A stretch of DNA of 64,000 bases from Fibrisoma montanum (GTDB taxonomy: Bacteria; Bacteroidota; Bacteroidia; Cytophagales; Spirosomataceae): assembly GCF_003583365.1 (NCBI RefSeq), contig NZ_QXED01000012.1, positions 1 through 64,000 of the forward strand, read 5' to 3'. The translations under genes and the position numbers were made by a program. The notes beneath the pieces were generated by a model. The model had not been told where the DNA came from and ran no database searches. It saw only the letters and a list, made by a program, of their open reading frames with translations. The number at the start of each line of letters is the position of its first letter. Within the stretch, counting starts at the first letter, position 1. Shown one piece after another: positions 1 to 64,000 of the stretch.

Positions 1-124
<124 letters not shown>

Positions 125-265
125 AATTAGTGTGCCTTCAGTAAACTGAAAGCTGTCTTATTAGCCTATTTAGTGCTATCCTTATGATGTCAATATGTCA
201 AAGAACAGGCTCCCTTTCGGGATGGTGGTCAACCGTTGTTGACCCGTTTTATTGATTTGGGACTG

Positions 266-296
266 CAAAGGTAGTAGGTTGAAAAACTAATTGCAA
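266..296 (-). promoter_or_regulatory. rRNA operon promoter (Bacteroidota type)
   Basis: On the minus strand a TTG (294-296) lies 20 nt upstream of TACCTTTG (266-273), which fits the Bacteroidota sigma-A pattern TTTG / TAnnTTTG. It sits about 140 nt before the 16S gene, leaving a typical rRNA leader (125-260) that holds no gene. Pattern match only; no transcript data. Confidence 0.6.
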
Positions 297-314
297 GTCC
301 TGTTTCAAATTTTT

Positions 315-1946
315 TTAGTCGGTTTGTAAAAAAGGGTACTCGTAGCGAATGGGTGGCACAAACGTTTCTTTTATCGTTCTGGCCGATACCCAACGCAGCA
401 AGTTCAGCAACGAACCGGCCTTATCATTAGTTCCTGATGCGCGCGCTCCACCAAAAGGCTGCTGACCAACCACTGCACCAGTTGGTTTATCGTTAATGTA
501 GAAATTGCCGGCCGCGTTACTGAGCTTCCTGGTGGTTGATTCAATAACGTACCTATCCTTTGCAAAAATTGACCCTGTCAGGGCATAGGGAGAGGTCTGG
601 TTCACTACCAACAAGATGTCTTCATAAGCCGATGGTTCATACATATAGACAGATAAAACCGGACCGAAAATTTCTTCGCACATTGTTCGGTAAGACGGGT
701 CTTTCACCAATAGTATGGTTGGTTCGATGAAGTAACCTTTAGTTTTGTCGTAGTTCCCGCCAATGATCACCTCTGCTGCATCGCTTTTTTTAGCTTCGTC
801 GATGTAAGCCGTTATTTTATCAAAGGCCCTTTCGTCGATCACGGCGTTTACAAAATTTCCAAAATCTTCTGTTCCTCCCATTTTGATTTCAGCGAGATCG
901 GCTCTGAGTTTTTCCTCAACTGACGGCCATACTGTTGACGGTATGTATGCTCTGGAAGCGGCTGAACATTTTTGACCCTGGTATTCGAACGCTCCTCGAA
1001 CTAATGCAGTAGCTACCTCTTCTGCATTAGCTGATTCGTGCACAACAACAAAATCTTTTCCACCTGTTTCGCCCACAATACGTGGATAACTTTTGTACTT
1101 GTGGATATTTTCCCCAATCGTTCTCCAAATTTCCTGAAAGACTTTTGTGCTTCCTGTGAAATGAATTCCGCCAAAGTCGGGGTGACTGAAAATACGGTCG
1201 CCTGCTATAGGGCCATCAACGTAGATCAGGTTTATCACGCCATCTGGCAACCCTGCTTCTTTTAGTACTTTCATGATTACGTTAGCTGAAAGCACCTGCG
1301 TATATGCTGGTTTCCAGATTACCGTATTTCCCGTCATTGCCGGCGCTGTTGGTAAGTTGCCAGCAATTGCGGTGAAGTTGAACGGTGTAAGCGCAAATAC
1401 AAATCCTTCTAATGGTCGATATTCCTGCCTGTTCCATACGCCGGGAGCTGAGTTTGGCTGTTGCTGATAGATTTCGGTCATGAAATGCACATTGAACCGC
1501 AAGAAATCAATCAGCTCGCAAGCAGAGTCAATTTCAGCCTGATAAGCATTTTTAGATTGACCCAGCATGGTAGCAGCGTTGATTTGTGCTCTATAAGGAC
1601 CGGCAATCAAGTCGGCAGCTTTGAGAAATATACTGGCACGGTGTTCCCACTGCATACTTGCCCATGCTTCTTTTGCTTCAAGAGCTGCCTCTATTGCCAG
1701 ATCAACATGCTGAGCGTTTCCTTCATGAAAATAACCTAATGTATGCTGGTGATCGTGTGGAGGAGCTATTCGAATTTTTTGTTCGGTTCTTACTTCCTGA
1801 CTGCCGATATACATTGGTATGTCGGTCTGTGTCGATCGGAAGTCGGCCAACGCCTGTTTTACTGCTGCTCGCTCGGGTGAGCCGGTTCGGTATTCTTTAA
1901 CCGGTTCGTTGACTGGCGTTGGTACGCTGAAAAAGCCAAATGACAT
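315..1946 (-). CDS. pruA: L-glutamate gamma-semialdehyde dehydrogenase (1-pyrroline-5-carboxylate dehydrogenase)
   Basis: Oxidises L-glutamate 5-semialdehyde (from 1-pyrroline-5-carboxylate) to glutamate with NAD+, the second step of proline catabolism, in the cytosol. At 543 aa it has the usual length of the stand-alone group-1 P5CDH. The aldehyde dehydrogenase fold is evident: NAD-binding segment around LTPFNFTAIAGNLPTAP (about 186-203), FTGS (263-266), general base Glu293 in VGETGGKD, and catalytic Cys327 in GQKCSAASR. No proline dehydrogenase (putA N-terminal part) is fused or adjacent. It is a monocistronic gene between the rRNA promoter and the divergent thrC. A TAnnTTTG-like element lies just upstream at 1967-1974 (minus). 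Confidence 0.93.
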   Translation of the reverse strand: MSFGFFSVPTPVNEPVKEYRTGSPERAAVKQALADFRSTQTDIPMYIGSQEVRTEQKIRIAPPHDHQHTLGYFHEGNAQHVDLAIEAALEAKEAWASMQWEHRASIFLKAADLIAGPYRAQINAATMLGQSKNAYQAEIDSACELIDFLRFNVHFMTEIYQQQPNSAPGVWNRQEYRPLEGFVFALTPFNFTAIAGNLPTAPAMTGNTVIWKPAYTQVLSANVIMKVLKEAGLPDGVINLIYVDGPIAGDRIFSHPDFGGIHFTGSTKVFQEIWRTIGENIHKYKSYPRIVGETGGKDFVVVHESANAEEVATALVRGAFEYQGQKCSAASRAYIPSTVWPSVEEKLRADLAEIKMGGTEDFGNFVNAVIDERAFDKITAYIDEAKKSDAAEVIIGGNYDKTKGYFIEPTILLVKDPSYRTMCEEIFGPVLSVYMYEPSAYEDILLVVNQTSPYALTGSIFAKDRYVIESTTRKLSNAAGNFYINDKPTGAVVGQQPFGGARASGTNDKAGSLLNLLRWVSARTIKETFVPPIRYEYPFLQTD

Positions 1947-1966
1947 AATGAAGTGTTTAGTTCATG

Positions 1967-1974
1967 CAAATTTA
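1967..1974 (-). promoter_or_regulatory. putative pruA -7 element
   Basis: The minus strand reads TAAATTTG, a perfect TAnnTTTG, about 20 nt before the pruA start. No good -33 TTG is seen at the right distance, so the call is tentative. Confidence 0.35.
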
Positions 1975-1987
1975 CGGATTGCCAATT

Positions 1988-2017
1988 TTATCCACTAATC
2001 CACATTAGTTTTCCACA
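1988..2017 (+). other. small cluster of DnaA-box-like 9-mers
   Basis: Three overlapping or adjacent 9-mers lie between the divergent pruA and thrC genes: TTATCCACT (1988-1996), TAATCCACA (1996-2004) and TTTTCCACA (2009-2017). The last fits TTWTNCACA exactly; the other two differ from TTATCCACA at one position each. They lie about 3.3 kb left of the main candidate origin. Confidence 0.4.
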
Positions 2018-2083
2018 TTTCAGTTGATTTTCTACAGTATACCCATTTGATTTTCCGTACTTTGTGTCTCTATCTTTTCGTTT

Positions 2084-3394
2084 ATGCGCTTTTACAGTAC
2101 CAATAATCCACAGGTAACCGTATCGGCTGAAGAGGCTTTGTTTCATAGCATGCCGGCGGACAAAGGGCTTTACATGCCATCCTCTTTACCTTTTCTAGGT
2201 CCTTCCTTTTTTGATTCAATAGCAAATCAGTCGTTGGCTGATATAGGCTTTGCTGTAAGCCATGCTCTTTTCAACGGTGCGATTCCAAAACCGGCTCTGG
2301 AACAACTCATTCATCAAGCCTTTCCATTTGAAACACCCGTTGTTGAACTGGATGCCGGCCGATTAGGTGTTCTTGAGTTATTCCACGGCCCTTCACTGGC
2401 GTTTAAAGATGTTGGCGCCCGGTACATGGCCGCTCTGATGTCGTACTTTGCACGCAATACGGACAAAGAAGTAAACATATTGGTAGCAACCTCTGGGGAT
2501 ACTGGCGGAGCCGTTGCCATGGGGTTTCATAATGTACCGGGAATTCGCGTATCAATCTTGTATCCAAGGGGTCGTGTAAGCGATTTGCAGGAAAAACAGC
2601 TGACTACGCTGGGTGGCAATGTTCAGGCTTTTGAAGTTGAGGGTTCTTTTGACGATTGTCAGTCTCTGGTAAAGCAAGCGTTCGTGGATGCAGAGTTGAA
2701 CCAGCACTTATCCCTTTCTTCGGCTAATTCGATCAATATCTTCCGATTAATTCCGCAGAGCTTCTATTACGTGAGCGCGTATGGTCAGGTACGTTCGTAT
2801 GGAAAACCCATCGTTTTTTCCACACCAAGTGGAAATTTTGGCAATTTGAGTGCCGGCGTATTGGCTCAGCAGATGGGATTACCTATCGAGCATTTTGTTG
2901 CTGCTACCAACCTGAATCATATTGTTCCCACTTATCTGCAAACTGGCCTTTTTGATCCGAAGGCATCCGTTGCTACCATTTCCAACGCAATGGATGTAGG
3001 TAATCCAAGCAATTTTGTACGCCTTACCCATTTGTTTCAAAATTCCTTAGATCGGCTAAAGCAACACGTATCGGGCTACTATTTCGACGATGAGGAAACA
3101 CGAATTGGTATGCAAGAAGTGTTTAGACAGTACAACTACGTTACCTGTCCTCATACAGCCATTGGCGTTCTTGGGCTGCAGGCATATATCAATACCTCGG
3201 ATCAGGACATAGTTGGATTAGCTTTAGCTACGGCTCATCCTTCGAAATTCAAGCCGTTGGTTGAAGAGGTGATTGGACAACCAATTGAGGTTCCGGACCG
3301 GCTGGCTATGTTAGCTTCGCGGCAAAAGCACAGTATCGTTATTCCCGCAACTTATTCCGCATTCAAGGAATCTTTACTTCAGACCGTCTTATAA
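2084..3394 (+). CDS. thrC: threonine synthase
   Basis: PLP-dependent enzyme converting O-phospho-L-homoserine to L-threonine, the last step of threonine synthesis, in the cytosol. At 436 aa it is the usual length of the bacterial threonine synthase group. It has the N-terminal YSTNNPQ-type segment, the PLP lysine Lys108 in SLAFKDVGARYM, the SGDTGGA phosphate-binding loop, and ANSINIFRLIPQ followed by TPSGNFGN. It stands alone here, without thrA/thrB beside it. Its stop codon lies inside a perfect 25-bp inverted repeat that forms the terminator shared with the convergent TPR gene. Confidence 0.95.
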   Translation: MRFYSTNNPQVTVSAEEALFHSMPADKGLYMPSSLPFLGPSFFDSIANQSLADIGFAVSHALFNGAIPKPALEQLIHQAFPFETPVVELDAGRLGVLELFHGPSLAFKDVGARYMAALMSYFARNTDKEVNILVATSGDTGGAVAMGFHNVPGIRVSILYPRGRVSDLQEKQLTTLGGNVQAFEVEGSFDDCQSLVKQAFVDAELNQHLSLSSANSINIFRLIPQSFYYVSAYGQVRSYGKPIVFSTPSGNFGNLSAGVLAQQMGLPIEHFVAATNLNHIVPTYLQTGLFDPKASVATISNAMDVGNPSNFVRLTHLFQNSLDRLKQHVSGYYFDDEETRIGMQEVFRQYNYVTCPHTAIGVLGLQAYINTSDQDIVGLALATAHPSKFKPLVEEVIGQPIEVPDRLAMLASRQKHSIVIPATYSAFKESLLQTVL

Positions 3395-3438
3395 GCAAAA
3401 AACCAGCATTAACGCTGGTTTTTTGCTTATAAGACGGT
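3383..3438. terminator. bidirectional terminator, perfect 25-bp inverted repeat
   Basis: The arm at 3383-3407 is perfectly complementary to 3414-3438, with a 6-nt loop. The stem contains A6/T6 tracts next to the CCAGC/GCTGG core, so it can end transcription from both convergent genes. The outer part of the left arm covers the last codons and stop of thrC. Confidence 0.8.
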
Positions 3439-3448
3439 TGTATTTACT

Positions 3449-5257
3449 TTAATTAACCGTATCTCCTCTGAGCGTTCTGAACCGTTTGCGTGCTTCAGCT
3501 CCATAAATACTTCCTGGATACTGAGTTAACACTTTCTGATAGGCATCCATCGCGGCAGCCTTATCTTTCAAACGCTCCTCGTAAATTTTTCCCTGGGTAA
3601 ACTGAGCATCGTCTCCGAGAATATCATACGGATACGTTGCCGTTATCTTTTTTAAATCTTCAAGTGCTTCGTCGTTTTTGCCTTGTTTCAAAAACGTATT
3701 TGCGCGCAGCCACAGAATCTCATCTGCCAAACTGTGGCCTTCAAACGTTTTCAACATTTGATTCAACTTATCCACAGCCTCATCGGTCTTGTTCTGGAAA
3801 AGCAGCAAATCTATGGATGCATATTCACGCATGGCTGCTTCGGTACTATCCATGCCTGTGTTATCCACAATCAACAGGCTTAATGATTCAGCGTCGTTGG
3901 CAATTTCCCGGGACGTAGCGAGCTTTAGAATATCAAGCAACTCCTTGGACAGGGTAAACTCACCTTTGTAGTAGTGAAGTTTAGCATTTTTCAGTTTTGC
4001 TTCGTAGCCCAGAAACTCTTCCTTTTGAGACTTCTCGACCTGCGAATACAGCAACGTAGATTCCCAGGGTTCGCCCTTCAGGAGATAGATATCACCTTTA
4101 TCCAGTTTACACCGATCGACAAAATTCTTGTCGGTCTTACCCAGATCCACAGCAAGATCCAGAACCGTTAGCGCTGTATCCTTGCTGTCGAGGTAATAGG
4201 CGTACAGGTTTGCCGTACTACGTAAGGCCTCCAAAGTTTTGTTATTGGTGCCAATTTCCTGTAGCATTTTCTGGTAGTCGCTGATCAGCTTCCGGATTTC
4301 AAGCTTATCGACAGGAAATGTGTTTTTAACCTGCTCCTCCCGGGCGTTGATTACCAGCCGTCGGGCAAAAGGATATAGTTGTCCTTGTGGATAAGTCGTG
4401 ACAATGTATTCAAAAGCTTCGGCCGCGGTCTTGTATTCTTTATTATTCAATGCTACCATGCCCAGATCATACACTCTCCCACCATTCAGTTTTAATCGTT
4501 TGTCGGTGGCTTTCTCCTGTAGCAACGCCCGGCTGAATTTTTGCTTCTGGATAAAATACCAGATCAACAGTTCGTTGTAAGCCAGTTCCCCGGGCTCTGC
4601 CTGAATTTTGGTGTACAACGCTTTTTCTATCAGTGGTTCGTCTTTCGTATTCAGATACCCTTGAAGTGCTGCCAGTACCGTTTCTTTTTTGTCAGACTGC
4701 TTACTGGTGTTGATTGCTTCGTCGATTGCTTTTTCTGTCTGGCCGGTGGCTTTGTACAACGTCATTAATTCGCTGCTGTACGATCCGGATTCTTTGCTGA
4801 CCTCCCGTGCCATTTCAAGCGATCGGATCGCCCAGCGGTTCTCCCCTAGCTCTACAAAGGCATCAGAAATTTTTTCCAGCTTTGGTATAGACGATTTGGC
4901 GGATTGCAGTGCCTGTGTGTATTGGCTCTTCGCCAGTGTGGTGTCGCCCTGCTGGCTGGCCAGCTGTCCAGACAACAGGGCATAGTACGCCCGGTTCGCT
5001 TCATCGGCCTTTTCCTGTTTACGCAGGAACTTGACTGCCTCATCGGCTTTGTTGCTTTTCTGCAAACTGTACATGTAGCGTGAGAGCCGCAGCCAGTTGA
5101 CCTCCGTTTTTAACAGCTTGCTGTATTCGTTCGCCGACTTTTCAAATTCGCCCGCCTTGAAATACTCGTCAGCCAGGGTTGCCCCACTTTGCGCGATACT
5201 CTGCCCCACAAACGTTAGCCACGTTAACAGAGTAATGATCGTTGCTCTATTAATCAT
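3449..5257 (-). CDS. secreted or periplasmic tetratricopeptide-repeat protein
   Basis: A 602-aa protein with an N-terminal signal peptide (hydrophobic ITLLTWLTFVGQSIAQ, likely cut after about residue 22) followed by TPR-type helical repeats over nearly the whole length, e.g. ADEYFKAGEFEKSANEYSKL near the start and FTQGKIYEERLKDKAAAMDA near the end. TPR arrays in envelope proteins usually scaffold protein complexes. No catalytic domain is seen, so the function is unknown. The coding sequence carries three exact TTATCCACA boxes (see the origin entries), unusual for a coding region. It ends at the terminator shared with thrC and starts right at the gene-free AT-rich stretch. Confidence 0.8.
   Translation of the reverse strand: MINRATIITLLTWLTFVGQSIAQSGATLADEYFKAGEFEKSANEYSKLLKTEVNWLRLSRYMYSLQKSNKADEAVKFLRKQEKADEANRAYYALLSGQLASQQGDTTLAKSQYTQALQSAKSSIPKLEKISDAFVELGENRWAIRSLEMAREVSKESGSYSSELMTLYKATGQTEKAIDEAINTSKQSDKKETVLAALQGYLNTKDEPLIEKALYTKIQAEPGELAYNELLIWYFIQKQKFSRALLQEKATDKRLKLNGGRVYDLGMVALNNKEYKTAAEAFEYIVTTYPQGQLYPFARRLVINAREEQVKNTFPVDKLEIRKLISDYQKMLQEIGTNNKTLEALRSTANLYAYYLDSKDTALTVLDLAVDLGKTDKNFVDRCKLDKGDIYLLKGEPWESTLLYSQVEKSQKEEFLGYEAKLKNAKLHYYKGEFTLSKELLDILKLATSREIANDAESLSLLIVDNTGMDSTEAAMREYASIDLLLFQNKTDEAVDKLNQMLKTFEGHSLADEILWLRANTFLKQGKNDEALEDLKKITATYPYDILGDDAQFTQGKIYEERLKDKAAAMDAYQKVLTQYPGSIYGAEARKRFRTLRGDTVN
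3768..4394. other. three exact DnaA boxes inside the TPR coding sequence
   Basis: The exact consensus TTATCCACA occurs at 3768-3776 and 3861-3869 on the plus strand, and as TGTGGATAA at 4386-4394. The 9-mer is expected about once per 131 kb on both strands in random sequence, so three copies in 630 bp is a marked excess close to the candidate origin. Confidence 0.55.
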
Positions 5258-5747
5258 TTTATAATTAATGTCTTTAAAAGAAACGTTATTATAATCATTA
5301 TGGGTGTGGAAATGTGAACAAATATGTTGTCCACTTATTTTCCAACCCTATGTGGACAATTCTCAAGTCTTATCAACAGCCCCGTTCACGGTTATCCACG
5401 CGTAATTTATTATCGATTAGCTAATTAACACTTTTTCCACAGTTTTGTGTTGATCTCTCTGTGGGTTTGTGCGTAATTATTTCCCACAGCTAACACTATG
5501 GAAATTGTGTTACAATTTTATTCATAACGTCCAGTTTATTCTACAGCTGCCGGCCTTATATTGGCCATTGTTAATAACCTATTAAGTAGTCAACATTGGT
5601 GCTGGACGTTGTTCACCTGTTTTCCACTTAATCTTACTACTTATTCACAGGGTTATTCACACAATTATTTCACTTTTTTAATTTAGGATTGACCTTTTTC
5701 CTATTCTTCAAAAAAGCCTCCCTTTTCAGGCTTTTTACCCATCTCAG
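5258..5747. other. oriC: candidate chromosomal replication origin (oriC)
   Basis: A gene-free AT-rich stretch of about 490 bp. DnaA-box-like 9-mers: TTGTCCACT 5327-5335, TGTGGACAA 5351-5359, TTATCAACA 5370-5378, TTATCCACG 5392-5400, TTTTCCACA 5433-5441, TTTTCCACT 5620-5628, and TTATTCACA twice at 5641-5649 and 5653-5661 (12-bp spacing). Weaker copies lie at 5305-5321 and 5609-5617. T/A-rich tracts (5662-5705 and 5281-5300) could serve as unwinding elements. mnmG (gidA), a classical origin neighbour, is 0.9 kb away, a near-parS site is 2.8 kb away and recF lies within 17 kb. dnaA itself is not in the window. The call rests on motif density and context, not on a computed skew. Confidence 0.65.
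5711..5736 (-). terminator. terminator after the methyltransferase gene
   Basis: Inverted repeat AAAAAGCCT / AGGCTTTTT (5711-5719 with 5728-5736), 8-nt loop, followed on the minus strand by a T-rich tract. It lies 11 nt after the stop of the minus-strand gene at 5748. Confidence 0.75.
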
Positions 5748-6623
5748 TTATTGGAAAATATAGATCAGGCTTGAGTAGTCGCCCGACTGCCTTGCTTTGC
5801 TGTTCGACTGCAAGCCAATCCGAACGCTTTTGAGGTAATCTGTAGTGCCGGTTTGATAACGTGTACTTAAAAGGCCAATGTAGAATGCGTCGAAGAGCAT
5901 CGGTTTTTTTTCGACCAGTTTTAAACCATGCTTTTTGAAAAGAGCCTCAATGGTTCTTGGGGTGAAGTGGTACAAATGTCTGGGAAGGTCATAAGCTGCC
6001 CAAAATTGATTGAAGTACTTAGCGTCGAACGAGTCGGAGTTTGGTACTGCTATCACAATGGTGCCTTTATCAGCAAGCAGCGATTTAAGAACCTCTATTG
6101 TGTGGTTAAGTTCGGAGACATGTTCGAGAACATGCCACATTGTGATAATGTCGAACGTTGTTTGGTTTGCCAGTACATCCAGCGACGGCTTTATTTCATC
6201 CCCTAACTTCTGGACTGCAATGGCTCGTGCGTCTTTATCGGGTTCGGTGCCACTTACCGACCAGTCACCCTTTTTGCACGTTTCAAGAAAAGCGCCGGTT
6301 CCACACCCAACATCAAGAATACGGCCTGGTTTTTTATTCAGCCTATTTACCAGGGAAAGCTTAGTACCAAGCGTGTAATTTCTAACCAGTCGATAACCCG
6401 AATTAATTAAACCGGCTCCTGAATCATTGTGGGAGACGTAATCAGCCGATTTGTAATAGTTTCCAATGACGTCAGCTTCCGGCCGCGGATTCGTGAATCT
6501 AAACCCACATTGCTTACATTGCTGGATATTGAATGGTTCTTCGCTGACCAGATAATCTGTACAGGTAATAAATGACTCGAATTGCCCACTTTCACAAATC
6601 GGGCATTGCGTTAGTGTCTCCAA
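5748..6623 (-). CDS. class I SAM-dependent methyltransferase with N-terminal zinc ribbon
   Basis: A 291-aa protein. The N-terminal CPICESG and CKQCGF pairs (residues about 8-40) form a zinc-ribbon-like knuckle, as in Methyltransf_23-type enzymes that act on sugars or envelope glycans. The Rossmann core follows with SAM motif I ILDVGCGTGAF (about residues 102-112), the acidic TEPD motif II, and a WHVLEHV segment typical of the family. The substrate cannot be read from sequence. It is the last gene of the minus-strand run with mnmG (33 nt away) and is followed by a terminator. Confidence 0.75.
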   Translation of the reverse strand: METLTQCPICESGQFESFITCTDYLVSEEPFNIQQCKQCGFRFTNPRPEADVIGNYYKSADYVSHNDSGAGLINSGYRLVRNYTLGTKLSLVNRLNKKPGRILDVGCGTGAFLETCKKGDWSVSGTEPDKDARAIAVQKLGDEIKPSLDVLANQTTFDIITMWHVLEHVSELNHTIEVLKSLLADKGTIVIAVPNSDSFDAKYFNQFWAAYDLPRHLYHFTPRTIEALFKKHGLKLVEKKPMLFDAFYIGLLSTRYQTGTTDYLKSVRIGLQSNSKARQSGDYSSLIYIFQ

Positions 6624-6656
6624 AACTATTGCGCTAAAATTTTGGGTCGGTATGAA

Positions 6657-8513
6657 CTACCGACCCATATAGACGAGTAAAATTGAAATATCAGATGGGC
6701 TTACCCCACTGATTCGTGAAGCTTGACCTATTGTTGCCGGTTTCAAGCGTTTTAGCTTTTCCCGGCCCTCGTATGATAATGCCTTTAGGCGGTCATAGTC
6801 AAAAGCCTGATTGATCTCCAGCTCTTCCAGCCGATTCAGCTTTTCAGCGTTTAATTTTTCACGGCTGATATAATCTTCGTACTTAATTTCAATGACAGCC
6901 TGCTCAAGAATTTCTTCGCTCACGTTAAACGAAGAGTCCTCCCCTAGCAAAAAGCGGACGTCATTCTGATCGATCTCAGGCCGTTTTACTATTGTGTACA
7001 AACTGGTTTTTTCCCGAAGTAGCGCACTACCTTTTTCTAAAAGCCACGGATTGACAGCCTCTGGCTTATGCTTCACTGCTTTTATGGTATTCAGTAGTGA
7101 AGCAATACCTTCGCGCTTTTCTTTCATTTTTTCATAGCGTTCGGACGATGCCAATCCGATGGCATACCCTTTTTCCGTGAGTCTAAGATCGGCATTATCC
7201 TGACGTAGTAAGGTCCGGTATTCAGCGCGCGAGGTAAACATCCGGTATGGCTCCTCGGTCCCTTTCGTAATTAAATCATCGACAAGAACACCCATGTATG
7301 CCTCTGATCGCTTGATTACAAAATTTTCCTGTTCGTTAATTACGCGATGAGCGTTTATGCCCGCCAGCAAGCCCTGGCAGGCTGCTTCTTCGTAGCCTGT
7401 AGTTCCATTGATTTGACCGGCAAAGAACAGGTTACTCACTAATTGGGTCTCAAGGGTATGGTTTAGCTGGGTTGGTGGGAAGTAGTCATACTCCACGGCA
7501 TACCCTGGCCTGAACATTCGAACATTTTCGAAACCCGGGATTCGTTTCAGCGCATTGTATTGTACGTCTTCCGGCAATGACGTTGAAAATCCATTTACAT
7601 ACACTTCGACGGTGTCCCACCCTTCTGGTTCGACAAAGATTTGATGCCGATCCTTATCAGCAAACCGATTGATTTTATCTTCAATGGAAGGGCAGTATCG
7701 CGGACCGAGACCTTTGATTCGGCCTGTGAACATAGGCGATTTTTCAAAGCCGGTTCGAAGCACATCGTGTACGTCGTCGCTTGTATAGGTTATCCAGCAG
7801 CTACGTTGTTTCGATAGAGCTTGGGTATTGAGGTACGAAAAACGGCCTGGATTTTCATCACCCGGCTGTTCTTCCATGGCGTCGTAGTTTAGGCTGCGAC
7901 CATCCACACGCGGTGGCGTACCTGTTTTCATTCGACCCGCTTCAAACCCAAGTGAAACTAACTGTTCTGTTAGACCGGTTGACGCTCGCTCAGCGGTTCG
8001 TCCGCCACCGAATACTTTATCGCCGATAAACATCTGGCCGTTCAAAAACGTACCGTTTGTCAGTACGACTGCTTTGGCAGTGAAGCTTATTCCCAACGCG
8101 GTTTTAACACCTACTGCTCTTTTATCAGCAATAAGTACTTCTTGCACCGTGTCTTGCCAAAAATCAATATTTGAATTTTGCTCGAGCGTTTTACGCCATT
8201 CCCATGCGAAGAGGTTTCGATCGCTCTGGCACCGTGGGCTCCACATAGCTGGGCCTTTTGAGCGATTCAGCATACGAAACTGAATCATGCTCTTATCGCT
8301 AATGATGCCCGACATTCCGCCTAATGCATCGATTTCGCGAACGATCTGCCCTTTGGCTACCCCACCCATAGCCGGATTGCAGGACATCTGGGCTATGGTT
8401 TGCATATTCATTGTAATGAGCAGGACCTTTGAACCCATTGTTGCGGCCGCGTGTGCAGCTTCACAACCGGCATGTCCTGCCCCTACTATTATCACGTCGT
8501 AACTCAAATGCAT
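6657..8513 (-). CDS. mnmG: tRNA uridine-5-carboxymethylaminomethyl(34) synthesis enzyme MnmG (GidA)
   Basis: FAD-dependent enzyme that with MnmE installs the cmnm5 group on the wobble U34 of several tRNAs. Dinucleotide-binding motif [14 protein letters not shown] at the N-terminus, the [14 protein letters not shown] and GTFLNG family signatures, a C-terminal helical MnmE-binding part ending [15 protein letters not shown]. The open frame extends to a GTG at 8540, but ATG at 8513 gives 618 aa and the normal MnmG start (a few residues before DVIIVGAG). The GTG lies inside a parS-like palindrome and is unlikely to be used. mnmG beside a DnaA-box-rich region is a classical origin arrangement. Confidence 0.95.
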
Positions 8514-8532
8514 TTTTGTATTTTTTATAAAA

Positions 8533-8548
8533 TGTTTCACGTGGAAAC
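8533..8548. other. parS: parS-like ParB binding site
   Basis: TGTTTCACGTGGAAAC matches the first 14 of 16 bases of TGTTTCACGTGGAACA, one orientation of the well-known ParB site, and contains the core CACGTG. It lies just upstream of mnmG and about 2.8 kb from the candidate origin, where parS sites usually cluster. No parA/parB gene is in the window. Confidence 0.55.
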
Positions 8549-8597
8549 TTTTACAAAAATGCTGAAAGTCGCTGAAAAGTTCAGATGGTCAGCCGTA

Positions 8598-11500
8598 TCA
8601 TTTGCTGACTTTCTGAAGATACTGATTAGCTTCTTTCTTATAAAAGAGATTATAGTTAGGACTCACTGACCGCAGAACTTCGACTTGTTTTACTTTTTGC
8701 TGCGTACCAACAGAATCAAAAAATGAAGGGGTACTGCGTTTTGTTGTCTTTGCAGTTTCGGCCTGACGTTTTGGATCTTCTTCTTGCTGCTTCAAAGCTT
8801 TCTCGGATTCAAGCAGGCGCGTAAGAATTTCGTTCTGACGATTAATGGTGTTTTGATTGACCCGTTTATTTACGAGATCCGTTTCAGTCTCATCCATTTT
8901 CTCCATCAAATCCTGAATTTGCTTTTCCTGTTGTTTGCCAACTTCAGTACCTTTTGCATTTTCCTGAAGCTTTTTCAACATGTTACGAATCATAGCCTGC
9001 TCAGACGCTAATCGGGATAACTCCTCAGAAAGTCCCCTACCCGACTTACCGCTTTGCTGAAGCTGTTTCATCTGGCCATTGAGCTGCTTCTGCATCTCAC
9101 CCATGCCCTCAGATTGTTTGCCCTTACTTCCACCTTTTCCAGCACCGGGCATTGCCATGGCATTCATCTGCTGCTGCATTTGCTTCAACACATCGCTCAA
9201 CATAAGTGCCAGGTTATTGATAGAAGTCATAGCAAACTGTTGCTTCGAAGCAGCCATGCTTAACCGACGTTCCTTAAGTTGCTGAACACTTTCATCCATA
9301 TACGATTTCATGTTCGTCAGTTCACGTGTCACAAACGATTGAATCTGTACCACACGGCTGGCTAAAGCATTTAAGCTATCTTCAATTACTTTGGCGTCAT
9401 CCTGAAGTTTCAGCTGGTCCTGAGAGAGTTTAGTAACGCGTGGATCCTGCAGACTCATGCCTTTAAACTCTTTCATCACGCGCTCCTGGCCAAATGAAAG
9501 CGTAATCAGATTTTCGAGCAGATTGCGAAGGTCGTCCATGTTCTCCTGCATTTCCTGCATTTCCGCAGACTGCATAGATTCTTTCAACGCCTTGCTCATG
9601 CTACGCATAGATTTGGCAGTTTTGCTTTGCGATGAAGACGCTTTCTTGTTCTGCTTCTGTTTCATTTGCTGCATAGCCTGCTCCATCTGCTGTTCAATCT
9701 CTTTTTGAAGATCCTCCTGATTATCGGGCTTACTCAGTTCTTCTTTCTCAGCTTGCTGTTCGAGTTCTTTGAGTTGCTCCTGTGTGTTCTTAAAATCTTC
9801 CTGAGCTTTTTCCTGCTGCTTTTGCTGCTCTTCAGAATTAACATCTTTGCTGTTGTTCTTCTCGGCCTGCTCTTCTTGTTGCTGAGCCTGCTTTTCCAGA
9901 TTTTCGGCAACGTTATTAACTTTCTGCTCCAGCTGCATCTGCTTGAATAGCTTTAAAGCACGCTCCAGATCACGTTCCAGATTGCGTTCTTTGCGACTCA
10001 GCTTATTGAGCAACTCAGACGCTTTCTCGTCTTGTTTGCGCTCTAGCATCTGCTTGAGCTGTTCGTAAAGCTGCTTCGATTCAGGGTCCATCAACTCGTT
10101 GAAAAGCTTCTGGAGTTGCTCAAGTTTTTCCTGAACGGCCTGGTTCTGCTCAGCAAATCGCTGTTGCGTATCGTTCGTTTTCTGGAATTGCTCCTGAAGC
10201 TTCTGAACTTCTTTCAACAGCTCATCCCGTTTTTGCAGGAGATCCTGAAGCTGTTTCTTATCCTGGAAATCGGACGATTTTTTGGTACGAAGGCGATTTT
10301 CCATCGCGTTCAATTCCTTCTTGATCGCCTGGGTTTTATTGAGTGCGTTATCAATTTGTTGTTCGGTTTGCTCAGCCGATTTGTCAACCTGTTCCTGAAT
10401 TTCCTTATTTGACGGAATCACGAAGTTCAATTGATTAGACCGGCTCGACTTAGGGCCACTGACGCCATCGTTGTCCCAAACCTGAACGTAATACTCCAGC
10501 CGATCTTCCTGCCCCAACTTCAGGCTGTCAAGGGACCAGTTATACACAAAGTTCTGCGACGTAGTGGTTCGATTTATGGCTATGTCGCGGGAGTACAAAG
10601 GCGACTGCTTACCATTGCGATTTACCCGATAGTTCAGTTTCATGCGGGTGAAACCGTAATCGTCGGAGACAAGACCGGACAGCGAGATATAATTATACGT
10701 AACGGTGTCCTGAACCCGATCCACCGAAATCTGCGGGTAACGATCTGGAATAACCTGTGCATTGTATTGAATAGACGATGGCGAAGCCACCTGACCGTTC
10801 TTGAGCGATACGGTATACGTAGCGTTCTGCATCAACCGACGATTCACCGCGAAACTGTTCTCTTCAACCTGCCGGGCCAGGACCGGAGCCGGGTCATTGT
10901 TGAAACGAAGCGAAAGCGAATCTGTATGATCAGCAATAAATTTCCAGTGAACAACCGTTCCCTGAGGTACCAGGAGGTTGCCGACATTAGACAGCTCCTC
11001 GGATGGTTTGTTGAGGTAAGCGGGATAATCCAGCCGCACATCGAAGGAAAGTACCGCCGGCCGGTCAATCAGGCTGACGCGATAAGACGACGACTGAAAA
11101 CCGGACGCTTCCAGATAGAAGTCCATATCACGCTGAAGGTTGTCAAACGTGTACTGAAATTTGTCGCCAACCTGATCCAGTTTAAAGCGTGTCCCGTTGG
11201 CAACGACGTAGACGGCCTGAGGAATTGCCTCGCCTGTCAGTTTTACAGCAAGGGGGAAATCTTCGTTACGGAAGGCTTTCATAGCCTTATTCTGAACGAC
11301 AAACTGAAAAGGAGCCTCCTCTACAAAATCCTGGTTATAATTAACAATACGGGTCGACGACTTTGTAAAAAAAGCAGGGTTGATAATCAGGATGACGAGA
11401 ATCAACACCAGAGGAGGAATGGCGTATTTCAATAACTGGCGGTTGCGACTGATCTGAATTGCGTTAGCGAACCGATTGATCAGAAGCTGCTGCGACCGCT

Positions 11501-11900
11501 GGTTTAAGCTGGCCTGTAACAAATCACTCTGTTGGGCCGTAATCCGCTGCAGCTGCAGAGTGTTTAACAACTTATCCCCTACCTCCGGGAAAAAGGTACC
11601 AATTTGTCGAGCTGCCTCATCGTTTGTAAGCGGACGGCTGAGCCCATAAAGGCTGAAGAGAGGCCGAAAAACGAGGAGGTATAAGCCGGTCAGGAGGGTG
11701 AGCACGAAGCCAAAAAAGAGCGCTCCCCGACCAACCGAGTTGAAGCGGCCGACAAACTCGGCCGTATTGATAAGCAAGTAAAGGCTGCCAGCCAGGGCGA
11801 TAAAGAACAAACTACCTTTCACCAATTGATTCAGGTAGTACCGTTTCTTATATTCTTCAATGCGTTGCAGCAAGACGTCGTATGAGTTCTGCGAATGCAT
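8598..11900 (-). CDS. DUF4175-type membrane protein with long coiled coil
   Basis: An 1100-aa protein. Two membrane segments near the N-terminus (about 28-47 and 58-79) and a third at about 154-172 are followed by an extracytoplasmic beta-rich part (about 190-500), then a very long Gln/Glu/Lys-rich coiled coil (about 510-760 and on to 1050). The layout matches the DUF4175 family found across Bacteroidota; its molecular role is unknown. It lies 27 nt downstream of the 114-aa gene and 84 nt upstream of the mnmG start, so the four genes 12272 to 5748 may form one transcript. The Gln-rich part produces long false reading frames on the other strand. Confidence 0.75.
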   Translation of the reverse strand: MHSQNSYDVLLQRIEEYKKRYYLNQLVKGSLFFIALAGSLYLLINTAEFVGRFNSVGRGALFFGFVLTLLTGLYLLVFRPLFSLYGLSRPLTNDEAARQIGTFFPEVGDKLLNTLQLQRITAQQSDLLQASLNQRSQQLLINRFANAIQISRNRQLLKYAIPPLVLILVILIINPAFFTKSSTRIVNYNQDFVEEAPFQFVVQNKAMKAFRNEDFPLAVKLTGEAIPQAVYVVANGTRFKLDQVGDKFQYTFDNLQRDMDFYLEASGFQSSSYRVSLIDRPAVLSFDVRLDYPAYLNKPSEELSNVGNLLVPQGTVVHWKFIADHTDSLSLRFNNDPAPVLARQVEENSFAVNRRLMQNATYTVSLKNGQVASPSSIQYNAQVIPDRYPQISVDRVQDTVTYNYISLSGLVSDDYGFTRMKLNYRVNRNGKQSPLYSRDIAINRTTTSQNFVYNWSLDSLKLGQEDRLEYYVQVWDNDGVSGPKSSRSNQLNFVIPSNKEIQEQVDKSAEQTEQQIDNALNKTQAIKKELNAMENRLRTKKSSDFQDKKQLQDLLQKRDELLKEVQKLQEQFQKTNDTQQRFAEQNQAVQEKLEQLQKLFNELMDPESKQLYEQLKQMLERKQDEKASELLNKLSRKERNLERDLERALKLFKQMQLEQKVNNVAENLEKQAQQQEEQAEKNNSKDVNSEEQQKQQEKAQEDFKNTQEQLKELEQQAEKEELSKPDNQEDLQKEIEQQMEQAMQQMKQKQNKKASSSQSKTAKSMRSMSKALKESMQSAEMQEMQENMDDLRNLLENLITLSFGQERVMKEFKGMSLQDPRVTKLSQDQLKLQDDAKVIEDSLNALASRVVQIQSFVTRELTNMKSYMDESVQQLKERRLSMAASKQQFAMTSINNLALMLSDVLKQMQQQMNAMAMPGAGKGGSKGKQSEGMGEMQKQLNGQMKQLQQSGKSGRGLSEELSRLASEQAMIRNMLKKLQENAKGTEVGKQQEKQIQDLMEKMDETETDLVNKRVNQNTINRQNEILTRLLESEKALKQQEEDPKRQAETAKTTKRSTPSFFDSVGTQQKVKQVEVLRSVSPNYNLFYKKEANQYLQKVSK

Positions 11901-11927
11901 AAAATCAGTTAGTTTCAGTTTGAATGA

Positions 11928-12272
11928 TTATACCAATTCAGATTCAAAATAGCGAATGATGTGTTCCTTCAGTAAGTCTTCCTGCCCCAGCAAATCGTCG
12001 TGTGGAATTGGTTTGGCAAGTGTCCATTGTGGCCATCCGTCTTTGTCATAGCCCTCAAACATATAGTAGCCCGATTGACTAAGAACGCGACAAACGGCCA
12101 GATGCATCAAGTCCTGCTTTTGTTCCTTACTGAAGCGTTTGGGGCCTTTGCCTAGCTCCTGTACACCGATCAGAAAGAGAACCGCATTTAAATCTCCGGG
12201 GCGTTTTCCGACCAGGGTTTGGAGCCGGTCAAGCAGTTGATCCCAGGCTTCGTCAGTTGATTTTTCCTCCAC
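11928..12272 (-). CDS. conserved hypothetical protein, 114 aa
   Basis: A small soluble protein without signal peptide or membrane helix. Visible features are a helical first half (LLDRLQTLVGKRPGDLNAVLFLIGVQELG split over residues 13-41) and an aromatic-rich second half with GYYMFEGYDKDGWPQW. I do not recognise a characterised family; it looks like a Bacteroidota-specific conserved protein. It is the first gene of the minus-strand run leading into the DUF4175 gene and is divergent from comF (64-nt gap). Confidence 0.6.
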   Translation of the reverse strand: MEEKSTDEAWDQLLDRLQTLVGKRPGDLNAVLFLIGVQELGKGPKRFSKEQKQDLMHLAVCRVLSQSGYYMFEGYDKDGWPQWTLAKPIPHDDLLGQEDLLKEHIIRYFESELV

Positions 12273-12335
12273 GCGCTACAACCCATTTATCTTCTCTCTA
12301 AATTACAAACTTTTATCTTTAAACGAACGACCTGC

Positions 12336-13043
12336 ATGTTTCGGTTTATCCGATCTGTCATAGCAGATTTTGCCGATCTGCTTTTTCCAACGTTATGCCT
12401 TAGCTGTAATAGCGCGCTACAGGAAAACGAACAAATATTATGTACGGATTGCCGAATAAGCCTGCCGGAAACGGGTCAGCATCATGAACCTAACCCCCAA
12501 GCTCTGAATAAGTTTGCCGGGAAAGTGCCGATTCAGTTTGCCGCTTCGTATCTGTACTATACCAAAGGAGGAACAGTTCAAAAATTAATCCACCACATCA
12601 AGTACAAAGGCAAAAAAGAAGCAGCAAGGGAAATAGCCGGCTGGTACGGTTACCAGCTTAAAGACACGAGTAATTGGCTAAACGTTGCAGACCTGATCAT
12701 TGGTGTTCCGCTTCACAAAAACCGCCAGCGCCAGAGAGGCTATAATCAGGCCGACTGGATTGCCGAAGGATTATCAGAATCGCTGGGTATACCTTTCCGG
12801 ACCGACGTACTGATTCGTACTAAATTTCTTAGTTCACAAACCCGTAAGAATCGAATTGAGCGGTGGGAAAATGTAAGCTCCGTGTTTGCCGTTCAGAATG
12901 CAGACGTAGTAAAAGACAGAAACATCGTTGTCGTAGACGATGTCTTAACGACCGGGGCTACGGTAGAAGCCTGTGCTGCTGAATTACTGAAAGCTGGGTG
13001 TAAGTCGGTAGGTATACTAACAATAGCGGCCACCCATCGCTGA
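12336..13043 (+). CDS. comF: ComF family amidophosphoribosyltransferase-like protein
   Basis: 235-aa cytosolic protein of the ComF/GntX family, associated with DNA uptake in naturally competent bacteria and with salvage-type phosphoribosyltransferase folds elsewhere. An N-terminal zinc knuckle (CLSCNSALQENEQILCTDC, about residues 21-39) is followed by a type-I PRTase domain with the PRPP-binding motif IVVVDDVLTTGAT near residues 191-203 and the family segment RQRGYNQADWIA. Single gene, convergent with gldJ; the stop codon lies in the loop of a perfect 11-bp hairpin. Confidence 0.85.
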   Translation: MFRFIRSVIADFADLLFPTLCLSCNSALQENEQILCTDCRISLPETGQHHEPNPQALNKFAGKVPIQFAASYLYYTKGGTVQKLIHHIKYKGKKEAAREIAGWYGYQLKDTSNWLNVADLIIGVPLHKNRQRQRGYNQADWIAEGLSESLGIPFRTDVLIRTKFLSSQTRKNRIERWENVSSVFAVQNADVVKDRNIVVVDDVLTTGATVEACAAELLKAGCKSVGILTIAATHR

Positions 13044-13054
13044 GTGGCCGCTAT
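13023..13054. terminator. hairpin at the comF stop codon
   Basis: Arms ATAGCGGCCAC (13023-13033) and GTGGCCGCTAT (13044-13054) pair perfectly around a 10-nt loop that contains the TGA. There is no T-tract, so it may stabilise or process mRNA ends between the convergent genes rather than terminate by itself. Confidence 0.45.
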
Positions 13055-13078
13055 CGTCGGCAATGTTACCTGAAAAGA

Positions 13079-14371
13079 TTACCGGTTCCGGCCAACGCCG
13101 ATCATGGCGCAACGGAAACCGATCATGGCCGTAGCAGAGTCCTGATCCAGGAACCGGCGCGTACCAGGTGCGAGCCAGTAGGATACGTCATTCCACGAAC
13201 CACCTTTGTATACACGCAGCCGGTCGTCGATCAGTGACTGGTTGCTCTTCTTGTCGTAATTTTTGGCATCGTCCAGATAACCATTCCGGCGAATTGGGTT
13301 CAGATCGTTTACGTCCTGATAAGACAGAGGACGATACACGTCATACACCCATTCGTTTACGTTACCCGCCATGTTATACAAACCAAAGTCATTGGCCGGG
13401 TATTTATAAATTTCCGTTGTGATGATGGCGCCATCGTTCGACCGGCCGGCAATACCAGCGTAGTCACCGCGACCCCGCTTGAAGTTTGCAAGCATCTGGC
13501 CTTGCTTACGGCCTTTACGCGGGTTACGTACCGATGAGCCATCCCAAGGGTAAATCCGCTGGTTGATCTGGTTTTCGTCCATGTATTGCGTTCCGATCAG
13601 GGCTTTAGCCGCATATTCCCACTCGGCTTCTGTCGGCAAACGGTAATCGGGCAGCACCAGTCCGCTTTCCAGGCTTGGGCGCGGGGGAGCAGCCGATGCA
13701 ACCGGATTACCGGCCGAATCGGTAGCGGCTGCTTCGGCAAGCGCAGGCTCCTCTTGTTTCGACTTACGCTTCAATGAGAAGCCACCTCCTTTTTTCTTGC
13801 CCTCTGAGCCACCTTTGCGAGCCAGTTCGTTGTTTACGGCGTTGGTCCGCCAGATAGCATAATCATTGGCCTGCACCCACGATACGCCAACCACCGGATA
13901 ATACCGGAAAGCCGGGTAACGAAGATACTGAGTTACGTATGAATCGTTGAACGACAGTGGATTAGCCCATACGGTTGTGTCAGGTAAAGCTGCCCGCACT
14001 ACTTCCTCCGACGAATCGCGCTGGATGGCATTCAAGTATTCGAGGTAGTGGATGTTGGCAATTTCAGTTTCGTCCATGTAGAACGATTGAATACTAACCG
14101 TCCGCTCCCGGTTATCGCGGGTGTTCATCACATCCTCTTCCAGCGCTCCCATCGTGAACCGACCGCCTTCAATGAAAACGAGGTTCGGACCACCATTCTG
14201 CCCCGCAAACTTCTTTACTTGATAACCGTCTTTCTGGTTGTAAGCAATACCCGTCGCCGTACTCTTCTTACCTGGCTTCACGCTGGTTGGGTGCTTGGAC
14301 TTACAGGATGCCAGAGCCGCCACCGCCAGCAACACATAAGCCGCTCGTTGCAGGTGATTCTTTTTAATCAT
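13079..14371 (-). CDS. gldJ: gliding motility / type IX secretion lipoprotein GldJ
   Basis: A 430-aa lipoprotein: signal peptide with lipobox LAALASC-like (ALASCKSKH, Cys about residue 23), then a formylglycine-generating-enzyme (SUMF1) fold. GldJ rather than GldK is suggested by GPNLVFIEGGRFTMGALEEDVM, SFYMDETEIANIHYLEYL and the long insert before DYRLPTEAEWEYAAKA. GldJ is an outer-membrane lipoprotein needed for gliding and stability of the GldK/T9SS core. The active-site cysteines of true sulfatase activators are not apparent. It follows mfd by 36 nt on the same strand. An extended basic insert rich in KKGGG and KRKSK (about 196-212) looks species-specific. Confidence 0.85.
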   Translation of the reverse strand: MIKKNHLQRAAYVLLAVAALASCKSKHPTSVKPGKKSTATGIAYNQKDGYQVKKFAGQNGGPNLVFIEGGRFTMGALEEDVMNTRDNRERTVSIQSFYMDETEIANIHYLEYLNAIQRDSSEEVVRAALPDTTVWANPLSFNDSYVTQYLRYPAFRYYPVVGVSWVQANDYAIWRTNAVNNELARKGGSEGKKKGGGFSLKRKSKQEEPALAEAAATDSAGNPVASAAPPRPSLESGLVLPDYRLPTEAEWEYAAKALIGTQYMDENQINQRIYPWDGSSVRNPRKGRKQGQMLANFKRGRGDYAGIAGRSNDGAIITTEIYKYPANDFGLYNMAGNVNEWVYDVYRPLSYQDVNDLNPIRRNGYLDDAKNYDKKSNQSLIDDRLRVYKGGSWNDVSYWLAPGTRRFLDQDSATAMIGFRCAMIGVGRNR

Positions 14372-14407
14372 TGCGCTATTTGTGTAAATCGTAGTAACAA
14401 AGTTGGT

Positions 14408-17400
14408 TTAATCAGTTAAAGCGCCCAAAACATCATTCAGCTCGTCAACCGTCGTCACCTCATTATGCGTGAAAACGGGCCGGTTCTTCGATTCTTTTAA
14501 CGAACATTTAGACGGGTTTCGCTTGATATAGTCAATTACCTTGCCAAACTGGTCGGATGTAAAGAACGCGTCGTTCCCGTTAGAAACGAAGTATCCTTTC
14601 AGGATATTATTCTTTAGCGTCAGTTTTTCAAGGTATAATCGCTCAGCTTTCCACCGGACGTTGACCATCTTGATCAGGTTTTCGACTTCTTCGGGCATGG
14701 GGCCAAAGCGGTCGAGTACTTCCTGCCTAAACGCCTGAAGCTCTTCGTTGTTCTGAATACTGTCTAATCGGGTGTACAAAGCTAATCGCTCCGAAATGCT
14801 CGATACGTATTTTTCCGGAATCAGGACCGGTAGATCGGTTTCGATCTGGGTATCGGGCAAAGCCAGTTTCAGATCGCCGGTTTTGGGTTCGAACAGATCT
14901 TTAAATTCATTCTCCCTGAGTTCCTGGACGGCTTCGTCAAGCACTTTGTGGTACATCTCGAAACCAAGGTCGTTGATAAAACCGCTCTGTTCAGCACCCA
15001 GCAGGTTACCTGCCCCCCGAATATCGAGGTCACGCATGGCAATCTTGAATCCTTCGCCCAGATCAGAGAAATCTTCAAGGGTTTGCAGTCGCTTTCGGGC
15101 GTCAGCTGTCAATACCGACGGCGGAGGAGTCAGTAAATAGCAAAACGCTTTCCGGTTCGAACGCCCTACCCTACCCCGCATCTGGTGCAGGTCAGACAGA
15201 CCAAAGAAATGCGCCTGATTGATAATAATGGTATTGGCATTCGGAATGTCCAACCCCGACTCGATGATGTTCGTTGACACCAATACGTCGTAGTCGCCTT
15301 CAATAAACCGGGTCATTACGCGCTCCAGCTTTTCGCCTTCCATCTGGCCGTGTGCTACGCCAATTCGTGCTTCAGGGACCAGGCGCATGATCAGGTTGCC
15401 GATGGATTCAATATCATTAACGCGGTTGTGTACAAAGAATACCTGACCGCCCCGACGGATCTCGAAACTGATAGCATCACGAACGACAGCTTCATTAAAC
15501 GCGTGCACCTCTGTCGTTACCGGCTGGCGGTTGGGCGGGGGCGTTGCAATGACTGACAAGTCGCGCGCACCCATGAGCGAAAAATGCAGGGTTCGGGGAA
15601 TCGGTGTCGCAGTCAGCGTTAATACGTCCACCTCCACACGCATTTCTTTAAGCCGATCCTTTGTTTTTACGCCGAATTTCTGCTCTTCGTCAATAATCAA
15701 TAAACCCAAATCCTTGAATTTGACGTCTTTGTTGACGATCCGGTGGGTACCGATCAGGATATTAACTTCGCCCGACGTAACACCTTTCAGCGTATCTCTG
15801 ATCTGTGCCGTAGACCGGAATCGGTTGATGTACTCAATACGAACCGGAAAGTCGGCCATACGTTCTTTAAACGTATTGTAGTGCTGCATGGCCAGAATCG
15901 TGGTCGGGACGAGCACGGCTACCTGTTTGTTATCCGTAACGGCCTTGAAAGCCGCCCGAATGGCAATTTCAGTCTTGCCAAAACCAACGTCGCCACAAAC
16001 GAGCCGATCCATAGGGTGCGGCCGCTCCATGTCGTCTTTAACATCGTTGGTCGCTTTTGCCTGATCGGGCGTATCTTCGTAAAGAAACGATGATTCCAGC
16101 TCGGCCTGCAGGAACGAATCGCGGCTATACGCAAAACCCGGTGCATTCCGACGCTTGGCGTAGAGAGCAATCAGCTCGCGGGCGATGTCTTTTACCTGCT
16201 TGCGGATCTTCGACTTTTTCTGTTCCCACTCCTGCGAACCGAGTTTGCTCATAGTCGGCGGACCGCCTTCCTTGCCGCTGTACTTCGCGATCTTGTGCAG
16301 GCTGTGGATACTGACGAGCAGGATGTCGTTATCGCGGTAGATCAACCGGATGGCCTCCTGTTCATTGCCACCTACCTCTACCTTTTCCAGCCCCGCAAAC
16401 CGACCGATTCCATGATCAATGTGCGTGACGTAGTCGCCCGGCTGGAGTGTCTTCAACTCACGTAGTGTGAGGGCTTTTGACTTGGAAAATTTGTCCTGAA
16501 CACGGTACTTGAAGTAGCGGTCAAAGATCTGGTGGTCGGTGAAGCAGGCAATTTTCAGTGCATCATCGATGAAGCCTTCCCGCAGGCCAATGTTCATCGG
16601 CTGAAACTTCACGAACGGGTCAAGCTCTTCAAAAATAGTCCGTAGCCGCTCGAGTTGTTTGAAGGATTCAGCCGCAATAATGTTTGTAAAGCCTTTCGAC
16701 TGGTTTTCGCCTAATGTATCGACCAGTCGCTTAAAATCCTTGTTGAACGATGGCTGTGGTTTGGAATTATACTGCTGGCGACCTTCGGTTTTGAAATAAA
16801 ATTTACGGCCGAATTCAACCGTTCGGAACTCCTTAAGCCGGTTCAGAAACGACCGCCGGGTTTCAAACAAGTCGTTTGGGTCAGAAACGACTTGGATACC
16901 CCCGCTGCCGGCCAGTACGGACGCAAAGCTCTGCTCAGCTTTCTCGAAGCATTTTTCGATGATCTCCAACGAAAAATCAGTATCCTTCAGCCAGATGGTT
17001 GTGCTATTGGGCAGAAAATCCAGAAAGGGCTCCCGGGTCTCTTCGATGAGCTTGGTCTGAATATTTGGAATGATGTTAATGAAATCGACCGGATCGGTTG
17101 AAAGCTGAGATTCAGGATTGAATTTCCGGATACTTTCTACCTCATCGCCGAACAGATCGATCCGGAACGGAAACTCGCTGGCAAACGAAAAGACGTCGAT
17201 GATCCCCCCCCTAACCGAAAACTGACCCGCTTCATAGACAAAGTCAGTTTTCTCAAAATCGTAATTCTGAAGCAGTTCGGAAACGAAGTTGGTATCAAGC
17301 CGATCGCCCACCCGAACAGTCAACGTATTGGCTTGCAGCGATCGTTTGTTGATTACTTTCTCTGACAGCGCTTCCGGATACGTTACCATCAAAAGGCCGT

Positions 17401-17758
17401 CTTTAGGCGCCGGATTCAGTTTATTGAGTACTTCGGCCCGCATCAGTACGTTGGCGTTCTCTATTTCTTCGTACTGATACGGTTTTTTGTACGACATCGG
17501 AAACAGCAGTACCTCACGACCCATCAGGTTCTGGAGGTCGTTGAAGAAATAAGCCGCTTCTTCGCGGTCGGTCATCACGTAGAGGTGGTTTCCTCCCACC
17601 GACCTGAAAATAGCAGAGGCCAGCACGGCATCCAGGCTACCAGCCAATCCCTTGATTTGCAGGCGCTGCGGCTCGGCTGATTGCCGGCTAAACGGTTCAG
17701 CCAGTAATTTTATGAAGCTATCGTCGGCGTAAAGACCGATTAATTCGTCTGGTTTCAA
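14408..17758 (-). CDS. mfd: transcription-repair coupling factor Mfd
   Basis: 1116-aa ATPase that removes RNA polymerase stalled at lesions and recruits UvrA. UvrB-homology module at the N-terminus (YFFNDLQNLMGREVLLFP region), the RNA-polymerase-interacting CarD-like domain (LQPGDYVTHIDHGIGRFAGL, about 440-460), then a RecG-like helicase: Walker A GDVGFGKTEIAIRAAF (about 592-607), DEEQKFG, TATPIPRTL, and the TRG-type QMRGRVGRS end. C-terminal D7 domain present. Length is near normal for the family. Lies downstream of the barnase-barstar pair (174-nt gap) and upstream of gldJ. Confidence 0.96.
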   Translation of the reverse strand: MKPDELIGLYADDSFIKLLAEPFSRQSAEPQRLQIKGLAGSLDAVLASAIFRSVGGNHLYVMTDREEAAYFFNDLQNLMGREVLLFPMSYKKPYQYEEIENANVLMRAEVLNKLNPAPKDGLLMVTYPEALSEKVINKRSLQANTLTVRVGDRLDTNFVSELLQNYDFEKTDFVYEAGQFSVRGGIIDVFSFASEFPFRIDLFGDEVESIRKFNPESQLSTDPVDFINIIPNIQTKLIEETREPFLDFLPNSTTIWLKDTDFSLEIIEKCFEKAEQSFASVLAGSGGIQVVSDPNDLFETRRSFLNRLKEFRTVEFGRKFYFKTEGRQQYNSKPQPSFNKDFKRLVDTLGENQSKGFTNIIAAESFKQLERLRTIFEELDPFVKFQPMNIGLREGFIDDALKIACFTDHQIFDRYFKYRVQDKFSKSKALTLRELKTLQPGDYVTHIDHGIGRFAGLEKVEVGGNEQEAIRLIYRDNDILLVSIHSLHKIAKYSGKEGGPPTMSKLGSQEWEQKKSKIRKQVKDIARELIALYAKRRNAPGFAYSRDSFLQAELESSFLYEDTPDQAKATNDVKDDMERPHPMDRLVCGDVGFGKTEIAIRAAFKAVTDNKQVAVLVPTTILAMQHYNTFKERMADFPVRIEYINRFRSTAQIRDTLKGVTSGEVNILIGTHRIVNKDVKFKDLGLLIIDEEQKFGVKTKDRLKEMRVEVDVLTLTATPIPRTLHFSLMGARDLSVIATPPPNRQPVTTEVHAFNEAVVRDAISFEIRRGGQVFFVHNRVNDIESIGNLIMRLVPEARIGVAHGQMEGEKLERVMTRFIEGDYDVLVSTNIIESGLDIPNANTIIINQAHFFGLSDLHQMRGRVGRSNRKAFCYLLTPPPSVLTADARKRLQTLEDFSDLGEGFKIAMRDLDIRGAGNLLGAEQSGFINDLGFEMYHKVLDEAVQELRENEFKDLFEPKTGDLKLALPDTQIETDLPVLIPEKYVSSISERLALYTRLDSIQNNEELQAFRQEVLDRFGPMPEEVENLIKMVNVRWKAERLYLEKLTLKNNILKGYFVSNGNDAFFTSDQFGKVIDYIKRNPSKCSLKESKNRPVFTHNEVTTVDELNDVLGALTD

Positions 17759-17932
17759 GCAAGATCAGGTTGTAAAACGTAAACACGAAAAGCCGCTGAG
17801 AGGGTTTCTCAACGGCACGATGAAGTAACAGCGGGTGAAGGAAATTTGTTGCAACGTAGCGGTGGCTTCGACCCGTAATTACTGAACGGAAACGATAGGG
17901 TTCAACCAAACGCCTTCTGGCCCGGATTATAA

Positions 17933-18364
17933 TCAGAGTTCAGCAAAATCAATGTTCTCTTTTTCGAGCAGCGTTCTGATTCGGGCGCTGTCTTCAAACA
18001 CAAGCACCAGTTCTTTTTTATCGACAAGATCGTCGTCGTCGGCCCACTTCCAGTCTTCTGCCGTGGCATCCAGAATATTCAGCACACTGCTGAGTTTGGC
18101 CGGGTCGCGCTCTTTGCTGATCAGATCCGTAGTGTTCGTGAAGTAGAGCACAATCCGGTCGTCTTCGAGCCATTGAAGGTCGTTGAGCGCATCGTTGAGC
18201 GCGTCGAGGTTGAAGCCAAAGGTTGGAAACTCCAGCAGATCGGCAATTTCCTCATAAAACTGTCGAAGCGTAACGGTCTTCTGGCCGTCGATGTGGGCGA
18301 TGAAGTAATCGGCAAAACCTGCTTCAAGCTGGCTTTCAGACGTTGATAGAAATACGTTTGGCAT
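17933..18364 (-). CDS. barstar-family ribonuclease inhibitor
   Basis: 143-aa cytosolic protein. The barstar helix motif FGFNLDALNDAL is present, with Asp54 and Asp58 in the positions of barstar Asp35 and Asp39, which plug the barnase active site. A basic-to-acidic pattern (WADDDD) and a C-terminal strand LVLVFEDSA follow. Its ATG overlaps the stop of the upstream ribonuclease gene by one base (ATGA), so the two are translationally coupled. The expected role is to protect the producer from its own ribonuclease before export. Confidence 0.85.
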   Translation of the reverse strand: MPNVFLSTSESQLEAGFADYFIAHIDGQKTVTLRQFYEEIADLLEFPTFGFNLDALNDALNDLQWLEDDRIVLYFTNTTDLISKERDPAKLSSVLNILDATAEDWKWADDDDLVDKKELVLVFEDSARIRTLLEKENIDFAEL

Positions 18365-18834
18365 CAGTCGATTTCAATGAAAGTGTTGTAATGATCGCGC
18401 GTGAAGTAGGCCCGGCCGTCGGAACCCGTAACCAGCCGTTCGGCCCCACGATTGCGGCCCTGTATCTTCGGGTTCACATCCCATTCCTGGTAGTCAATTC
18501 GTCGGCCCGATAGATCCTGTCGGGGCAGATGACCTTCAAAATTACCAAATCGTCGACCACCTACGTACCCACTCGGGGCGCGGCCGTACTGACGAACGTA
18601 AGTCAATACATCATATACCTTTTTCGGAATTCGGGGCGATTGGGCTTTGGGCCGAAGTTTCTGCTGGCGGGAGTCATATCGGTCCGACCGTTGACTCTGG
18701 CGATTGGGTTGCGGAGTCTGACTGACTTCCTGCGACGATCGGCGATCGTCGTTGCTGCGGCAGGTACTGCCGGTAAGCAGGGCGGTCAGGAAAAGAAACA
18801 GGTACCCAAAACGGCGAAAGAAAGGTGCAGCCAT
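18364..18834 (-). CDS. secreted barnase-like guanyl-specific ribonuclease
   Basis: 156-aa protein. N-terminal hydrophobic segment (YLFLFLTALLTGSTC) suggests Sec export or a lipid anchor at Cys25 (the lipobox is not canonical). A Gln/Arg/Ser-rich linker (about 26-68) leads to a barnase domain (about 69-156). Catalytic residues are recognisable by alignment to barnase: Glu117 (YQEWDVN, barnase Glu73), Arg133 (AERLV, Arg87 region) and His148 (RDHYNTF, His102). FGNFEGHLP corresponds to barnase FSNREGKLP. It should cut RNA after G. Directly followed by its barstar-type inhibitor. It could serve nutrient scavenging or competition. Confidence 0.85.
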   Translation of the reverse strand: MAAPFFRRFGYLFLFLTALLTGSTCRSNDDRRSSQEVSQTPQPNRQSQRSDRYDSRQQKLRPKAQSPRIPKKVYDVLTYVRQYGRAPSGYVGGRRFGNFEGHLPRQDLSGRRIDYQEWDVNPKIQGRNRGAERLVTGSDGRAYFTRDHYNTFIEID

Positions 18835-18880
18835 AGCGATTGACGTTCAATGGCCAAAAATACGGAAAGGCATATCCAAC

Positions 18881-18904
18881 AAAAAAGCCCCGCGAACGAG
18901 GCTT
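18881..18904 (-). terminator. terminator with UUCG tetraloop
   Basis: On the minus strand AAGCCTCG-TTCG-CGGGGCTT is followed by a T-run: an 8-bp stem with one G-U pair closed by a UUCG loop, 7 nt after the stop of the gene at 18911. Confidence 0.8.
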
Positions 18905-18910
18905 ACTTGC

Positions 18911-19207
18911 TTAATTTAACGAAAAGAGCGGAATCCGCGCAGCAACCATATTGTGGAACATGAGTTCGGTAATAGACGGACTCAGGTAGTTGATCAGCGG
19001 AAACTCCGAAATAGCTTCCATTACCTCAAGTTCAGAATCGGCTTTGCAGATACACCAAAGCTTCTGCCGATCAATTGAGAGCGAATATGATAGAATGATT
19101 CCTTTCTCCATAAGTTCCTCCACTTTAAGCCGCTGGGCCGGAATCCGGTTTGCAAACCCTTCGTCCATTGTGGCTGGGAGGTCAAATTCAACCATGTATT
19201 GGCTCAT
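18911..19207 (-). CDS. muconolactone delta-isomerase-like small protein
   Basis: 98-aa ferredoxin-like alpha/beta protein. The opening YMVEFDLP, the PAQRLKVEELMEKGIILSYS region and EFPLINYLSPSITEL resemble muconolactone isomerase (CatC) and related dimeric barrel proteins. Whether it acts in an aromatic pathway is unproven, but it sits 31 nt downstream of a hydrolase and a ring-cleaving dioxygenase-type gene on the same strand, which suits a role in turnover of aromatic or quinone breakdown products. It is shorter or equal to CatC (about 96 aa). Followed by a strong terminator. Confidence 0.55.
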   Translation of the reverse strand: MSQYMVEFDLPATMDEGFANRIPAQRLKVEELMEKGIILSYSLSIDRQKLWCICKADSELEVMEAISEFPLINYLSPSITELMFHNMVAARIPLFSLN

Positions 19208-19238
19208 AAGCGATGTTGTTAGGCTTGAACCGGATACG

Positions 19239-19880
19239 CTATTTGTTCTGTGGCGTACCGGCTATCAGCAAGTTAACAACGTTTAGCTCATCTTCGTTGA
19301 TTGAATGCGGGAAATTTGGATAGAGTTTAGCCGTTACGTCGGCACCCATTGACCGAAAGACCTGCTCTGATTCCAGAACCCGTTCTTTCGGTACGTGGGA
19401 GTCAACATCGCTACAGCCCAGGAAAACCGGGGTGTTACTAAACGAACCTTCGTAATTGCGGGGCGTATTGGGCGGACCGATTAAGCCCCCACTGAGTCCG
19501 AAAATACCACCATATTCCATGGCATTCCGGGCAACGAATTCCAGCATCAGGCAGGCGCCCTGCGAAAACCCAAGCCAGTAGATCTGGGGCAGTTTAAAAT
19601 TGTAGTCCGACTGCAACCGTCCCCGAAGGCTGGTTAGAACCTGCAAAGCTGACGACAGATACGGCTCGTTCTCCTGCATCGGCCGGAGAAACGAATACGG
19701 ATACCAGGTGTTATTCTGAGCCTCAGGCGCTACGAAGGCAAAATCGCTGTCGTTGATGTACTCGGAGAGCGACAGTATATCGCGGGCTGATCCTCCTCTA
19801 CCATGGACCATTACCATCACTTTGGTAGCTTCTTCTAGGGGCTTCCCGGCCGTTACTATGTTGTTCGGGTTGTGTATCAT
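19239..19880 (-). CDS. phospholipase/carboxylesterase-type alpha/beta hydrolase (MhqD-like)
   Basis: 213-aa cytosolic serine hydrolase. Nucleophile motif LGFSQGACLML (Ser about residue 109), acid Asp in CSDVDSHVP and His in FPHSINEDE complete the triad; oxyanion segment VMVHGRGGSARD near the N-terminus. The fold matches the predicted esterase/carboxylesterase group that includes MhqD. It lies downstream of a ring-cleaving dioxygenase-like gene; in Bacillus subtilis MhqD-type hydrolases and MhqO/MhqA dioxygenases act together against hydroquinones and catechols. Substrate here is inferred from context only. Confidence 0.7.
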   Translation of the reverse strand: MIHNPNNIVTAGKPLEEATKVMVMVHGRGGSARDILSLSEYINDSDFAFVAPEAQNNTWYPYSFLRPMQENEPYLSSALQVLTSLRGRLQSDYNFKLPQIYWLGFSQGACLMLEFVARNAMEYGGIFGLSGGLIGPPNTPRNYEGSFSNTPVFLGCSDVDSHVPKERVLESEQVFRSMGADVTAKLYPNFPHSINEDELNVVNLLIAGTPQNK

Positions 19881-19885
19881 AACGG

Positions 19886-19970
19886 TTTAAACGCAGAGGG
19901 CGCAAAGGATTCGCAAAGAGCGCAGAATTTACTCTTTGTTCCTCTACAAATCCTTTGTGTCCTCTGCGTT
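19886..19970. repeat. dispersed AACGCAGAGG repeat, hairpin-forming
   Basis: An 85-bp inverted repeat between the hydrolase and dioxygenase genes. The outer arm 19890-19911 pairs with 19949-19970 over 22 nt with two G-U-type differences. An inner arm GCAAAGAG (19913-19920) pairs with CTCTTTGT (19932-19939). The flank TTTAAACGCAGAG recurs at 41025-41037. It looks like a small non-coding dispersed repeat. Confidence 0.7.
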
Positions 19971-19975
19971 GACAT

Positions 19976-20914
19976 TTATTTAACAGTTATTACTGGCAAA
20001 TCGGCTTCAATTTTGGCCCGGCGAGGTTCATACCATTCGGGTAATTTCAGGTGCGTTCCTAATTCTGAAACCGGCTCATCGACCGCAAAACCCGGAGGAT
20101 TGGTCGCTACTTCGAACAAGATGCCACCCGGTTCGCGGAAGTAAATGCTGTGGAAGTAATTCCGATCTTGGACCGGTGTTACGTGATAGCCAGCTTCAAG
20201 CAGTTTCTCCTGAATGGAAATCTGGGTTTCGTCGGTATCGGTTGAGAAAGCGACGTGGTGTACGGAACCCGCGCCCTGCAACGACCGAACATTGTCAGGC
20301 GAATGCAACACGTCAACAAAGTTACCGGGTCCACCTTTTCCGGCTTTGAACCGGAAGCGTCCTTCTTCTTCAGCTACCAGCGTATGGTCCATCAATTCGG
20401 TCAGTAACTTCACGGTACGCTCTGGATTTGACTCATTCAGCGTTACTGTGTGGAATCCCCGAACGGCGTAATCGACCGGAATTTTCCCGTTATCCCAGGC
20501 CGAACGCTGATCGTCTTCATTAAAGACCAGTTCAATACCCATGCCATCGAAATCCTCGAAACGCAGATAGGTTTCGTTGTACCGTTTGTATGGACCGGCG
20601 TACGGAATGTTGTATTGATGCAACCGGTCCATCCAGTAACTTAAAGCGGCTGTAGGCACTGAAAATGCCGTATACGTCAACTGCCCCGGCCCTTTGCGCC
20701 CCCGTGGCAGTTGGCCGTAGGGGAAAAACGTCAGGATGGTACCAGGGGAGCCGGTTTCGTCGCCATAGTAGAGGTGATAGACATCAGGAGCGTCAAAATT
20801 GATCGTCTTTTTGACCAGACGAAGCCCTAAAATGTCAGTATAATAGTCAACGTTGCGTTGGGCATCGCCAGCTAATGTAGTAACGTGGTGCAGTCCATTA
20901 ATCAGGGTTTCCAT
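19976..20914 (-). CDS. ring-cleaving dioxygenase, VOC/glyoxalase superfamily (MhqO/MhqA-like)
   Basis: 312-aa protein made of two vicinal-oxygen-chelate modules: GLHHVTTLAGDAQRNVDYYT at the N-terminus and GFHTVTLNESNPERTVKLLT from about residue 154. Metal ligands are expected at His (GLHHV), His in GSVHHVAF and Glu in GILFEVATN. This group (annotated ring-cleaving dioxygenase, MhqO/MhqA) protects against hydroquinones and catechols. A palindromic element lies upstream at 20962-20982. The gene is followed by a hairpin repeat and then the hydrolase and muconolactone-isomerase-like genes, probably in one operon. Confidence 0.8.
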   Translation of the reverse strand: METLINGLHHVTTLAGDAQRNVDYYTDILGLRLVKKTINFDAPDVYHLYYGDETGSPGTILTFFPYGQLPRGRKGPGQLTYTAFSVPTAALSYWMDRLHQYNIPYAGPYKRYNETYLRFEDFDGMGIELVFNEDDQRSAWDNGKIPVDYAVRGFHTVTLNESNPERTVKLLTELMDHTLVAEEEGRFRFKAGKGGPGNFVDVLHSPDNVRSLQGAGSVHHVAFSTDTDETQISIQEKLLEAGYHVTPVQDRNYFHSIYFREPGGILFEVATNPPGFAVDEPVSELGTHLKLPEWYEPRRAKIEADLPVITVK

Positions 20915-20961
20915 GTCTTTTTAAATCGAAATGAAGGTGAAAAGTTTTAATTGTTATTACA

Positions 20962-20982
20962 TTTAATGTATATACAATTAAA
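20962..20982. promoter_or_regulatory. AT-rich palindrome upstream of the dioxygenase gene, possible repressor operator
   Basis: TTTAATGTATATACAATTAAA contains a perfect TGTATATACA core (20967-20976) with near-symmetrical flanks, about 50 nt before the start codon at 20914. Such sites are typical for MarR-type repressors, which control mhq-type genes elsewhere; no MarR gene is in the window. Confidence 0.4.
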
Positions 20983-20993
20983 TTTCAGAGTTA

Positions 20994-21033
20994 GTTCAAA
21001 AATAAATGCCCGAGGAGTCAACCCCGGGCATTT
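20994..21033 (-). terminator. terminator after pdhA
   Basis: Stem AAATGCCCGAGG (21004-21015) with CCCCGGGCATTT (21022-21033), one mismatch, 6-nt loop, followed on the minus strand by ATTTTTG. Confidence 0.75.
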
Positions 21034-21057
21034 GCTAGTATGCTGTGCTGCGTAACG

Positions 21058-22101
21058 CTATTCCGTAAGATACGGATAATCTTTCTGGACGTACACATCT
21101 TTAAACGCTTCGTCGGGCGAAGGATACGGCGACTCCTCCGCAAACTTCACGGACTCATCGATAATACCTTTTATCTTCTGGTCAATGGCACTCAGTTCAT
21201 CTTCTGAAGCAATACCCTGCTCAAGGATGCGTGCTTTAACCTGCTCGACCGGGTCGCGCTGCTTATACTGCTCAACCTCTTCTTTCGTACGGTATTTCTG
21301 CGGATCGGACATGGAGTGACCGCGGTAACGATACGTACGGAACTCCAGATACGTTGGTCCTTCGCCGGCCCGGGCCCGCTCAGCAGCCCGGCTAACGGCT
21401 TCGTAAACCGCTTCAACGTCCATAGCATCAACCGGCTCCGAAGGCATATCATACGCTTCGCCGAGGGTGTACAGATCCGTTACGTTCGACGTACGGGCCA
21501 CCGATGTACCCATGGCATACCCGTTGTTTTCTACCACAAAGATTACGGGCAGTTTCCACAGCATCGCCATGTTGAAGGCTTCGTGGAAAGCACCCTGCCG
21601 TACGGCTCCATCGCCCATGAAGCAGATGCACAGGTTCTGCGTCTTGTTATACTTTTCGGCGAAGGCAATACCGGCACCCAGCGGAATCTGACCGCCCACA
21701 ATGCCGTGGCCGCCCATGAAGTTTACGGACTTATCAAAGATGTGCATGGAGCCGCCTTTACCCTTCGACGAGCCGGTTTGCTTGGCAAACAACTCAGCCA
21801 TTACGGCTTTCGGGTCAGAGCCCAGAGCAAGCGGGATACCGTGGTCGCGGTAAGCTGTAATCCATTTGTCATCTTTGGTCAGGGCAGAGCAGGCACCTGA
21901 TGAAGCAGCTTCCTGACCGATGTATAAGTGGCAGAAGCCACGAATTTTTTGTTGTCCGTAAAGCTGGCCGGCTTTTTCCTCAAACTTCCGCTGCAACTGC
22001 ATGGACTCGTACCAGTACATGTACCGCTCTTTAGGATGCTGGGTTTTAGCGGCTGCGGGCTTGTTATTAGTTTGTTTTGCTTTCTCTTTGACGCTTGCCA
22101 T
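21058..22101 (-). CDS. pdhA: pyruvate dehydrogenase E1 component, alpha subunit
   Basis: TPP-dependent E1 alpha subunit that decarboxylates pyruvate for acetyl-CoA synthesis. TPP/Mg motif GDGAVRQGAFHEAFNMA to VVENNGYA (about residues 170-202) and the phosphorylation-loop-like YRYRGHSMSDP are present; 347 aa from ATG 22101, the usual size. The open frame continues to 22128, but the extra nine residues precede the more likely start MASVKEKAK. The N-terminus is Lys/Ala-rich. The beta subunit and E2/E3 genes are not adjacent, so the subunits must be encoded elsewhere. A branched-chain 2-oxoacid E1 is less likely. Confidence 0.9.
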   Translation of the reverse strand: MASVKEKAKQTNNKPAAAKTQHPKERYMYWYESMQLQRKFEEKAGQLYGQQKIRGFCHLYIGQEAASSGACSALTKDDKWITAYRDHGIPLALGSDPKAVMAELFAKQTGSSKGKGGSMHIFDKSVNFMGGHGIVGGQIPLGAGIAFAEKYNKTQNLCICFMGDGAVRQGAFHEAFNMAMLWKLPVIFVVENNGYAMGTSVARTSNVTDLYTLGEAYDMPSEPVDAMDVEAVYEAVSRAAERARAGEGPTYLEFRTYRYRGHSMSDPQKYRTKEEVEQYKQRDPVEQVKARILEQGIASEDELSAIDQKIKGIIDESVKFAEESPYPSPDEAFKDVYVQKDYPYLTE

Positions 22102-22189
22102 GAGGAGTGAGTTCTGTAAAATCAGCAATCGTTTTCGTCGGTCTACTAACCTAACAAACCGACCGTATCTTTGTTGCCAACTGAAACAG

Positions 22190-22281
22190 TTTGTAGTTCG
22201 TAGTTTAAGGTTTGTAATTAACTAAGCCCAAACACAGACGTTTAATCGACTATAAACCACAAACGTTGAACGATAAACCAT
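22190..22281. repeat. GTTTGT-rich intergenic inverted repeat
   Basis: The gap between pdhA and recF holds GTTTGTAGTTCGTAGTTT and AGGTTTGTAATT on one side and TATAAACCACAAACG and ACGATAAACC on the other, an imperfect inverted repeat. Similar units recur at 37503-37576. It overlaps the presumed promoters of both divergent genes. Confidence 0.45.
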
Positions 22282-22327
22282 ATTGACGGCCGCGAAATTA
22301 CGCAATATCGCGTTAAGCACCACACGT

Positions 22328-23428
22328 ATGCACCTTGAAAAGCTGAGCCTTACCAATTTTAAGAATTACGAAGATGGGCGGTTTACGTTCGGGCGGCAGG
22401 TTAACGTGATTGTAGGGCCAAATGGTAGCGGTAAAACGAACCTGCTCGACGCGGTTTACTTTCTGTCGCTGAGCAAGAGTGCGTTTCAGACACAGGATGC
22501 TCTCAGTATTCAGCACGAGTCAGATTACTTCATCATAGACGGTGTTTTCGACGAAAACGAAGGCTCAGACCATGAGCGGCACGTTCAGATCACGATTAGT
22601 CTGCAACGGGGCCAGCGTAAGGTCCTGATGGCGGATAAGAAGCCGTACGAACGCGTGAGTGAGCATATCGGGCGCTTTCCGGTCGTGCTGGTAGCCCCGA
22701 ACGATACGGATCTGGTCCGGGAGCATAGTGAAGATCGCCGGCAGTTCTTCGATGGGGTACTGTCGCAGCTGGACGCTGATTATCTGCGCGATTACCTGAT
22801 GTATCAGCAGGTTTTGAAGCAGCGAAACAGTGTTCTTAAACTCTTTACCGAACGGAGGCATGTGGATCATGAACTACTGGATACGTATGATGAACCACTG
22901 CTGGCCATCGGACAACGCATTTATGAGCGCCGGCAACGGTTCGTAACCGAGTTTCTGCCGCAGTTTCAAAACCACTACACGTACCTGAGCGATGCCCGCG
23001 AAGCTGTGACGATACAGTACGACTCGGATGTAGGCAAGCTGGGATTCTCGGATATGTTTCAGCAGAATCGATCGCGGGATGTGCTGCTGCAACGCACAAC
23101 GATGGGCGTTCACCGCGATGATTTTGAATTCCAGATCGACGGCGTTGCGTTGAAGCGCTTCGGTTCACAAGGCCAGCAAAAAACGTTTGTAATCGCCCTC
23201 AAGCTGGGTCAGTTTGAGCAGATTCTGGCCGAGAAGGGAATTAAACCCATTCTTTTGCTGGACGATATTTTTGATAAGCTCGACGACCGCCGGATTGGCA
23301 AGCTGGTGGAGCTGATGGAGCGTCAGACCTTCGGTCAGACGTTTATCACCGATGCCCGTCCGGAGCGTACGGAAGAGCTGCTCAGGGCAATTAATGCCGA
23401 CGTCCAATTTTTCCGGATTGGCGAGTGA
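22328..23428 (+). CDS. recF: DNA replication and repair protein RecF
   Basis: 366-aa SMC-like ATPase that loads RecA at gaps with RecO/RecR. Walker A GPNGSGKTN (residues 30-38), signature region GSQGQQKTFVIALKL, Walker B ILLLDDIFDKLD. The open frame runs back to TTG 22283, but ATG 22328 gives the standard RecF start MHLEKLSLTNFKNY. No dnaA, dnaN or gyrB neighbours it. The 3' end contains a 21-bp sequence (23321-23341) repeated twice just downstream, which encodes the RQTFGQTF stretch between the Walker B region and the C-terminus. Confidence 0.95.
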   Translation: MHLEKLSLTNFKNYEDGRFTFGRQVNVIVGPNGSGKTNLLDAVYFLSLSKSAFQTQDALSIQHESDYFIIDGVFDENEGSDHERHVQITISLQRGQRKVLMADKKPYERVSEHIGRFPVVLVAPNDTDLVREHSEDRRQFFDGVLSQLDADYLRDYLMYQQVLKQRNSVLKLFTERRHVDHELLDTYDEPLLAIGQRIYERRQRFVTEFLPQFQNHYTYLSDAREAVTIQYDSDVGKLGFSDMFQQNRSRDVLLQRTTMGVHRDDFEFQIDGVALKRFGSQGQQKTFVIALKLGQFEQILAEKGIKPILLLDDIFDKLDDRRIGKLVELMERQTFGQTFITDARPERTEELLRAINADVQFFRIGE

Positions 23429-23513
23429 TCAGTCAGGCACCCCAATCGTCTGACCGAAGGTCTGACGATACGCAACAGTCAGCAAGAGATTGCGTCAGAC
23501 CTTCGGTCAGACG
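23321..23513. repeat. three copies of a 21-bp repeat at the recF 3' end
   Basis: CGTCAGACCTTCGGTCAGACG occurs exactly at 23321-23341 (inside recF) and 23493-23513 (over the stop codon of the next gene), and as its exact reverse complement at 23447-23467. The last two form a 67-bp perfect-armed hairpin between convergent genes that may act as a terminator. Confidence 0.85.
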
Positions 23514-25060
23514 GCCGGATCGAGCTGGAAGCTTCGAAACACCTCAAATATCGGGTAGATTTCTTCCTCGTTGAGTAATCCCCGCGGGCCATGCGTCTCG
23601 AAGTAAGTGACGGAAGCAGCCCCAGCCCGGCTTAGTACGTCGAGGCTCTGGCGTGTCCATTCGGCGTTGAATTCGGTTTTGTGCCGTGAATCGGTGGGTG
23701 GTATTCCGCGCCCTGCTCCTGACGTAGCGCTGGAGTTGAAACGTGGAAGTAACGTAATAGCTGAAATGTGCACAGGTTTGCCACCCGACACCTGTTGGGC
23801 CGAACGTACGGCATCGGCCTGGGCCGCTACGTTTTCCATCAGTGTCTGATCGTCGATGGCATGAACTTGTGGATTGACGGCGAACGTCACGAAGTCAACC
23901 TGACTGTAGTCGAAGCGATTACGATTAAATTCGGCGAAGTTGGCATCTGTGCCGCCCCCCAGCCTAACGTCGGGCAGATGATCGCGAAAAACCGGAATAA
24001 CCTGGGCCAGAAGCTTATCTGACGTCGTCCATGTCCCTGATTCAAACAACAAGGCTGACAAAACGGGTGCGCTTTGATCCTGCAAAAAAGCGACGAGCTG
24101 CTGTACATTAATCGCGGGTTCTGAGCCGAAAAACAAAGCTAATTCCAGGGGTGTTCCCAATGCCTTTGCATCCAGCAGGGCAGTGGTAAGGTTCAGTGGC
24201 CATTGATCATCGGTAAAAAATACGTCTACCCGCAGGTGGGACAGATTCAGTGGTTGCAACTGCTCCACTTCAATCGATGACAAAGGAGCGCCATCAGCGC
24301 GATACCCCAGACCAATGCGTGGTTTTAAGGCAGACGGCCCAGTTGTCAGGTCAGGCTGAGAGGTAACGGCCTGGAACGATGTTGCGGCATTTAATTCGAC
24401 CGGTCGGAACGTAACCCGCTGACGAATCTCTGTACCTGCCTGCACTTCGGCGGGAAACGGGCGTTCGAGCGGGGTGGAGTAGGTTTTATACGAAGCATCC
24501 GTCCAATTGCGCTGATCCTCGGTTTCAAACACGTCGCCTTCAAATTCAAGCTGCAACCAATGCCCGGTTGTTGTTGCCCAGGTCATTGCTCTGATGTTGA
24601 GGAACGGCTGATGCGGGCTGATCTGGTCCGGAAAAGTTGATTCGGTTTGCTGCTCGTGCGGACTGTCGATCAGGCAGGGTTGCCCGGCTACGCCCTCAAT
24701 CGGATGCAGTACGCAGATGCCGACCCGGTTGCGCCAGAACGTATTCAGCGCTTTGCCGTAAAAATCGAACGTAACGCGGCCGTCGGTATGCCCGTCGATC
24801 TGGACGTTCCCCGCCATCTGAATGCCCAGATCATTGACCTGCCAGTTGTATCGAATGCCGAACGAATCGTTTTCGTTAACGATGGTCTGGTCCGACAAAA
24901 GGATCTGGGCTGTTTGCCAGTCGCGGTCGCGAAGAGCGAAGTACACCATTCGCAGAACCTCCTGGCCTCTGGCCGTTAGCGTACGTAGGAAACCGTTTTG
25001 GTACATTACCTGAATAGGACCGGCAGTCAGCAGCATAGCTAAAGGGTATTGAACGGACAA
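23507..25060 (-). CDS. apnL: putative D-apionolactone lactonase (ApnL-like)
   Basis: 517-aa cytosolic protein with no signal peptide. Features resembling the D-apionate lactonase family as I recall it: GFLRTLTARGQEVLRMVYF followed by RDRDWQT near the N-terminus (about residues 23-52), and the late segments LLPRFNS and GAASVTYFETHGPRGLL (about 480-500). Expected reaction: hydrolysis of D-apionolactone to D-apionate. It ends the minus-strand operon dehydrogenase - ABC ATPase - this gene (19-nt gap). The assignment leans strongly on the neighbourhood of ApsD-, ApnO- and OiaC-like genes; without it I would call the protein uncharacterised. Its stop codon lies in the 21-bp repeat. Confidence 0.6.
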   Translation of the reverse strand: MSVQYPLAMLLTAGPIQVMYQNGFLRTLTARGQEVLRMVYFALRDRDWQTAQILLSDQTIVNENDSFGIRYNWQVNDLGIQMAGNVQIDGHTDGRVTFDFYGKALNTFWRNRVGICVLHPIEGVAGQPCLIDSPHEQQTESTFPDQISPHQPFLNIRAMTWATTTGHWLQLEFEGDVFETEDQRNWTDASYKTYSTPLERPFPAEVQAGTEIRQRVTFRPVELNAATSFQAVTSQPDLTTGPSALKPRIGLGYRADGAPLSSIEVEQLQPLNLSHLRVDVFFTDDQWPLNLTTALLDAKALGTPLELALFFGSEPAINVQQLVAFLQDQSAPVLSALLFESGTWTTSDKLLAQVIPVFRDHLPDVRLGGGTDANFAEFNRNRFDYSQVDFVTFAVNPQVHAIDDQTLMENVAAQADAVRSAQQVSGGKPVHISAITLLPRFNSSATSGAGRGIPPTDSRHKTEFNAEWTRQSLDVLSRAGAASVTYFETHGPRGLLNEEEIYPIFEVFRSFQLDPAV

Positions 25061-25079
25061 AGATTACAACGATCGGGCG

Positions 25080-26546
25080 TTAATGAGTAGCCAGAGCCAT
25101 AATTTGTTCTTCTGTGGCTTCAGAACCGTTCAGTTCGCCACTCAGCTGCCCCTCCCGAACAACCAGAATCCGGTCCGAAAGCGCGAGCAATTCGGGTAGT
25201 TCGCTGGAGATGAGCAGAACGCCTTTGCCCTGCGCGGCTACGTTTCGGAGCAGGTCATAAATCTCGGCTTTGGCTCCCACATCGACGCCGTGCGTTGGCT
25301 CATCCACAATGAGCACGTCGGGGTTGGTCCGGAGCCAGCGAGCCAGCACAACTTTCTGCTGATTTCCCCCGCTGAGGTTAGCCATTTTCTCAGAAACGGA
25401 TGGTGTTCGGATGTTCAGCTTCTGGCGGTATTCCTCGGCATTGATTCGGCCGGCTTGGACATCATACCAGCCGGTTTTGCTCGTTGGCGGGTCGGAAGCC
25501 AGCAGATTATCCGCTACGGAGCGATCAGCGAAAATGCCTAGCGTTTTACGTTCTTCCGGCAGATAGCCAATGCCGAGTTTGAAGGCGTCGGCGGGGTGTT
25601 CTACGTGTATCGATTCGCCTTTCAGCCGAACAGTGCCGCTGTGAGTCCGATCAGCCCCGAAGATCGCGCGGGCAATTTCCGTGCGTCCCGCACCAACCAG
25701 ACCCGCTAAGCCCAGTATTTCACCCCGGCGAAGCTGAAAACTAATATCAGTAAAGCCGACGCCCGACAAGTTTTCGACGGCGAGCAGCACCTCATCCGTT
25801 GCCGAAGAGCGGGTTCGCGTGGTGGTTATATCACGGCCAACCATGTGCCGGATGAGTTGCTCCGACGTAATGTCGGACACGGGCCACGTTCCCTGATACC
25901 GACCGTCTTTCAGCACCGAGACACGGTCAGCAATAGCGAAGATTTCGTTCAGTCGGTGCGAAATGTAAACGATCGCTTTCCCCCCCGCTTTCAGTTGGCG
26001 AATCAGTTGAAACAGCGTCTGGGTTTCGCGCTCGGTGATCGAGGCCGTCGGTTCGTCCAGCAGTAAAATGTCGGGGTTCTGCGATAACGCTTTGGCAATT
26101 TCGACCATCTGCTTTTGCCCCGGTGATAGCCGACCTACTGCCGTCTCGGGTTGTATGTCGGTTACGTTCAACTGCTGCAAAAGATCCCGCGCTAAATCGT
26201 TCAGCGTCCGGTAATCAACCAAACCCCAGCGATTATGCGGTTGCCGGTTGGCAAATATGTTTTCGGCCACCGATAGTCCATCGATCAGGCTCAACTGCTG
26301 GTAAACGATGGCTAACCCAAGCCTGGTCGCGTGAGCTGGGCCCGTTATAGTTACAGCCTCGCCGTTCAGGTTGATACTACCGCCGTCTGGCTGAAGGTTT
26401 CCCGTCAGAATATTAAGTAGAGTGCTTTTACCGGCACCGTTCTCACCACACAGCGCGTGAACTTCGCCCGGCCGAACGTCAAATGATACACCATCCAGCG
26501 CTTTCACACCGGGAAACTGCTTGCTGATGTCGACGAGTTGAAGCAT
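25080..26546 (-). CDS. sugar ABC importer, double ATP-binding subunit (RbsA/MglA type)
   Basis: 488-aa cytosolic ATPase with two fused nucleotide-binding domains, the pattern of CUT2 (ribose/galactose-type) importers. First domain: Walker A GENGAGKST (about 34-42), signature LSPGQKQMVEIAKAL, Walker B ILLLDEPTAS. Second domain: degenerate P-loop GLVGAGRTEIAR, signature LSGGNQQKVVLARWL, Walker B VLIVDEPTHGVD. It lies 3 nt after the dehydrogenase gene. The matching permease (31842) and binding protein (32893) are in the divergent operon. The likely substrate is the pentose D-apiose, by context. Confidence 0.9.
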   Translation of the reverse strand: MLQLVDISKQFPGVKALDGVSFDVRPGEVHALCGENGAGKSTLLNILTGNLQPDGGSINLNGEAVTITGPAHATRLGLAIVYQQLSLIDGLSVAENIFANRQPHNRWGLVDYRTLNDLARDLLQQLNVTDIQPETAVGRLSPGQKQMVEIAKALSQNPDILLLDEPTASITERETQTLFQLIRQLKAGGKAIVYISHRLNEIFAIADRVSVLKDGRYQGTWPVSDITSEQLIRHMVGRDITTTRTRSSATDEVLLAVENLSGVGFTDISFQLRRGEILGLAGLVGAGRTEIARAIFGADRTHSGTVRLKGESIHVEHPADAFKLGIGYLPEERKTLGIFADRSVADNLLASDPPTSKTGWYDVQAGRINAEEYRQKLNIRTPSVSEKMANLSGGNQQKVVLARWLRTNPDVLIVDEPTHGVDVGAKAEIYDLLRNVAAQGKGVLLISSELPELLALSDRILVVREGQLSGELNGSEATEEQIMALATH

Positions 26547-26549
26547 ACC

Positions 26550-27590
26550 TTAAAAGTGAATCACCCTGTTTTGAGCCGCTGAATCATACGCTGCATAAAC
26601 CAGTTCGACCGTCTTCAGATTATCGTCGCCGGTTGTTTCGGCTTTGCCATCGCCTTGTAAATCGTTCAGGATATTACGATTACAGTCGACAATAGACGAG
26701 TGAACAACGGCATAAGCCGGGTCTGCCCAGGCGTAAGCCGGCGGATTGGCGATCCGCTGTTCGGTCTTGCGCTGTCCGTCTGCCCCACGAGTAGTCGTTT
26801 TGATCACAAAGTCGTTGGTCAGCAGCACGGAGCCGAGCTCACCCTCTACGCTGACCAACGTTTGTGGAAACGCTTCCTTTTCGAGCAGGGATGCATACGA
26901 CATCTCGGCGTAACAGGTAACGCCGGTGCTCATTTTCAGTAAGACATTGGCCACATCTTCGCCTTTTATTCCGGGATTAACCCGCGCTGTCTGGCAATAC
27001 AATGATTGAGCCTCACCGAACAGAAAACGACAGATGTCCAGAATGTGGGAGCCAATGTCGGTAAGAATAAACTTATCCAGTTCGGCCAGAAACGGCTGGT
27101 TGTCGAACACCGGAAACGCCGAACAAAACGAAACCCGCGCTTTGAATGGTCGGCCGATAATCCCAGCATCCAGCACAGCTTTCAGGTGACGAATGGGCGT
27201 TTGCCACCGGAAATTTTCGTGAACATAGAAGCGCACGCCCGCATCCTGGCAGGTCTTGACCATCTGGCGGGCCGCATCACGGTTGGGGCCCATCGGCTTC
27301 TGGCAGATTACGTCGAGGCCCCGTTTAGCCGCTTTTTCTGTAAAGAGAGAGTGGGTGTCTACGTCGGTGATGATGTCTACAAAATCAAGTTCGTCAGCGT
27401 GGCGATCCAGCAGCTCGTCAACGTCGTCGTAGACATGAGGAATGCCAAACTGCTGCGCTACGGATTCGGCTCGTTGCCGGGTCCGGTTATAGGAGGCTAT
27501 GAGTTCAATGCCGTGCAGTTCGCGCCAGGCGGCTATCTGATACGTTGACCAAAAGCCCGTACCAATTACAGCAAACTTTAATTTTTGCAT
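26550..27590 (-). CDS. apsD: Gfo/Idh/MocA oxidoreductase, putative D-apiose dehydrogenase (ApsD-like)
   Basis: 346-aa NAD(P)-dependent oxidoreductase. Rossmann motif FAVIGTGFWSTYQIAAW at the N-terminus (about residues 6-22), the EKP-type lysine in ICQKPMGP (about 96-103) and the family segment YVHENFRWQTPIRHLKAVLD (about 132-151). D-apiose dehydrogenases of the D-apiose pathway belong to this superfamily and oxidise D-apiose to D-apionolactone; assignment rests on this fold plus the adjacent lactonase- and ApnO/OiaC-like genes. First gene of the minus operon; its promoter region is shared with the divergent regulator and carries a pentamer repeat. Confidence 0.65.
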   Translation of the reverse strand: MQKLKFAVIGTGFWSTYQIAAWRELHGIELIASYNRTRQRAESVAQQFGIPHVYDDVDELLDRHADELDFVDIITDVDTHSLFTEKAAKRGLDVICQKPMGPNRDAARQMVKTCQDAGVRFYVHENFRWQTPIRHLKAVLDAGIIGRPFKARVSFCSAFPVFDNQPFLAELDKFILTDIGSHILDICRFLFGEAQSLYCQTARVNPGIKGEDVANVLLKMSTGVTCYAEMSYASLLEKEAFPQTLVSVEGELGSVLLTNDFVIKTTTRGADGQRKTEQRIANPPAYAWADPAYAVVHSSIVDCNRNILNDLQGDGKAETTGDDNLKTVELVYAAYDSAAQNRVIHF

Positions 27591-27631
27591 CTTCTTGCTA
27601 AATAAATACTAAAAGTCGTAGCTTCGCAAAA

Positions 27632-27649
27632 CTCTACTCTACTCTACTG
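27632..27649. repeat. ACTCT tandem pentamer in the divergent promoter region
   Basis: ACTCT occurs three times in tandem followed by ACT. It lies between the start of the dehydrogenase gene (27590) and a minus-strand TACATTTG -7-like element (27662-27669), so it would fall in that gene's 5' leader or early transcribed region. Confidence 0.6.
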
Positions 27650-27661
27650 TACCGCACTTAA

Positions 27662-27669
27662 CAAATGTA
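27662..27669 (-). promoter_or_regulatory. putative -7 element of the dehydrogenase/ABC/lactonase operon
   Basis: The minus strand reads TACATTTG, a perfect TAnnTTTG, 72 nt before the start codon at 27590. No clear -33 TTG is seen. The short 94-nt divergent gap must also hold the promoter of the regulator gene. Confidence 0.35.
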
Positions 27670-27684
27670 CTGATTTTTGAATTT

Positions 27685-28689
27685 GTGATACAGATTGACA
27701 CGATAACAAACACGCCTAAGTACCGACAAATTATTGATGCGGTCGTTAACGCCATTGAAAGTGGAGCGATGGTGCACGGCCAGCAGCTGCCATCCATTAC
27801 GGAGCTATCTGACAGTCAGCAGATCGCGCGGGTGACAGTCGCCAAGGCCTATGAGGAACTGCGGCAGCGGGGCGTTATCATAGCCCAGCATGGGAAGGGT
27901 TTCTACGTAGCCTCTACCGAGGTGCGAACCGCGCTGAATGTATTCGTGCTGTTCGATACGTTGAACGCTTATAAAGAAACACTGTATTACGCGTTCAAAG
28001 CGTCGCTGCCGGCGGATACAGCGTTCAGCGTTTTCTTTCATCATTACAACCGGGAGGTTTTCGACAGCCTGATTCGTAACAATACCGGGCGATATAACTA
28101 CTACGTCGTGATGCCCCATTTCAATGAAGATGTATCGGAAACGGTGGGCCTGATACCGGCCGATAAGCTGCTGATCATCGACCAGAACATTCCAATGCTG
28201 AAGGGGGAATACGCGGCTGTTTATCAACCGTTCGAGCAGGATGTTTATACCGCGTTGGTGGCTGGCCTGGATCGCATCCGGCATTACCATCGCTTGACCC
28301 TGGTGCTGGCCGAGGGTCAGTTTCAGTATGTTCCAAGAGGGATCATTACGGGTTTCAAGCGGTTTGGTCGCGACCACAATATGCCGTGTAGTGTGGTAGA
28401 AAGTTACTCGGACGAATTGGTCTGGCCGGGCGAAGCGTACCTGTTATTTGCCGATCTGGACTTAGTCCGGTTTGTCCGGCAGGTGAACCAGCGCGGCTGG
28501 AAACTGGGCGAAGACATCGGGCTTATTTCATACGATGATACACCGATGAAGGAGATTCTGGAAGGTGGCATCACGGTAATCTCAACGGACTTTGCGGAGA
28601 TGGGTCGAACCGCCGGCCGACTCATCTCCGAACGGCTGAGGATGCAGATTGAGAATCCGGGGGGCTTGATTTTACGAAAATCGCTATGA
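27685..28689 (+). CDS. GntR-type regulator with periplasmic-binding-protein sensor domain
   Basis: 334-aa DNA-binding protein: GntR winged helix (TPKYRQIIDAVVNAIESGAM, then QLPSITELSDSQQIARVTVAKAY, residues about 10-58) fused to a LacI/AraR-like sugar-binding domain (FSVFFHH, GLISYDDTPMKEIL, ISTDFAEMGRTAG). GTG start at 27685 chosen because it gives the standard MIQIDTITNTPKY beginning of the family. It overlaps the OiaC-like gene by 4 nt, so it is cotranscribed with the pathway and probably responds to a sugar or acid of that pathway to control both divergent operons. Confidence 0.85.
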   Translation: MIQIDTITNTPKYRQIIDAVVNAIESGAMVHGQQLPSITELSDSQQIARVTVAKAYEELRQRGVIIAQHGKGFYVASTEVRTALNVFVLFDTLNAYKETLYYAFKASLPADTAFSVFFHHYNREVFDSLIRNNTGRYNYYVVMPHFNEDVSETVGLIPADKLLIIDQNIPMLKGEYAAVYQPFEQDVYTALVAGLDRIRHYHRLTLVLAEGQFQYVPRGIITGFKRFGRDHNMPCSVVESYSDELVWPGEAYLLFADLDLVRFVRQVNQRGWKLGEDIGLISYDDTPMKEILEGGITVISTDFAEMGRTAGRLISERLRMQIENPGGLILRKSL

Positions 28690-29537
28690 GTGGACGTATG
28701 CAGTTAGGGATCAGCACATACACCTACGGCTGGGCGGTCGGTACACCCGCTAACCGCCCGGCTGCCCATCTGAACGAGCAGGCGCTTCTTGACCGGGCCA
28801 AAGCGTTTGGTATCGGGCTGGTTCAGTTTGGGGATAATCTGCCCTTGCATGACTTGTCGACAGAGCAACTGGAAGCCTTGTACCAACGGGCGCTGGAGGC
28901 AAAAATTGATCTGGAAGTAGGTGCCCGCGGCTTAACCGTCGAACACCTGGAGCGGTACGTTGAGATTGCCCTTCGGGTAGATGCGCACCTGCTTCGGTTC
29001 GTAATTGACAGGGCCGACTATGAACCACCGGTTGATGACGTAGTGAGCCTGCTGAAAGAGGCCTCTCCCCTACTCCACCGCCACCGGATCACCCTGGCGC
29101 TTGAAAACCACGACCGGCTAAAAGCCCGGGAGTTTGCCCGGATTATAGAACGCGTCGGTAGCGACAACGTTGGCATCTGTCTGGACTCGGTCAATTCCAT
29201 GGGGGCTGGCGAAGGGCTGGAGGAGGTCGTGGAAACACTGGCACCCTACACGGTTAACCTGCACCTGAAAGACTTCGGCATCGAGCGACTGCCGCATCAG
29301 ATGGGCTTTCAGATCGACGGCCGACCCGCCGGGCAAGGTATGCTGAACGTACCGTGGCTGGTTGAGCAGGTTGGACAGTACGGCCGTTGTCAGACGGCTA
29401 TTCTGGAGCAGTGGGTCGTTCCGGAAGAAGACATCAGAGAAACGATACCGAAGGAGCAGCGCTGGGCTGAGGAAAGCCTGGCGTACTTACGAACCCTGAC
29501 ACTTTTCACCGATAATTCTTTAACCTTACATACATGA
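28686..29537 (+). CDS. oiaC: xylose-isomerase-like TIM-barrel protein, putative 3-oxo-isoapionate decarboxylase (OiaC-like)
   Basis: 283-aa sugar phosphate isomerase/epimerase-type TIM barrel without signal peptide. Metal ligands expected at Glu140 (LALENHD), Asp167 (ICLDSVNS), His193 (NLHLKDF) and Glu241 (AILEQW). The decarboxylase OiaC of the D-apionate pathway, as I recall it, belongs to this superfamily and turns 3-oxo-isoapionate into L-erythrulose and CO2. It begins with ATGA overlapping the regulator stop and overlaps the ApnO-like gene by 4 nt, so the two enzymes are tightly coupled. A plain isomerase/epimerase is the alternative; the pairing with ApnO favours OiaC. Confidence 0.6.
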   Translation: MSGRMQLGISTYTYGWAVGTPANRPAAHLNEQALLDRAKAFGIGLVQFGDNLPLHDLSTEQLEALYQRALEAKIDLEVGARGLTVEHLERYVEIALRVDAHLLRFVIDRADYEPPVDDVVSLLKEASPLLHRHRITLALENHDRLKAREFARIIERVGSDNVGICLDSVNSMGAGEGLEEVVETLAPYTVNLHLKDFGIERLPHQMGFQIDGRPAGQGMLNVPWLVEQVGQYGRCQTAILEQWVVPEEDIRETIPKEQRWAEESLAYLRTLTLFTDNSLTLHT

Positions 29538-30367
29538 CAAAAATCGCATTGGTTGGGGCGGGTGGCAAAATGGGCTGCCGCCTGACCGACAACTTTCTGA
29601 AAATACCGGCCTATGACCTGGCATATCTGGAGGTGAGTCAGCAGGGCATTGAGAATCTTCGGCAACGGGGTGTTTCGGTAAGTCAGCAGGCCGAATCCGT
29701 GGCCGATGCTGACGTCGTGATTCTGGCGGTTCCTGACGTAGCGATCGGCAGAATTTCGGAAGAGATCATTCCGCAGATGAAACCAGACGCGCTGGTTATG
29801 ACTCTCGACCCGGCGGCTCCCCTCGATGGCGTCATTGCTCACCGCGACGATCTGGGCTACGTTATTGCCCACCCCTGCCACCCATCGGTATTCAACTGGG
29901 AACCGACCGAGCAGGCCTTCCGCGATTTTTACGGCGGCATTTCGGCTAAACAATCGATCGTGGTAGCGTTGATGCACGGCACGGAGGATCATTACGCTCT
30001 AGGTGAGAAAGTGGCGCAGGACATGTACGCTCCCATTAAAGACACCCACCGGATCACCCTCGAACAGATGGCCATTCTGGAACCGGCGATGGTCGAAACG
30101 CTGGCCCAGACCTGCATGGAAGTGGTGAAGGAAGGCTACGACCGTATTGTTGAGCTGGGTGTTCCCGAAGCAGCCGCCCGCGATTTTGTGTTGGGGCATC
30201 TGCGCATTCAGATTGCGGTGCTGTTTAAGGAGGTGAACGGTACGTTCTCCGATGCGGCTTACAAGATCAGTAAGCGGGCCAAGCCAATTCTCTTCAGGGA
30301 CAACTGGAAAGGCATCTTCGAGATGGACGACATTCGCGAGCAGGTGAAAGATATTACGACGAAGTAA
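29534..30367 (+). CDS. apnO: 6-phosphogluconate dehydrogenase-fold enzyme, putative D-apionate oxidoisomerase (ApnO-like)
   Basis: 277-aa cytosolic protein. N-terminal NAD-binding motif IALVGAGGKMGCRL (GxGGxxG at residues 8-14), VVILAVPD (about 60-67), then AHPCHPSVFNWEP and a helical C-terminal domain containing ARDFVLGHLRIQIAVLF and KPILFRDNWKGIFE. This looks to me like the D-apionate oxidoisomerase group, which oxidises and rearranges D-apionate to 3-oxo-isoapionate. Translationally coupled to the OiaC-like gene upstream; a perfect hairpin follows before the glycosidase gene. A related hydroxyacid dehydrogenase function cannot be excluded from sequence alone. Confidence 0.65.
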   Translation: MTKIALVGAGGKMGCRLTDNFLKIPAYDLAYLEVSQQGIENLRQRGVSVSQQAESVADADVVILAVPDVAIGRISEEIIPQMKPDALVMTLDPAAPLDGVIAHRDDLGYVIAHPCHPSVFNWEPTEQAFRDFYGGISAKQSIVVALMHGTEDHYALGEKVAQDMYAPIKDTHRITLEQMAILEPAMVETLAQTCMEVVKEGYDRIVELGVPEAAARDFVLGHLRIQIAVLFKEVNGTFSDAAYKISKRAKPILFRDNWKGIFEMDDIREQVKDITTK

Positions 30368-30372
30368 TTCGC

Positions 30373-30419
30373 TACCGGCGGGTTGTTTAACAGACCTTTG
30401 TTTCAATCGCCCGCCGGTA
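30373..30419 (+). promoter_or_regulatory. hairpin between the ApnO-like and glycosidase genes
   Basis: TACCGGCGGG (30373-30382) pairs perfectly with CCCGCCGGTA (30410-30419) around a 27-nt loop, followed by AAAAA rather than a T-run. In an operon this suggests an mRNA stabilising or processing element rather than a strong terminator. Confidence 0.45.
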
Positions 30420-30436
30420 AAAACTGACCCTTACCC

Positions 30437-31840
30437 ATGAAAAAATACATCCTCCTAGCCGGACTTCTTGCCTTGCAGGGACTGGCCATGGCTCAGAAGC
30501 CGTTTGCGCACGGGCCCCTGAAAGTATCTGATAACAAACGCTATCTGGTGCATCAGGACGGTACGCCGTTCTTTTACCTGGGCGACACGGCCTGGGAGCT
30601 TTTCCACCGCACGAACCGCGAACAAGCCGATCGGTACCTCAAGCGCCGGGCAGAGCAAGGCTTCACCGTTGTTCAGGCCGTGGCATTGGCCGAGCTGGAT
30701 GGGCTTAATGATCCAAATTCCAATGGCGATAAGCCTCTGCTCAACAACGACCCGACGACACCCAACGAAGCGTACTTCAAACACGTCGACTACATCATTG
30801 ATAAAGCCGCTGAATACGGCCTGGTCATCGGTTTGTTGCCCACCTGGGGAGACAAAGTATTCAAAGATCGCTGGGGCAAAGGCCCGGAAATTTTCACGAC
30901 GCAAACCGCCCGGACGTACGGCCATTACATGGGCAACCGATACAAGGATCGTCAAAACATTATCTGGGTGCTGGGGGGAGACCGTAACCCGCGGGAAGGT
31001 TCGCAGGACGTAGCTGTATGGCGGGCCATGGCAGAAGGCATTCAGGAAGGCGTTGGCGGAGCCGATAAAGCGCTGATGACGTTCCATCCCCAGCCAAACT
31101 CTGTACAGGATGGTGGTGCGTCGAAGTGGTTTGGTCAGGATAGCTGGCTCGATTTCAACATGCACCAGAATGGGCACTGCCGCGATACGCCCGTGTACGA
31201 CCACATCACGACCTCGTACAACCGTCAGCCGACTAAACCGACCATGGACGCTGAGCCGATCTACGAAGATCACCCGGTCTGTTTCAATGCCAGGGAATTA
31301 GGCACATCGAACACACTGGACGTACGGAAAGCGGCATACCTCGATTTGTTTGCCGGTGCGCACGGTCATACCTATGGTTGCCATGACATCTGGCAGATGT
31401 ACGCACCCGGCCGCGAGCCGATCAACGGACCGCACATGGCCTGGTACGACGCGCTGGAGTTGCCGGGTGCCAACCAGATGAAGTTCGTCCGAAAGCTGAT
31501 GGAGTCTCGCCCAATGCTGGATCGGGTGCCGGATCAGTCGCTGCTGGTAGAAAACAACTACCCGCCTGCGGAGCGCATCCAGGCCACCCGGGGTAAAGAC
31601 TACGCGTTCGTGTATTCGTCGGCCGGTAAGCCGTTTACGGTCAACATGGGTAAGATCTTGGGCGGTCAGGTAATTGCCTACTGGTTTGATCCACGCAAAG
31701 GCGAGGTAAAGCAGGCCGGTTCGTTTTCGAATAAAGGACAGCAGAAGTTTGCACCGCCATCGGCCGGATATGGTCAGGACTGGGTACTCATCCTCGACGA
31801 TGCCGCTAAACAGTATCCAATGCTTACGATGAATCCGTAA
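30437..31840 (+). CDS. secreted DUF4038 glycoside hydrolase, GH140-type, putative apiosidase
   Basis: 467-aa exported protein: signal peptide ending LAMAQ (about residue 20), then a TIM-barrel DUF4038 domain (GTPFFYLGDTAWELFHRTN, about 42-60) and a small C-terminal beta domain (about 385-467) like the putative collagen-binding domain of this family. Acid/nucleophile candidates are Asp182 in VLGGDRNP and Glu273 in MDAEPIYED, matching the layout of GH140 family member BT1012, the apiosidase of rhamnogalacturonan II breakdown. It lies between ApnO-like and permease genes (1-nt gap to the latter), so it probably supplies the sugar the importer takes up. Confidence 0.75.
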   Translation: MKKYILLAGLLALQGLAMAQKPFAHGPLKVSDNKRYLVHQDGTPFFYLGDTAWELFHRTNREQADRYLKRRAEQGFTVVQAVALAELDGLNDPNSNGDKPLLNNDPTTPNEAYFKHVDYIIDKAAEYGLVIGLLPTWGDKVFKDRWGKGPEIFTTQTARTYGHYMGNRYKDRQNIIWVLGGDRNPREGSQDVAVWRAMAEGIQEGVGGADKALMTFHPQPNSVQDGGASKWFGQDSWLDFNMHQNGHCRDTPVYDHITTSYNRQPTKPTMDAEPIYEDHPVCFNARELGTSNTLDVRKAAYLDLFAGAHGHTYGCHDIWQMYAPGREPINGPHMAWYDALELPGANQMKFVRKLMESRPMLDRVPDQSLLVENNYPPAERIQATRGKDYAFVYSSAGKPFTVNMGKILGGQVIAYWFDPRKGEVKQAGSFSNKGQQKFAPPSAGYGQDWVLILDDAAKQYPMLTMNP

Positions 31841-31841
31841 C

Positions 31842-32846
31842 ATGGCTAAGCTCTTACAAGATCGGGTATACACCCTTGCCCTGACGATTGTGCTCGTTGG
31901 AATTGGTGCTGCGGTTATTTTTCCGCAAACCTTCCCCACATTCGGTAACATGAGTCAGGTGGTGCTGAACCTGTCCATCGACAGCATCGTGGCGGTTGGC
32001 ATGATGCTGCTCCTGGTCACGGGCGTGTTTGATCTGTCGGTTGGCTCGGTGGTGGCGTTCTCGGGCGGTCTGGCGGCTTACCTGATGTTCTTCCTGAATT
32101 GGCCGGTACCGCTGGCTATTCTGTCGGCGTTAGGGGCATCTACGCTCATCGGTGCTGTCAACGGTTACCTGATTGCCTACCAGGGGATCAACCCCATGAT
32201 TCAGACGCTGGCCATGATGGGGATTGTTCGTGGAGGAGCGCTCATGGTGAGCGGCTCCGGTATTCAGAACCTCCCCTACTGGTTCGGCGCTATCGGACAA
32301 TCGCGGTTATTGGGGGTGCAAATGCCGGTCTGGTATATGCTGCTGGTTGTAGCGGTGTTTTCGTTCCTGATGGATAAGTCGGTGTTCTTCCGGCGTTATT
32401 ATTACATCGGCGGCAACGAACGGGCGGCCGATCTGTCGGGTATTCGCGTCAAACGGATGAAGATGTACGGTTTCATGCTTACCTCCACGCTGGCCGGTAT
32501 CGCGGGTATACTGCTCGCATCCCGATTAGGTGCGGCTTTGTCAACATCCGGGCGGGGGTTGGAACTACGGGTCATCACGGCCGCAATTCTGGGGGGAGCC
32601 AGCCTGACCGGTGGTCAGGGACGTATCATCGGTGCGTTGCTGGGAGCCGTGTTCATGGGGCTTGTCAGCAACATCATGATCCTGGCGCGGGTATCGGGCT
32701 ACTGGCAGGAAATCATCCTCGGCCTGATCCTGATCACTGCCGTCTGGACGGATCTGCTGGTGCAAAGACGGAGTTCTATAAAGCGGTCCAATCACGGAGG
32801 GTCAAAGAACATGGAGCAGGGCACAAAAAAAGTCACTTCTGTATGA
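31842..32846 (+). CDS. sugar ABC importer permease (RbsC type)
   Basis: 334-aa inner-membrane protein with about 8-10 helices; the family segment FDLSVGSVVAFSGGLAAYL (about 64-82) and the coupling-helix region GGNERAADLSGIRV (about 190-203) are typical of CUT2 (ribose-type) permeases. The C-terminus after about residue 310 is hydrophilic and atypical. One nt after the glycosidase gene and 46 nt before the binding protein gene. It should pair with the double ATPase encoded at 25080 in the opposite operon. A single permease gene suggests a homodimer. Confidence 0.9.
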   Translation: MAKLLQDRVYTLALTIVLVGIGAAVIFPQTFPTFGNMSQVVLNLSIDSIVAVGMMLLLVTGVFDLSVGSVVAFSGGLAAYLMFFLNWPVPLAILSALGASTLIGAVNGYLIAYQGINPMIQTLAMMGIVRGGALMVSGSGIQNLPYWFGAIGQSRLLGVQMPVWYMLLVVAVFSFLMDKSVFFRRYYYIGGNERAADLSGIRVKRMKMYGFMLTSTLAGIAGILLASRLGAALSTSGRGLELRVITAAILGGASLTGGQGRIIGALLGAVFMGLVSNIMILARVSGYWQEIILGLILITAVWTDLLVQRRSSIKRSNHGGSKNMEQGTKKVTSV

Positions 32847-32892
32847 GCAGCTCTGGATTCTTGACGTTTCGTGGGGTTAACAACTCGTTAGC

Positions 32893-33900
32893 ATGAAAAA
32901 GATAACGCTTGCCTTTCTGCTGCTTGCTACCGCCTGCGAACTACCACCCCGGCAGGCGCAGACGAACGCAGCTTTGCGCACGGCCGAAGCAACCGCTGCC
33001 GAAGGCCGTACGGACGAAGAGTACGTGATGATTACCACGGCCGTGACCATGCCGATGTACGTTAACCACGACCAGGCAACGTTCCGGCGGTGGGGTCAGG
33101 CACGAGGGGTCAGGGTATCAATCCTTGGCCCGGCAGAGTGGGATGTTCCTGCCCAGATTAACACCATCGAAGAAGTGATTGGAACCCGGCCGGCTGGTCT
33201 GCTCATCAACGGCACTGATCCGGCTATTGCGCCCGTGATCAACAAAGCGGTGGCCGCCGGTATTCCGACGGTCGTGTATGATTCGGATATCCCGAACTCA
33301 AACCGCCACGCCTTTCTGGGAACCGACTGGTATGAGATCGGTAAGATGCAGGGCGAAGAAATGGCCCGGCTCATCAATGGAAAAGGTAAGGTCGCTTATA
33401 TGGGTATACTAGGCCTGACCAACATGGAAGATGGTTTTCGGGGGTTACTCGACGTATTCAAAAAGTACCCTCGCATCGAAGTGGTTGGTAAGTACGACGA
33501 CAAGGCGAACGTTGAGGAAGCCGCTCGCATTACGTCCGATTTGCTGGCTGCCCACCCCGACCTCGCCGGCCTTTGCGGCTTTGATTCCAACTCCGGGCCG
33601 GGCATGGCGCTGGCGGTGCGGGAAGCAGGCAAGGCAGGTAAGGTCAAGATCACCACCGTCGACTGGGAGCCGGAGCATCTGCAATTGGTTAGAGACGGCG
33701 TCATTCAAATGCTGGCCGGTCAGAAACGCGAACTCTTTACCTGGTACGGAGCGCAGTTTCTGTATGATATGGTCCACCAGACAAATAAGTTGTCGGCCAA
33801 CGATGCCAAAGCCGGACTGACGAACGTACCGTATGAAATTAACACTGGCCTGATCAGAATTACAAAGGATAATGTGAACGAATTTTTGATCAGGAAATAA
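32893..33900 (+). CDS. sugar-binding lipoprotein of the ABC importer
   Basis: 335-aa type-I periplasmic binding protein. Signal peptide with lipobox LLLATAC (Cys about residue 15); then the substrate domain with VSILGPAEWDVPAQINTIEE, GLLINGTDPAIAPVINKAV and VVYDSDIPNSNRH, as in pentose-binding proteins, and a late VDWEPEHLQLVRDG. It is expected at the outer face of the inner membrane. Last gene of the plus-strand operon; terminator follows. Ligand inferred as apiose or a related pentose from the neighbouring enzymes. Confidence 0.85.
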   Translation: MKKITLAFLLLATACELPPRQAQTNAALRTAEATAAEGRTDEEYVMITTAVTMPMYVNHDQATFRRWGQARGVRVSILGPAEWDVPAQINTIEEVIGTRPAGLLINGTDPAIAPVINKAVAAGIPTVVYDSDIPNSNRHAFLGTDWYEIGKMQGEEMARLINGKGKVAYMGILGLTNMEDGFRGLLDVFKKYPRIEVVGKYDDKANVEEAARITSDLLAAHPDLAGLCGFDSNSGPGMALAVREAGKAGKVKITTVDWEPEHLQLVRDGVIQMLAGQKRELFTWYGAQFLYDMVHQTNKLSANDAKAGLTNVPYEINTGLIRITKDNVNEFLIRK

Positions 33901-33924
33901 TTGTACCTACCGTATGGATTACAG

Positions 33925-33957
33925 CCCGACACCCCTGGCGGTTCGTCGGGTTTTTTT
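33925..33957 (+). terminator. terminator after the binding protein gene
   Basis: CCCGAC (33925-33930) pairs with GTCGGG (33945-33950) around a 14-nt loop followed by a T7 run, 24 nt after the stop codon. Marks the right end of the apiose-type locus. Confidence 0.75.
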
Positions 33958-34008
33958 GTGGGTTCGCACCTGAATTCAGGCCGTTCGTCATTTAACAGAA
34001 AATAAACA

Positions 34009-34036
34009 GGAAACTCAGAACTATCTTTGAGTTTCC
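34009..34036. promoter_or_regulatory. palindromic operator over the efflux operon promoter
   Basis: GGAAACTCA (34009-34017) is perfectly complementary to TGAGTTTCC (34028-34036) with a 10-bp spacer. A perfect TAnnTTTG -7 element, TATCTTTG, lies at 34022-34029 inside the palindrome. A repressor bound here would block the promoter; the TetR-type gene starts 36 nt downstream. Confidence 0.6.
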
Positions 34037-34071
34037 AGAGTTCACCTTGTAAAAGTTCTATTTCCTGATAA

Positions 34072-34704
34072 ATGAAAGAGCGTATACTGGCTGAGGCTGA
34101 ACAATTATTCTGGAAGTACGGAGTACGATCGGTAACGATGGAAGACATCGCCCGGCGGTTAGGGATCTCAAAAAAGACGATCTATCAGCACTTCAGCGAT
34201 AAGCAAGAAATTCTTCAGCAGGTAATCAGCGGAAAAATCACTGACAGCGAGACAAAAGCCGATTGCCTGACTGTTCATGCGACAAACCCGGTCGAAGAAA
34301 TTTTAATGGTGCTTGACATGATGCGGAAAAACAGTGGTCAGGTAAGTCCTAACTTTCTGATTGATATTCAGCGGCACTATCCCGACGCGTTTGCTCTGTA
34401 CAAACAGCACAAAGAGAATTACATCATGCGCTCAATTCTTGAAAATATACAAAAAGGTATTGATCAAGGTCTATACAGGAGCGATATAAACCCACCTATC
34501 TTAGCCCGTCTGCGTGCCGAACAAATTGAATGGGCGTTTAACAATGACTTCTTTCCTACCAACAAGTACGATATGCTCGAAGTGCAGCGCGAGCTGATGC
34601 ATCACTTCGTACGGGGGATACTCACCGAAAAAGGCTTTGCAGTTTACAACCAATACCTCAATCAATTCAAACACGAAGTAGAACGAGTACAACCTAACGC
34701 ATGA
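34072..34704 (+). CDS. TetR/AcrR-family repressor
   Basis: 210-aa DNA-binding protein: N-terminal helix-turn-helix (FWKYGVRSVTMEDIARRLGI, then SKKTIYQHFSDKQEIL, residues about 12-47) and a variable helical ligand domain. It is the first gene of the TolC/adaptor/RND operon and overlaps the TolC gene by 4 nt. A palindrome over the promoter suggests autorepression that is lifted by a transported or toxic compound. Confidence 0.85.
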   Translation: MKERILAEAEQLFWKYGVRSVTMEDIARRLGISKKTIYQHFSDKQEILQQVISGKITDSETKADCLTVHATNPVEEILMVLDMMRKNSGQVSPNFLIDIQRHYPDAFALYKQHKENYIMRSILENIQKGIDQGLYRSDINPPILARLRAEQIEWAFNNDFFPTNKYDMLEVQRELMHHFVRGILTEKGFAVYNQYLNQFKHEVERVQPNA

Positions 34705-36359
34705 AAACAACTCGTACATTCCAGATTGCCGCGCTTTGGCTGTTGTCTGGCTGGCTGGGTGTGTGGGCACAGGTGCCTACGCAACCGTCCGTTGGCCAGC
34801 AACCAACCGGAGCCGCGGCCAGCGGTCAGCAACCCGGCGCTCAGCAGCCCGCCGGAACAGGGTCGGTAGTGGCCCAGCCCGGCACAACGCCCGGTACCGG
34901 TGTCAACGTACCGTCGCAGCCGGGTGCCAACGTAACGACTGGCTCACCGGGTCTATCGTCGCCCGACGGGCCGGTTAATCTCCAACCGGGCGTAATCTCG
35001 ACGTTTAATTCAGGACTGGGACCGGCACCAACCGGATTAAAGCCAACGAATCAGGCGGGAACCGGCAAGCGGTTTACGCTTCAGGAAGCGATTGACTTCG
35101 CTGTCGAAACGAACGTAAACGTGCGAAACGGCAAGCTTGATGCCGTAAGTGCCGAAGCTCGCATTCGTGAGATCAAGGCGTCGGCGTTGCCCCAGGTTGC
35201 GGGTAGTGCGTCGCTTACGGATAACCTGATCATTCAACGGGCGTTTCTGCCGGCAGTTTTTTTTGATCAGAACGCACCCGCCGATGCGCCGGCTATACCG
35301 GTTCAGTTCGGGGTGAATTATTCAGGCAACGCGACCATCAACCTGAACCAAGTGCTGTATAGCGCCAGTCTGAACGTCGGTTTACGGGCGGCTGCTACGT
35401 ATCGCGAACTGGCCCAGCGCAACCTTCAGGCCACCAAGGTAACGGTAGCCGAGCAGGTCGCCAAAGCCTATTACAGTGTGCTTGTATCCCTGGAGCGAGC
35501 CAAACTACTGGACTATAACATCAACCGGATCGATACGCTGTTGATCGAAACCCGGGCACTTAACAACCAGGGGTTCGTTGAAAAGCTGGACGTGCAGCGG
35601 CTGGAAGTACAGGCCAACAACCTGAAAGCCGAGCGACAGAACGTACAGAACCTGATCGAGTTGAGTTATGCTCTGCTGAAGTTTCAGATGGGACTGGGTG
35701 TTAATGACGAGATCACCCTGGCCGAACAACTCCAGGACCGAACCGCTGATGACCTGCGGCCGTTGATTTCGCCGGACCCGACGTTTCAGTACGGCTCGCG
35801 TATTGAATATTCGACGCTGGAAACCCAGATTAAACTGGCCGAACAGGATATAGAGGTTACGCAAAAGGGGTACTACCCTACCCTGGCTGCCTTTGCCAAC
35901 TACGGCTACAATACCGGGCGCAACAAAATCGATCAGTTGGTTACGACACCCTGGTTCAATTTCTCGACGCTGGGTATTAGCCTTCAGGTTCCCATTTTCG
36001 ACGGATTCCAGAAGAAGAACCAGATCGCTCAGAAGCGCATCACGTTGCAGAAAGCCCAGAACAGTGGCGAACTGCTCCGGAACTCCATCGATCTGCAAAT
36101 CCGCCAGGCCAGCATTACGCTCCGGAACGGTTTGCAAACGCTTCAGACCCAGCAACGCAACCGCGATCTGGCCGAAGAGATTGTGCGCGTAACCCGGATC
36201 AAATACAAAGAAGGCGTAGGGTCGAGCATTGAAGTATTGAATGCCGAAGCCTCCCTGCGCGAAGCCCAGACAAACTATTTCGCATCCTTATACGACTTCC
36301 TGATTGCCAAGGTTGATCAGGACAAAGCGCTGGGACGGCTATACACCGGCGTAAACTAA
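34701..36359 (+). CDS. TolC-family outer membrane efflux protein
   Basis: 552-aa outer membrane channel subunit. Signal peptide ending GVWAQ (about residue 24), then an unusual low-complexity stretch rich in Pro/Gln/Gly/Thr (about 25-115) without counterpart in typical TolC proteins, then the two OEP repeats (FTLQEAIDFAVETNVNVRNG and VAKAYYSVLVSLERAKLLDY). Forms the export channel of the tripartite RND pump encoded downstream. ATGA-type overlap with the TetR gene. Confidence 0.85.
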   Translation: MKTTRTFQIAALWLLSGWLGVWAQVPTQPSVGQQPTGAAASGQQPGAQQPAGTGSVVAQPGTTPGTGVNVPSQPGANVTTGSPGLSSPDGPVNLQPGVISTFNSGLGPAPTGLKPTNQAGTGKRFTLQEAIDFAVETNVNVRNGKLDAVSAEARIREIKASALPQVAGSASLTDNLIIQRAFLPAVFFDQNAPADAPAIPVQFGVNYSGNATINLNQVLYSASLNVGLRAAATYRELAQRNLQATKVTVAEQVAKAYYSVLVSLERAKLLDYNINRIDTLLIETRALNNQGFVEKLDVQRLEVQANNLKAERQNVQNLIELSYALLKFQMGLGVNDEITLAEQLQDRTADDLRPLISPDPTFQYGSRIEYSTLETQIKLAEQDIEVTQKGYYPTLAAFANYGYNTGRNKIDQLVTTPWFNFSTLGISLQVPIFDGFQKKNQIAQKRITLQKAQNSGELLRNSIDLQIRQASITLRNGLQTLQTQQRNRDLAEEIVRVTRIKYKEGVGSSIEVLNAEASLREAQTNYFASLYDFLIAKVDQDKALGRLYTGVN

Positions 36360-36380
36360 ACACTCTGAAAACTACGGTCA

Positions 36381-37496
36381 ATGAAAGCATACTACGCTAT
36401 AGCAATGTCAGCCCTGCTGGCTGCCTGCTCACAGGAAAAGAAATCTCCGAAGGAAGAACTGGCTGAACTGAAAAAGCAGCAGTCGGAACTAACGGCAAAA
36501 ATTAAGACGATGGAAGCCGAGGTGGCTAAGTCGGAACCACAGCAAACTCAGCAGGCCCGGGTAAAAGACGTATCGGTGTCACCCCTGAATCCGGACACAT
36601 TCCGGCGGTTTGTGGAAGTACAGGGTACGATCGATGCCAAAAACAACGTACTGGTTAGTCCTAAATCGGGCGGTGTCGTAACGGCCGTGTACGTCAAGGA
36701 GGGCGATAACGTACGGGCAGGGTCACCAATCGCCAAGATCGACGATCAGATTCTGCGCGAATCAATTGCTGAGGTTGAAACCCAGCTTTCGCTGGCGAAC
36801 ACGGTTTTCGAAAAGCAGGCCAGCCTCTGGAAACAACAAATTGGTACGGAGATCCAGTACCTGCAGGCCAAGAATAATAAAGAGTCGCTGGAGCGTCGAC
36901 TCGGTACATTGAAAGCGCAACTGAGCCAATCGACCGTAACGGCACCGATCAGCGGGGTGGTCGATCAGGTCAGCGTAAAAATTGGTCAATCGGCCGCGCC
37001 GGGTGTTGGGCTGGTACGTATCGTAAACCTGTCGCAGCTGAAAGCAGTGGCTAAAGTGGCCGATACGTATTCGGGTAGCGTTCGCAAAGGGGATGAGGTC
37101 GTTGTGCGGTTACCGGACCTGAATCGTGAGCTGCGGACGCGCATCAATTTTGTGTCGACAACCGTTGACCCGCTCAGCCGGACGTTTACCATCGAAGCGC
37201 CGTTGCCGTCGGATAACAGCCTGAAACCAAATATGCTGGCGCAGGTCAAGATTAACGATCTGACGAAGCCGAATGCGCTGGTGATCAACCAGAACCTGAT
37301 CCAGAATACGGAAGATGGGCAACTGGTGTACGTGGCCGTAAACGAAGGCGGCAAGAAGGTAGCAAAAGCCCGGCCAGTGAAAACCGGACAGGCTTACGGA
37401 GGCAAGATCGAAATCACGCAGGGCCTGCAGGCTGGTGATCAGTTGGTGACGGTCGGGTATCAGGACCTGGTAGATGGACAACCGATTCAATTTTAG
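36381..37496 (+). CDS. RND efflux pump periplasmic adaptor lipoprotein
   Basis: 371-aa membrane fusion protein. Signal peptide with lipobox LLAAC (Cys about residue 16), then a short coiled coil (EELAELKKQQSELTAKIKT), a biotinyl-lipoyl-like segment GGVVTAVYVKEGDNVRAG, hairpin helices, and beta-barrel plus membrane-proximal domains. It bridges the inner-membrane pump and the TolC-type channel. Lies 21 nt after the TolC gene; the RND gene follows after an inverted repeat. Confidence 0.88.
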   Translation: MKAYYAIAMSALLAACSQEKKSPKEELAELKKQQSELTAKIKTMEAEVAKSEPQQTQQARVKDVSVSPLNPDTFRRFVEVQGTIDAKNNVLVSPKSGGVVTAVYVKEGDNVRAGSPIAKIDDQILRESIAEVETQLSLANTVFEKQASLWKQQIGTEIQYLQAKNNKESLERRLGTLKAQLSQSTVTAPISGVVDQVSVKIGQSAAPGVGLVRIVNLSQLKAVAKVADTYSGSVRKGDEVVVRLPDLNRELRTRINFVSTTVDPLSRTFTIEAPLPSDNSLKPNMLAQVKINDLTKPNALVINQNLIQNTEDGQLVYVAVNEGGKKVAKARPVKTGQAYGGKIEITQGLQAGDQLVTVGYQDLVDGQPIQF

Positions 37497-37502
37497 TTTA
37501 AC

Positions 37503-37576
37503 AGTTTGTGGTTTGTAGCCTGAATGAACCGCCCTGCGGCCAGTGACCTCGGACTACAAGCCACAAACCACAAACT
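37503..37576. repeat. AGTTTGTGGTTTGT inverted repeat within the efflux operon
   Basis: AGTTTGTGGTTTGTAG (37503-37518) faces CCACAAACCACAAACT (37561-37576), with a perfect 14-nt match and an extra heptamer-like unit on the right. It lies between the adaptor and RND genes and resembles the element at 22190-22281. It may be a dispersed non-coding repeat. Confidence 0.65.
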
Positions 37577-37584
37577 ACGTCAAC

Positions 37585-40500
37585 ATGAAATTTGAACAGT
37601 ATAAAACCCTCGGCTTTACCAACTGGTGCGTTGAGAACCGGACGGCGATCTACATCTTCACCGTCCTGATTACGCTGGGTGGTTTGTTGGTCTACAACAA
37701 CCTGCCCAAGGAGCAGTTTCCCGACATCAAGGTGCCGCAGGTGTATATCAATACGGTATACGTCGGTACAGCGCCCGCCGATATCGAAAACACGATCAAC
37801 AAGCAGATCGAGAAGCAGCTCAAGTCCATTTCGGGTGTGAAACGAATCAAGTCAAACGCCCTGCAGGACGTATCGGTCATTCTGGTTGAGTTTAATCCGG
37901 ACGTACAGACGGCTGAGGCACTACAGCGGGTACGGGACGCGATCGACAAAGCTAAGCCTGATCTGCCGCAGAAACTGGATGCCGGCCCAACGGCCCAGGA
38001 CGTGAACTTCTCGGAGTTTCCGATCATGAACATCAATATGGCCGGCAACTTCTCGCTGAAGCAATTAAAGGAGTATGCCGAAGATTTGCAGGATGCCATC
38101 GAAGCGATGCCCGAAATACGGCGTGTTGACATCGTCGGTGCCCTGACCCGCGAAATTCAGATCAACGTTGACCTGCCCCGCATGCAGTCGGCCGGGCTGG
38201 CGTTTTCGGACATTCAGCAGGCTGTTCAGGGAGAAAACATCAACGTATCGGGCGGTGAGCTGAATGTTGATGGCGTACGCCGGACGGTACGGGTGAAGGG
38301 CGAATTCTCCGATGTGAATCAGCTCCAGAACTTACAGATCCGCACGGCCACGGGAGCTACGATTCGTCTGGGCGACATCGCCGAGGTGCAGGACAGCTTC
38401 GAAGAGCAACAGGATTTTGCGCGGCTGGACAACAAATCGGTAGTGACGCTGAACGTAATCAAGAGGGCGGGTGCTAACCTGATTTCAGCATCCGACCGGA
38501 TTGAAGAAACGATTAAAGAATACAAACAGGATCGCTTTCCGCAGGGGCTGGACGTAAAAGTAACGGCCGACCAGTCGGAGCGGACTCGTGCCGATCTGCA
38601 CGATCTGGTCAATACGGTTGTGCTTGGCTTTATCTTCGTGGTACTCGTGCTTATGTTCTTCATGGGCGTGCGCGATGCCATCTTTGTCGGCTTGTCAGTA
38701 CCCCTGTCGGCGCTGGTTGCGTTTGTGCTGATGCCGGTCGTTGGGCCGGTGGTCGGTACGGCCTTTACGCTGAACACGATCGTACTGTTTGCTTTCCTGC
38801 TGGGGCTTGGCCTGGTGGTGGATGATGCCATTGTGGTAATCGAAAACACGCACCGTCTTTTCAACGAGAACAGGAACTGGAACATCAAGCAGGCGGTGAA
38901 AGCAGCTGCCGGTGAGGTTTTCGTGCCGGTATTGTCTGGTACGCTGACGACCATCGCGCCGTTCTTTCCGCTGCTGTTCTGGCCGGGCATCGTGGGTGAG
39001 TTCATGAAGTTCCTGCCGCTCACGCTCATTCTGACTCTGTTCTCGTCGCTGTTTGTGGCGTACGTTATCAACCCGGTGTTTGCCGTGTCGTTCATGAAAC
39101 GCCACGACGAAAGCGGACATCACGAGAAGCCGACGTTTAAGGAAATTCAGCGTCCGCTCGTTATTATGACGGTGCTGGCCGGTATCGGCTACGTTATCGA
39201 CCGGGGCATTGGCAACCTGTTTGTTTTCTTTGCCGTCCTCTACGCGCTGAATCACTACGTCGTGACCCCGAAGCTGATCGTTCCCTTCCAGGAATCGCTG
39301 CTGCCGAAACTGAAGAATGGATACCGGAGCGTAATCTCCTTCCTGCTGGTAGGCTGGCGGCCGGTATGGGCAATTGCCGGGATGTTTGGGTTGTTCATTT
39401 TTACGATCTTCCTGCTGGGTGTTTCGCAGCCAAAAGTCATTTTCTTCCCAAGTGGTGAGCCTGACTACGTGTACGTGTACAACGTCATGCCGGTGGGCAC
39501 TGATGCCCGCGTAACCGACTCGGTAACGAAGGTGATCGAGAAACGGGTCTTTAACGTACTGAAAGAAAACAAAGCCGAAGACATTGTTAACTCGGTAATC
39601 TCGAACGTTGGTAAAAACGCCGGTGACCCGTCCAACCCGGATCGGTCGGCAACTCCGCATAAGTCGAAAGTGACGGTAGCCTTCGTGAAGGGTGAAGAAC
39701 GGCATGGCATCTCGACCGACTCAATCCTGAGCAAAGTACGGGCCTCTATGCAGGGAATACCGGGAACGGAAATTTCGATTGAACGCGAAGCCAACGGTCC
39801 GCCGACGGGTAAGCCAATTGCCATCGAAATTGCCGGGGATGACTTTAAAGTGCTCAGTGACCTGGAGAAGCAGATTCGGCAGCGGATCACACAGGCCGGC
39901 ATTCTGGGTATCGACCAGCTGAAATCCGACCTGATTACGAACAAGCCCGAAATCGTCATCGATATTGACCGTGAAAAAGCCGAACGCGAAGGTATTTCGT
40001 CCGGACAGATAGCGATGACCATCCGGACCGCCTTGTTTGGTCTCGAAGTGTCGAAGTTCCGCGATCCGAAAGATGAATACCCAATTATGGTACGTCTTAA
40101 ACCGGACGACCGCAGCCAGATTGACCGGCTGCTGAGTCTGAACGTAGTGTATCGCGACATGAATTCGGGTGGTCAGTTGCGGCAGGTACCGATTACGTCC
40201 ATTGCGAACATCAGCTACTCGACTACGTTCAGCCAGATTAACCGCAAAAATCAGGAACGGCTTGTGACGCTGAGTTCCGACGTTGTTCCGGGCTACAACG
40301 CCAACGAAATCAACCAGCAGATTCAGCAGGAGGTGATCAACCAGATGGAAATCCCGAATGGGTATCAGGTCCGATTAGGGGGTGAGCAGGAAGATCAGCA
40401 GGAATCGTTTATGTTCCTGGTCAGCGCGCTGGGTGTGGCTGCGCTGTTAATCTACCTGATTCTGGCAACGCAGTTCAACTCGGTGGTGAAACCGATCATC

Positions 40501-41022
40501 ATCTTCGTAACGATCATCCTGTCGTTCATTGGGGTGTTACTGGGCTTTATCATCTTCGATAAAACGTTCTCGATCATCATGTCCGGGGTTGGGATCATTG
40601 CCCTGGCTGGTATCGTGGTAAAAAACGGTATCCTGCTGATTGAGTTTATCGAAGAACTGCGGGGCCGTGGCGTTCCGCTCCGCGAAGCCATTATCGAAGC
40701 GGGCGGTATTCGTCTGACGCCGGTATTGCTGACCGCTTCGGCGGCCGTACTGGGTCTGATTCCGCTGGCTCTTGGTCTGACGGTCGATTTTGTTGGCCTG
40801 TTCCGCGATTTCGATCCGCATATCATCATTGGTGGCGACAGTGCTGTGTTCTGGAATATCCTGGCCTGGACTATCATCTTCGGTCTGACGTTCTCGACCG
40901 TACTGACACTGGTCATCGTGCCGTGCATGTACTGGGTCAACGAGCGCATTCGGATGAAGTGGTTCGGCAAGAAAGACCCGGCCCTGGAACCTAAAAAACA
41001 GCCAGAAGAGGAACTGGTATAG
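37585..41022 (+). CDS. RND multidrug efflux transporter, HAE1/AcrB type
   Basis: 1145-aa inner-membrane proton-driven pump with 12 helices. The N-terminal helix and PDIKVPQVYINTVYVGTAP porter segment, GLVVDDAIVVIENTHR in TM4 with the double Asp of the proton relay, and a second-half GIVVKNGILLIEFIEEL are typical. Start chosen at ATG 37585 (MKFEQYKTLGF); the open frame extends to 37543 only through the intergenic repeat. Works with the adaptor and TolC protein upstream. No drug specificity can be read. Confidence 0.93.
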   Translation: MKFEQYKTLGFTNWCVENRTAIYIFTVLITLGGLLVYNNLPKEQFPDIKVPQVYINTVYVGTAPADIENTINKQIEKQLKSISGVKRIKSNALQDVSVILVEFNPDVQTAEALQRVRDAIDKAKPDLPQKLDAGPTAQDVNFSEFPIMNINMAGNFSLKQLKEYAEDLQDAIEAMPEIRRVDIVGALTREIQINVDLPRMQSAGLAFSDIQQAVQGENINVSGGELNVDGVRRTVRVKGEFSDVNQLQNLQIRTATGATIRLGDIAEVQDSFEEQQDFARLDNKSVVTLNVIKRAGANLISASDRIEETIKEYKQDRFPQGLDVKVTADQSERTRADLHDLVNTVVLGFIFVVLVLMFFMGVRDAIFVGLSVPLSALVAFVLMPVVGPVVGTAFTLNTIVLFAFLLGLGLVVDDAIVVIENTHRLFNENRNWNIKQAVKAAAGEVFVPVLSGTLTTIAPFFPLLFWPGIVGEFMKFLPLTLILTLFSSLFVAYVINPVFAVSFMKRHDESGHHEKPTFKEIQRPLVIMTVLAGIGYVIDRGIGNLFVFFAVLYALNHYVVTPKLIVPFQESLLPKLKNGYRSVISFLLVGWRPVWAIAGMFGLFIFTIFLLGVSQPKVIFFPSGEPDYVYVYNVMPVGTDARVTDSVTKVIEKRVFNVLKENKAEDIVNSVISNVGKNAGDPSNPDRSATPHKSKVTVAFVKGEERHGISTDSILSKVRASMQGIPGTEISIEREANGPPTGKPIAIEIAGDDFKVLSDLEKQIRQRITQAGILGIDQLKSDLITNKPEIVIDIDREKAEREGISSGQIAMTIRTALFGLEVSKFRDPKDEYPIMVRLKPDDRSQIDRLLSLNVVYRDMNSGGQLRQVPITSIANISYSTTFSQINRKNQERLVTLSSDVVPGYNANEINQQIQQEVINQMEIPNGYQVRLGGEQEDQQESFMFLVSALGVAALLIYLILATQFNSVVKPIIIFVTIILSFIGVLLGFIIFDKTFSIIMSGVGIIALAGIVVKNGILLIEFIEELRGRGVPLREAIIEAGGIRLTPVLLTASAAVLGLIPLALGLTVDFVGLFRDFDPHIIIGGDSAVFWNILAWTIIFGLTFSTVLTLVIVPCMYWVNERIRMKWFGKKDPALEPKKQPEEELV

Positions 41023-41024
41023 TG

Positions 41025-41100
41025 TTTAAACGCAGAGTAAGAGAGAATGCACAGAGGGCGCGGAGCTTCATCCCGGCTTTCTGTGTATTCTTTGTTTAAT
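41025..41100. repeat. second AACGCAGAG-type repeat
   Basis: TTTAAACGCAGAG (41025-41037) matches the flank of the repeat at 19886-19898 exactly. GAATGCACAGA (41045-41055) can pair with TCTGTGTATTC (41080-41090), one G-U. It follows the RND stop codon and precedes the xisH remnant. Confidence 0.55.
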
Positions 41101-41130
41101 GGTTTCTGTAGTCAGATTATTCGTATACCG

Positions 41131-41324
41131 GTGGCAAAAGACCGGTTTCATGAGGTTATAAAACTGCTCTGCAAAAAGATGGCTGGCAAATCACGCATGA
41201 TCCGTATTACCTCAAAGCACCGAGAACGGACAGTCAAATTGATTCAGGTGCCGAAAAATTGATTGGGGCGCAGCGCGATAAAGAATATATTGCTGTTGAG
41301 GTTAAGAGCGTCATCGGCCCATCG
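41131..41324 (+). pseudogene. remnant of xisH-like gene, frameshifted and truncated
   Basis: Read from GTG 41131, the frame gives AKDRFHEVIKLLCKK, then switches at the A5 run 41173-41177: the other frame continues DGWQITHDPYYLK and GAEKLIGAQRDKEYIAVEVK, ending VIGPS. These match the order of conserved XisH (fdxN excision controlling factor) segments. One missing A in the run would restore the frame. Downstream of VIGPS the match is lost, so the C-terminal part and the usual xisI partner are absent. Probably dead; a programmed shift at A5 is possible but less likely. Confidence 0.6.
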
Positions 41325-41407
41325 TGTGTCGTGCGTGTCCCGCTAAGCCAACAACTAGAGAACAAAACAGCACCTGCTCCGTTAATCACCTACCCACAGC
41401 AAACGAC

Positions 41408-42688
41408 ATGAATCGTACTGCCTTTTTTTTAATCGTTCCGGCAATCTTCCTGCTGATTGACACGTACGTGTATCAGGCCATCAAAGCGCTGACCAGAAAC
41501 GCGACAGAAAGCACTCAACGTACTGTTGCATTGATCTACTGGGGTTTCACGGCCCTGTCCATTCTGACGTACGTAGTAATGCAGGTAATCCCGCCGGACT
41601 CGATCAGCCGCAATACCCGCACGTTTATCTGGGCCAGCCTGGTCATCCCCTACTTTTCCAAAGTCTTTGCGGTACTGGTTATTCTCATTGATGACATTGG
41701 CCGTTTTTTCCGCTGGGTTGTTTCCCTGTTCTACCGCCCCGAAGTACGGGAGGCTGCCCTGGATAATACCCGCCCCGACGTACCTAAAACGGATGTGATT
41801 CCGCGCTCGGAGTTTCTGATGAAAACAGCGTTAGTAGCGAGTGCGGTACCGCTCGTTGCGTTTACGTGGGGCATTGTTTCCGGAGCACACGATTACCGGA
41901 TCCGGCGGGTTCGGCTGGCGCTGAAAAACCTGCCGTCGGGTTTTGACGGACTCCGAATCGCTCAGATTTCGGATATTCATTCCGGAAGTTTCTTCAACAA
42001 AACGGCCGTCAAGGGCGGAGTTGAGATGTTGCTGGGCCAGAAACCTGACCTTGTCTTTTTCACCGGCGATCTGGTTAACAGCACGGCCGATGAGGTTAAC
42101 GGATACATCGACATCTTCTCCAAAGTAAAAGCACCGCTGGGGGTATATTCGACGCTGGGTAATCACGACTACGGTACGTACGTTCAATGGCCTAGCGAAC
42201 AGGCCCGGCGGCAGAACCTCCAGAACCTGATTGCCGCGCATCGCCAGATGGGCTGGAACATCATGCTCGACGAGAATAAAATTCTGGAGCAGAACGGCGA
42301 CCGTATCGCCGTGATCGGGGTTCAGAACCTCGGTTTTGGACCGGCCGCGCTCCGGGTCGGTAATCTGGCCAAAGCCTACCAGGGTACTCAGGAGTATCCG
42401 GTTAAACTGCTGCTCTCCCACGATCCTACCCACTGGGATGCCGAAGTCCGGCCGAAATACCCGGATATTGACGTGGTGTTTTCCGGTCACACCCACGGCG
42501 CTCAGTTTGGGGTTGATATTGGTACCGTTCAATGGAGTCCGGCTCAGTACTTTTACAAACAATGGGCAGGCTTATACGAGGATGGTGATCAAAAGCTGTA
42601 TGTAAACCGCGGCTATGGCTACATCGGCTATCCGGGGCGGGTTGGTATCCTGCCGGAAATCACCATTTTTGAACTAAAGAAGGCGTAG
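41408..42688 (+). CDS. membrane-anchored metallophosphoesterase
   Basis: 426-aa calcineurin-type phosphoesterase. N-terminal membrane helices (FFLIVPAIFLLIDTYVYQA, IYWGFTALSILTYVVMQVI, and further to about residue 110) and a Tat-independent linker precede the catalytic domain with metal motifs ISDIHSG, GDLVNS, GNHD, LLSHDP and SGHTHG. The open frame starts at 41324, but that region is the xisH remnant; ATG 41408 (MNRTAFFLIV) is preferred. Substrate unknown. Other members of this membrane-anchored group act on envelope lipids or nucleotides. Confidence 0.85.
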   Translation: MNRTAFFLIVPAIFLLIDTYVYQAIKALTRNATESTQRTVALIYWGFTALSILTYVVMQVIPPDSISRNTRTFIWASLVIPYFSKVFAVLVILIDDIGRFFRWVVSLFYRPEVREAALDNTRPDVPKTDVIPRSEFLMKTALVASAVPLVAFTWGIVSGAHDYRIRRVRLALKNLPSGFDGLRIAQISDIHSGSFFNKTAVKGGVEMLLGQKPDLVFFTGDLVNSTADEVNGYIDIFSKVKAPLGVYSTLGNHDYGTYVQWPSEQARRQNLQNLIAAHRQMGWNIMLDENKILEQNGDRIAVIGVQNLGFGPAALRVGNLAKAYQGTQEYPVKLLLSHDPTHWDAEVRPKYPDIDVVFSGHTHGAQFGVDIGTVQWSPAQYFYKQWAGLYEDGDQKLYVNRGYGYIGYPGRVGILPEITIFELKKA

Positions 42689-42744
42689 ACAGTGGGGTTA
42701 CTCAGCTTATTTGATACCTTCAACGGTAGTCAAAAAGCAAACCC

Positions 42745-43212
42745 ATGAAACAAACCCTTAGCCTGCTATTTGTTAGCACAATAATCCTGGCCTGTCAACC
42801 CGAAACCTCGCAAAACTCCGCCCAATCTGCCGGAAACCCGCTCATAGGCACCTGGCGGTTAGTGAAAGGAACGTTGATCGAGAAAGGCGATACGCTCGTA
42901 ACCGATTACACCAAACAACGCTCCTTTATTAAGGTCATCAACGAAACCCACTTCGCGTTTTTGCTCCATGACCTAGCCAAGGGGCAGGATTCAACGGCCG
43001 TTTTTACAGCCGGTGGCGGCCCTTACTCACTCAAAGACAAAGAATATACTGAACACCTGGAATACTGTAGTGATCGGGGCTGGGAAGGGCATGATTTCCC
43101 GTTTACCATTACAATCAGCCAGGATACCCTTGTTCAGCAGGGTGTAGAAAAGGTGGAAAAAGCCGGCATAGACCGGATTAACATTGAGCAGTACGTCAAG
43201 GTGAAAAAATGA
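42745..43212 (+). CDS. lipocalin-like lipoprotein of unknown function
   Basis: 155-aa exported protein: signal peptide with lipobox TIILAC (Cys about residue 17), then a beta-rich domain beginning PLIGTWRLVKGTLI, typical of lipocalin-like or DUF4488-type envelope proteins of Bacteroidota. Middle part KQRSFIKVINETHFAF and the end INIEQYVKV are strand-like. Function unknown; single gene between the phosphoesterase and dienelactone hydrolase genes. Confidence 0.65.
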   Translation: MKQTLSLLFVSTIILACQPETSQNSAQSAGNPLIGTWRLVKGTLIEKGDTLVTDYTKQRSFIKVINETHFAFLLHDLAKGQDSTAVFTAGGGPYSLKDKEYTEHLEYCSDRGWEGHDFPFTITISQDTLVQQGVEKVEKAGIDRINIEQYVKVKK

Positions 43213-43329
43213 GGGCGTTGTAGCCTGTCGGTGGTCAACCAATTTCAGACGTAAGGAGCCTCGGTTCTAACATTTTGCTCAATCAACCAGTTACCCGATA
43301 CGGAATCCGATTCTAACCATCAATTCACT

Positions 43330-44187
43330 ATGAAAATTGTTCTTATCACGGGGCTATCACTGTTTTTGTCCCTCTTTACGTTTTTAATCCCCAGGAAGCA
43401 GGAAGCAACGTCAATTCCGGTTTGTCACACACCCGCTAACGACATGGCCATGATGGCAGCTGATCCGGCTTTTGCGGCATTGCACGCCAACCCCCGCGTA
43501 TTCACCTACACTGGTGCGGGCGACATGGTTAAATTCTCGACCCCCGACGGTAAATCAGCCAACGGCTTTCTGCTGAAGGCCAAGACTAATTCTGACAAAT
43601 GGCTGCTGGTTTATCAGGAGTGGTGGGGCCTGAACGACAACATCAGGAAGGAAGCCGAGACGTTCTACAACGATCTGAAAGACGTTAACGTACTGGCGCT
43701 GGATATGTACGACGGCGAAGTAGCCACCACCCGCGAAGAAGCTATGAAACTGATGTCGTCGGCAAAGCAGGATCGTTTGGAAAGTATCATGAAAGGGGCA
43801 ATTGCCTATGCCGGCCCGAAAGCACAGATTGCCAGCGTAGGCTGGTGCTTTGGCGGTATGCTGTCGCTGAAGTCAGCAATACTGGAAGGTAAGCAGGCAA
43901 AGGGCTGCGTTATGTACTACGGCCGGCCGGAACAGGATGTAGATAAACTGAAAACGCTGAATACCGACGTATTGGGCATTTTCGGTAGTAAAGACAAAGG
44001 CATTCCACCAACCATGGTGAAGCAGTTTGAAGAAAACATGCAGAAAGCCGGCGAAAAAGTAACGGTCAAAATGTATGATGCCGACCATGCCTTTGCCAAT
44101 CCGAGCAATCCGGTCTATGACAAAGCGGCTGCTGAGGACGCCTATAAACTGGCTTTGAATTATTTAAAAAGCCGTCTGAAAGCGTAA
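43330..44187 (+). CDS. exported dienelactone hydrolase-family protein
   Basis: 285-aa alpha/beta hydrolase with N-terminal signal peptide (IVLITGLSLFLSLFTFLIP). The nucleophile is Cys in VGWCFGGM, as in true dienelactone hydrolases; other triad members are the Asp in FGSKDKGIPP and His in DADHAFANP. EWWGLNDNIRKEAE is the family's oxyanion segment. Substrate unknown; a general periplasmic hydrolase role is likely. Followed by a terminator at 44231-44262. Confidence 0.85.
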   Translation: MKIVLITGLSLFLSLFTFLIPRKQEATSIPVCHTPANDMAMMAADPAFAALHANPRVFTYTGAGDMVKFSTPDGKSANGFLLKAKTNSDKWLLVYQEWWGLNDNIRKEAETFYNDLKDVNVLALDMYDGEVATTREEAMKLMSSAKQDRLESIMKGAIAYAGPKAQIASVGWCFGGMLSLKSAILEGKQAKGCVMYYGRPEQDVDKLKTLNTDVLGIFGSKDKGIPPTMVKQFEENMQKAGEKVTVKMYDADHAFANPSNPVYDKAAAEDAYKLALNYLKSRLKA

Positions 44188-44230
44188 CTGCTCCGTTCAG
44201 ACCGGTCAACCCACTCTGTTGAAAACGAAG

Positions 44231-44262
44231 CCCAGGGCACTATATGCCGCTGGGTTTTGTTT
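44231..44262 (+). terminator. terminator after the dienelactone hydrolase gene
   Basis: CCCAG (44231-44235) and CTGGG (44250-44254) form a stem with inner GGC/GCC support, followed by TTTTGTTTTTTT, 43 nt after the stop codon. Confidence 0.65.
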
Positions 44263-44336
44263 TTTTACAGTGCGATTAAACCATTTGTGGGCCGGATGGT
44301 CTAATAACAAACGGTTGATCTTAAATGAACTTGGCT

Positions 44337-44657
44337 ATGAAAACGTTCAAAATACTGCCGGTAGCCACAGCCCTGCTGTTAGTTGTCCTGATGGCCAGTT
44401 GTGGTCCGTCCTATGTTGGGACACGGGTAGATTACGGTCCTGGCTACCGCCCTTATTATGGATATCGTCCATATGGCTATTATCGTCCGGCACCGCCGGT
44501 AATCGTAACGCGACCGCCGGTGATTGTGCGCCGACCTCGTTACGTAGCCCCTCGCTATAAAAATTATGACCGGCGCTATTCAAGCCCGAATGCACGGTCG
44601 GGAGCACCCTCCTACCGGAATAATAGCGGAGCCTTTCGTTCACGGGGGCCCCGGTAA
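44337..44657 (+). CDS. small Tyr/Arg/Pro-rich lipoprotein
   Basis: 106-aa protein from ATG 44337 (the frame also has an ATG at 44325). Signal peptide with lipobox LMASC (Cys about residue 21). The mature part is strongly basic and rich in Tyr, Arg, Pro and Gly, with YRPYYGYRPYGYYRPAPP and IVTRPPVIVRRPRY, i.e. a short-period repeat-like low-complexity tail. No enzymatic domain. Such proteins occur singly in many Bacteroidota; function unknown. Confidence 0.6.
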   Translation: MKTFKILPVATALLLVVLMASCGPSYVGTRVDYGPGYRPYYGYRPYGYYRPAPPVIVTRPPVIVRRPRYVAPRYKNYDRRYSSPNARSGAPSYRNNSGAFRSRGPR

Positions 44658-44671
44658 ACAATGAAGCTGGC

Positions 44672-44703
44672 AAAAAAAGCGATCTACCTAGATCGCTTTT
44701 TTT
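44672..44703 (+). terminator. terminator between the lipoprotein and SRA genes
   Basis: AAAAAAAGCGATC / GATCGCTTTTTTT (44672-44684 with 44691-44703) with loop TACCTA; it is 15 nt past the lipoprotein stop and just before the SRA start at 44715. Confidence 0.85.
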
Positions 44704-44714
44704 GTTCTATAGCA

Positions 44715-45182
44715 ATGGCGCAACCGCAGTCAGATCTCCCGCTCAAACCCATTGATGATTTTCGGCCCGGCGATACGTTCCGGAACCGGATTGAATTGTC
44801 TTTGAGTGGTTTACATCGCCCCCGGCGGGCCGGTATCAGTGGCACAGGAAAAACGGGAGCCAACTCAATTATTCTGGCCGGCATGTACGAAGATGATGTA
44901 GATTTGGGTGATGTAATCTATTACGCTGGTCATGGCGGGCGGGATCAGAAAACGGGTCGTCAGGTGGCCGACCAGGTGCTCGATACGTATAATCTGGCCC
45001 TGCTGCGTAGTTTGGAAACGGAGCGTCCGGTTCGGCTGATCCGGGGCGCTACGTTGAGAAATGAGTTTGCACCAGCCGAAGGGTATCGCTATGAAGGGTT
45101 GTATCGGGTAGAGGAGGTTGAACGGATACGGGGTAAAGCCGGCTTTTGGATCTGGCTATTTAAACTTGTTCAAATCGTATGA
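44715..45182 (+). CDS. stand-alone SRA (YDG) domain protein
   Basis: 155 aa, essentially only an SRA domain. Conserved positions of SRA domains: GLHRPRRAGISG (about 32-43), AGMYEDDVDLGDVIYYAGHG (55-74) followed by GRD, NLALLRSL, PVRLIRG and FAPAEGYRYEGLYRVEE (118-134). SRA domains flip out and read modified cytosines (5mC/5hmC); in bacteria they are usually fused to HNH or restriction nucleases, but no nuclease is fused here. The open frame extends to ATG 44661 through a terminator hairpin, so 44715 is preferred. Overlaps the next gene by 4 nt. Confidence 0.8.
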   Translation: MAQPQSDLPLKPIDDFRPGDTFRNRIELSLSGLHRPRRAGISGTGKTGANSIILAGMYEDDVDLGDVIYYAGHGGRDQKTGRQVADQVLDTYNLALLRSLETERPVRLIRGATLRNEFAPAEGYRYEGLYRVEEVERIRGKAGFWIWLFKLVQIV

Positions 45183-45910
45183 CAAATCTGCTACGGACTA
45201 CATGGCTGCTTGTTGCGTTATTTTGCGTTATTAAATCAGCCAGTGCTATGCCAACCGATTCTCTCGATCAGGAAAACGTAACGCCCGACCGAGCCACGCT
45301 GCTCCGTAAATTGCAGGCTTTGCCCTGCGGTATTCGGGCTGCCGATTCAAAAGCTGCCGTACTGCAAAAGATAGAATCCTACCTGGCCGGCTACCAACCC
45401 GACCCCGCCTTTCCGGAAGACGCCTATGCAAAAGCCGCTGTTGAACAGGCTTTGAAAGGAGCAAAAACCGGCGGCTATGGCATCGGAGCCGTGCTGGTCG
45501 ATAGCCGGGGGAAAATTCTTCACGGTGCTTACAACGAGCAACTGCAAACCGGCCGATCCGACCTGCACGCCGAAATGGCCGTTCTGACCCAGTTTGAAAC
45601 GCTGCCACGGTTTAAGAAGTACCAGTCAAAGGGAAATTTTACCGGTGAGGGAAATACGATTTACACGGAACAATTAACGCTATACACCTCGGCCGAACCC
45701 TGTCCTATGTGCTTCATTCGGGTGGCCATTGCGGGAGTGGAAACACGCTACGTCACCACCGGCCCTGATGATGGCATGAACGCCCGGGCCTCGTGTCTGC
45801 CGCCGTTCTGGTATCAGTTGAGCCAGAAACACAAGGTGCAGGCAGCCCAGTCAGCACCGGTTCTTCAGAAGATGGCACACTGTTTGTTTTATTCGTTTTT
45901 GCTGGATTAA
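45179..45910 (+). CDS. exported deaminase of the cytidine/guanine/tRNA-adenosine deaminase family
   Basis: 243-aa protein with a classical signal peptide (LLVALFCVIKSASAM, cleavage near residue 23). Zinc-dependent deaminase core: His130-Ala-Glu132 (DLHAEMAV) and Cys175/Cys178 in EPCPMC. Preceding GIGAVLVDSRGKILHGAYNE and the YTSAEPCPMC strand support the nucleoside/base deaminase fold. Export of such an enzyme is unusual. It begins inside the SRA gene stop (ATGA), so both are coexpressed. Substrate unknown. A terminator follows near 45975-46007. Confidence 0.78.
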   Translation: MTNLLRTTWLLVALFCVIKSASAMPTDSLDQENVTPDRATLLRKLQALPCGIRAADSKAAVLQKIESYLAGYQPDPAFPEDAYAKAAVEQALKGAKTGGYGIGAVLVDSRGKILHGAYNEQLQTGRSDLHAEMAVLTQFETLPRFKKYQSKGNFTGEGNTIYTEQLTLYTSAEPCPMCFIRVAIAGVETRYVTTGPDDGMNARASCLPPFWYQLSQKHKVQAAQSAPVLQKMAHCLFYSFLLD

Positions 45911-45974
45911 CCAAATGTTGATGAGTGCACCGATGAAGCAGCCGGGTTTTCGAGAATGCACAGGAAAAAATGCG

Positions 45975-46007
45975 TTGAACCGGTCGGGGAGCCGGTTCCG
46001 GTAATTT
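45975..46007 (+). terminator. terminator after the deaminase gene
   Basis: GAACCGG and CCGGTTC form a 7-bp stem near 45975-45997, followed shortly by AATTTTTTT. Confidence 0.6.
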
Positions 46008-46065
46008 TTTTAGAATTCTACACACAACTTGGCTAATTCTGCGTTTAAAGGAAAACGGTATCGCA

Positions 46066-46278
46066 ATGAAAAGGACAAAGATACTCTTGCTGGTAGCGGC
46101 ATCGCTGATATTGATTGAGGTTCCGGTAGAAACGATGGCGTCGGTGAAGGCCGCCAAGGAGGTGACCGTAATTGGCGGACGGAAGCGCAAAGCAAAAGGC
46201 TATCGCCCCAAACGCGGAGGGTTGTTTAATACGGGTCTTTTCCGGAAGAAGAACCCCTGCGGCTGCCCCAATCATTAA
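46066..46278 (+). CDS. small basic exported protein, 70 aa
   Basis: N-terminal signal peptide (ILLLVAASLILIEVPVETMAS), then a very basic mature part of about 45 residues with GGRKRKAKGYRPKRGG and a C-terminal NPCGCPNH with two cysteines. No known family recognised. The mature peptide could bind nucleic acid, envelope polyanions or metal through the CxC-type end. Followed by a terminator. Short but the signal-peptide pattern and codon use make it plausible. Confidence 0.55.
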   Translation: MKRTKILLLVAASLILIEVPVETMASVKAAKEVTVIGGRKRKAKGYRPKRGGLFNTGLFRKKNPCGCPNH

Positions 46279-46310
46279 GCGATTGTTAAGAAATTGTACT
46301 TCTATCAGAG

Positions 46311-46335
46311 TAAGGCCCCTTCCAGGGGCTTTTTT
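46311..46335 (+). terminator. terminator before typA
   Basis: GCCCCT / AGGGGC hairpin with 3-nt loop followed by T6, about 35 nt after the small basic gene. Confidence 0.75.
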
Positions 46336-46379
46336 CATTTCATGACTTGTAAATTTCTGTGTTTCAGCTTAAAATTTAT

Positions 46380-46387
46380 TATCTTTG
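46380..46387 (+). promoter_or_regulatory. putative typA -7 element
   Basis: TATCTTTG, a perfect TAnnTTTG, 108 nt before the typA start; the AT-rich stretch upstream (46340-46379) lacks an obvious TTG at 20 nt. A 100-nt leader would result. Confidence 0.4.
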
Positions 46388-46494
46388 CGCACCATTTGTC
46401 AGAACCCGGGCTAGATAGATTATGTTGAGTTTATACACAAGTCCGCAAAACTGACCGGTCTATTCTATACCGCGGCAGCGGTTTACTCATTTGT

Positions 46495-48309
46495 ATGCAA
46501 TCAATTCGCAACATAGCAATCATTGCTCACGTTGACCACGGCAAAACAACGCTGGTTGACAAGATTATTCACGCATCCAAGATCTTCCGGGAGAATCAGG
46601 AGTTTGGTGACCTGATCCTGGATAACAACGATCTGGAGCGTGAGCGGGGCATTACCATCGTATCGAAAAACGTATCGGTGCGTTACAAGGACGTTAAAAT
46701 CAACATTATCGATACACCGGGCCACTCCGATTTTGGCGGTGAAGTGGAACGGGTGTTGAAAATGGCCGATGGCGTTTGCCTTTTGGTCGATGCCTTCGAA
46801 GGACCAATGCCGCAGACGCGTTTTGTGTTGAGCAAAGCGCTGTCGCTCGGGTTGAAGCCGGTGGTAATCATCAACAAAGTCGACAAGGAAAACTGTCGGC
46901 CGGACGAGGTACACGAGCAGGTGTTCGATTTGATGTTCAACCTCGGTGCTACTGAAGAACAGCTCGACTTCCCAACTGTATACGGGTCGTCGAAGCAAGG
47001 CTGGATGGGCCCGGACTGGAAAACCCCAACCGACAACATCACGTATCTGCTCGATACGATCGTTGAGCATATTCCGGCGGCTCCGACTAATGATGGAGCG
47101 CCCCAAATGCAAATCACATCGCTTGATTACTCGGCCTTTGTAGGTCGGATTGCGATTGGCCGCGTTCACCGGGGTACCCTGCGCGAAAGTGCCAACATGG
47201 CGCTGGTGAAAGCGGATGGATCAATCAAAAAGGTTCGAATCAAAGAACTACACGTTTTTGAAGGACTCGGTAAGCAGAAAGTAACCGACGTAAGCTCTGG
47301 TGAAATCTGTGCCGTGACCGGTATAGAAGACTTTGAAATTGGCGATACGTTGACTGACGCAGAAAATCCCGAGGCTTTGCCCCGGATTTCGGTCGACGAA
47401 CCGACAATGAACATGTTGTTCACGATTAACAACTCGCCGTTCTTCGGTAAGGAAGGTAAATTCGTGACGTCCCGCCACCTTCGGGATCGGTTGTTTAAAG
47501 AAACTGAAAAGAATCTGGCGCTGCGCGTCGAGCCAACCGATAGTGAAGATCGCTTCCTGGTGTTTGGCCGGGGCATTCTGCACTTGTCGGTTCTGATCGA
47601 AACCATGCGTCGCGAAGGCTACGAGCTGCAGGTAGGCCAGCCGCAGGTGCTGTACAAAGAAGACGAAAACGGACAGCGGCTGGAGCCGATCGAAACACTC
47701 GTGGTGGACGTACCGGAAGAAACGGCCGGTAAGGTTATCGAACTGGCTACCCAGCGCAAAGGCGAACTGCTGATTATGGAGCCGAAAGGCGACCTCCAGC
47801 ACCTTGAGTTCGAAATTCCGTCGCGGGGCCTGATCGGGCTGCGTTCCAACGTCCTGACCGCTACGTTTGGCGAAGCCGTGATGAGTCACCGGTTCAAGAA
47901 CTATCAGGCGTATAAAGGACCTATTCAGGAGCGGATCAACGGTTCATTGATTTCTATGAACAGCGGGGCGGCAACTGCCTACTCCATTGATAAACTTCAG
48001 GATCGGGGAGTTTTCTTCGTCGATCCGGGTGAGGAGATCTACACCGGACAGGTTATTGGGGAGCACAATCGTCAGAACGATATTGTAGTGAACCTGCAAA
48101 CTGCCAAGAAGCTGACCAACATGCGGGCTTCCGGCTCCGACGATAACGTAAAGATTGCACCGAAGCTTAACTTTTCGCTGGAAGAAGCGATGGAGTACAT
48201 CCAGAAGGACGAGTACCTCGAAGTGACGCCGAAGAGCATCCGGATGCGTAAGATTTTCCTGGATGAGAACGAACGCAAGCGGAATGAAAATAAAATGGCC
48301 ATGGCCTAA
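46495..48309 (+). CDS. typA: translational GTPase TypA/BipA
   Basis: 604-aa ribosome-binding GTPase of stress and growth control. G1 AHVDHGKTTL (residues about 11-20), G2 RGITI, G3 DTPGHSD, G4 NKVD, then EF-G-like domains II, III and V and the BipA-specific C-terminal domain ending EVTPKSIRMRKIFLDE. Length is normal for BipA. Single gene, own promoter and a strong bidirectional terminator. Confidence 0.96.
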   Translation: MQSIRNIAIIAHVDHGKTTLVDKIIHASKIFRENQEFGDLILDNNDLERERGITIVSKNVSVRYKDVKINIIDTPGHSDFGGEVERVLKMADGVCLLVDAFEGPMPQTRFVLSKALSLGLKPVVIINKVDKENCRPDEVHEQVFDLMFNLGATEEQLDFPTVYGSSKQGWMGPDWKTPTDNITYLLDTIVEHIPAAPTNDGAPQMQITSLDYSAFVGRIAIGRVHRGTLRESANMALVKADGSIKKVRIKELHVFEGLGKQKVTDVSSGEICAVTGIEDFEIGDTLTDAENPEALPRISVDEPTMNMLFTINNSPFFGKEGKFVTSRHLRDRLFKETEKNLALRVEPTDSEDRFLVFGRGILHLSVLIETMRREGYELQVGQPQVLYKEDENGQRLEPIETLVVDVPEETAGKVIELATQRKGELLIMEPKGDLQHLEFEIPSRGLIGLRSNVLTATFGEAVMSHRFKNYQAYKGPIQERINGSLISMNSGAATAYSIDKLQDRGVFFVDPGEEIYTGQVIGEHNRQNDIVVNLQTAKKLTNMRASGSDDNVKIAPKLNFSLEEAMEYIQKDEYLEVTPKSIRMRKIFLDENERKRNENKMAMA

Positions 48310-48333
48310 GCCATGTGTTCTCTCTTGAAATAC

Positions 48334-48360
48334 AAAGCCCCGATCAGTGATCGGGGCTTT
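48334..48360. terminator. bidirectional terminator after typA
   Basis: AAAGCCCCGATCA (48334-48346) with TGATCGGGGCTTT (48348-48360); A and T tracts on both sides. Shared with the convergent small gene at 48366. Confidence 0.8.
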
Positions 48361-48365
48361 CTTTG

Positions 48366-48560
48366 TTATCGCCAGGTCGCTACCTGATAGTAAGAAGAGG
48401 ACTCTGATTCGGTCTGGTTGGATTCGGGAGGTGAAGCAACCGGAGGGGTCACTTCGGCGGCCGCTGACTGTGAGGCCATGTAGTCGAGCTGCTTCCGGGA
48501 GTGGTAGTAGCTGATCACAAAGAGCGCGATACCGATAATGAACATCAATCCTTTCTTCAT
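48366..48560 (-). CDS. small single-pass membrane protein
   Basis: 64 aa from ATG 48560: MKKGLMFIIGIALFVISYY membrane helix (about residues 5-20), then a Ser/Thr/Glu/Pro-rich tail. The frame stays open to 48743, giving 125 aa with a hydrophilic 61-residue extension; the internal ATG before KKGLMF looks like a typical start. Function unknown. If the longer form is real it would be an odd N-out protein. The 48561-48760 stretch otherwise shows nothing recognisable. Confidence 0.5.
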   Translation of the reverse strand: MKKGLMFIIGIALFVISYYHSRKQLDYMASQSAAAEVTPPVASPPESNQTESESSSYYQVATWR

Positions 48561-48760
48561 AACGTGTACGTTTTTATTCAAGCTGTAGTCGATTTTAGTA
48601 TAAGAATGTGCTTCCTGTACGTAGTCTGCGTTCATGGTTGGTTCTGCACCAGTCAGAGTCAAAGAATAAGCCCCGACAGTTTCATTAGGTTGTTGTTGTA
48701 ACATGAGAGTGTAGAGTGAACGTAGAAACTGGTTAATTAACATGAAACAAAAAAGGTTGT

Positions 48761-49363
48761 TCAGAAAGCAACACCCATTCTGAATGTAATTCGGTTGTAA
48801 ATTCGGTTTTCATCACGTTTGAGATAAAAATTGTCTAGAGGTTTCACTACTGCGCTTTCCTGCCGTTTATACGCCACTGATAAAACAAAATTGCCTCTGC
48901 CGGGCTGCCCAAGCCGTAAACCAACGCCCGGCGATACGTAGAGCCCACCGCTGGTTTTATAGTTAGGCAGGTCACGATGCAGCCAGGCCAGCCCATAACC
49001 GGCATCCAGGCTGGTGAAAAGGCCGACCCCTTTTTTTGATTGAACGGCTACATCATATCGGACTCCTGCACTGACCGGCATCAGTAACGAAGCCAGGTAC
49101 CAGTCGATGCCGACCGTACCCCCAACCGCCAGCCTTGGCCAGATCCGAACCCCATTGAAGGTCTGCGCCGTAAATGAAGTCCGGTTCTGCGTAGTCTGCG
49201 CCCATTGGCTGCCGGAGGTAACCCGGCCCAGCGAAAGCCCTACCTCTGTCATGTTCATGAACGTCGGCCTGAATGCGGGTGCCTGAGCTTCAACGTTGGA
49301 CGCGGGGCAAAAGTACAGGAACAGCAGGCCCGTTAACCAACCATTCTTATTGAAAGGTTTCAT
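48761..49363 (-). CDS. outer-membrane beta-barrel-like protein
   Basis: 200-aa exported protein: signal peptide (LLFLYFCPASNVEAQ), then alternating strand pattern (VGGTVGIDWYLASLLMPVSAGVRY-like stretches, ended by RITFRMGVAF), typical of small outer-membrane barrels (PorT/OmpW-like size). Five nt after the LVIVD-repeat gene on the same strand, so cotranscribed. Function unknown. Confidence 0.6.
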   Translation of the reverse strand: MKPFNKNGWLTGLLFLYFCPASNVEAQAPAFRPTFMNMTEVGLSLGRVTSGSQWAQTTQNRTSFTAQTFNGVRIWPRLAVGGTVGIDWYLASLLMPVSAGVRYDVAVQSKKGVGLFTSLDAGYGLAWLHRDLPNYKTSGGLYVSPGVGLRLGQPGRGNFVLSVAYKRQESAVVKPLDNFYLKRDENRIYNRITFRMGVAF

Positions 49364-49368
49364 ATTAG

Positions 49369-50661
49369 TTAGAACGGTCGGTTTACGGCGATTTTGCTAA
49401 GCAACTGCAGCTGTTGCGGGTTGGTATAATCGTATTGGTACAACCCATCCTTACCAATCATCAGCAATTGTTTCCGCCCCGCAGCAGCGCCCATCGGAAT
49501 TACGTCGTAGGCATTCATACCGGCGAGGTGTTCGAGTTGTTTAACATCGAGCGCATTCCGGGCGTCCAGTGATTTCAGCCCCGACTGCCCTTCGCAGATG
49601 AACAGGTTAGGAAAATCGACACCCAATCCGTGCGGATTCTGCATCGGATAGCTTTTCAGCAACTTGGGGTTGTACAGGTCTTTGATATCGACTACGTCCA
49701 GTTGGTTCAGATTCCCCCCGCAGTTTGTACCCGATCGGAGTGTTACGTAGGCGATGTTGTCGTGAACAACCACCGGATCACAGACGCGGGCGTGCTGAAA
49801 AACCGACATCCGGACTGGTTTGGCGGGGTTGGTGTTGTCGTAAATCAGCATACCGGTCGTGGAACCGATAAATAGTTTGTCTTTGTACGGAAAAATGGTT
49901 TCAATGCCCCCGCCGAGGTTTATGCGTTCGCCCCGGCGCGGTTCGGCCGGAACCTGGATGTTGAACAACTGCATATCCTGCTGCCCAACCGTGTAGAGGT
50001 ACGTATCGTAAAGCGTAAACCGGGCCATTGAACCCCCTACACCGTTTGTGTTCGGGGCTGGAGCTGCCGACACAAACCGATTGGCAAAATCGGTAGACAT
50101 GCAGTTTGGGCACGCGTTCTGACGCGCTATCATGCCGTCTTCGCAGTTAGTTTCAACCGTTTCGGTTACGTAGTTGACCCGCTGATCGCTCAGCATCAGC
50201 GTATTTGCGTTGAACGACCACCAGCCCCCTTCAAACTGACCGTTCGGAAATACGTTCTGAACCCGGTTCACTTCTTTAATGTCGGTTAGCTTACTGATGT
50301 CGAGTGCCACCAGATCCATGTAGCTGTCGGCGTACAGGATGTTGTTCCGGATGGCCATGTCACCGTTTCCGGGGATGCGGATAAATGCTACAGGCCGGGG
50401 ATTGGCCGGGTCGCGGTTGTCGATCAGGTGAATTCCCTCCTTGACCTCATTGATGAGCAGGTACCCATCTTTCGTGTATATCTTGCCGGGGTTCACCAGC
50501 GACCGGGGCGCTTCCTGTTTCACCCCGTTCCGAATCTGTTCGGCCGTGAACGTAACGGGCGTAAACTGCCGGAAGGTGCGGGTTTCCCGACAAGTATCAT
50601 TGCAGGCCGTCAGGCAGACCAGTGGCAATAGCAGCAGAACAAGTAAAACGTTAGATTTCAT
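49369..50661 (-). CDS. LVIVD-repeat beta-propeller lipoprotein
   Basis: 430-aa exported protein with lipobox LTACND (Cys about residue 20). Repeats of the LVIVD type are visible (GIHLIDNRDPANPRPVAFI, MQLFNIQVPAEPRRGERI, LNQLDVVDIKDLYNPKLLKS), predicting a beta-propeller at the cell surface. A cysteine cluster NCEDGMIARQNACPNC (about 170-185) interrupts the propeller. Followed closely by the barrel-like gene. Such proteins are common in Bacteroidota and Gammaproteobacteria; function unknown. Confidence 0.75.
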   Translation of the reverse strand: MKSNVLLVLLLLPLVCLTACNDTCRETRTFRQFTPVTFTAEQIRNGVKQEAPRSLVNPGKIYTKDGYLLINEVKEGIHLIDNRDPANPRPVAFIRIPGNGDMAIRNNILYADSYMDLVALDISKLTDIKEVNRVQNVFPNGQFEGGWWSFNANTLMLSDQRVNYVTETVETNCEDGMIARQNACPNCMSTDFANRFVSAAPAPNTNGVGGSMARFTLYDTYLYTVGQQDMQLFNIQVPAEPRRGERINLGGGIETIFPYKDKLFIGSTTGMLIYDNTNPAKPVRMSVFQHARVCDPVVVHDNIAYVTLRSGTNCGGNLNQLDVVDIKDLYNPKLLKSYPMQNPHGLGVDFPNLFICEGQSGLKSLDARNALDVKQLEHLAGMNAYDVIPMGAAAGRKQLLMIGKDGLYQYDYTNPQQLQLLSKIAVNRPF

Positions 50662-50729
50662 ACTGGTATGGTTAGTGGTTTGGCCAAAAGACCCGGTTGT
50701 GGCTGAAAGCGTTGGAAATAGATAAAAAA

Positions 50730-50767
50730 ATTACCCGGCCGTAAAAAACAGCCGGGTAATCTGGGTC
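50730..50767 (-). terminator. terminator after the META/serpin run
   Basis: ATTACCCGGC (50730-50739) and GCCGGGTAAT (50751-50760) pair perfectly with an 11-nt loop; the minus strand continues with T7. It ends the minus-strand gene run starting at 56178. Confidence 0.8.
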
Positions 50768-50799
50768 ATACACAAAAAGTCAGCAATTACCTTCCACTT

Positions 50800-51240
50800 C
50801 TACTGTTTTTGATAGGCATACGTAGCGCCGTCGGCAATGTCAGTACCGTGCGGACTACGCTCCGATAGATACAGTACGTTGTCGGAACGAATCTCGAATG
50901 ACTGCCAGGTTTTATCGTTGAGATATAAGACGATCCCTTTCGTGTTGCCACCGTTTGGAAAGCTCAGGGAGAAGTTGCCCGTTTCCACTTCGTTGCCGTT
51001 GCGTAGGCGCTTAAACGTGCCGGCTTCTACAAGTCCGTCGTACGATATGGTTTCTGTATAACCGGCTTCAGATGCTGTTACTCGTTTCTGGGTCAGACCG
51101 TACGTAATGCTCGTCAACGCCCAAACGCCATTTACGGGGGCAGGAGGGGACACGCAGCCGCACACGGGCCGCTCGCAGCTTAGTGCGATCAGGACCAGAA
51201 ACGTAGTAAGAGCCGCTAATTTGGGCCGGTTCGTCTTCAT
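50800..51240 (-). CDS. exported META-like or lipocalin-like small lipoprotein
   Basis: 146-aa protein with a lipobox LIALSC (Cys about residue 20). It begins its mature part with PVNGVWALTSITYG, like the strand opening of small lipocalin-like domains, but lacks the META signature seen in the two upstream neighbours. Overlaps the upstream gene by 4 nt. Third of the small-lipoprotein set behind the serpin gene. Function unknown. Confidence 0.6.
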   Translation of the reverse strand: MKTNRPKLAALTTFLVLIALSCERPVCGCVSPPAPVNGVWALTSITYGLTQKRVTASEAGYTETISYDGLVEAGTFKRLRNGNEVETGNFSLSFPNGGNTKGIVLYLNDKTWQSFEIRSDNVLYLSERSPHGTDIADGATYAYQKQ

Positions 51241-51686
51241 TTATCGCGTTCGTAAATCAGTACATTCGCTCCGTTGTCGCCATAATACAGGCGAAGGCGG
51301 TTTTGATTGGTCAGCTCGTAGCGGGTAACGGTCCTTAGGTTACTGAAGTACGTTTGCTCAAATTGCATGGCGTCGGCTGGTCCCGCTTTTTTTGTAGCGC
51401 CAATAACGCCCATGGTCATAGTACCGTCCGCCGAAGCTGTTAACAACGTGAAGTAGTTGTTCACTGCCGATTGTCCCGTAGCGTCGAACGGCGTTACACC
51501 CGGCGTCGTACTGGCCGTAACATTTACCGCTAGTTGCAGCGTAATGGCATAGGGCGACGTAGGTGCCACGAGCCGCCAGGTTCCTGTCAATTGAGATGGT
51601 TTGGCGGGATTAATCAGCTCCTCCCGTTCGCAGCCTGTAAATGACATCAGGGCGAACATAAAGAGGCACATCATGATCTGTTTCAT
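51237..51686 (-). CDS. META-domain lipoprotein (HslJ-like)
   Basis: 149 aa from ATG 51686 (the frame stays open to 51725). Lipobox MSFTGC. META features: LTGTWRLVAPTSPYAITLQL, then AGPADAMQFEQTYFSNL and YELTNQNRLRLYYGD, corresponding to the family's conserved second half. META proteins (HslJ) are envelope lipoproteins linked to stress; role unproven. Paralogue of the next upstream gene, probably from a tandem duplication. Gap of 10 nt to it. Confidence 0.7.
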   Translation of the reverse strand: MKQIMMCLFMFALMSFTGCEREELINPAKPSQLTGTWRLVAPTSPYAITLQLAVNVTASTTPGVTPFDATGQSAVNNYFTLLTASADGTMTMGVIGATKKAGPADAMQFEQTYFSNLRTVTRYELTNQNRLRLYYGDNGANVLIYERDK

Positions 51687-51696
51687 ACTCATGTCA

Positions 51697-52137
51697 TTAC
51701 TTTCGTTCGTATACGTAGACGCCATCGGGCGCTCCCCGGTAGTAGAGCCGGAGTCGGTTCTGGTTGGTTAATTCATAGCGATAAGCTGCCCGGAGGTTGA
51801 CAAAGTAGCTTTGTTCAAACTGCATGGCATCCGCCGGACCGGCTATTTCAGTGTTCGCCAGGTCCCTGACTCGAAACGGATATAACTCACTCGTGAAAAT
51901 AAGCCCCGGGTCAGCCACCGATCCGGAGTAGGTATTGACCGGTGCACTGCCGGACAGGGCAAATCCCCGCTCATTCCGTTCGCCGATTCGAAGCGTAACC
52001 ACGTAGGGTGACGATGGCTCGACCAATTGCCAGTTGCCGATCAGGCTGTCGATGTAGGCCGGCACAGCCTCTTCCTGCTTGGTTTCGCAGGCCAGAGAAG
52101 CCAGTGCCAGCGCTATCATCGCTATAATCCGTATCAT
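51697..52137 (-). CDS. META-domain lipoprotein (HslJ-like), paralogue
   Basis: 146 aa, lipobox LASLAC (Cys about residue 17). LIGNWQLVEPSSPYVVTLRI, AGPADAMQFEQSYFVNL and YELTNQNRLRLYY closely match the downstream META protein, so the two are recent paralogues. Its start overlaps the serpin stop by 4 nt (ATGA), which couples it to the serpin gene. Confidence 0.72.
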   Translation of the reverse strand: MIRIIAMIALALASLACETKQEEAVPAYIDSLIGNWQLVEPSSPYVVTLRIGERNERGFALSGSAPVNTYSGSVADPGLIFTSELYPFRVRDLANTEIAGPADAMQFEQSYFVNLRAAYRYELTNQNRLRLYYRGAPDGVYVYERK

Positions 52138-53375
52138 AGGTTCGTCTGCGGATCAACGATCTTACCAACAAATAGTACGGTGTTCGAGCTTTTCTCGTGA
52201 ATTACGAAAACAAACGGCCGGTCGCAGAGCAGCGGCATTGGTGCCGACGTGACCGAAATACCACCGGTCGTAACGGCCGCGGCTTCGGTGCCTTTTTCAT
52301 CGACGGCAACGAACGTGTTCTGCTTGACGAAGCTGAGCGTAAGTCCACCGTTTGCATTAATACGGGTGAAATTAGCTGCGTCAGTAAACGCCGTCGGCAT
52401 ACCCATGGCTTTCAGCACATCGTTCAGCTTGATTTCGTAGTTCAGCGTGAATTTGGGGAGACCAATATCGATCTTGCTGGTTCTGAGTTCCGTCTGCAGC
52501 TGCTTCCAGTCGGCATCGGTCAGGCTGTTGAGCACGGCATCGGCGTTTGAGTTTTGCGCCGGCAACAGCACCGTCATCGCAAACTTGTCGTTCCCGTACG
52601 GAAGTTCGAAGGCGGAGTACGTAGGCCGCGAAGCCCGGCGCAGGTCCGTATTCAAACGCATCATTCGTACCGTTTTCTGCTGACCCGACGCCAGCGTGAA
52701 GGGCGCGTCGATGGTCTGGCCAGGGTTGAACTGGGTTTTCCAGTCGCCTTTGAAGTACAGCGCGTTCATCAGGAACATCACGTTTTCCGGCTGAATCTGA
52801 TCCAGAACTTTCGGGATTTTGCCGTTGGTTTTCTGGCTGGCCCAACCGTTGATCTTACCCAACGTAGCCGGATCGTTGAAGTCCTGCGCCGATACTTCGG
52901 CGTTAAACGTTTCCTTCAGCAAATTCTGAAACGACTGCTCAACGGTGAACGTATTGCGGTACCAGACCGAATTAGCCAGGGCCAGCGTTACCTTCGGGTC
53001 AACCGAGGGCAGGTTCTGCATCAGATTTTTGTACGTCGTGTTGGCCTCAGCAAGCGTCTGGGCGTCGAGCTTCAGAGTTTTCTGAATTTCGCCCGCCGTC
53101 TGGCCGTTGGCTCCATTCATGATCATCCCCAACGCCATGTGTAAGCTCAGCGGAGAAATAAATACGTTCTTATTTTTCTCCTGCTCGCCGACCTGACGGG
53201 CAAAATCAAAAGCGAATTCGGTTGTTTGATCAGCAAAAGGTGCCGAAATGCGAAGATCAGCACCGGTACCCGGCTGATCTGGGCCGGGCGTCGTGTTGGT
53301 GTCCTTGCAACTGACGGCCGTCAGCATCAATCCGGCAACCGCTATGGCGACAGTGCCAAACATGGTGTTGTTCAT
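52134..53375 (-). CDS. exported serpin (serine protease inhibitor)
   Basis: 413-aa serpin with a signal peptide and likely lipid anchor (VAVAGLMLTAVSC, Cys about residue 23). The serpin fold is complete: NVFISPLSLHMALGMIMNGA, SVWYRNTFTVEQSF, FLMNALYFKGDWKTQFNP, DRPFVFVIHEKSSNTVLF. The hinge VDEKGTEAAAVT aligns with inhibitory serpins, so it is probably an active inhibitor. By length-matched alignment to antitrypsin, P1-P1' would be Thr376-Ser377, suggesting an elastase-type target (inference). Bacterial serpins are rare; here it leads META lipoproteins and follows an ECF-sigma module. Confidence 0.9.
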   Translation of the reverse strand: MNNTMFGTVAIAVAGLMLTAVSCKDTNTTPGPDQPGTGADLRISAPFADQTTEFAFDFARQVGEQEKNKNVFISPLSLHMALGMIMNGANGQTAGEIQKTLKLDAQTLAEANTTYKNLMQNLPSVDPKVTLALANSVWYRNTFTVEQSFQNLLKETFNAEVSAQDFNDPATLGKINGWASQKTNGKIPKVLDQIQPENVMFLMNALYFKGDWKTQFNPGQTIDAPFTLASGQQKTVRMMRLNTDLRRASRPTYSAFELPYGNDKFAMTVLLPAQNSNADAVLNSLTDADWKQLQTELRTSKIDIGLPKFTLNYEIKLNDVLKAMGMPTAFTDAANFTRINANGGLTLSFVKQNTFVAVDEKGTEAAAVTTGGISVTSAPMPLLCDRPFVFVIHEKSSNTVLFVGKIVDPQTNL

Positions 53376-53427
53376 AAAGTATTCGATTTGTTGTTGTTCA
53401 CCAGGTATTCAACAGGAGACCGTTCGT

Positions 53428-53892
53428 TTATTTGCAGTCGGCAAAGGCATTGCGCTGCTGCCGTACGGCGGTAACGAGGTCTTCGAACCCCGGAATTGTT
53501 TTGTTGTATTCAAACGTGACGCGGTGACGGCTGTCGTTGAGTTGAATTTCTACGTATTCAGCACCACCATCCGCGCAGTCGGGGCAACCCAGGGTTTCGG
53601 GTATTTTCTGGAAAGCGTCGAAATTGACTTTAGTAGCGATCTCATTCCACGTACCACTATCGGTCTGCTTCTCGCAGGTAACCGGCGGGTTTTTATCGGC
53701 TTCCCGGCTGGTTTTGGTAAACACCGTGTTTTTATTGTCAATCACAACCTCTTGCCGGCAGTAACCTACGCACATACCAAAACTGGTACCCGACCGTACG
53801 GTCAGCGAGCTTCCGTTGGTTCCGGGGTTGAAATCCTGCTGGCAGCTAACCAGTCCCGCCAGCATCAGGGCACTCAAAATCATCTTCTTCAT
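53428..53892 (-). CDS. exported lipoprotein with cysteine pairs
   Basis: 154 aa from ATG 53892 (frame open to 54027, which would overlap the barrel gene). Lipobox LAGLVSC (Cys about residue 17). Cys pairs CVGYC and CPDC suggest disulfides or metal binding. It lies 11 nt after the anti-sigma/barrel gene and 52 nt before the serpin gene on the same strand. Family unknown. The part after residue 60 looks beta-rich. Confidence 0.65.
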   Translation of the reverse strand: MKKMILSALMLAGLVSCQQDFNPGTNGSSLTVRSGTSFGMCVGYCRQEVVIDNKNTVFTKTSREADKNPPVTCEKQTDSGTWNEIATKVNFDAFQKIPETLGCPDCADGGAEYVEIQLNDSRHRVTFEYNKTIPGFEDLVTAVRQQRNAFADCK

Positions 53893-53903
53893 CGTCAAGC
53901 ACA

Positions 53904-55640
53904 TTAAAAATGATAACCTAATCCAAAACTCATTCCAGTCGCGGTCGGGCGGTTCGAGATCCCCGCTTCCGGTCGGGTGCCGGTTTGAAGCGAGGGCTGA
54001 TACATGCCCGCCAGAGAGGCTGACCACCGCTGCGTCGGCCGATACCGGAACCGTAGGCCCATCGTAGCCGCCAGCGAAATAGGCCGGTAAACGCCATCCC
54101 GCGCCTTGATCGTCAACTCGTCGGCAACGGTATTCCGCACAAATAAGTTGGTCAGCATACCACCCAGTACGGCGAAACTCAGGCGGCTGCGGGGGCGGAT
54201 CTGATAGCCGACCTGCACCGGTACCTGAACGTATATGTAGTCGCTGGCCGTGACCTGTCGTGTTTGCTCGTCGTAGACATTGGCTGCTACATTTCGGCCT
54301 GGCAGCATGGTATTGCTGACAAAACTGCCTTTGTTGTCCATGTAAGCGTTCGCTGTATTGCTGGTGTTCGCGGCTACACTATTGCGCAGGGCGTCTACGT
54401 ACAGGTTCGACGTAGACGCCGAGTATGCCTGCAATTCGGTGGTCCGGACAACGAATGACGACGACAACTGGGCCGGACTCTCAACCGTTGAACGCCCCTG
54501 CAGATAGCCTACGCCGGTTTCGAGCGTCCAGTGCTCAGTCATCTGCACACCCGCCGAAGCCTGATACGCTACCGATAAATTAGCCCGGCTGCTGACCGTC
54601 GAGCGGTCATAAACCGGCGTGTTCTGCACAAAAGCGTTGCTGTTCATGGACGCCAGCGACGGGGCCGGCACGGCCTGACGTACGGATACGGAGGGATTAA
54701 ACGCTCCCGGCATCACACTCACCGAGGCCCACAGTTCCCGCGAACGGTTTTTAGGCTGTTCCGACTCGGGACTGATCGCCGGCTCTGGGGCGCGGAACCA
54801 GATAATTCGCTGTGTACCGTACAATTGCCGGAACTGTACCGGACGAATGGCGAGTCGTTCCAGGTTCATACCCGACGTTTCCTTCAGACCTGTCGGCTCC
54901 AGCGGAGCGCTGCCAGCCGCTACTCGGTTCGTCGTTTCATCCAAAGCGGTGGCGTTCATCTGCCCCGCTGCCCGTTGACCGGTGTCAACCGTTGACGGCG
55001 CTACGGTTGCCGCCGACCGTGGGCGGCCCGTTGAGCCAGCCAGCAGGTCGCGGTTCGTAATCTGCCCGCGTCGCCCCGCATACCGATCCACCGGCAGCTG
55101 GTATCCCGGCTTTAGGTTGGCTGGAGCGGCCGACGGGCGTTGGGTGGGTAGTTGCTTCGGCGTACGTATCGATTCGGTTGCGCCCTGGTTGCGGGCGGCC
55201 GCTTCGGTCGGATCGATTTGCGCAACCGCAGGCATCGATGGTTCGTCGGGGGCGGTGGCTACCTGGCCGGGTGTCTGACCTGCCGTGGCCGGCTCCGTTT
55301 CGGTTGTGGCCACCGTTGACTCCGTGTCTTGTGGTGCCGGAACGGTTTGCTGCGCAACCGGCTGTTCGCCAAGGCCAGGCTGCTGGAACGTAGCCCACCA
55401 GCCCACCAGCAGCAAAACTACCGCAGCGGCAATGCCTACGCCCCAGACGACGGGCCGGGATGCGCTCCCGCCTAACCCCCAGAGCGGTATGATTTTCGGG
55501 TTTTCCGACTCGTCTAACTGGCGTTCGATCGCATCCCACACGCGGGTTGGGGGCGTTTCGGCCGCTTCGTCGAACGCATTCCGCCAGGCTGAACCAAAGT
55601 CTGACGAATCGTCGGGTGTATGTTCTTCAAATTGACTCAT
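53904..55640 (-). CDS. membrane protein with cytoplasmic anti-sigma-like N-terminus and C-terminal beta-barrel
   Basis: 578 aa. Cytosolic N-terminus (about 1-60: SAWRNAFDEAAETPPTRVWDAIERQLDE), one membrane helix (VVWGVGIAAAVVLLLVGWW, about 66-86), a long Pro/Thr/Gln-rich periplasmic linker (about 90-270), then an outer-membrane barrel (about 290-578) ending SFGLGYHF. It overlaps the ECF sigma gene by 14 nt, the standard sigma/anti-sigma arrangement. The N-terminus has no classical zinc anti-sigma motif. A single protein spanning both membranes would link surface state to transcription. Confidence 0.7.
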   Translation of the reverse strand: MSQFEEHTPDDSSDFGSAWRNAFDEAAETPPTRVWDAIERQLDESENPKIIPLWGLGGSASRPVVWGVGIAAAVVLLLVGWWATFQQPGLGEQPVAQQTVPAPQDTESTVATTETEPATAGQTPGQVATAPDEPSMPAVAQIDPTEAAARNQGATESIRTPKQLPTQRPSAAPANLKPGYQLPVDRYAGRRGQITNRDLLAGSTGRPRSAATVAPSTVDTGQRAAGQMNATALDETTNRVAAGSAPLEPTGLKETSGMNLERLAIRPVQFRQLYGTQRIIWFRAPEPAISPESEQPKNRSRELWASVSVMPGAFNPSVSVRQAVPAPSLASMNSNAFVQNTPVYDRSTVSSRANLSVAYQASAGVQMTEHWTLETGVGYLQGRSTVESPAQLSSSFVVRTTELQAYSASTSNLYVDALRNSVAANTSNTANAYMDNKGSFVSNTMLPGRNVAANVYDEQTRQVTASDYIYVQVPVQVGYQIRPRSRLSFAVLGGMLTNLFVRNTVADELTIKARDGVYRPISLAATMGLRFRYRPTQRWSASLAGMYQPSLQTGTRPEAGISNRPTATGMSFGLGYHF

Positions 55641-56178
55641 CTCTTACGCGTTGTTCATTTCTTAGTTTCTGCTGCAATAGGGTTCGCGCCCGGGCATATT
55701 GCGATTTAGATGTTCCTTCCGCAATATCAAGCATCTCGGCAATCTCCGGGTGGTTATACCCTTCGATCGCGTACAGGTTGAAAACCGTCCGGCAGCCGGG
55801 CGGCAGCTCCTGTATCAGTTGAAGCAGATACTGGTAGTTCAGCGACGGTAAACTTTCGTCGGCCTGCGGCAGGATGGGGGCCATTTCCTGCACGTCGGCA
55901 GTGTGCTCCCAGGGTTTTTCCTTGCGCAGGTGTTTCAGCGCCGTGTTAATGACCACACGCTTCAACCAGGCTTCCAGTGGGCATTCGAACCGGAACGATC
56001 CGATATGCCGGTAAATTTTTACGAAGGAATCCTGCAGGACGTCTTCTGCTTCATCGGGGTCTTTGACGTAGCGTTTGCAAACCACAAAGAGCTTCCCGGC
56101 AAACCGCTCATAGAGCTGTCGCTGTACAGTTCGATCCTGACGTCGGCATCCTTCGACTAGTGCGTATTCATCCAGCAT
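55627..56178 (-). CDS. ECF-type RNA polymerase sigma factor
   Basis: 183-aa sigma-70 family factor: region 2 (FVVCKRYVKDPDEAEDVLQD then SFVKIYRHI, about 31-59) and region 4 (LPPGCRTVFNLYAIEGYNHP then EIAEMLDIAEGTSKSQ, about 121-156) with no region 3. Overlaps the membrane anti-sigma-like gene by 14 nt. Likely controls its own operon down to the META lipoproteins and serpin; no promoter consensus was derived. Confidence 0.9.
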   Translation of the reverse strand: MLDEYALVEGCRRQDRTVQRQLYERFAGKLFVVCKRYVKDPDEAEDVLQDSFVKIYRHIGSFRFECPLEAWLKRVVINTALKHLRKEKPWEHTADVQEMAPILPQADESLPSLNYQYLLQLIQELPPGCRTVFNLYAIEGYNHPEIAEMLDIAEGTSKSQYARARTLLQQKLRNEQRVRDESI

Positions 56179-56341
56179 ATCAACGTTGATAACGCAAAGA
56201 CCCAGGGTTTTAGCAAACCGTTGGAAGTAGAATAAAAAAAGTTTAGTACTTTAAGCAGAGAAGATTGAACATTGTATCTCATCTTCACCGAGTTACGGGC
56301 AAACCTTACCTTTTTAGCCATTTTTTGCAACGACATTCATC

Positions 56342-57199
56342 ATGAATCGTAGAAATGCACTACGTTATTCGGCAGGAATCGGGTTTTTATCGTTACTGGA
56401 GCCCCGATTTTCGTTCGGTTCTTTACCCGGCAGCCGGTTCCGCATTGGTGCCTGCGACTGGTCCATCGGCAAGTCGTCGGACGTAGGAGCCTTCGACCTG
56501 GCCAAACAGATTGGCCTCGATGGATTGCAGGTCAACATGGGCTCCGAAGCCAACAACATGCACCTTCGGCAAAAAGAGGTGCAGGCCGCTTACAAAGCGG
56601 CCGTTCAGCGGACCGGGGTGCAGATCGGCGGCCTGGCGCTCGGAGCGCTCAACGACGTACCGTACAAGTCAGACCCCCGCACGGAACAATGGGTGCAGGA
56701 CAGCGTGGACGTCGCCAACGCGCTGGGAGCCAAAAACATTCTGCTCGCTTTCTTCAACAAAAACGACCTGCGCAACGACCCGAAAGGGCAACAGGTGGTC
56801 ATTGAACGACTAAAAGCCGTAGCCCCCAAAGCCGAAAAAGCTGGTATTGTCCTGGGTATCGAGTCGTGGCTGACGGCACCGGAGCATCTGACCATCATCA
56901 ACGCCGTCGGCTCCCCGGCCGTCAAAGTCTACTACGATGTCTGCAATTCATCGGTCATGGGCTACGACATATTTAAGGAAATCCGTGACCTGGGTAAGGA
57001 AATGATCTGCGAATTTCACCTGAAAGAAAACGGCTCCCTGCTCGGAAAAGGCATGGTTGACCTGACCAAAGTGCGGCAGACGATTGACGACATAGGCTAT
57101 ACCGGCTGGCTGCACATTGAAGGCGCTATTCCAAAGGGTAAACCGATACTCGATAGTTACGTCGAAAACAACCGGACCGTCCGGTCGCTGTTCAGCTAA
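56342..57199 (+). CDS. Tat-exported sugar phosphate isomerase/epimerase-type TIM barrel
   Basis: 285 aa. N-terminal twin-arginine signal (NRRNALRYSAGIGFLSLLEP) and a TIM barrel with metal ligands expected in GIESWLT (Glu), YYDVCNSS (Asp), EFHLKENG (His) and LHIEGAIP (Glu). Proteins of this kind, exported in Bacteroidota and Planctomycetota, often sit with large heme CxxCH proteins, as here (25-nt gap). The substrate is probably a sugar; the exact reaction is unknown. Confidence 0.82.
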   Translation: MNRRNALRYSAGIGFLSLLEPRFSFGSLPGSRFRIGACDWSIGKSSDVGAFDLAKQIGLDGLQVNMGSEANNMHLRQKEVQAAYKAAVQRTGVQIGGLALGALNDVPYKSDPRTEQWVQDSVDVANALGAKNILLAFFNKNDLRNDPKGQQVVIERLKAVAPKAEKAGIVLGIESWLTAPEHLTIINAVGSPAVKVYYDVCNSSVMGYDIFKEIRDLGKEMICEFHLKENGSLLGKGMVDLTKVRQTIDDIGYTGWLHIEGAIPKGKPILDSYVENNRTVRSLFS

Positions 57200-57224
57200 C
57201 CACCACTACCTGATCCTATACGCT

Positions 57225-60218
57225 ATGAAAACAACGGTACCGGCGCTTTACAGCCCACTTTACGTGCTCGTAACGATTGGCCTGCTGTACGTAACAGGCC
57301 AGACTCTACGGCAGCCGCAGCCTATGAAACCTCTGCCGGAGCGGGCTGGACTGCACGGCGTTGTGGTCGACGATGATTCGAACCGGTTGTATGTGCCCGA
57401 CGACCTGGAGGCTACTCTCTGGGCTCAGGCGCCGATGTTCCATAACCCTACGAACATGGATATCGATGCCAGAGGCCGGGTCTGGATTACCGAGGCTGTA
57501 AACTACCGGAAGTTTAACAACAAGCCCGAAGCACGACTGGACCACCCCGAAGGCGAACGGGTGGTTATTCTGGAGGACACGGATCAGGACGGGAAAGCGG
57601 ATAAATCCACCGTGTTTGTGCAGGATAAAGAGTTGGTTTCTCCGCTTGGAATCGCCGTTATCGGCAAAAAGGTAATTGTTTCCTGCGCGCCCAACCTGGT
57701 GGTGTATACTGATGAGGACGGCGATGACCACCCCGATAAAAAAGAAATTTTGCTGACCGGGTTTGGCGGTCTTGATCATGATCACTCGCTTCACGCGCTG
57801 GTGGTCGGCCCGGATGGCAAGTACTATTTCAATACCGGCAATGCCGGACCGCATATCGTAACGGACAAAAGCGGCTGGACTCTGCGCTCCGGTAGCCTGT
57901 ACGTCGGTGGAACGCCGTACAACAAGATCAACCACGGCAACCAGATCAGCGACGATGGTCGGGTCTGGGTTGGCGGGCTGGCACTCCGCATCAATCCCGA
58001 CGGAACGGCCATGAAGGTGATGGGTCACAATTTTCGTAACAACTACGAAACAGCCCTCGATTCGTACGGAAATATGTGGCAGAACGACAACGACGACCAG
58101 GTGGTAGCTTGCCGGACGAGCTGGCTCATGGAGGGTGGAAACGCTGGCTACTTCAGCAGCGACGGCACCCGTTACTGGCAGGCCGACCAACGGCCGGGCC
58201 AGGACGTACCAACGGCCCACTGGCACCAGGACGATCCGGGTGTGATGCCGGCCGGCGACATCTCCGGGGCCGGTTCGCCGACGGGCGTGGTTGTGTACGA
58301 AGGTGATGAACTGGGTCCGCGGTACAGGGGAATGCTCCTGAGCGCCGAAGCCGGCCGGAACGTAATTTTCGGGTATAAACCCGAGCCGGAAGGAGCAGGG
58401 TACCGGTTGCCCCGAACCGATCTGATCAGTACGTTTCCGGCGGTCGATGAAAATTATAAATGGAACGATGTTGACAAAGACACCCGTAAGTGGTTCCGGC
58501 CCAGCGACGTAGCCGTTGGGCCGGACGGTGCCCTGTACATCGCCGACTGGTACGACCCGATTGTTGGCGGCCACCAGATGAAAGATGGAAAAGGCTACGG
58601 CCGTATCTACCGCATCACGCCCCGGGGAAAGAAGCTGAAAGTGCCTGACATCAATCTGAAAACTACGCAGGGGCAGATTGCGGCCCTGTTGAATCCGGCC
58701 GTAAACGTACGGGCGCTCGGCTTCGAAGCCCTCAAAGCTCAGGGTGATAACGTAGTGGAAGCCTTGTTGCCGCTGCTGTCGTCGAACAACCCATTTCACC
58801 GGGCCCGGGCCGTATTTCTGATGGCTAACCTCGGACCTGAGGGCGAGTATGAAGTAACGCGGCTGTTACGTTCTGAGGTGCCCATGCTGCGGATTGCGGC
58901 CATTCGGGCGTTGCGGAGTGCCAGCGCTGGAGTATCCATCCGGCCGGGGGAGGAGCTAACCCGTGCCGAAAAAGCTTTGTTGCCGCTGCTCGGTAACCTG
59001 GCCAATGATCCCTCACCGGCAGTACGTCGGGAGGTTGCCATTGCCCTGCGGGATGTTCCCTACGCCGATTGCCGGTTTATGCTGAGAAACCTGATCAAAG
59101 GATACGATGGCAAAGACCGCTGGTACCTTGAAGCACTCGGGCAAGCAGCCGACGGTAAGGAAGAAGCCCTCTTTGCCGACCTTCGCCCCGGCTTACCCGA
59201 AGACCCTACGCAATGGGACCAGCGTACGGCTAATCTGATCTGGCGGCTGCACCCGGCTTCGGCCGTTACGTTGTTGCAGCAGCGGGCGGCTTCGTCTGCG
59301 CTCTCGCCGGATGCCCGTCGGCAGGCGATAACTGCGTTGGGTTTTATCAAAAACGCACAGGCCGCACAGGCCATGGTGGCTCTGGCTAAAATGCCGGACA
59401 AGGATGTCGCCGATCAGGCTACGTACTGGGCTGGATTTCGGCGCGGCAACGACTGGGCTACGCTGATCAACTGGGAAGAAGCCATGCCCTCAAAGCTGTC
59501 GGCTACCGAGCAGGCGATGCTGGCCAAACGACAGATTCTGCTGGACGAGTACAAGTCGGATACGGAGAAACGCCGGGTTGCCCTCGAAATGGCCCGCAAT
59601 GCCGAAGGGGGTAAAGTGCTGGTGGGTCTCGCGGCTGACAACAAATTGCCCAGTGAGTTGAAGAAGGTAGTGGCGCAGGCTATTCTGAAAAATCCGGATC
59701 AGAGTGTACGTACCATGGCAAAAGAGTATTTCGCTGAAAACACCGAAAAGTCAACCGATGGAGACAGGTCGTCGGCCGGTACGCTTTCCGTTGAACAGGT
59801 AGCCGCCCTGACCGGCGATAAAACCGCGGGCCAATCAGTGTTCAAAACCAACTGCGCTACGTGCCACCGTCATGGCAAGCAGGGGAACGACATCGGACCG
59901 GAGCTGACCAGAATCCACCAGAAGTTTGACAAAAACGGCCTGCTCGATGCCATCATTCACCCGAGCGCGGGGCTGGCGTTTGGGTACGAACCCTGGCTGA
60001 TTACAACGAAAGCCGGACAAACCTACTACGGCTTTCTGATCAGCGACGGTACGCAGTCACTGGTAGTTAAAGACGCGGCCGGACAGAAACACACCATCCC
60101 GACCAGCAAAGTCTTTTCCCGAAAGCAATACAAAACCAGTCTGATGCCTGATCCTGCATCCATGGGACTGAATCAGCAGCAACTGGCCGACCTGGCGGCT
60201 TATCTGCTGAAACAGTAA
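57225..60218 (+). CDS. PVC-type heme-binding CxxCH protein
   Basis: 997 aa from ATG 57225; the frame is open to 57117 but that part overlaps the upstream gene. Signal or membrane segment (LYVLVTIGLLYVTGQ) at the N-terminus, a beta-propeller-like dehydrogenase domain (about 50-460: GRVWITEAVNYR, DGALYIADWYDP), HEAT-like helical repeats (about 490-800) and a C-terminal cytochrome c domain with Cys877-Ala-Thr-Cys880-His881 and a distal Met in LMPDPASMG. Likely a periplasmic sugar oxidase or dehydrogenase partner. Cotranscribed with the TIM-barrel gene. Confidence 0.85.
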   Translation: MKTTVPALYSPLYVLVTIGLLYVTGQTLRQPQPMKPLPERAGLHGVVVDDDSNRLYVPDDLEATLWAQAPMFHNPTNMDIDARGRVWITEAVNYRKFNNKPEARLDHPEGERVVILEDTDQDGKADKSTVFVQDKELVSPLGIAVIGKKVIVSCAPNLVVYTDEDGDDHPDKKEILLTGFGGLDHDHSLHALVVGPDGKYYFNTGNAGPHIVTDKSGWTLRSGSLYVGGTPYNKINHGNQISDDGRVWVGGLALRINPDGTAMKVMGHNFRNNYETALDSYGNMWQNDNDDQVVACRTSWLMEGGNAGYFSSDGTRYWQADQRPGQDVPTAHWHQDDPGVMPAGDISGAGSPTGVVVYEGDELGPRYRGMLLSAEAGRNVIFGYKPEPEGAGYRLPRTDLISTFPAVDENYKWNDVDKDTRKWFRPSDVAVGPDGALYIADWYDPIVGGHQMKDGKGYGRIYRITPRGKKLKVPDINLKTTQGQIAALLNPAVNVRALGFEALKAQGDNVVEALLPLLSSNNPFHRARAVFLMANLGPEGEYEVTRLLRSEVPMLRIAAIRALRSASAGVSIRPGEELTRAEKALLPLLGNLANDPSPAVRREVAIALRDVPYADCRFMLRNLIKGYDGKDRWYLEALGQAADGKEEALFADLRPGLPEDPTQWDQRTANLIWRLHPASAVTLLQQRAASSALSPDARRQAITALGFIKNAQAAQAMVALAKMPDKDVADQATYWAGFRRGNDWATLINWEEAMPSKLSATEQAMLAKRQILLDEYKSDTEKRRVALEMARNAEGGKVLVGLAADNKLPSELKKVVAQAILKNPDQSVRTMAKEYFAENTEKSTDGDRSSAGTLSVEQVAALTGDKTAGQSVFKTNCATCHRHGKQGNDIGPELTRIHQKFDKNGLLDAIIHPSAGLAFGYEPWLITTKAGQTYYGFLISDGTQSLVVKDAAGQKHTIPTSKVFSRKQYKTSLMPDPASMGLNQQQLADLAAYLLKQ

Positions 60219-60240
60219 GTTCTGCACCGGTGGCCTGAGC

Positions 60241-60353
60241 GGATAAGGATGATCAAATTGACTACACAGATAAACGGTTAGTCTGTGCAAGCAGTCACTG
60301 TAAAACAGTCGCTGTGAAGCAGTCGCTTTGAAGCGGTCGGATCAGCCTTATCC
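60241..60353. repeat. 14-bp tandem repeat within an inverted repeat
   Basis: CAGTCACTGTAAAA, CAGTCGCTGTGAAG, CAGTCGCTTTGAAG and CGGTCGG follow in tandem (60292-60340). They are enclosed by GGATAAGGATGATC (60241-60254) and GATCAGCCTTATCC (60340-60353), which are inverted with two mismatches. Located after the heme protein stop; the rest of 60219-60442 shows no gene. Confidence 0.7.
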
Positions 60354-60442
60354 GCGTTTTAGTCTGTGGAAAACCACTTAATCGAGCATCTACATTAAAC
60401 GAATGCCCGGTTTTGTTGTCTCTCCGAAAACGGATCGCCACC

Positions 60443-63400
60443 ATGTGTAAATTTGTCAGTACGCTGTTTATCCTGCTTCCCATTCTAACCTGGGCGCAAC
60501 CGTCTAAAACCTTGCCCGACTATCGCAGTGAGTGGAAAAAAGCGGATTCGCTGGTGGCGGCCGGGCTACCCAAGTCGGCCCTGGCGATTGCGAACCGGGT
60601 ATATGAACAAGCCAGGTCTACTAAAAATTACCCGCAACTGGCTAAAGCGGCCATGTATCGGCTGATTTCCCGCGGCTACACCGACGAAGAAGGCTACGTG
60701 GAACTCGTCCGGTCGCTTTCGCAGGATATTCGGGATACGCCGGAGCCAACCCGATCCGTTTTATCGTCTGTTTTGGGTGACCTTTATTGGCAGTACTTCC
60801 AGCAGAACCGGTACAAATTCTACGACCGAACAACCGTTAAGCAAGGTATAGCGCAAAAGCCGACCCCATCAAAACTTGATGCCTCTGATCCCCGCGCCTG
60901 GGATGCTCACAAGCTTATAGAAGCAACTACGGCGGCTTATTTAGCCTCCGTGCGGCAACGGGACTTGCTGCAACAAACGCCAGTAGCCACTTACGACGTT
61001 CTGATTACCAAAGGTGATGCCGACAGCCGGGTGCTGCGGCCCACCTTGTTTGACTTGTTGGCCCACCGGGCCATTCGCTTCTTTCAGAACACGGAACCTG
61101 ATCTGCTTAAGCCAATCTTCCGCTTTGAACTCGATCAGGCTGGTTATCTGGCGGCTCCCGAAACCTTTGTCAAACTGCCGTTGCAGTCCAGCGATACGTT
61201 GTCCGGACGGTTTCAGGCGCTGCAACTGTATCAGCAGTTGGTACAGTTTCACCTGACCGACAATAACCCCCTGGCGCTGGCTGATGTTGATGCCCTTCGG
61301 CTGGCGTTTGTACACCAGTACAGTGTCGTTCCCGAAAACGATTCGCTGTATCACCAGACGCTCCGGCAGCAGATTGCCCGTTTCAGCAATCAACCGGCCG
61401 AAGCGGTGTATGCCGTCGCGCTGGCCACTTCACTCGTAAACCTGGCAAATCAGTACCCGCTAGCTTCTACGCCACGGGATTCGTCGACGAGATGGAATCG
61501 CAAACAGGCCGCCGAGATTTGCCGGGACGTGATGACCCGCTACAAGGGACGCAAAACGGCGCAGCAGGCCGAACAATTGTTAGCAGTACTGCTTCAGTCT
61601 TCCTACTCAGTTGAGGTTGAGCGTGTAAACGTACCAGACCAGCCGTTCCGGGCCTTCGTGCAGTACCAGAACGTAGCGCAGATTCGCTACCGGGTTGTTC
61701 GAATGTCTGCACCGGAATATCAAACGCCGGATGGCCAGGCCGAAACGGAAGCGGGTCGGAAAGAGCAGCTAAACCGTTGGCGGAAGCGCAAAGCCGTGGC
61801 TGAAGCTACCGTTACGTTACCCGACGACGGTGACCTGAACCAGCACTCGGTTGAGATTCCGATAGCCGGGCTACCCCTGGGACAATACGTACTGATCTTA
61901 ACTTCCGGCCGCAAGGCAGGCGATACTGAAAGCGACGTTCGCGTGGTCACTTTTTCGGTGTCGACCTTATCGGTTCTGGAGCAGGGACAATCGACCCAGG
62001 CCGGAGATGGTGTTTTTGTGGTGGATCGTCGGACCGGTCAGCCTTTGCCAGGGGCGAGCGTACAGATTATACACTGGAAACGGCCTGAAGCCCCACAGTA
62101 TACACCGCTGTATCGGACCGACGCGCAGGGGAGAGCCAGGGTCCAGAAAGGAGACATACCCAACCAGACGCAATATCGCTACCGGATTGTTCTGGCCGGT
62201 GATACGTTGCTTTCTGACGCTCATTATCACTACGCCGGCTATGCTCAGCAGGCGAATGACGAAGACAGACCCCAGCTGAGACTGTTTACCGACCGGGCTA
62301 TTTACCGGCCTGGCCAGCCAATTTACGTCAAGGGCCTGCTGTTCGACGGTCGCCACAATCAGTACCGCGTAAAGGCCAACGAGGAGGTAAGCGTGACGTT
62401 GGTTGACCAGAATGGAGAGAAGGTTGCCGACAAAACACTACGTACCAATGAGTTCGGAACGTTCACCACAACGTTTACTGCGCCCGTCGGGCGGGTAACC
62501 GGCTTTATGGCCATCAATTCCGATTATGGAAGCACGTCGATTCGTGTTGAAGAATACAAACGGCCAACATTTGAAGTGGTCGCTCAGCCCATACGCGAGT
62601 CGTTCCGATTAGGGCAGACCGTAACCATATCGGCCCAGGCAAAAACCTTTTCCGGCGCGGTAGTGGACAGGGCTGACGTACGCTATCGCGTTGTCCGCCG
62701 GTATCAGCAACCCTGGTGGGGCTGGTGGCGGTCCGAGTATGGCGGCCGGGGCGGTTCGTGGCCGGGACGTTCGACTGACGAGACTGAAATTGTAAATGGT
62801 GTGGCCAAAACAGATGCCCAGGGTAACGTAACCATTCAGTTTCAGGCCGTTTCCGACCGGAGCAAACCCCGGAGCGACAATCCGGTTTTTGATTTTGACG
62901 TCACGTTCGACGTAACCGACCTCTCGGGCGAAACCCGTAGTACGTCGAAGAAGCTACGTATTGGGTATACAGCCGTACAGGTAGACCTGGTAATCGCGTC
63001 GCCGGTCGACAAAGAGGAGACACACGCCTTTCCACTGCGAGTCACAAACCAACTGGGAGAACCCGTACGGACAACCGGAGAGATCCGGGTGTTCCGGCTT
63101 CAGGCGCCAACTCGCTTACTACGTAGTCGGTTATGGAGCCGCCCCGACCGCCATGTGTTGAGCCGGGCCGACTATGAACGACTGTTTCCTAACGATGTCT
63201 TCGATAATGAGAACGATCCGCGGAGCTGGGCTAAGGGCGAGCTGGTCGAACAGCAATCGTTCACGACCCGCACCGATTCGACGTTCCGACCTGAGCTGAA
63301 CCGCTACCGTTCCGGCGAGTACGTTGCCGAGGTCATCATCCGCGATTCGACGGGGCAGGACATCAGGCAGCCAACGTATTTTTCCGTTGTTGATAACCAG

Positions 63401-64000
63401 CAACCCAGTGCGTTTACACAGCCGGATGCTTGGGTGCGGGTGCGTAAAGCGACGGTTGAGCCGGGCCAGGAAGCTATTCTTCTGGTTGGCAATGCACAGC
63501 CGGGGTGGGTGTTGATGCGGGTGGAAGAGAATCACGCCGTCACACGCTTCGAATGGCTCAAAACGGATGGTAAGCCCCGGCGGGTGGCTTTGCCGGTTTC
63601 GGAAAAGCAACGCGGTGGCTTTGCCGTTCACTTCACCATGGTGCAGAACGGCCGGCTCTACGATCATACGCAGGTGATTACGGTGCCTTTCACCAACAAA
63701 AGGCTCCACATCGAAACGCAGACGTTTCGTGATAAGCTGAAACCCGGGCAGCCTGAAGAGTGGACGCTTACCATCAGTGGACCCGACAAGGACAAGGTTC
63801 TGGCCGAGATGGTGGCCACACTCTATGACGCGTCGCTGGACCAGTTTAGTGCCTTGAGTTGGCCGACAGATCTGTATCAGCCCTACTGGGCATCATTTGG
63901 TACCATGCCAACAATGGGTTTTGGGGTGGCTATGAGCCGCTTGTGGATGAACAGGCCGTATCGGGAGCCGGTAACCGTTCGTCCGCGCCAGTACGATCAG
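60443..64000 (+). CDS. alpha-2-macroglobulin-like large exported protein, cut by the window edge
   Basis: Frame open for 1186 codons from ATG 60443 (MCKFVSTLFILLPILTWAQ, signal peptide) to the last base, without a stop. N-terminal helical part (about 20-330), then beta-sandwich MG-type domains. The bacterial alpha-2-macroglobulin MG2 signature appears as LFTDRAIYRPGQPIYVKG (about 613-630), followed by EYKRPTFEVV. The thioester and bait regions, if any, would be beyond the edge or absent (Bacteroidota forms often lack the thioester). These proteins are thought to trap proteases in the envelope. Start supported by the clear signal peptide. Confidence 0.8.
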   Translation, partial: MCKFVSTLFILLPILTWAQPSKTLPDYRSEWKKADSLVAAGLPKSALAIANRVYEQARSTKNYPQLAKAAMYRLISRGYTDEEGYVELVRSLSQDIRDTPEPTRSVLSSVLGDLYWQYFQQNRYKFYDRTTVKQGIAQKPTPSKLDASDPRAWDAHKLIEATTAAYLASVRQRDLLQQTPVATYDVLITKGDADSRVLRPTLFDLLAHRAIRFFQNTEPDLLKPIFRFELDQAGYLAAPETFVKLPLQSSDTLSGRFQALQLYQQLVQFHLTDNNPLALADVDALRLAFVHQYSVVPENDSLYHQTLRQQIARFSNQPAEAVYAVALATSLVNLANQYPLASTPRDSSTRWNRKQAAEICRDVMTRYKGRKTAQQAEQLLAVLLQSSYSVEVERVNVPDQPFRAFVQYQNVAQIRYRVVRMSAPEYQTPDGQAETEAGRKEQLNRWRKRKAVAEATVTLPDDGDLNQHSVEIPIAGLPLGQYVLILTSGRKAGDTESDVRVVTFSVSTLSVLEQGQSTQAGDGVFVVDRRTGQPLPGASVQIIHWKRPEAPQYTPLYRTDAQGRARVQKGDIPNQTQYRYRIVLAGDTLLSDAHYHYAGYAQQANDEDRPQLRLFTDRAIYRPGQPIYVKGLLFDGRHNQYRVKANEEVSVTLVDQNGEKVADKTLRTNEFGTFTTTFTAPVGRVTGFMAINSDYGSTSIRVEEYKRPTFEVVAQPIRESFRLGQTVTISAQAKTFSGAVVDRADVRYRVVRRYQQPWWGWWRSEYGGRGGSWPGRSTDETEIVNGVAKTDAQGNVTIQFQAVSDRSKPRSDNPVFDFDVTFDVTDLSGETRSTSKKLRIGYTAVQVDLVIASPVDKEETHAFPLRVTNQLGEPVRTTGEIRVFRLQAPTRLLRSRLWSRPDRHVLSRADYERLFPNDVFDNENDPRSWAKGELVEQQSFTTRTDSTFRPELNRYRSGEYVAEVIIRDSTGQDIRQPTYFSVVDNQQPSAFTQPDAWVRVRKATVEPGQEAILLVGNAQPGWVLMRVEENHAVTRFEWLKTDGKPRRVALPVSEKQRGGFAVHFTMVQNGRLYDHTQVITVPFTNKRLHIETQTFRDKLKPGQPEEWTLTISGPDKDKVLAEMVATLYDASLDQFSALSWPTDLYQPYWASFGTMPTMGFGVAMSRLWMNRPYREPVTVRPRQYDQ

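Follow-up and report, generated by a model that had tools for sequence, protein, structure and literature searches.

The 490-bp non-coding gap at positions 5258–5747 is predicted to be the chromosomal replication origin (oriC) of this genome, of the DnaA-dependent kind; taking the evidence as a whole, this is its best explanation and we give it a probability of about 93%. The window analyzed here covers 64 kb at the start of contig C3 (154,974 bp), and the genome, of 7.79 Mb in 39 contigs, belongs to a relative of Fibrisoma (Spirosomataceae, Bacteroidota). A candidate chromosomal origin beside mnmG had been proposed in the sequence-only reading, and this proposal is supported by the density of DnaA boxes in the gap, by the conservation of the box array and by the GC-skew switch found in relatives. 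The long gene-free region described there was recovered, as the gap is the longest stretch free of ORFs of at least 90 aa within 1–16 kb, and so was mnmG close by. The gap is bordered by a TPR-repeat protein gene and a SAM methyltransferase-like gene, with mnmG lying beyond the latter and all three genes on the minus strand (Table 1). The G+C content is 0.44–0.46 over the first 10 kb of the window versus 0.48–0.60 beyond, and thus no part of the 64 kb is richer in A+T than the neighbourhood of the predicted origin.

Table 1. Features in and around the predicted origin. Box conservation was scored over the full alignment against 21 relatives; "kept" means at most one mismatch to the DnaA-box motif unless strict is stated.
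Feature	Position	Strand	Remarks
16S rRNA gene, 5' end, at the contig end, directed away from the gap	1..123	-	RF00177
TPR-repeat protein gene, borders the gap	3449..5257	-	PF13432 and others
AT-rich block at the gap end opposite the T-rich block	5256..5300	no strand	holds the least stable 40-mer, 5256-5295; conserved
Candidate oriC, non-coding, 14-site DnaA-box array	5258..5747	no strand	34.7% G+C
DnaA-box-like ATTTCCACA (1 mismatch)	5305..5313	-	kept 21/21
DnaA-box-like TTGTTCACA (1 mismatch)	5313..5321	-	kept 18/21
DnaA-box-like TTGTCCACA (1 mismatch)	5351..5359	-	kept 16/21, strict 15
DnaA-box-like TTATCAACA (1 mismatch)	5370..5378	+	kept 9/21, weakly conserved
DnaA-box-like TTATCCACG (1 mismatch)	5392..5400	+	kept 18/21
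DnaA box TTTTCCACA	5433..5441	+	kept 21/21, strict 19
DnaA-box-like TTACGCACA (1 mismatch)	5468..5476	-	kept 16/21, strict 11
DnaA-box-like TTTCCCACA (1 mismatch)	5480..5488	+	kept 13/21
DnaA-box-like TTATTCATA (1 mismatch), not conserved	5518..5526	+	1/4 aligned without gaps, F. limi
DnaA-box-like TTATTAACA (1 mismatch)	5569..5577	-	kept 16/21
DnaA-box-like TTTTCCACT (1 mismatch)	5620..5628	+	kept 19/21
DnaA box TTATTCACA, pair with 12-bp spacing, first copy	5641..5649	+	kept 21/21, strict 17
DnaA box TTATTCACA, same pair, second copy	5653..5661	+	kept 20/21, strict 14
Candidate unwinding element next to the box pair, T-rich, TTTCACTTTTTTAATTTAGGATTGACCT	5662..5700	no strand	conserved in the 22-row alignment
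DnaA-box-like TTTTACCCA (1 mismatch), probably chance	5733..5741	+	0/9 aligned without gaps
SAM methyltransferase-like gene, borders the gap	5748..6623	-	PF13489
mnmG (gidA)	6657..8540	-	PF01134
parS-like site at the start of mnmG; minus-strand reading of 8534-8548, GTTTCCACGTGAAAC	8533..8548	-	3 mismatches to TGTTTCACGTGAAACA

DnaA boxes were defined by the motif TTWTNCACA, a perfect match being called strict and a match with at most one mismatch relaxed. The window holds 11 strict boxes versus 4.97 expected, a number attained by one of 100 shuffles, and eight of the 11 are found at 2.0–5.7 kb, three of them inside the gap. The many DnaA-box-like 9-mers noticed beforehand amount to 14 relaxed boxes in the gap versus a background mean of 0.64 per 490-bp window, scanned in 447,278 overlapping windows over C3 and 15 samples taken from contig C34, together about 455 kb of the 7.79 Mb. 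Windows clear of the gap carry at most five relaxed boxes, on C3 and likewise on C34, and those C3 windows with at least 12 start only between 5160 and 5351, which makes the gap the kind of dense non-coding DnaA-box cluster by which an oriC is recognized. The two TTATTCACA copies 12 bp apart and the TTTTCCACA copy that had been pointed out are present at 5641, 5653 and 5433, respectively. The gap could be viewed as nothing more than an AT-rich promoter of the TPR gene in which boxes arose by chance, as its G+C content and the conserved AT-rich block near the start of that gene would allow; yet none of 1000 composition-matched first-order Markov shuffles of the gap attained 14 relaxed boxes (mean 2.4), none of 1000 attained its three strict boxes, and the boxes are conserved along the gap as far as the methyltransferase end, so we find this explanation hardly credible at all. 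Three perfect TTATCCACA words were also detected within the TPR gene (3768–3776, 3861–3869 and 4386–4394); codons may account for them, though they lie near the predicted origin.

The array itself is shared by relatives. The gap is 81% identical across 444 bp to its equivalent in a genome of the same genus (G001), and the array is recognizable in all 21 relatives of a 22-row alignment (our sequence and 21 named relatives), from which three close loci, L027, L028 and L029, were left out because their cluster sits farther from mnmG. Of the 14 boxes, ten are each retained in at least 16 of the 21 relatives, one in 13, one in 9, and the last two lack conservation; these counts are not independent, since some relatives are near-duplicates of one another. 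The gene order mnmG, methyltransferase, gap, TPR gene is found in 20 of the 21; in the remaining one, whose contig ends 2.7 kb past mnmG, no TPR ORF is listed. In all 24 loci whose MnmG is at least 72% identical, the densest 500-bp window holds 10–26 boxes and starts 955–2489 bp past mnmG, whereas the other 50 of the 74 named loci (MnmG at most 69% identical) have at most nine boxes per 500 bp and none reaches 10. Thus, the conservation expected of an oriC is observed in 21/21 aligned relatives and in 24/24 close loci versus 0/50 distant ones. Moreover, when strict boxes were counted over 200 kb around mnmG in the complete genomes G088 and G005, the top window (five boxes) was the equivalent gap, the runners-up having two and three. 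One of the 24 close loci (L077, NZ_JAPQNS010000024.1) is titled Flavobacterium sp. SUN052, with an MnmG 77% identical and an unchanged gene order; the record may be misnamed. The exact box pair TTATNCACANNNTTATNCACA, of which there is a single occurrence in the 7.79-Mb genome, was rejected as an origin marker, being absent or elsewhere in nine of 14 family genomes: it lies near mnmG in G001, G005, G088 and G061 (one of the two G005 copies being elsewhere), all of its copies lie away from mnmG in G026, G047 and G107, and six of the 14 genomes have none.

GC skew was determined from 20-kb samples of six family genomes (G005, G088, G107, G072, G026 and G021), out of ten with a single contig, with 20 samples each for G088 and G005, ten each for G107 and G072, and two samples set beside mnmG by design in every one of the six. 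All 20 samples of G088 are signed for an origin at 1.10–1.12 Mb (mnmG at 1.105 Mb), 19/20 in G005 for one at 6.60–6.64 Mb (mnmG at 6.626 Mb), 10/10 in G107 for 2.02–2.06 Mb (mnmG at 2.038 Mb) and 9/10 in G072 for 2.86–2.92 Mb (mnmG at 2.886 Mb), the intervals being this narrow because two samples were deliberately placed at mnmG. In G001, where the gap lies at 1.794 Mb, all 12 samples that start short of 1.80 Mb have negative skew, and the four beyond it (one of them 7 kb long) have a skew of zero or above. A skew switch within about 20 kb of mnmG is therefore seen in five relatives, G001 and four of the six complete genomes. The fit in G026 is weak, its best interval being 2.86–3.40 Mb versus mnmG at 2.781 Mb, with −0.008 and −0.006 in the samples beside mnmG, and the samples of G021 gave no clear solution. 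G026 and G047, both of genus g26, carry the box pair away from mnmG on their contig C1, and one G026 copy, at 2.970 Mb, falls inside the best skew interval of that genome; the origin may have been relocated there. Clusters of DnaA boxes are also contained in the datA and DARS sites of E. coli, and the gap might likewise serve DnaA titration or reactivation without being an origin. Yet it is located where the skew changes sign on the large scale in five genomes and is the sole dense cluster in the part of its own genome examined (about 455 kb of 7.79 Mb), and such a role is very improbable.

At closer range, the local minimum of cumulative G−C lies at 21,803 in our window, at 1.1251 Mb in G088, at 6.6410 Mb in G005 and at 1.8108 Mb in G001, that is, 16–22 kb past the gap on the mnmG-upstream side in all four genomes examined closely. 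The check by skew minimum that the sequence-only reading had suggested, applied to relatives and to our contig, agrees with the gap in the large-scale switch of the five relatives, while the local minimum is displaced and G026 and G021 are weak and uninformative, respectively. The similar offsets could mean that true initiation takes place 16–22 kb to the right, near the minimum (about 21.8 kb), the array being a DnaA-binding regulatory site, and the genes from mnmG to mfd would then be co-directional with replication. However, no box cluster is found there, with at most two relaxed boxes per 490 bp at 15–26 kb of our contig, and the genes between gap and minimum are mostly on the minus strand, with the minimum within about 5 kb of the first turn in gene direction (our genome, G088 and G005), so that coding bias can shift it. 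Between gap and minimum, the fourfold-site skew of minus-strand genes (0.053 in G088, 0.020 in G005, 0.061 in G001 and 0.077 in our genome) is intermediate between the two arms and the non-coding skew (0.020 in G088, 0.033 in G005 and 0.019 in our genome) is positive but within error; skew alone is thus compatible with an origin lying rightward of the gap by as much as about 22 kb. We consider initiation at the minimum quite unlikely. Given this offset, the skew fixes the neighbourhood and the conserved box array fixes the gap, which would be the origin, the displaced minimum presumably reflecting coding bias.

The dnaA gene, which often serves to locate bacterial origins, is not adjacent, as had been stated. 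It is located on a separate contig, C34, where 14 of 15 samples have positive skew with no sign change at dnaA, and where no pair of strict boxes within 500 bp was detected in the 80 kb around the gene (C34:640,001–720,000). An origin at dnaA was rejected on this lack of a strict-box cluster together with the lack of a skew switch. The distance between dnaA and mnmG is 1.2–1.6 Mb in the six complete relatives. Two of the complete records, G021:C1 and G072:C1, begin at dnaA, and the estimated terminus of G072 (0.08–0.46 Mb) is close to the record start. The accompanying statement that this arrangement is that of many Bacteroidota holds for the remoteness of dnaA, reported for Bacteroidetes (PMC4755523), but a dense array beside mnmG is confined to the closest 24 of the 74 loci.

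The parS-like site that had been claimed is well conserved but scores weakly. With three mismatches, which 29 of 100 shuffles also attained, it is no close match to TGTTTCACGTGAAACA; canonical parS TGTTYCACGTGRAACA at no more than one mismatch has no site across the whole genome, and the 15-mer form at no more than two mismatches shows no enrichment (13 sites genome-wide versus 12 for the reversed control). Of the 20 named relatives listed, 19 have GTTTCCACGTGAAAC directly before mnmG and the twentieth has it on the opposite strand. Allowing one mismatch, 10 of 14 genomes carry the word at the start of mnmG, four of them, from three other genera, in the form GTTTCCACGTGGAAC, and it is missing there in G034, G061, G021 and G072. 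Twelve of the 17 matches in the 14 genomes fall within about 10 kb of mnmG and the other five all have one mismatch, the reversed control giving 10. The site at the mnmG start is conserved and near the predicted origin, as expected of a parS, and it is the only position special for this word. One ParB-like gene over the cut-off exists in the genome (TIGR00180), whose product would bind the putative parS. A second exact copy of the word was observed about 10 kb away on the opposite strand at G005:C1:6637388-6637402 and G088:C1:1116663-1116677. As for the nearby rRNA operon, the 5' end of a 16S gene was indeed identified. On the same side and strand, G088 carries 5S, 23S and 16S genes and both G001 and G005 carry 23S and 5S genes, directed away from the gap in these three genomes as in ours. 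No rRNA was found by Rfam in L020 and L022, both with runs of N on that side, and 17 of 19 early-ending loci stop 6.6–7.1 kb past mnmG, most of the ends being 16S-like by eye.

Two low-stability blocks, 5256–5295 and 5653–5692, are candidates for an AT-rich unwinding element beside the boxes, the latter being the second least stable among separate 40-mers of 5201–5800. The block at 5256–5300 may be the TPR gene promoter or another unwinding site. DnaA-trios were scored in 21 sequences (RudMAG was left out) over one 60-base stretch of one strand with no shuffle control; runs of two triplets were obtained in 18 of the 21 and of three to four in the other three, with no long run in that stretch. 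Reading the mechanism from this anatomy, an array of about a dozen boxes would be bound by DnaA, which would oligomerize toward the same-direction boxes at 5641 and 5653 and open the T-rich block beside them (about 5662–5700), where helicase would be loaded and from which forks would depart in both directions, initiation thus taking place at the gap. Perhaps, though this is rather doubtful, the architecture of the Spirosomataceae origin is a distinct one, in which some ten conserved boxes in a fixed array feed the 12-bp-spaced pair and a near-invariant TTTnACTTTTTTAATTTAG block, opening takes place with no long DnaA-trio runs, and the mnmG start bears an asymmetric parS variant specific to the lineage.

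These results offer a precise and testable origin for a family whose records may begin at dnaA (two of six complete relatives), far from the apparent start of replication, and the footprint of 22 sequences points to the boxes and the block worth mutating. In the unwinding module of the B. subtilis type, DnaA boxes are followed by DnaA-trios; the gap is similar in having two boxes and then a T-rich stretch, but differs in that the single stretch scored has no long trio run. Our literature search, made mostly at the level of listings, returned no description of a Spirosomataceae origin, and it returned nothing on DnaA-trios in Bacteroidetes origins.

A large distance between oriC and dnaA is common among Bacteroidetes, and the oriC of Prevotella intermedia OMA14 (PMC4755523) resembles the gap in its multiple DnaA boxes at a skew transition with dnaA remote. 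Origins adjoining mnmG were predicted by Ori-Finder in the Flavobacteriaceae, namely in Mariniflexile litorale (PMC11278836) and Algorimicrobium (PMC12843772); these belong to the same phylum and agree with GC skew, yet they are software predictions in another family, and the likeness to the gap is drawn from their position beside mnmG. The record of M. litorale begins at dnaA, which is not aligned with the skew, the labels in the figure legend being reversed relative to the text (PMC11278836). Since dnaA-remote and mnmG-linked origins have already been predicted in Bacteroidota, the gap is a further, well-footprinted example of a type that is not new. Positions assigned to origins from parS and skew sometimes differ from that of dnaA (PMC10197239), and gidA-adjacent origins with the canonical palindrome are reported in Bradyrhizobiaceae (PMC2275245). 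Replicative plasmids carrying oriC have been described in Cytophaga hutchinsonii (PMC5288383), a member of the same order in which the chromosomal origin is used on plasmids; a small origin fragment could similarly serve for replicating plasmids here. Finally, the oriC of E. coli and Yersinia, located between gidA and mioC (PMC10225481), is like the gap in lying near mnmG/gidA and in its DnaA boxes; unlike there, a methyltransferase-like gene separates mnmG from the gap, a TPR gene lies on the opposite side and mnmG is transcribed toward the gap.
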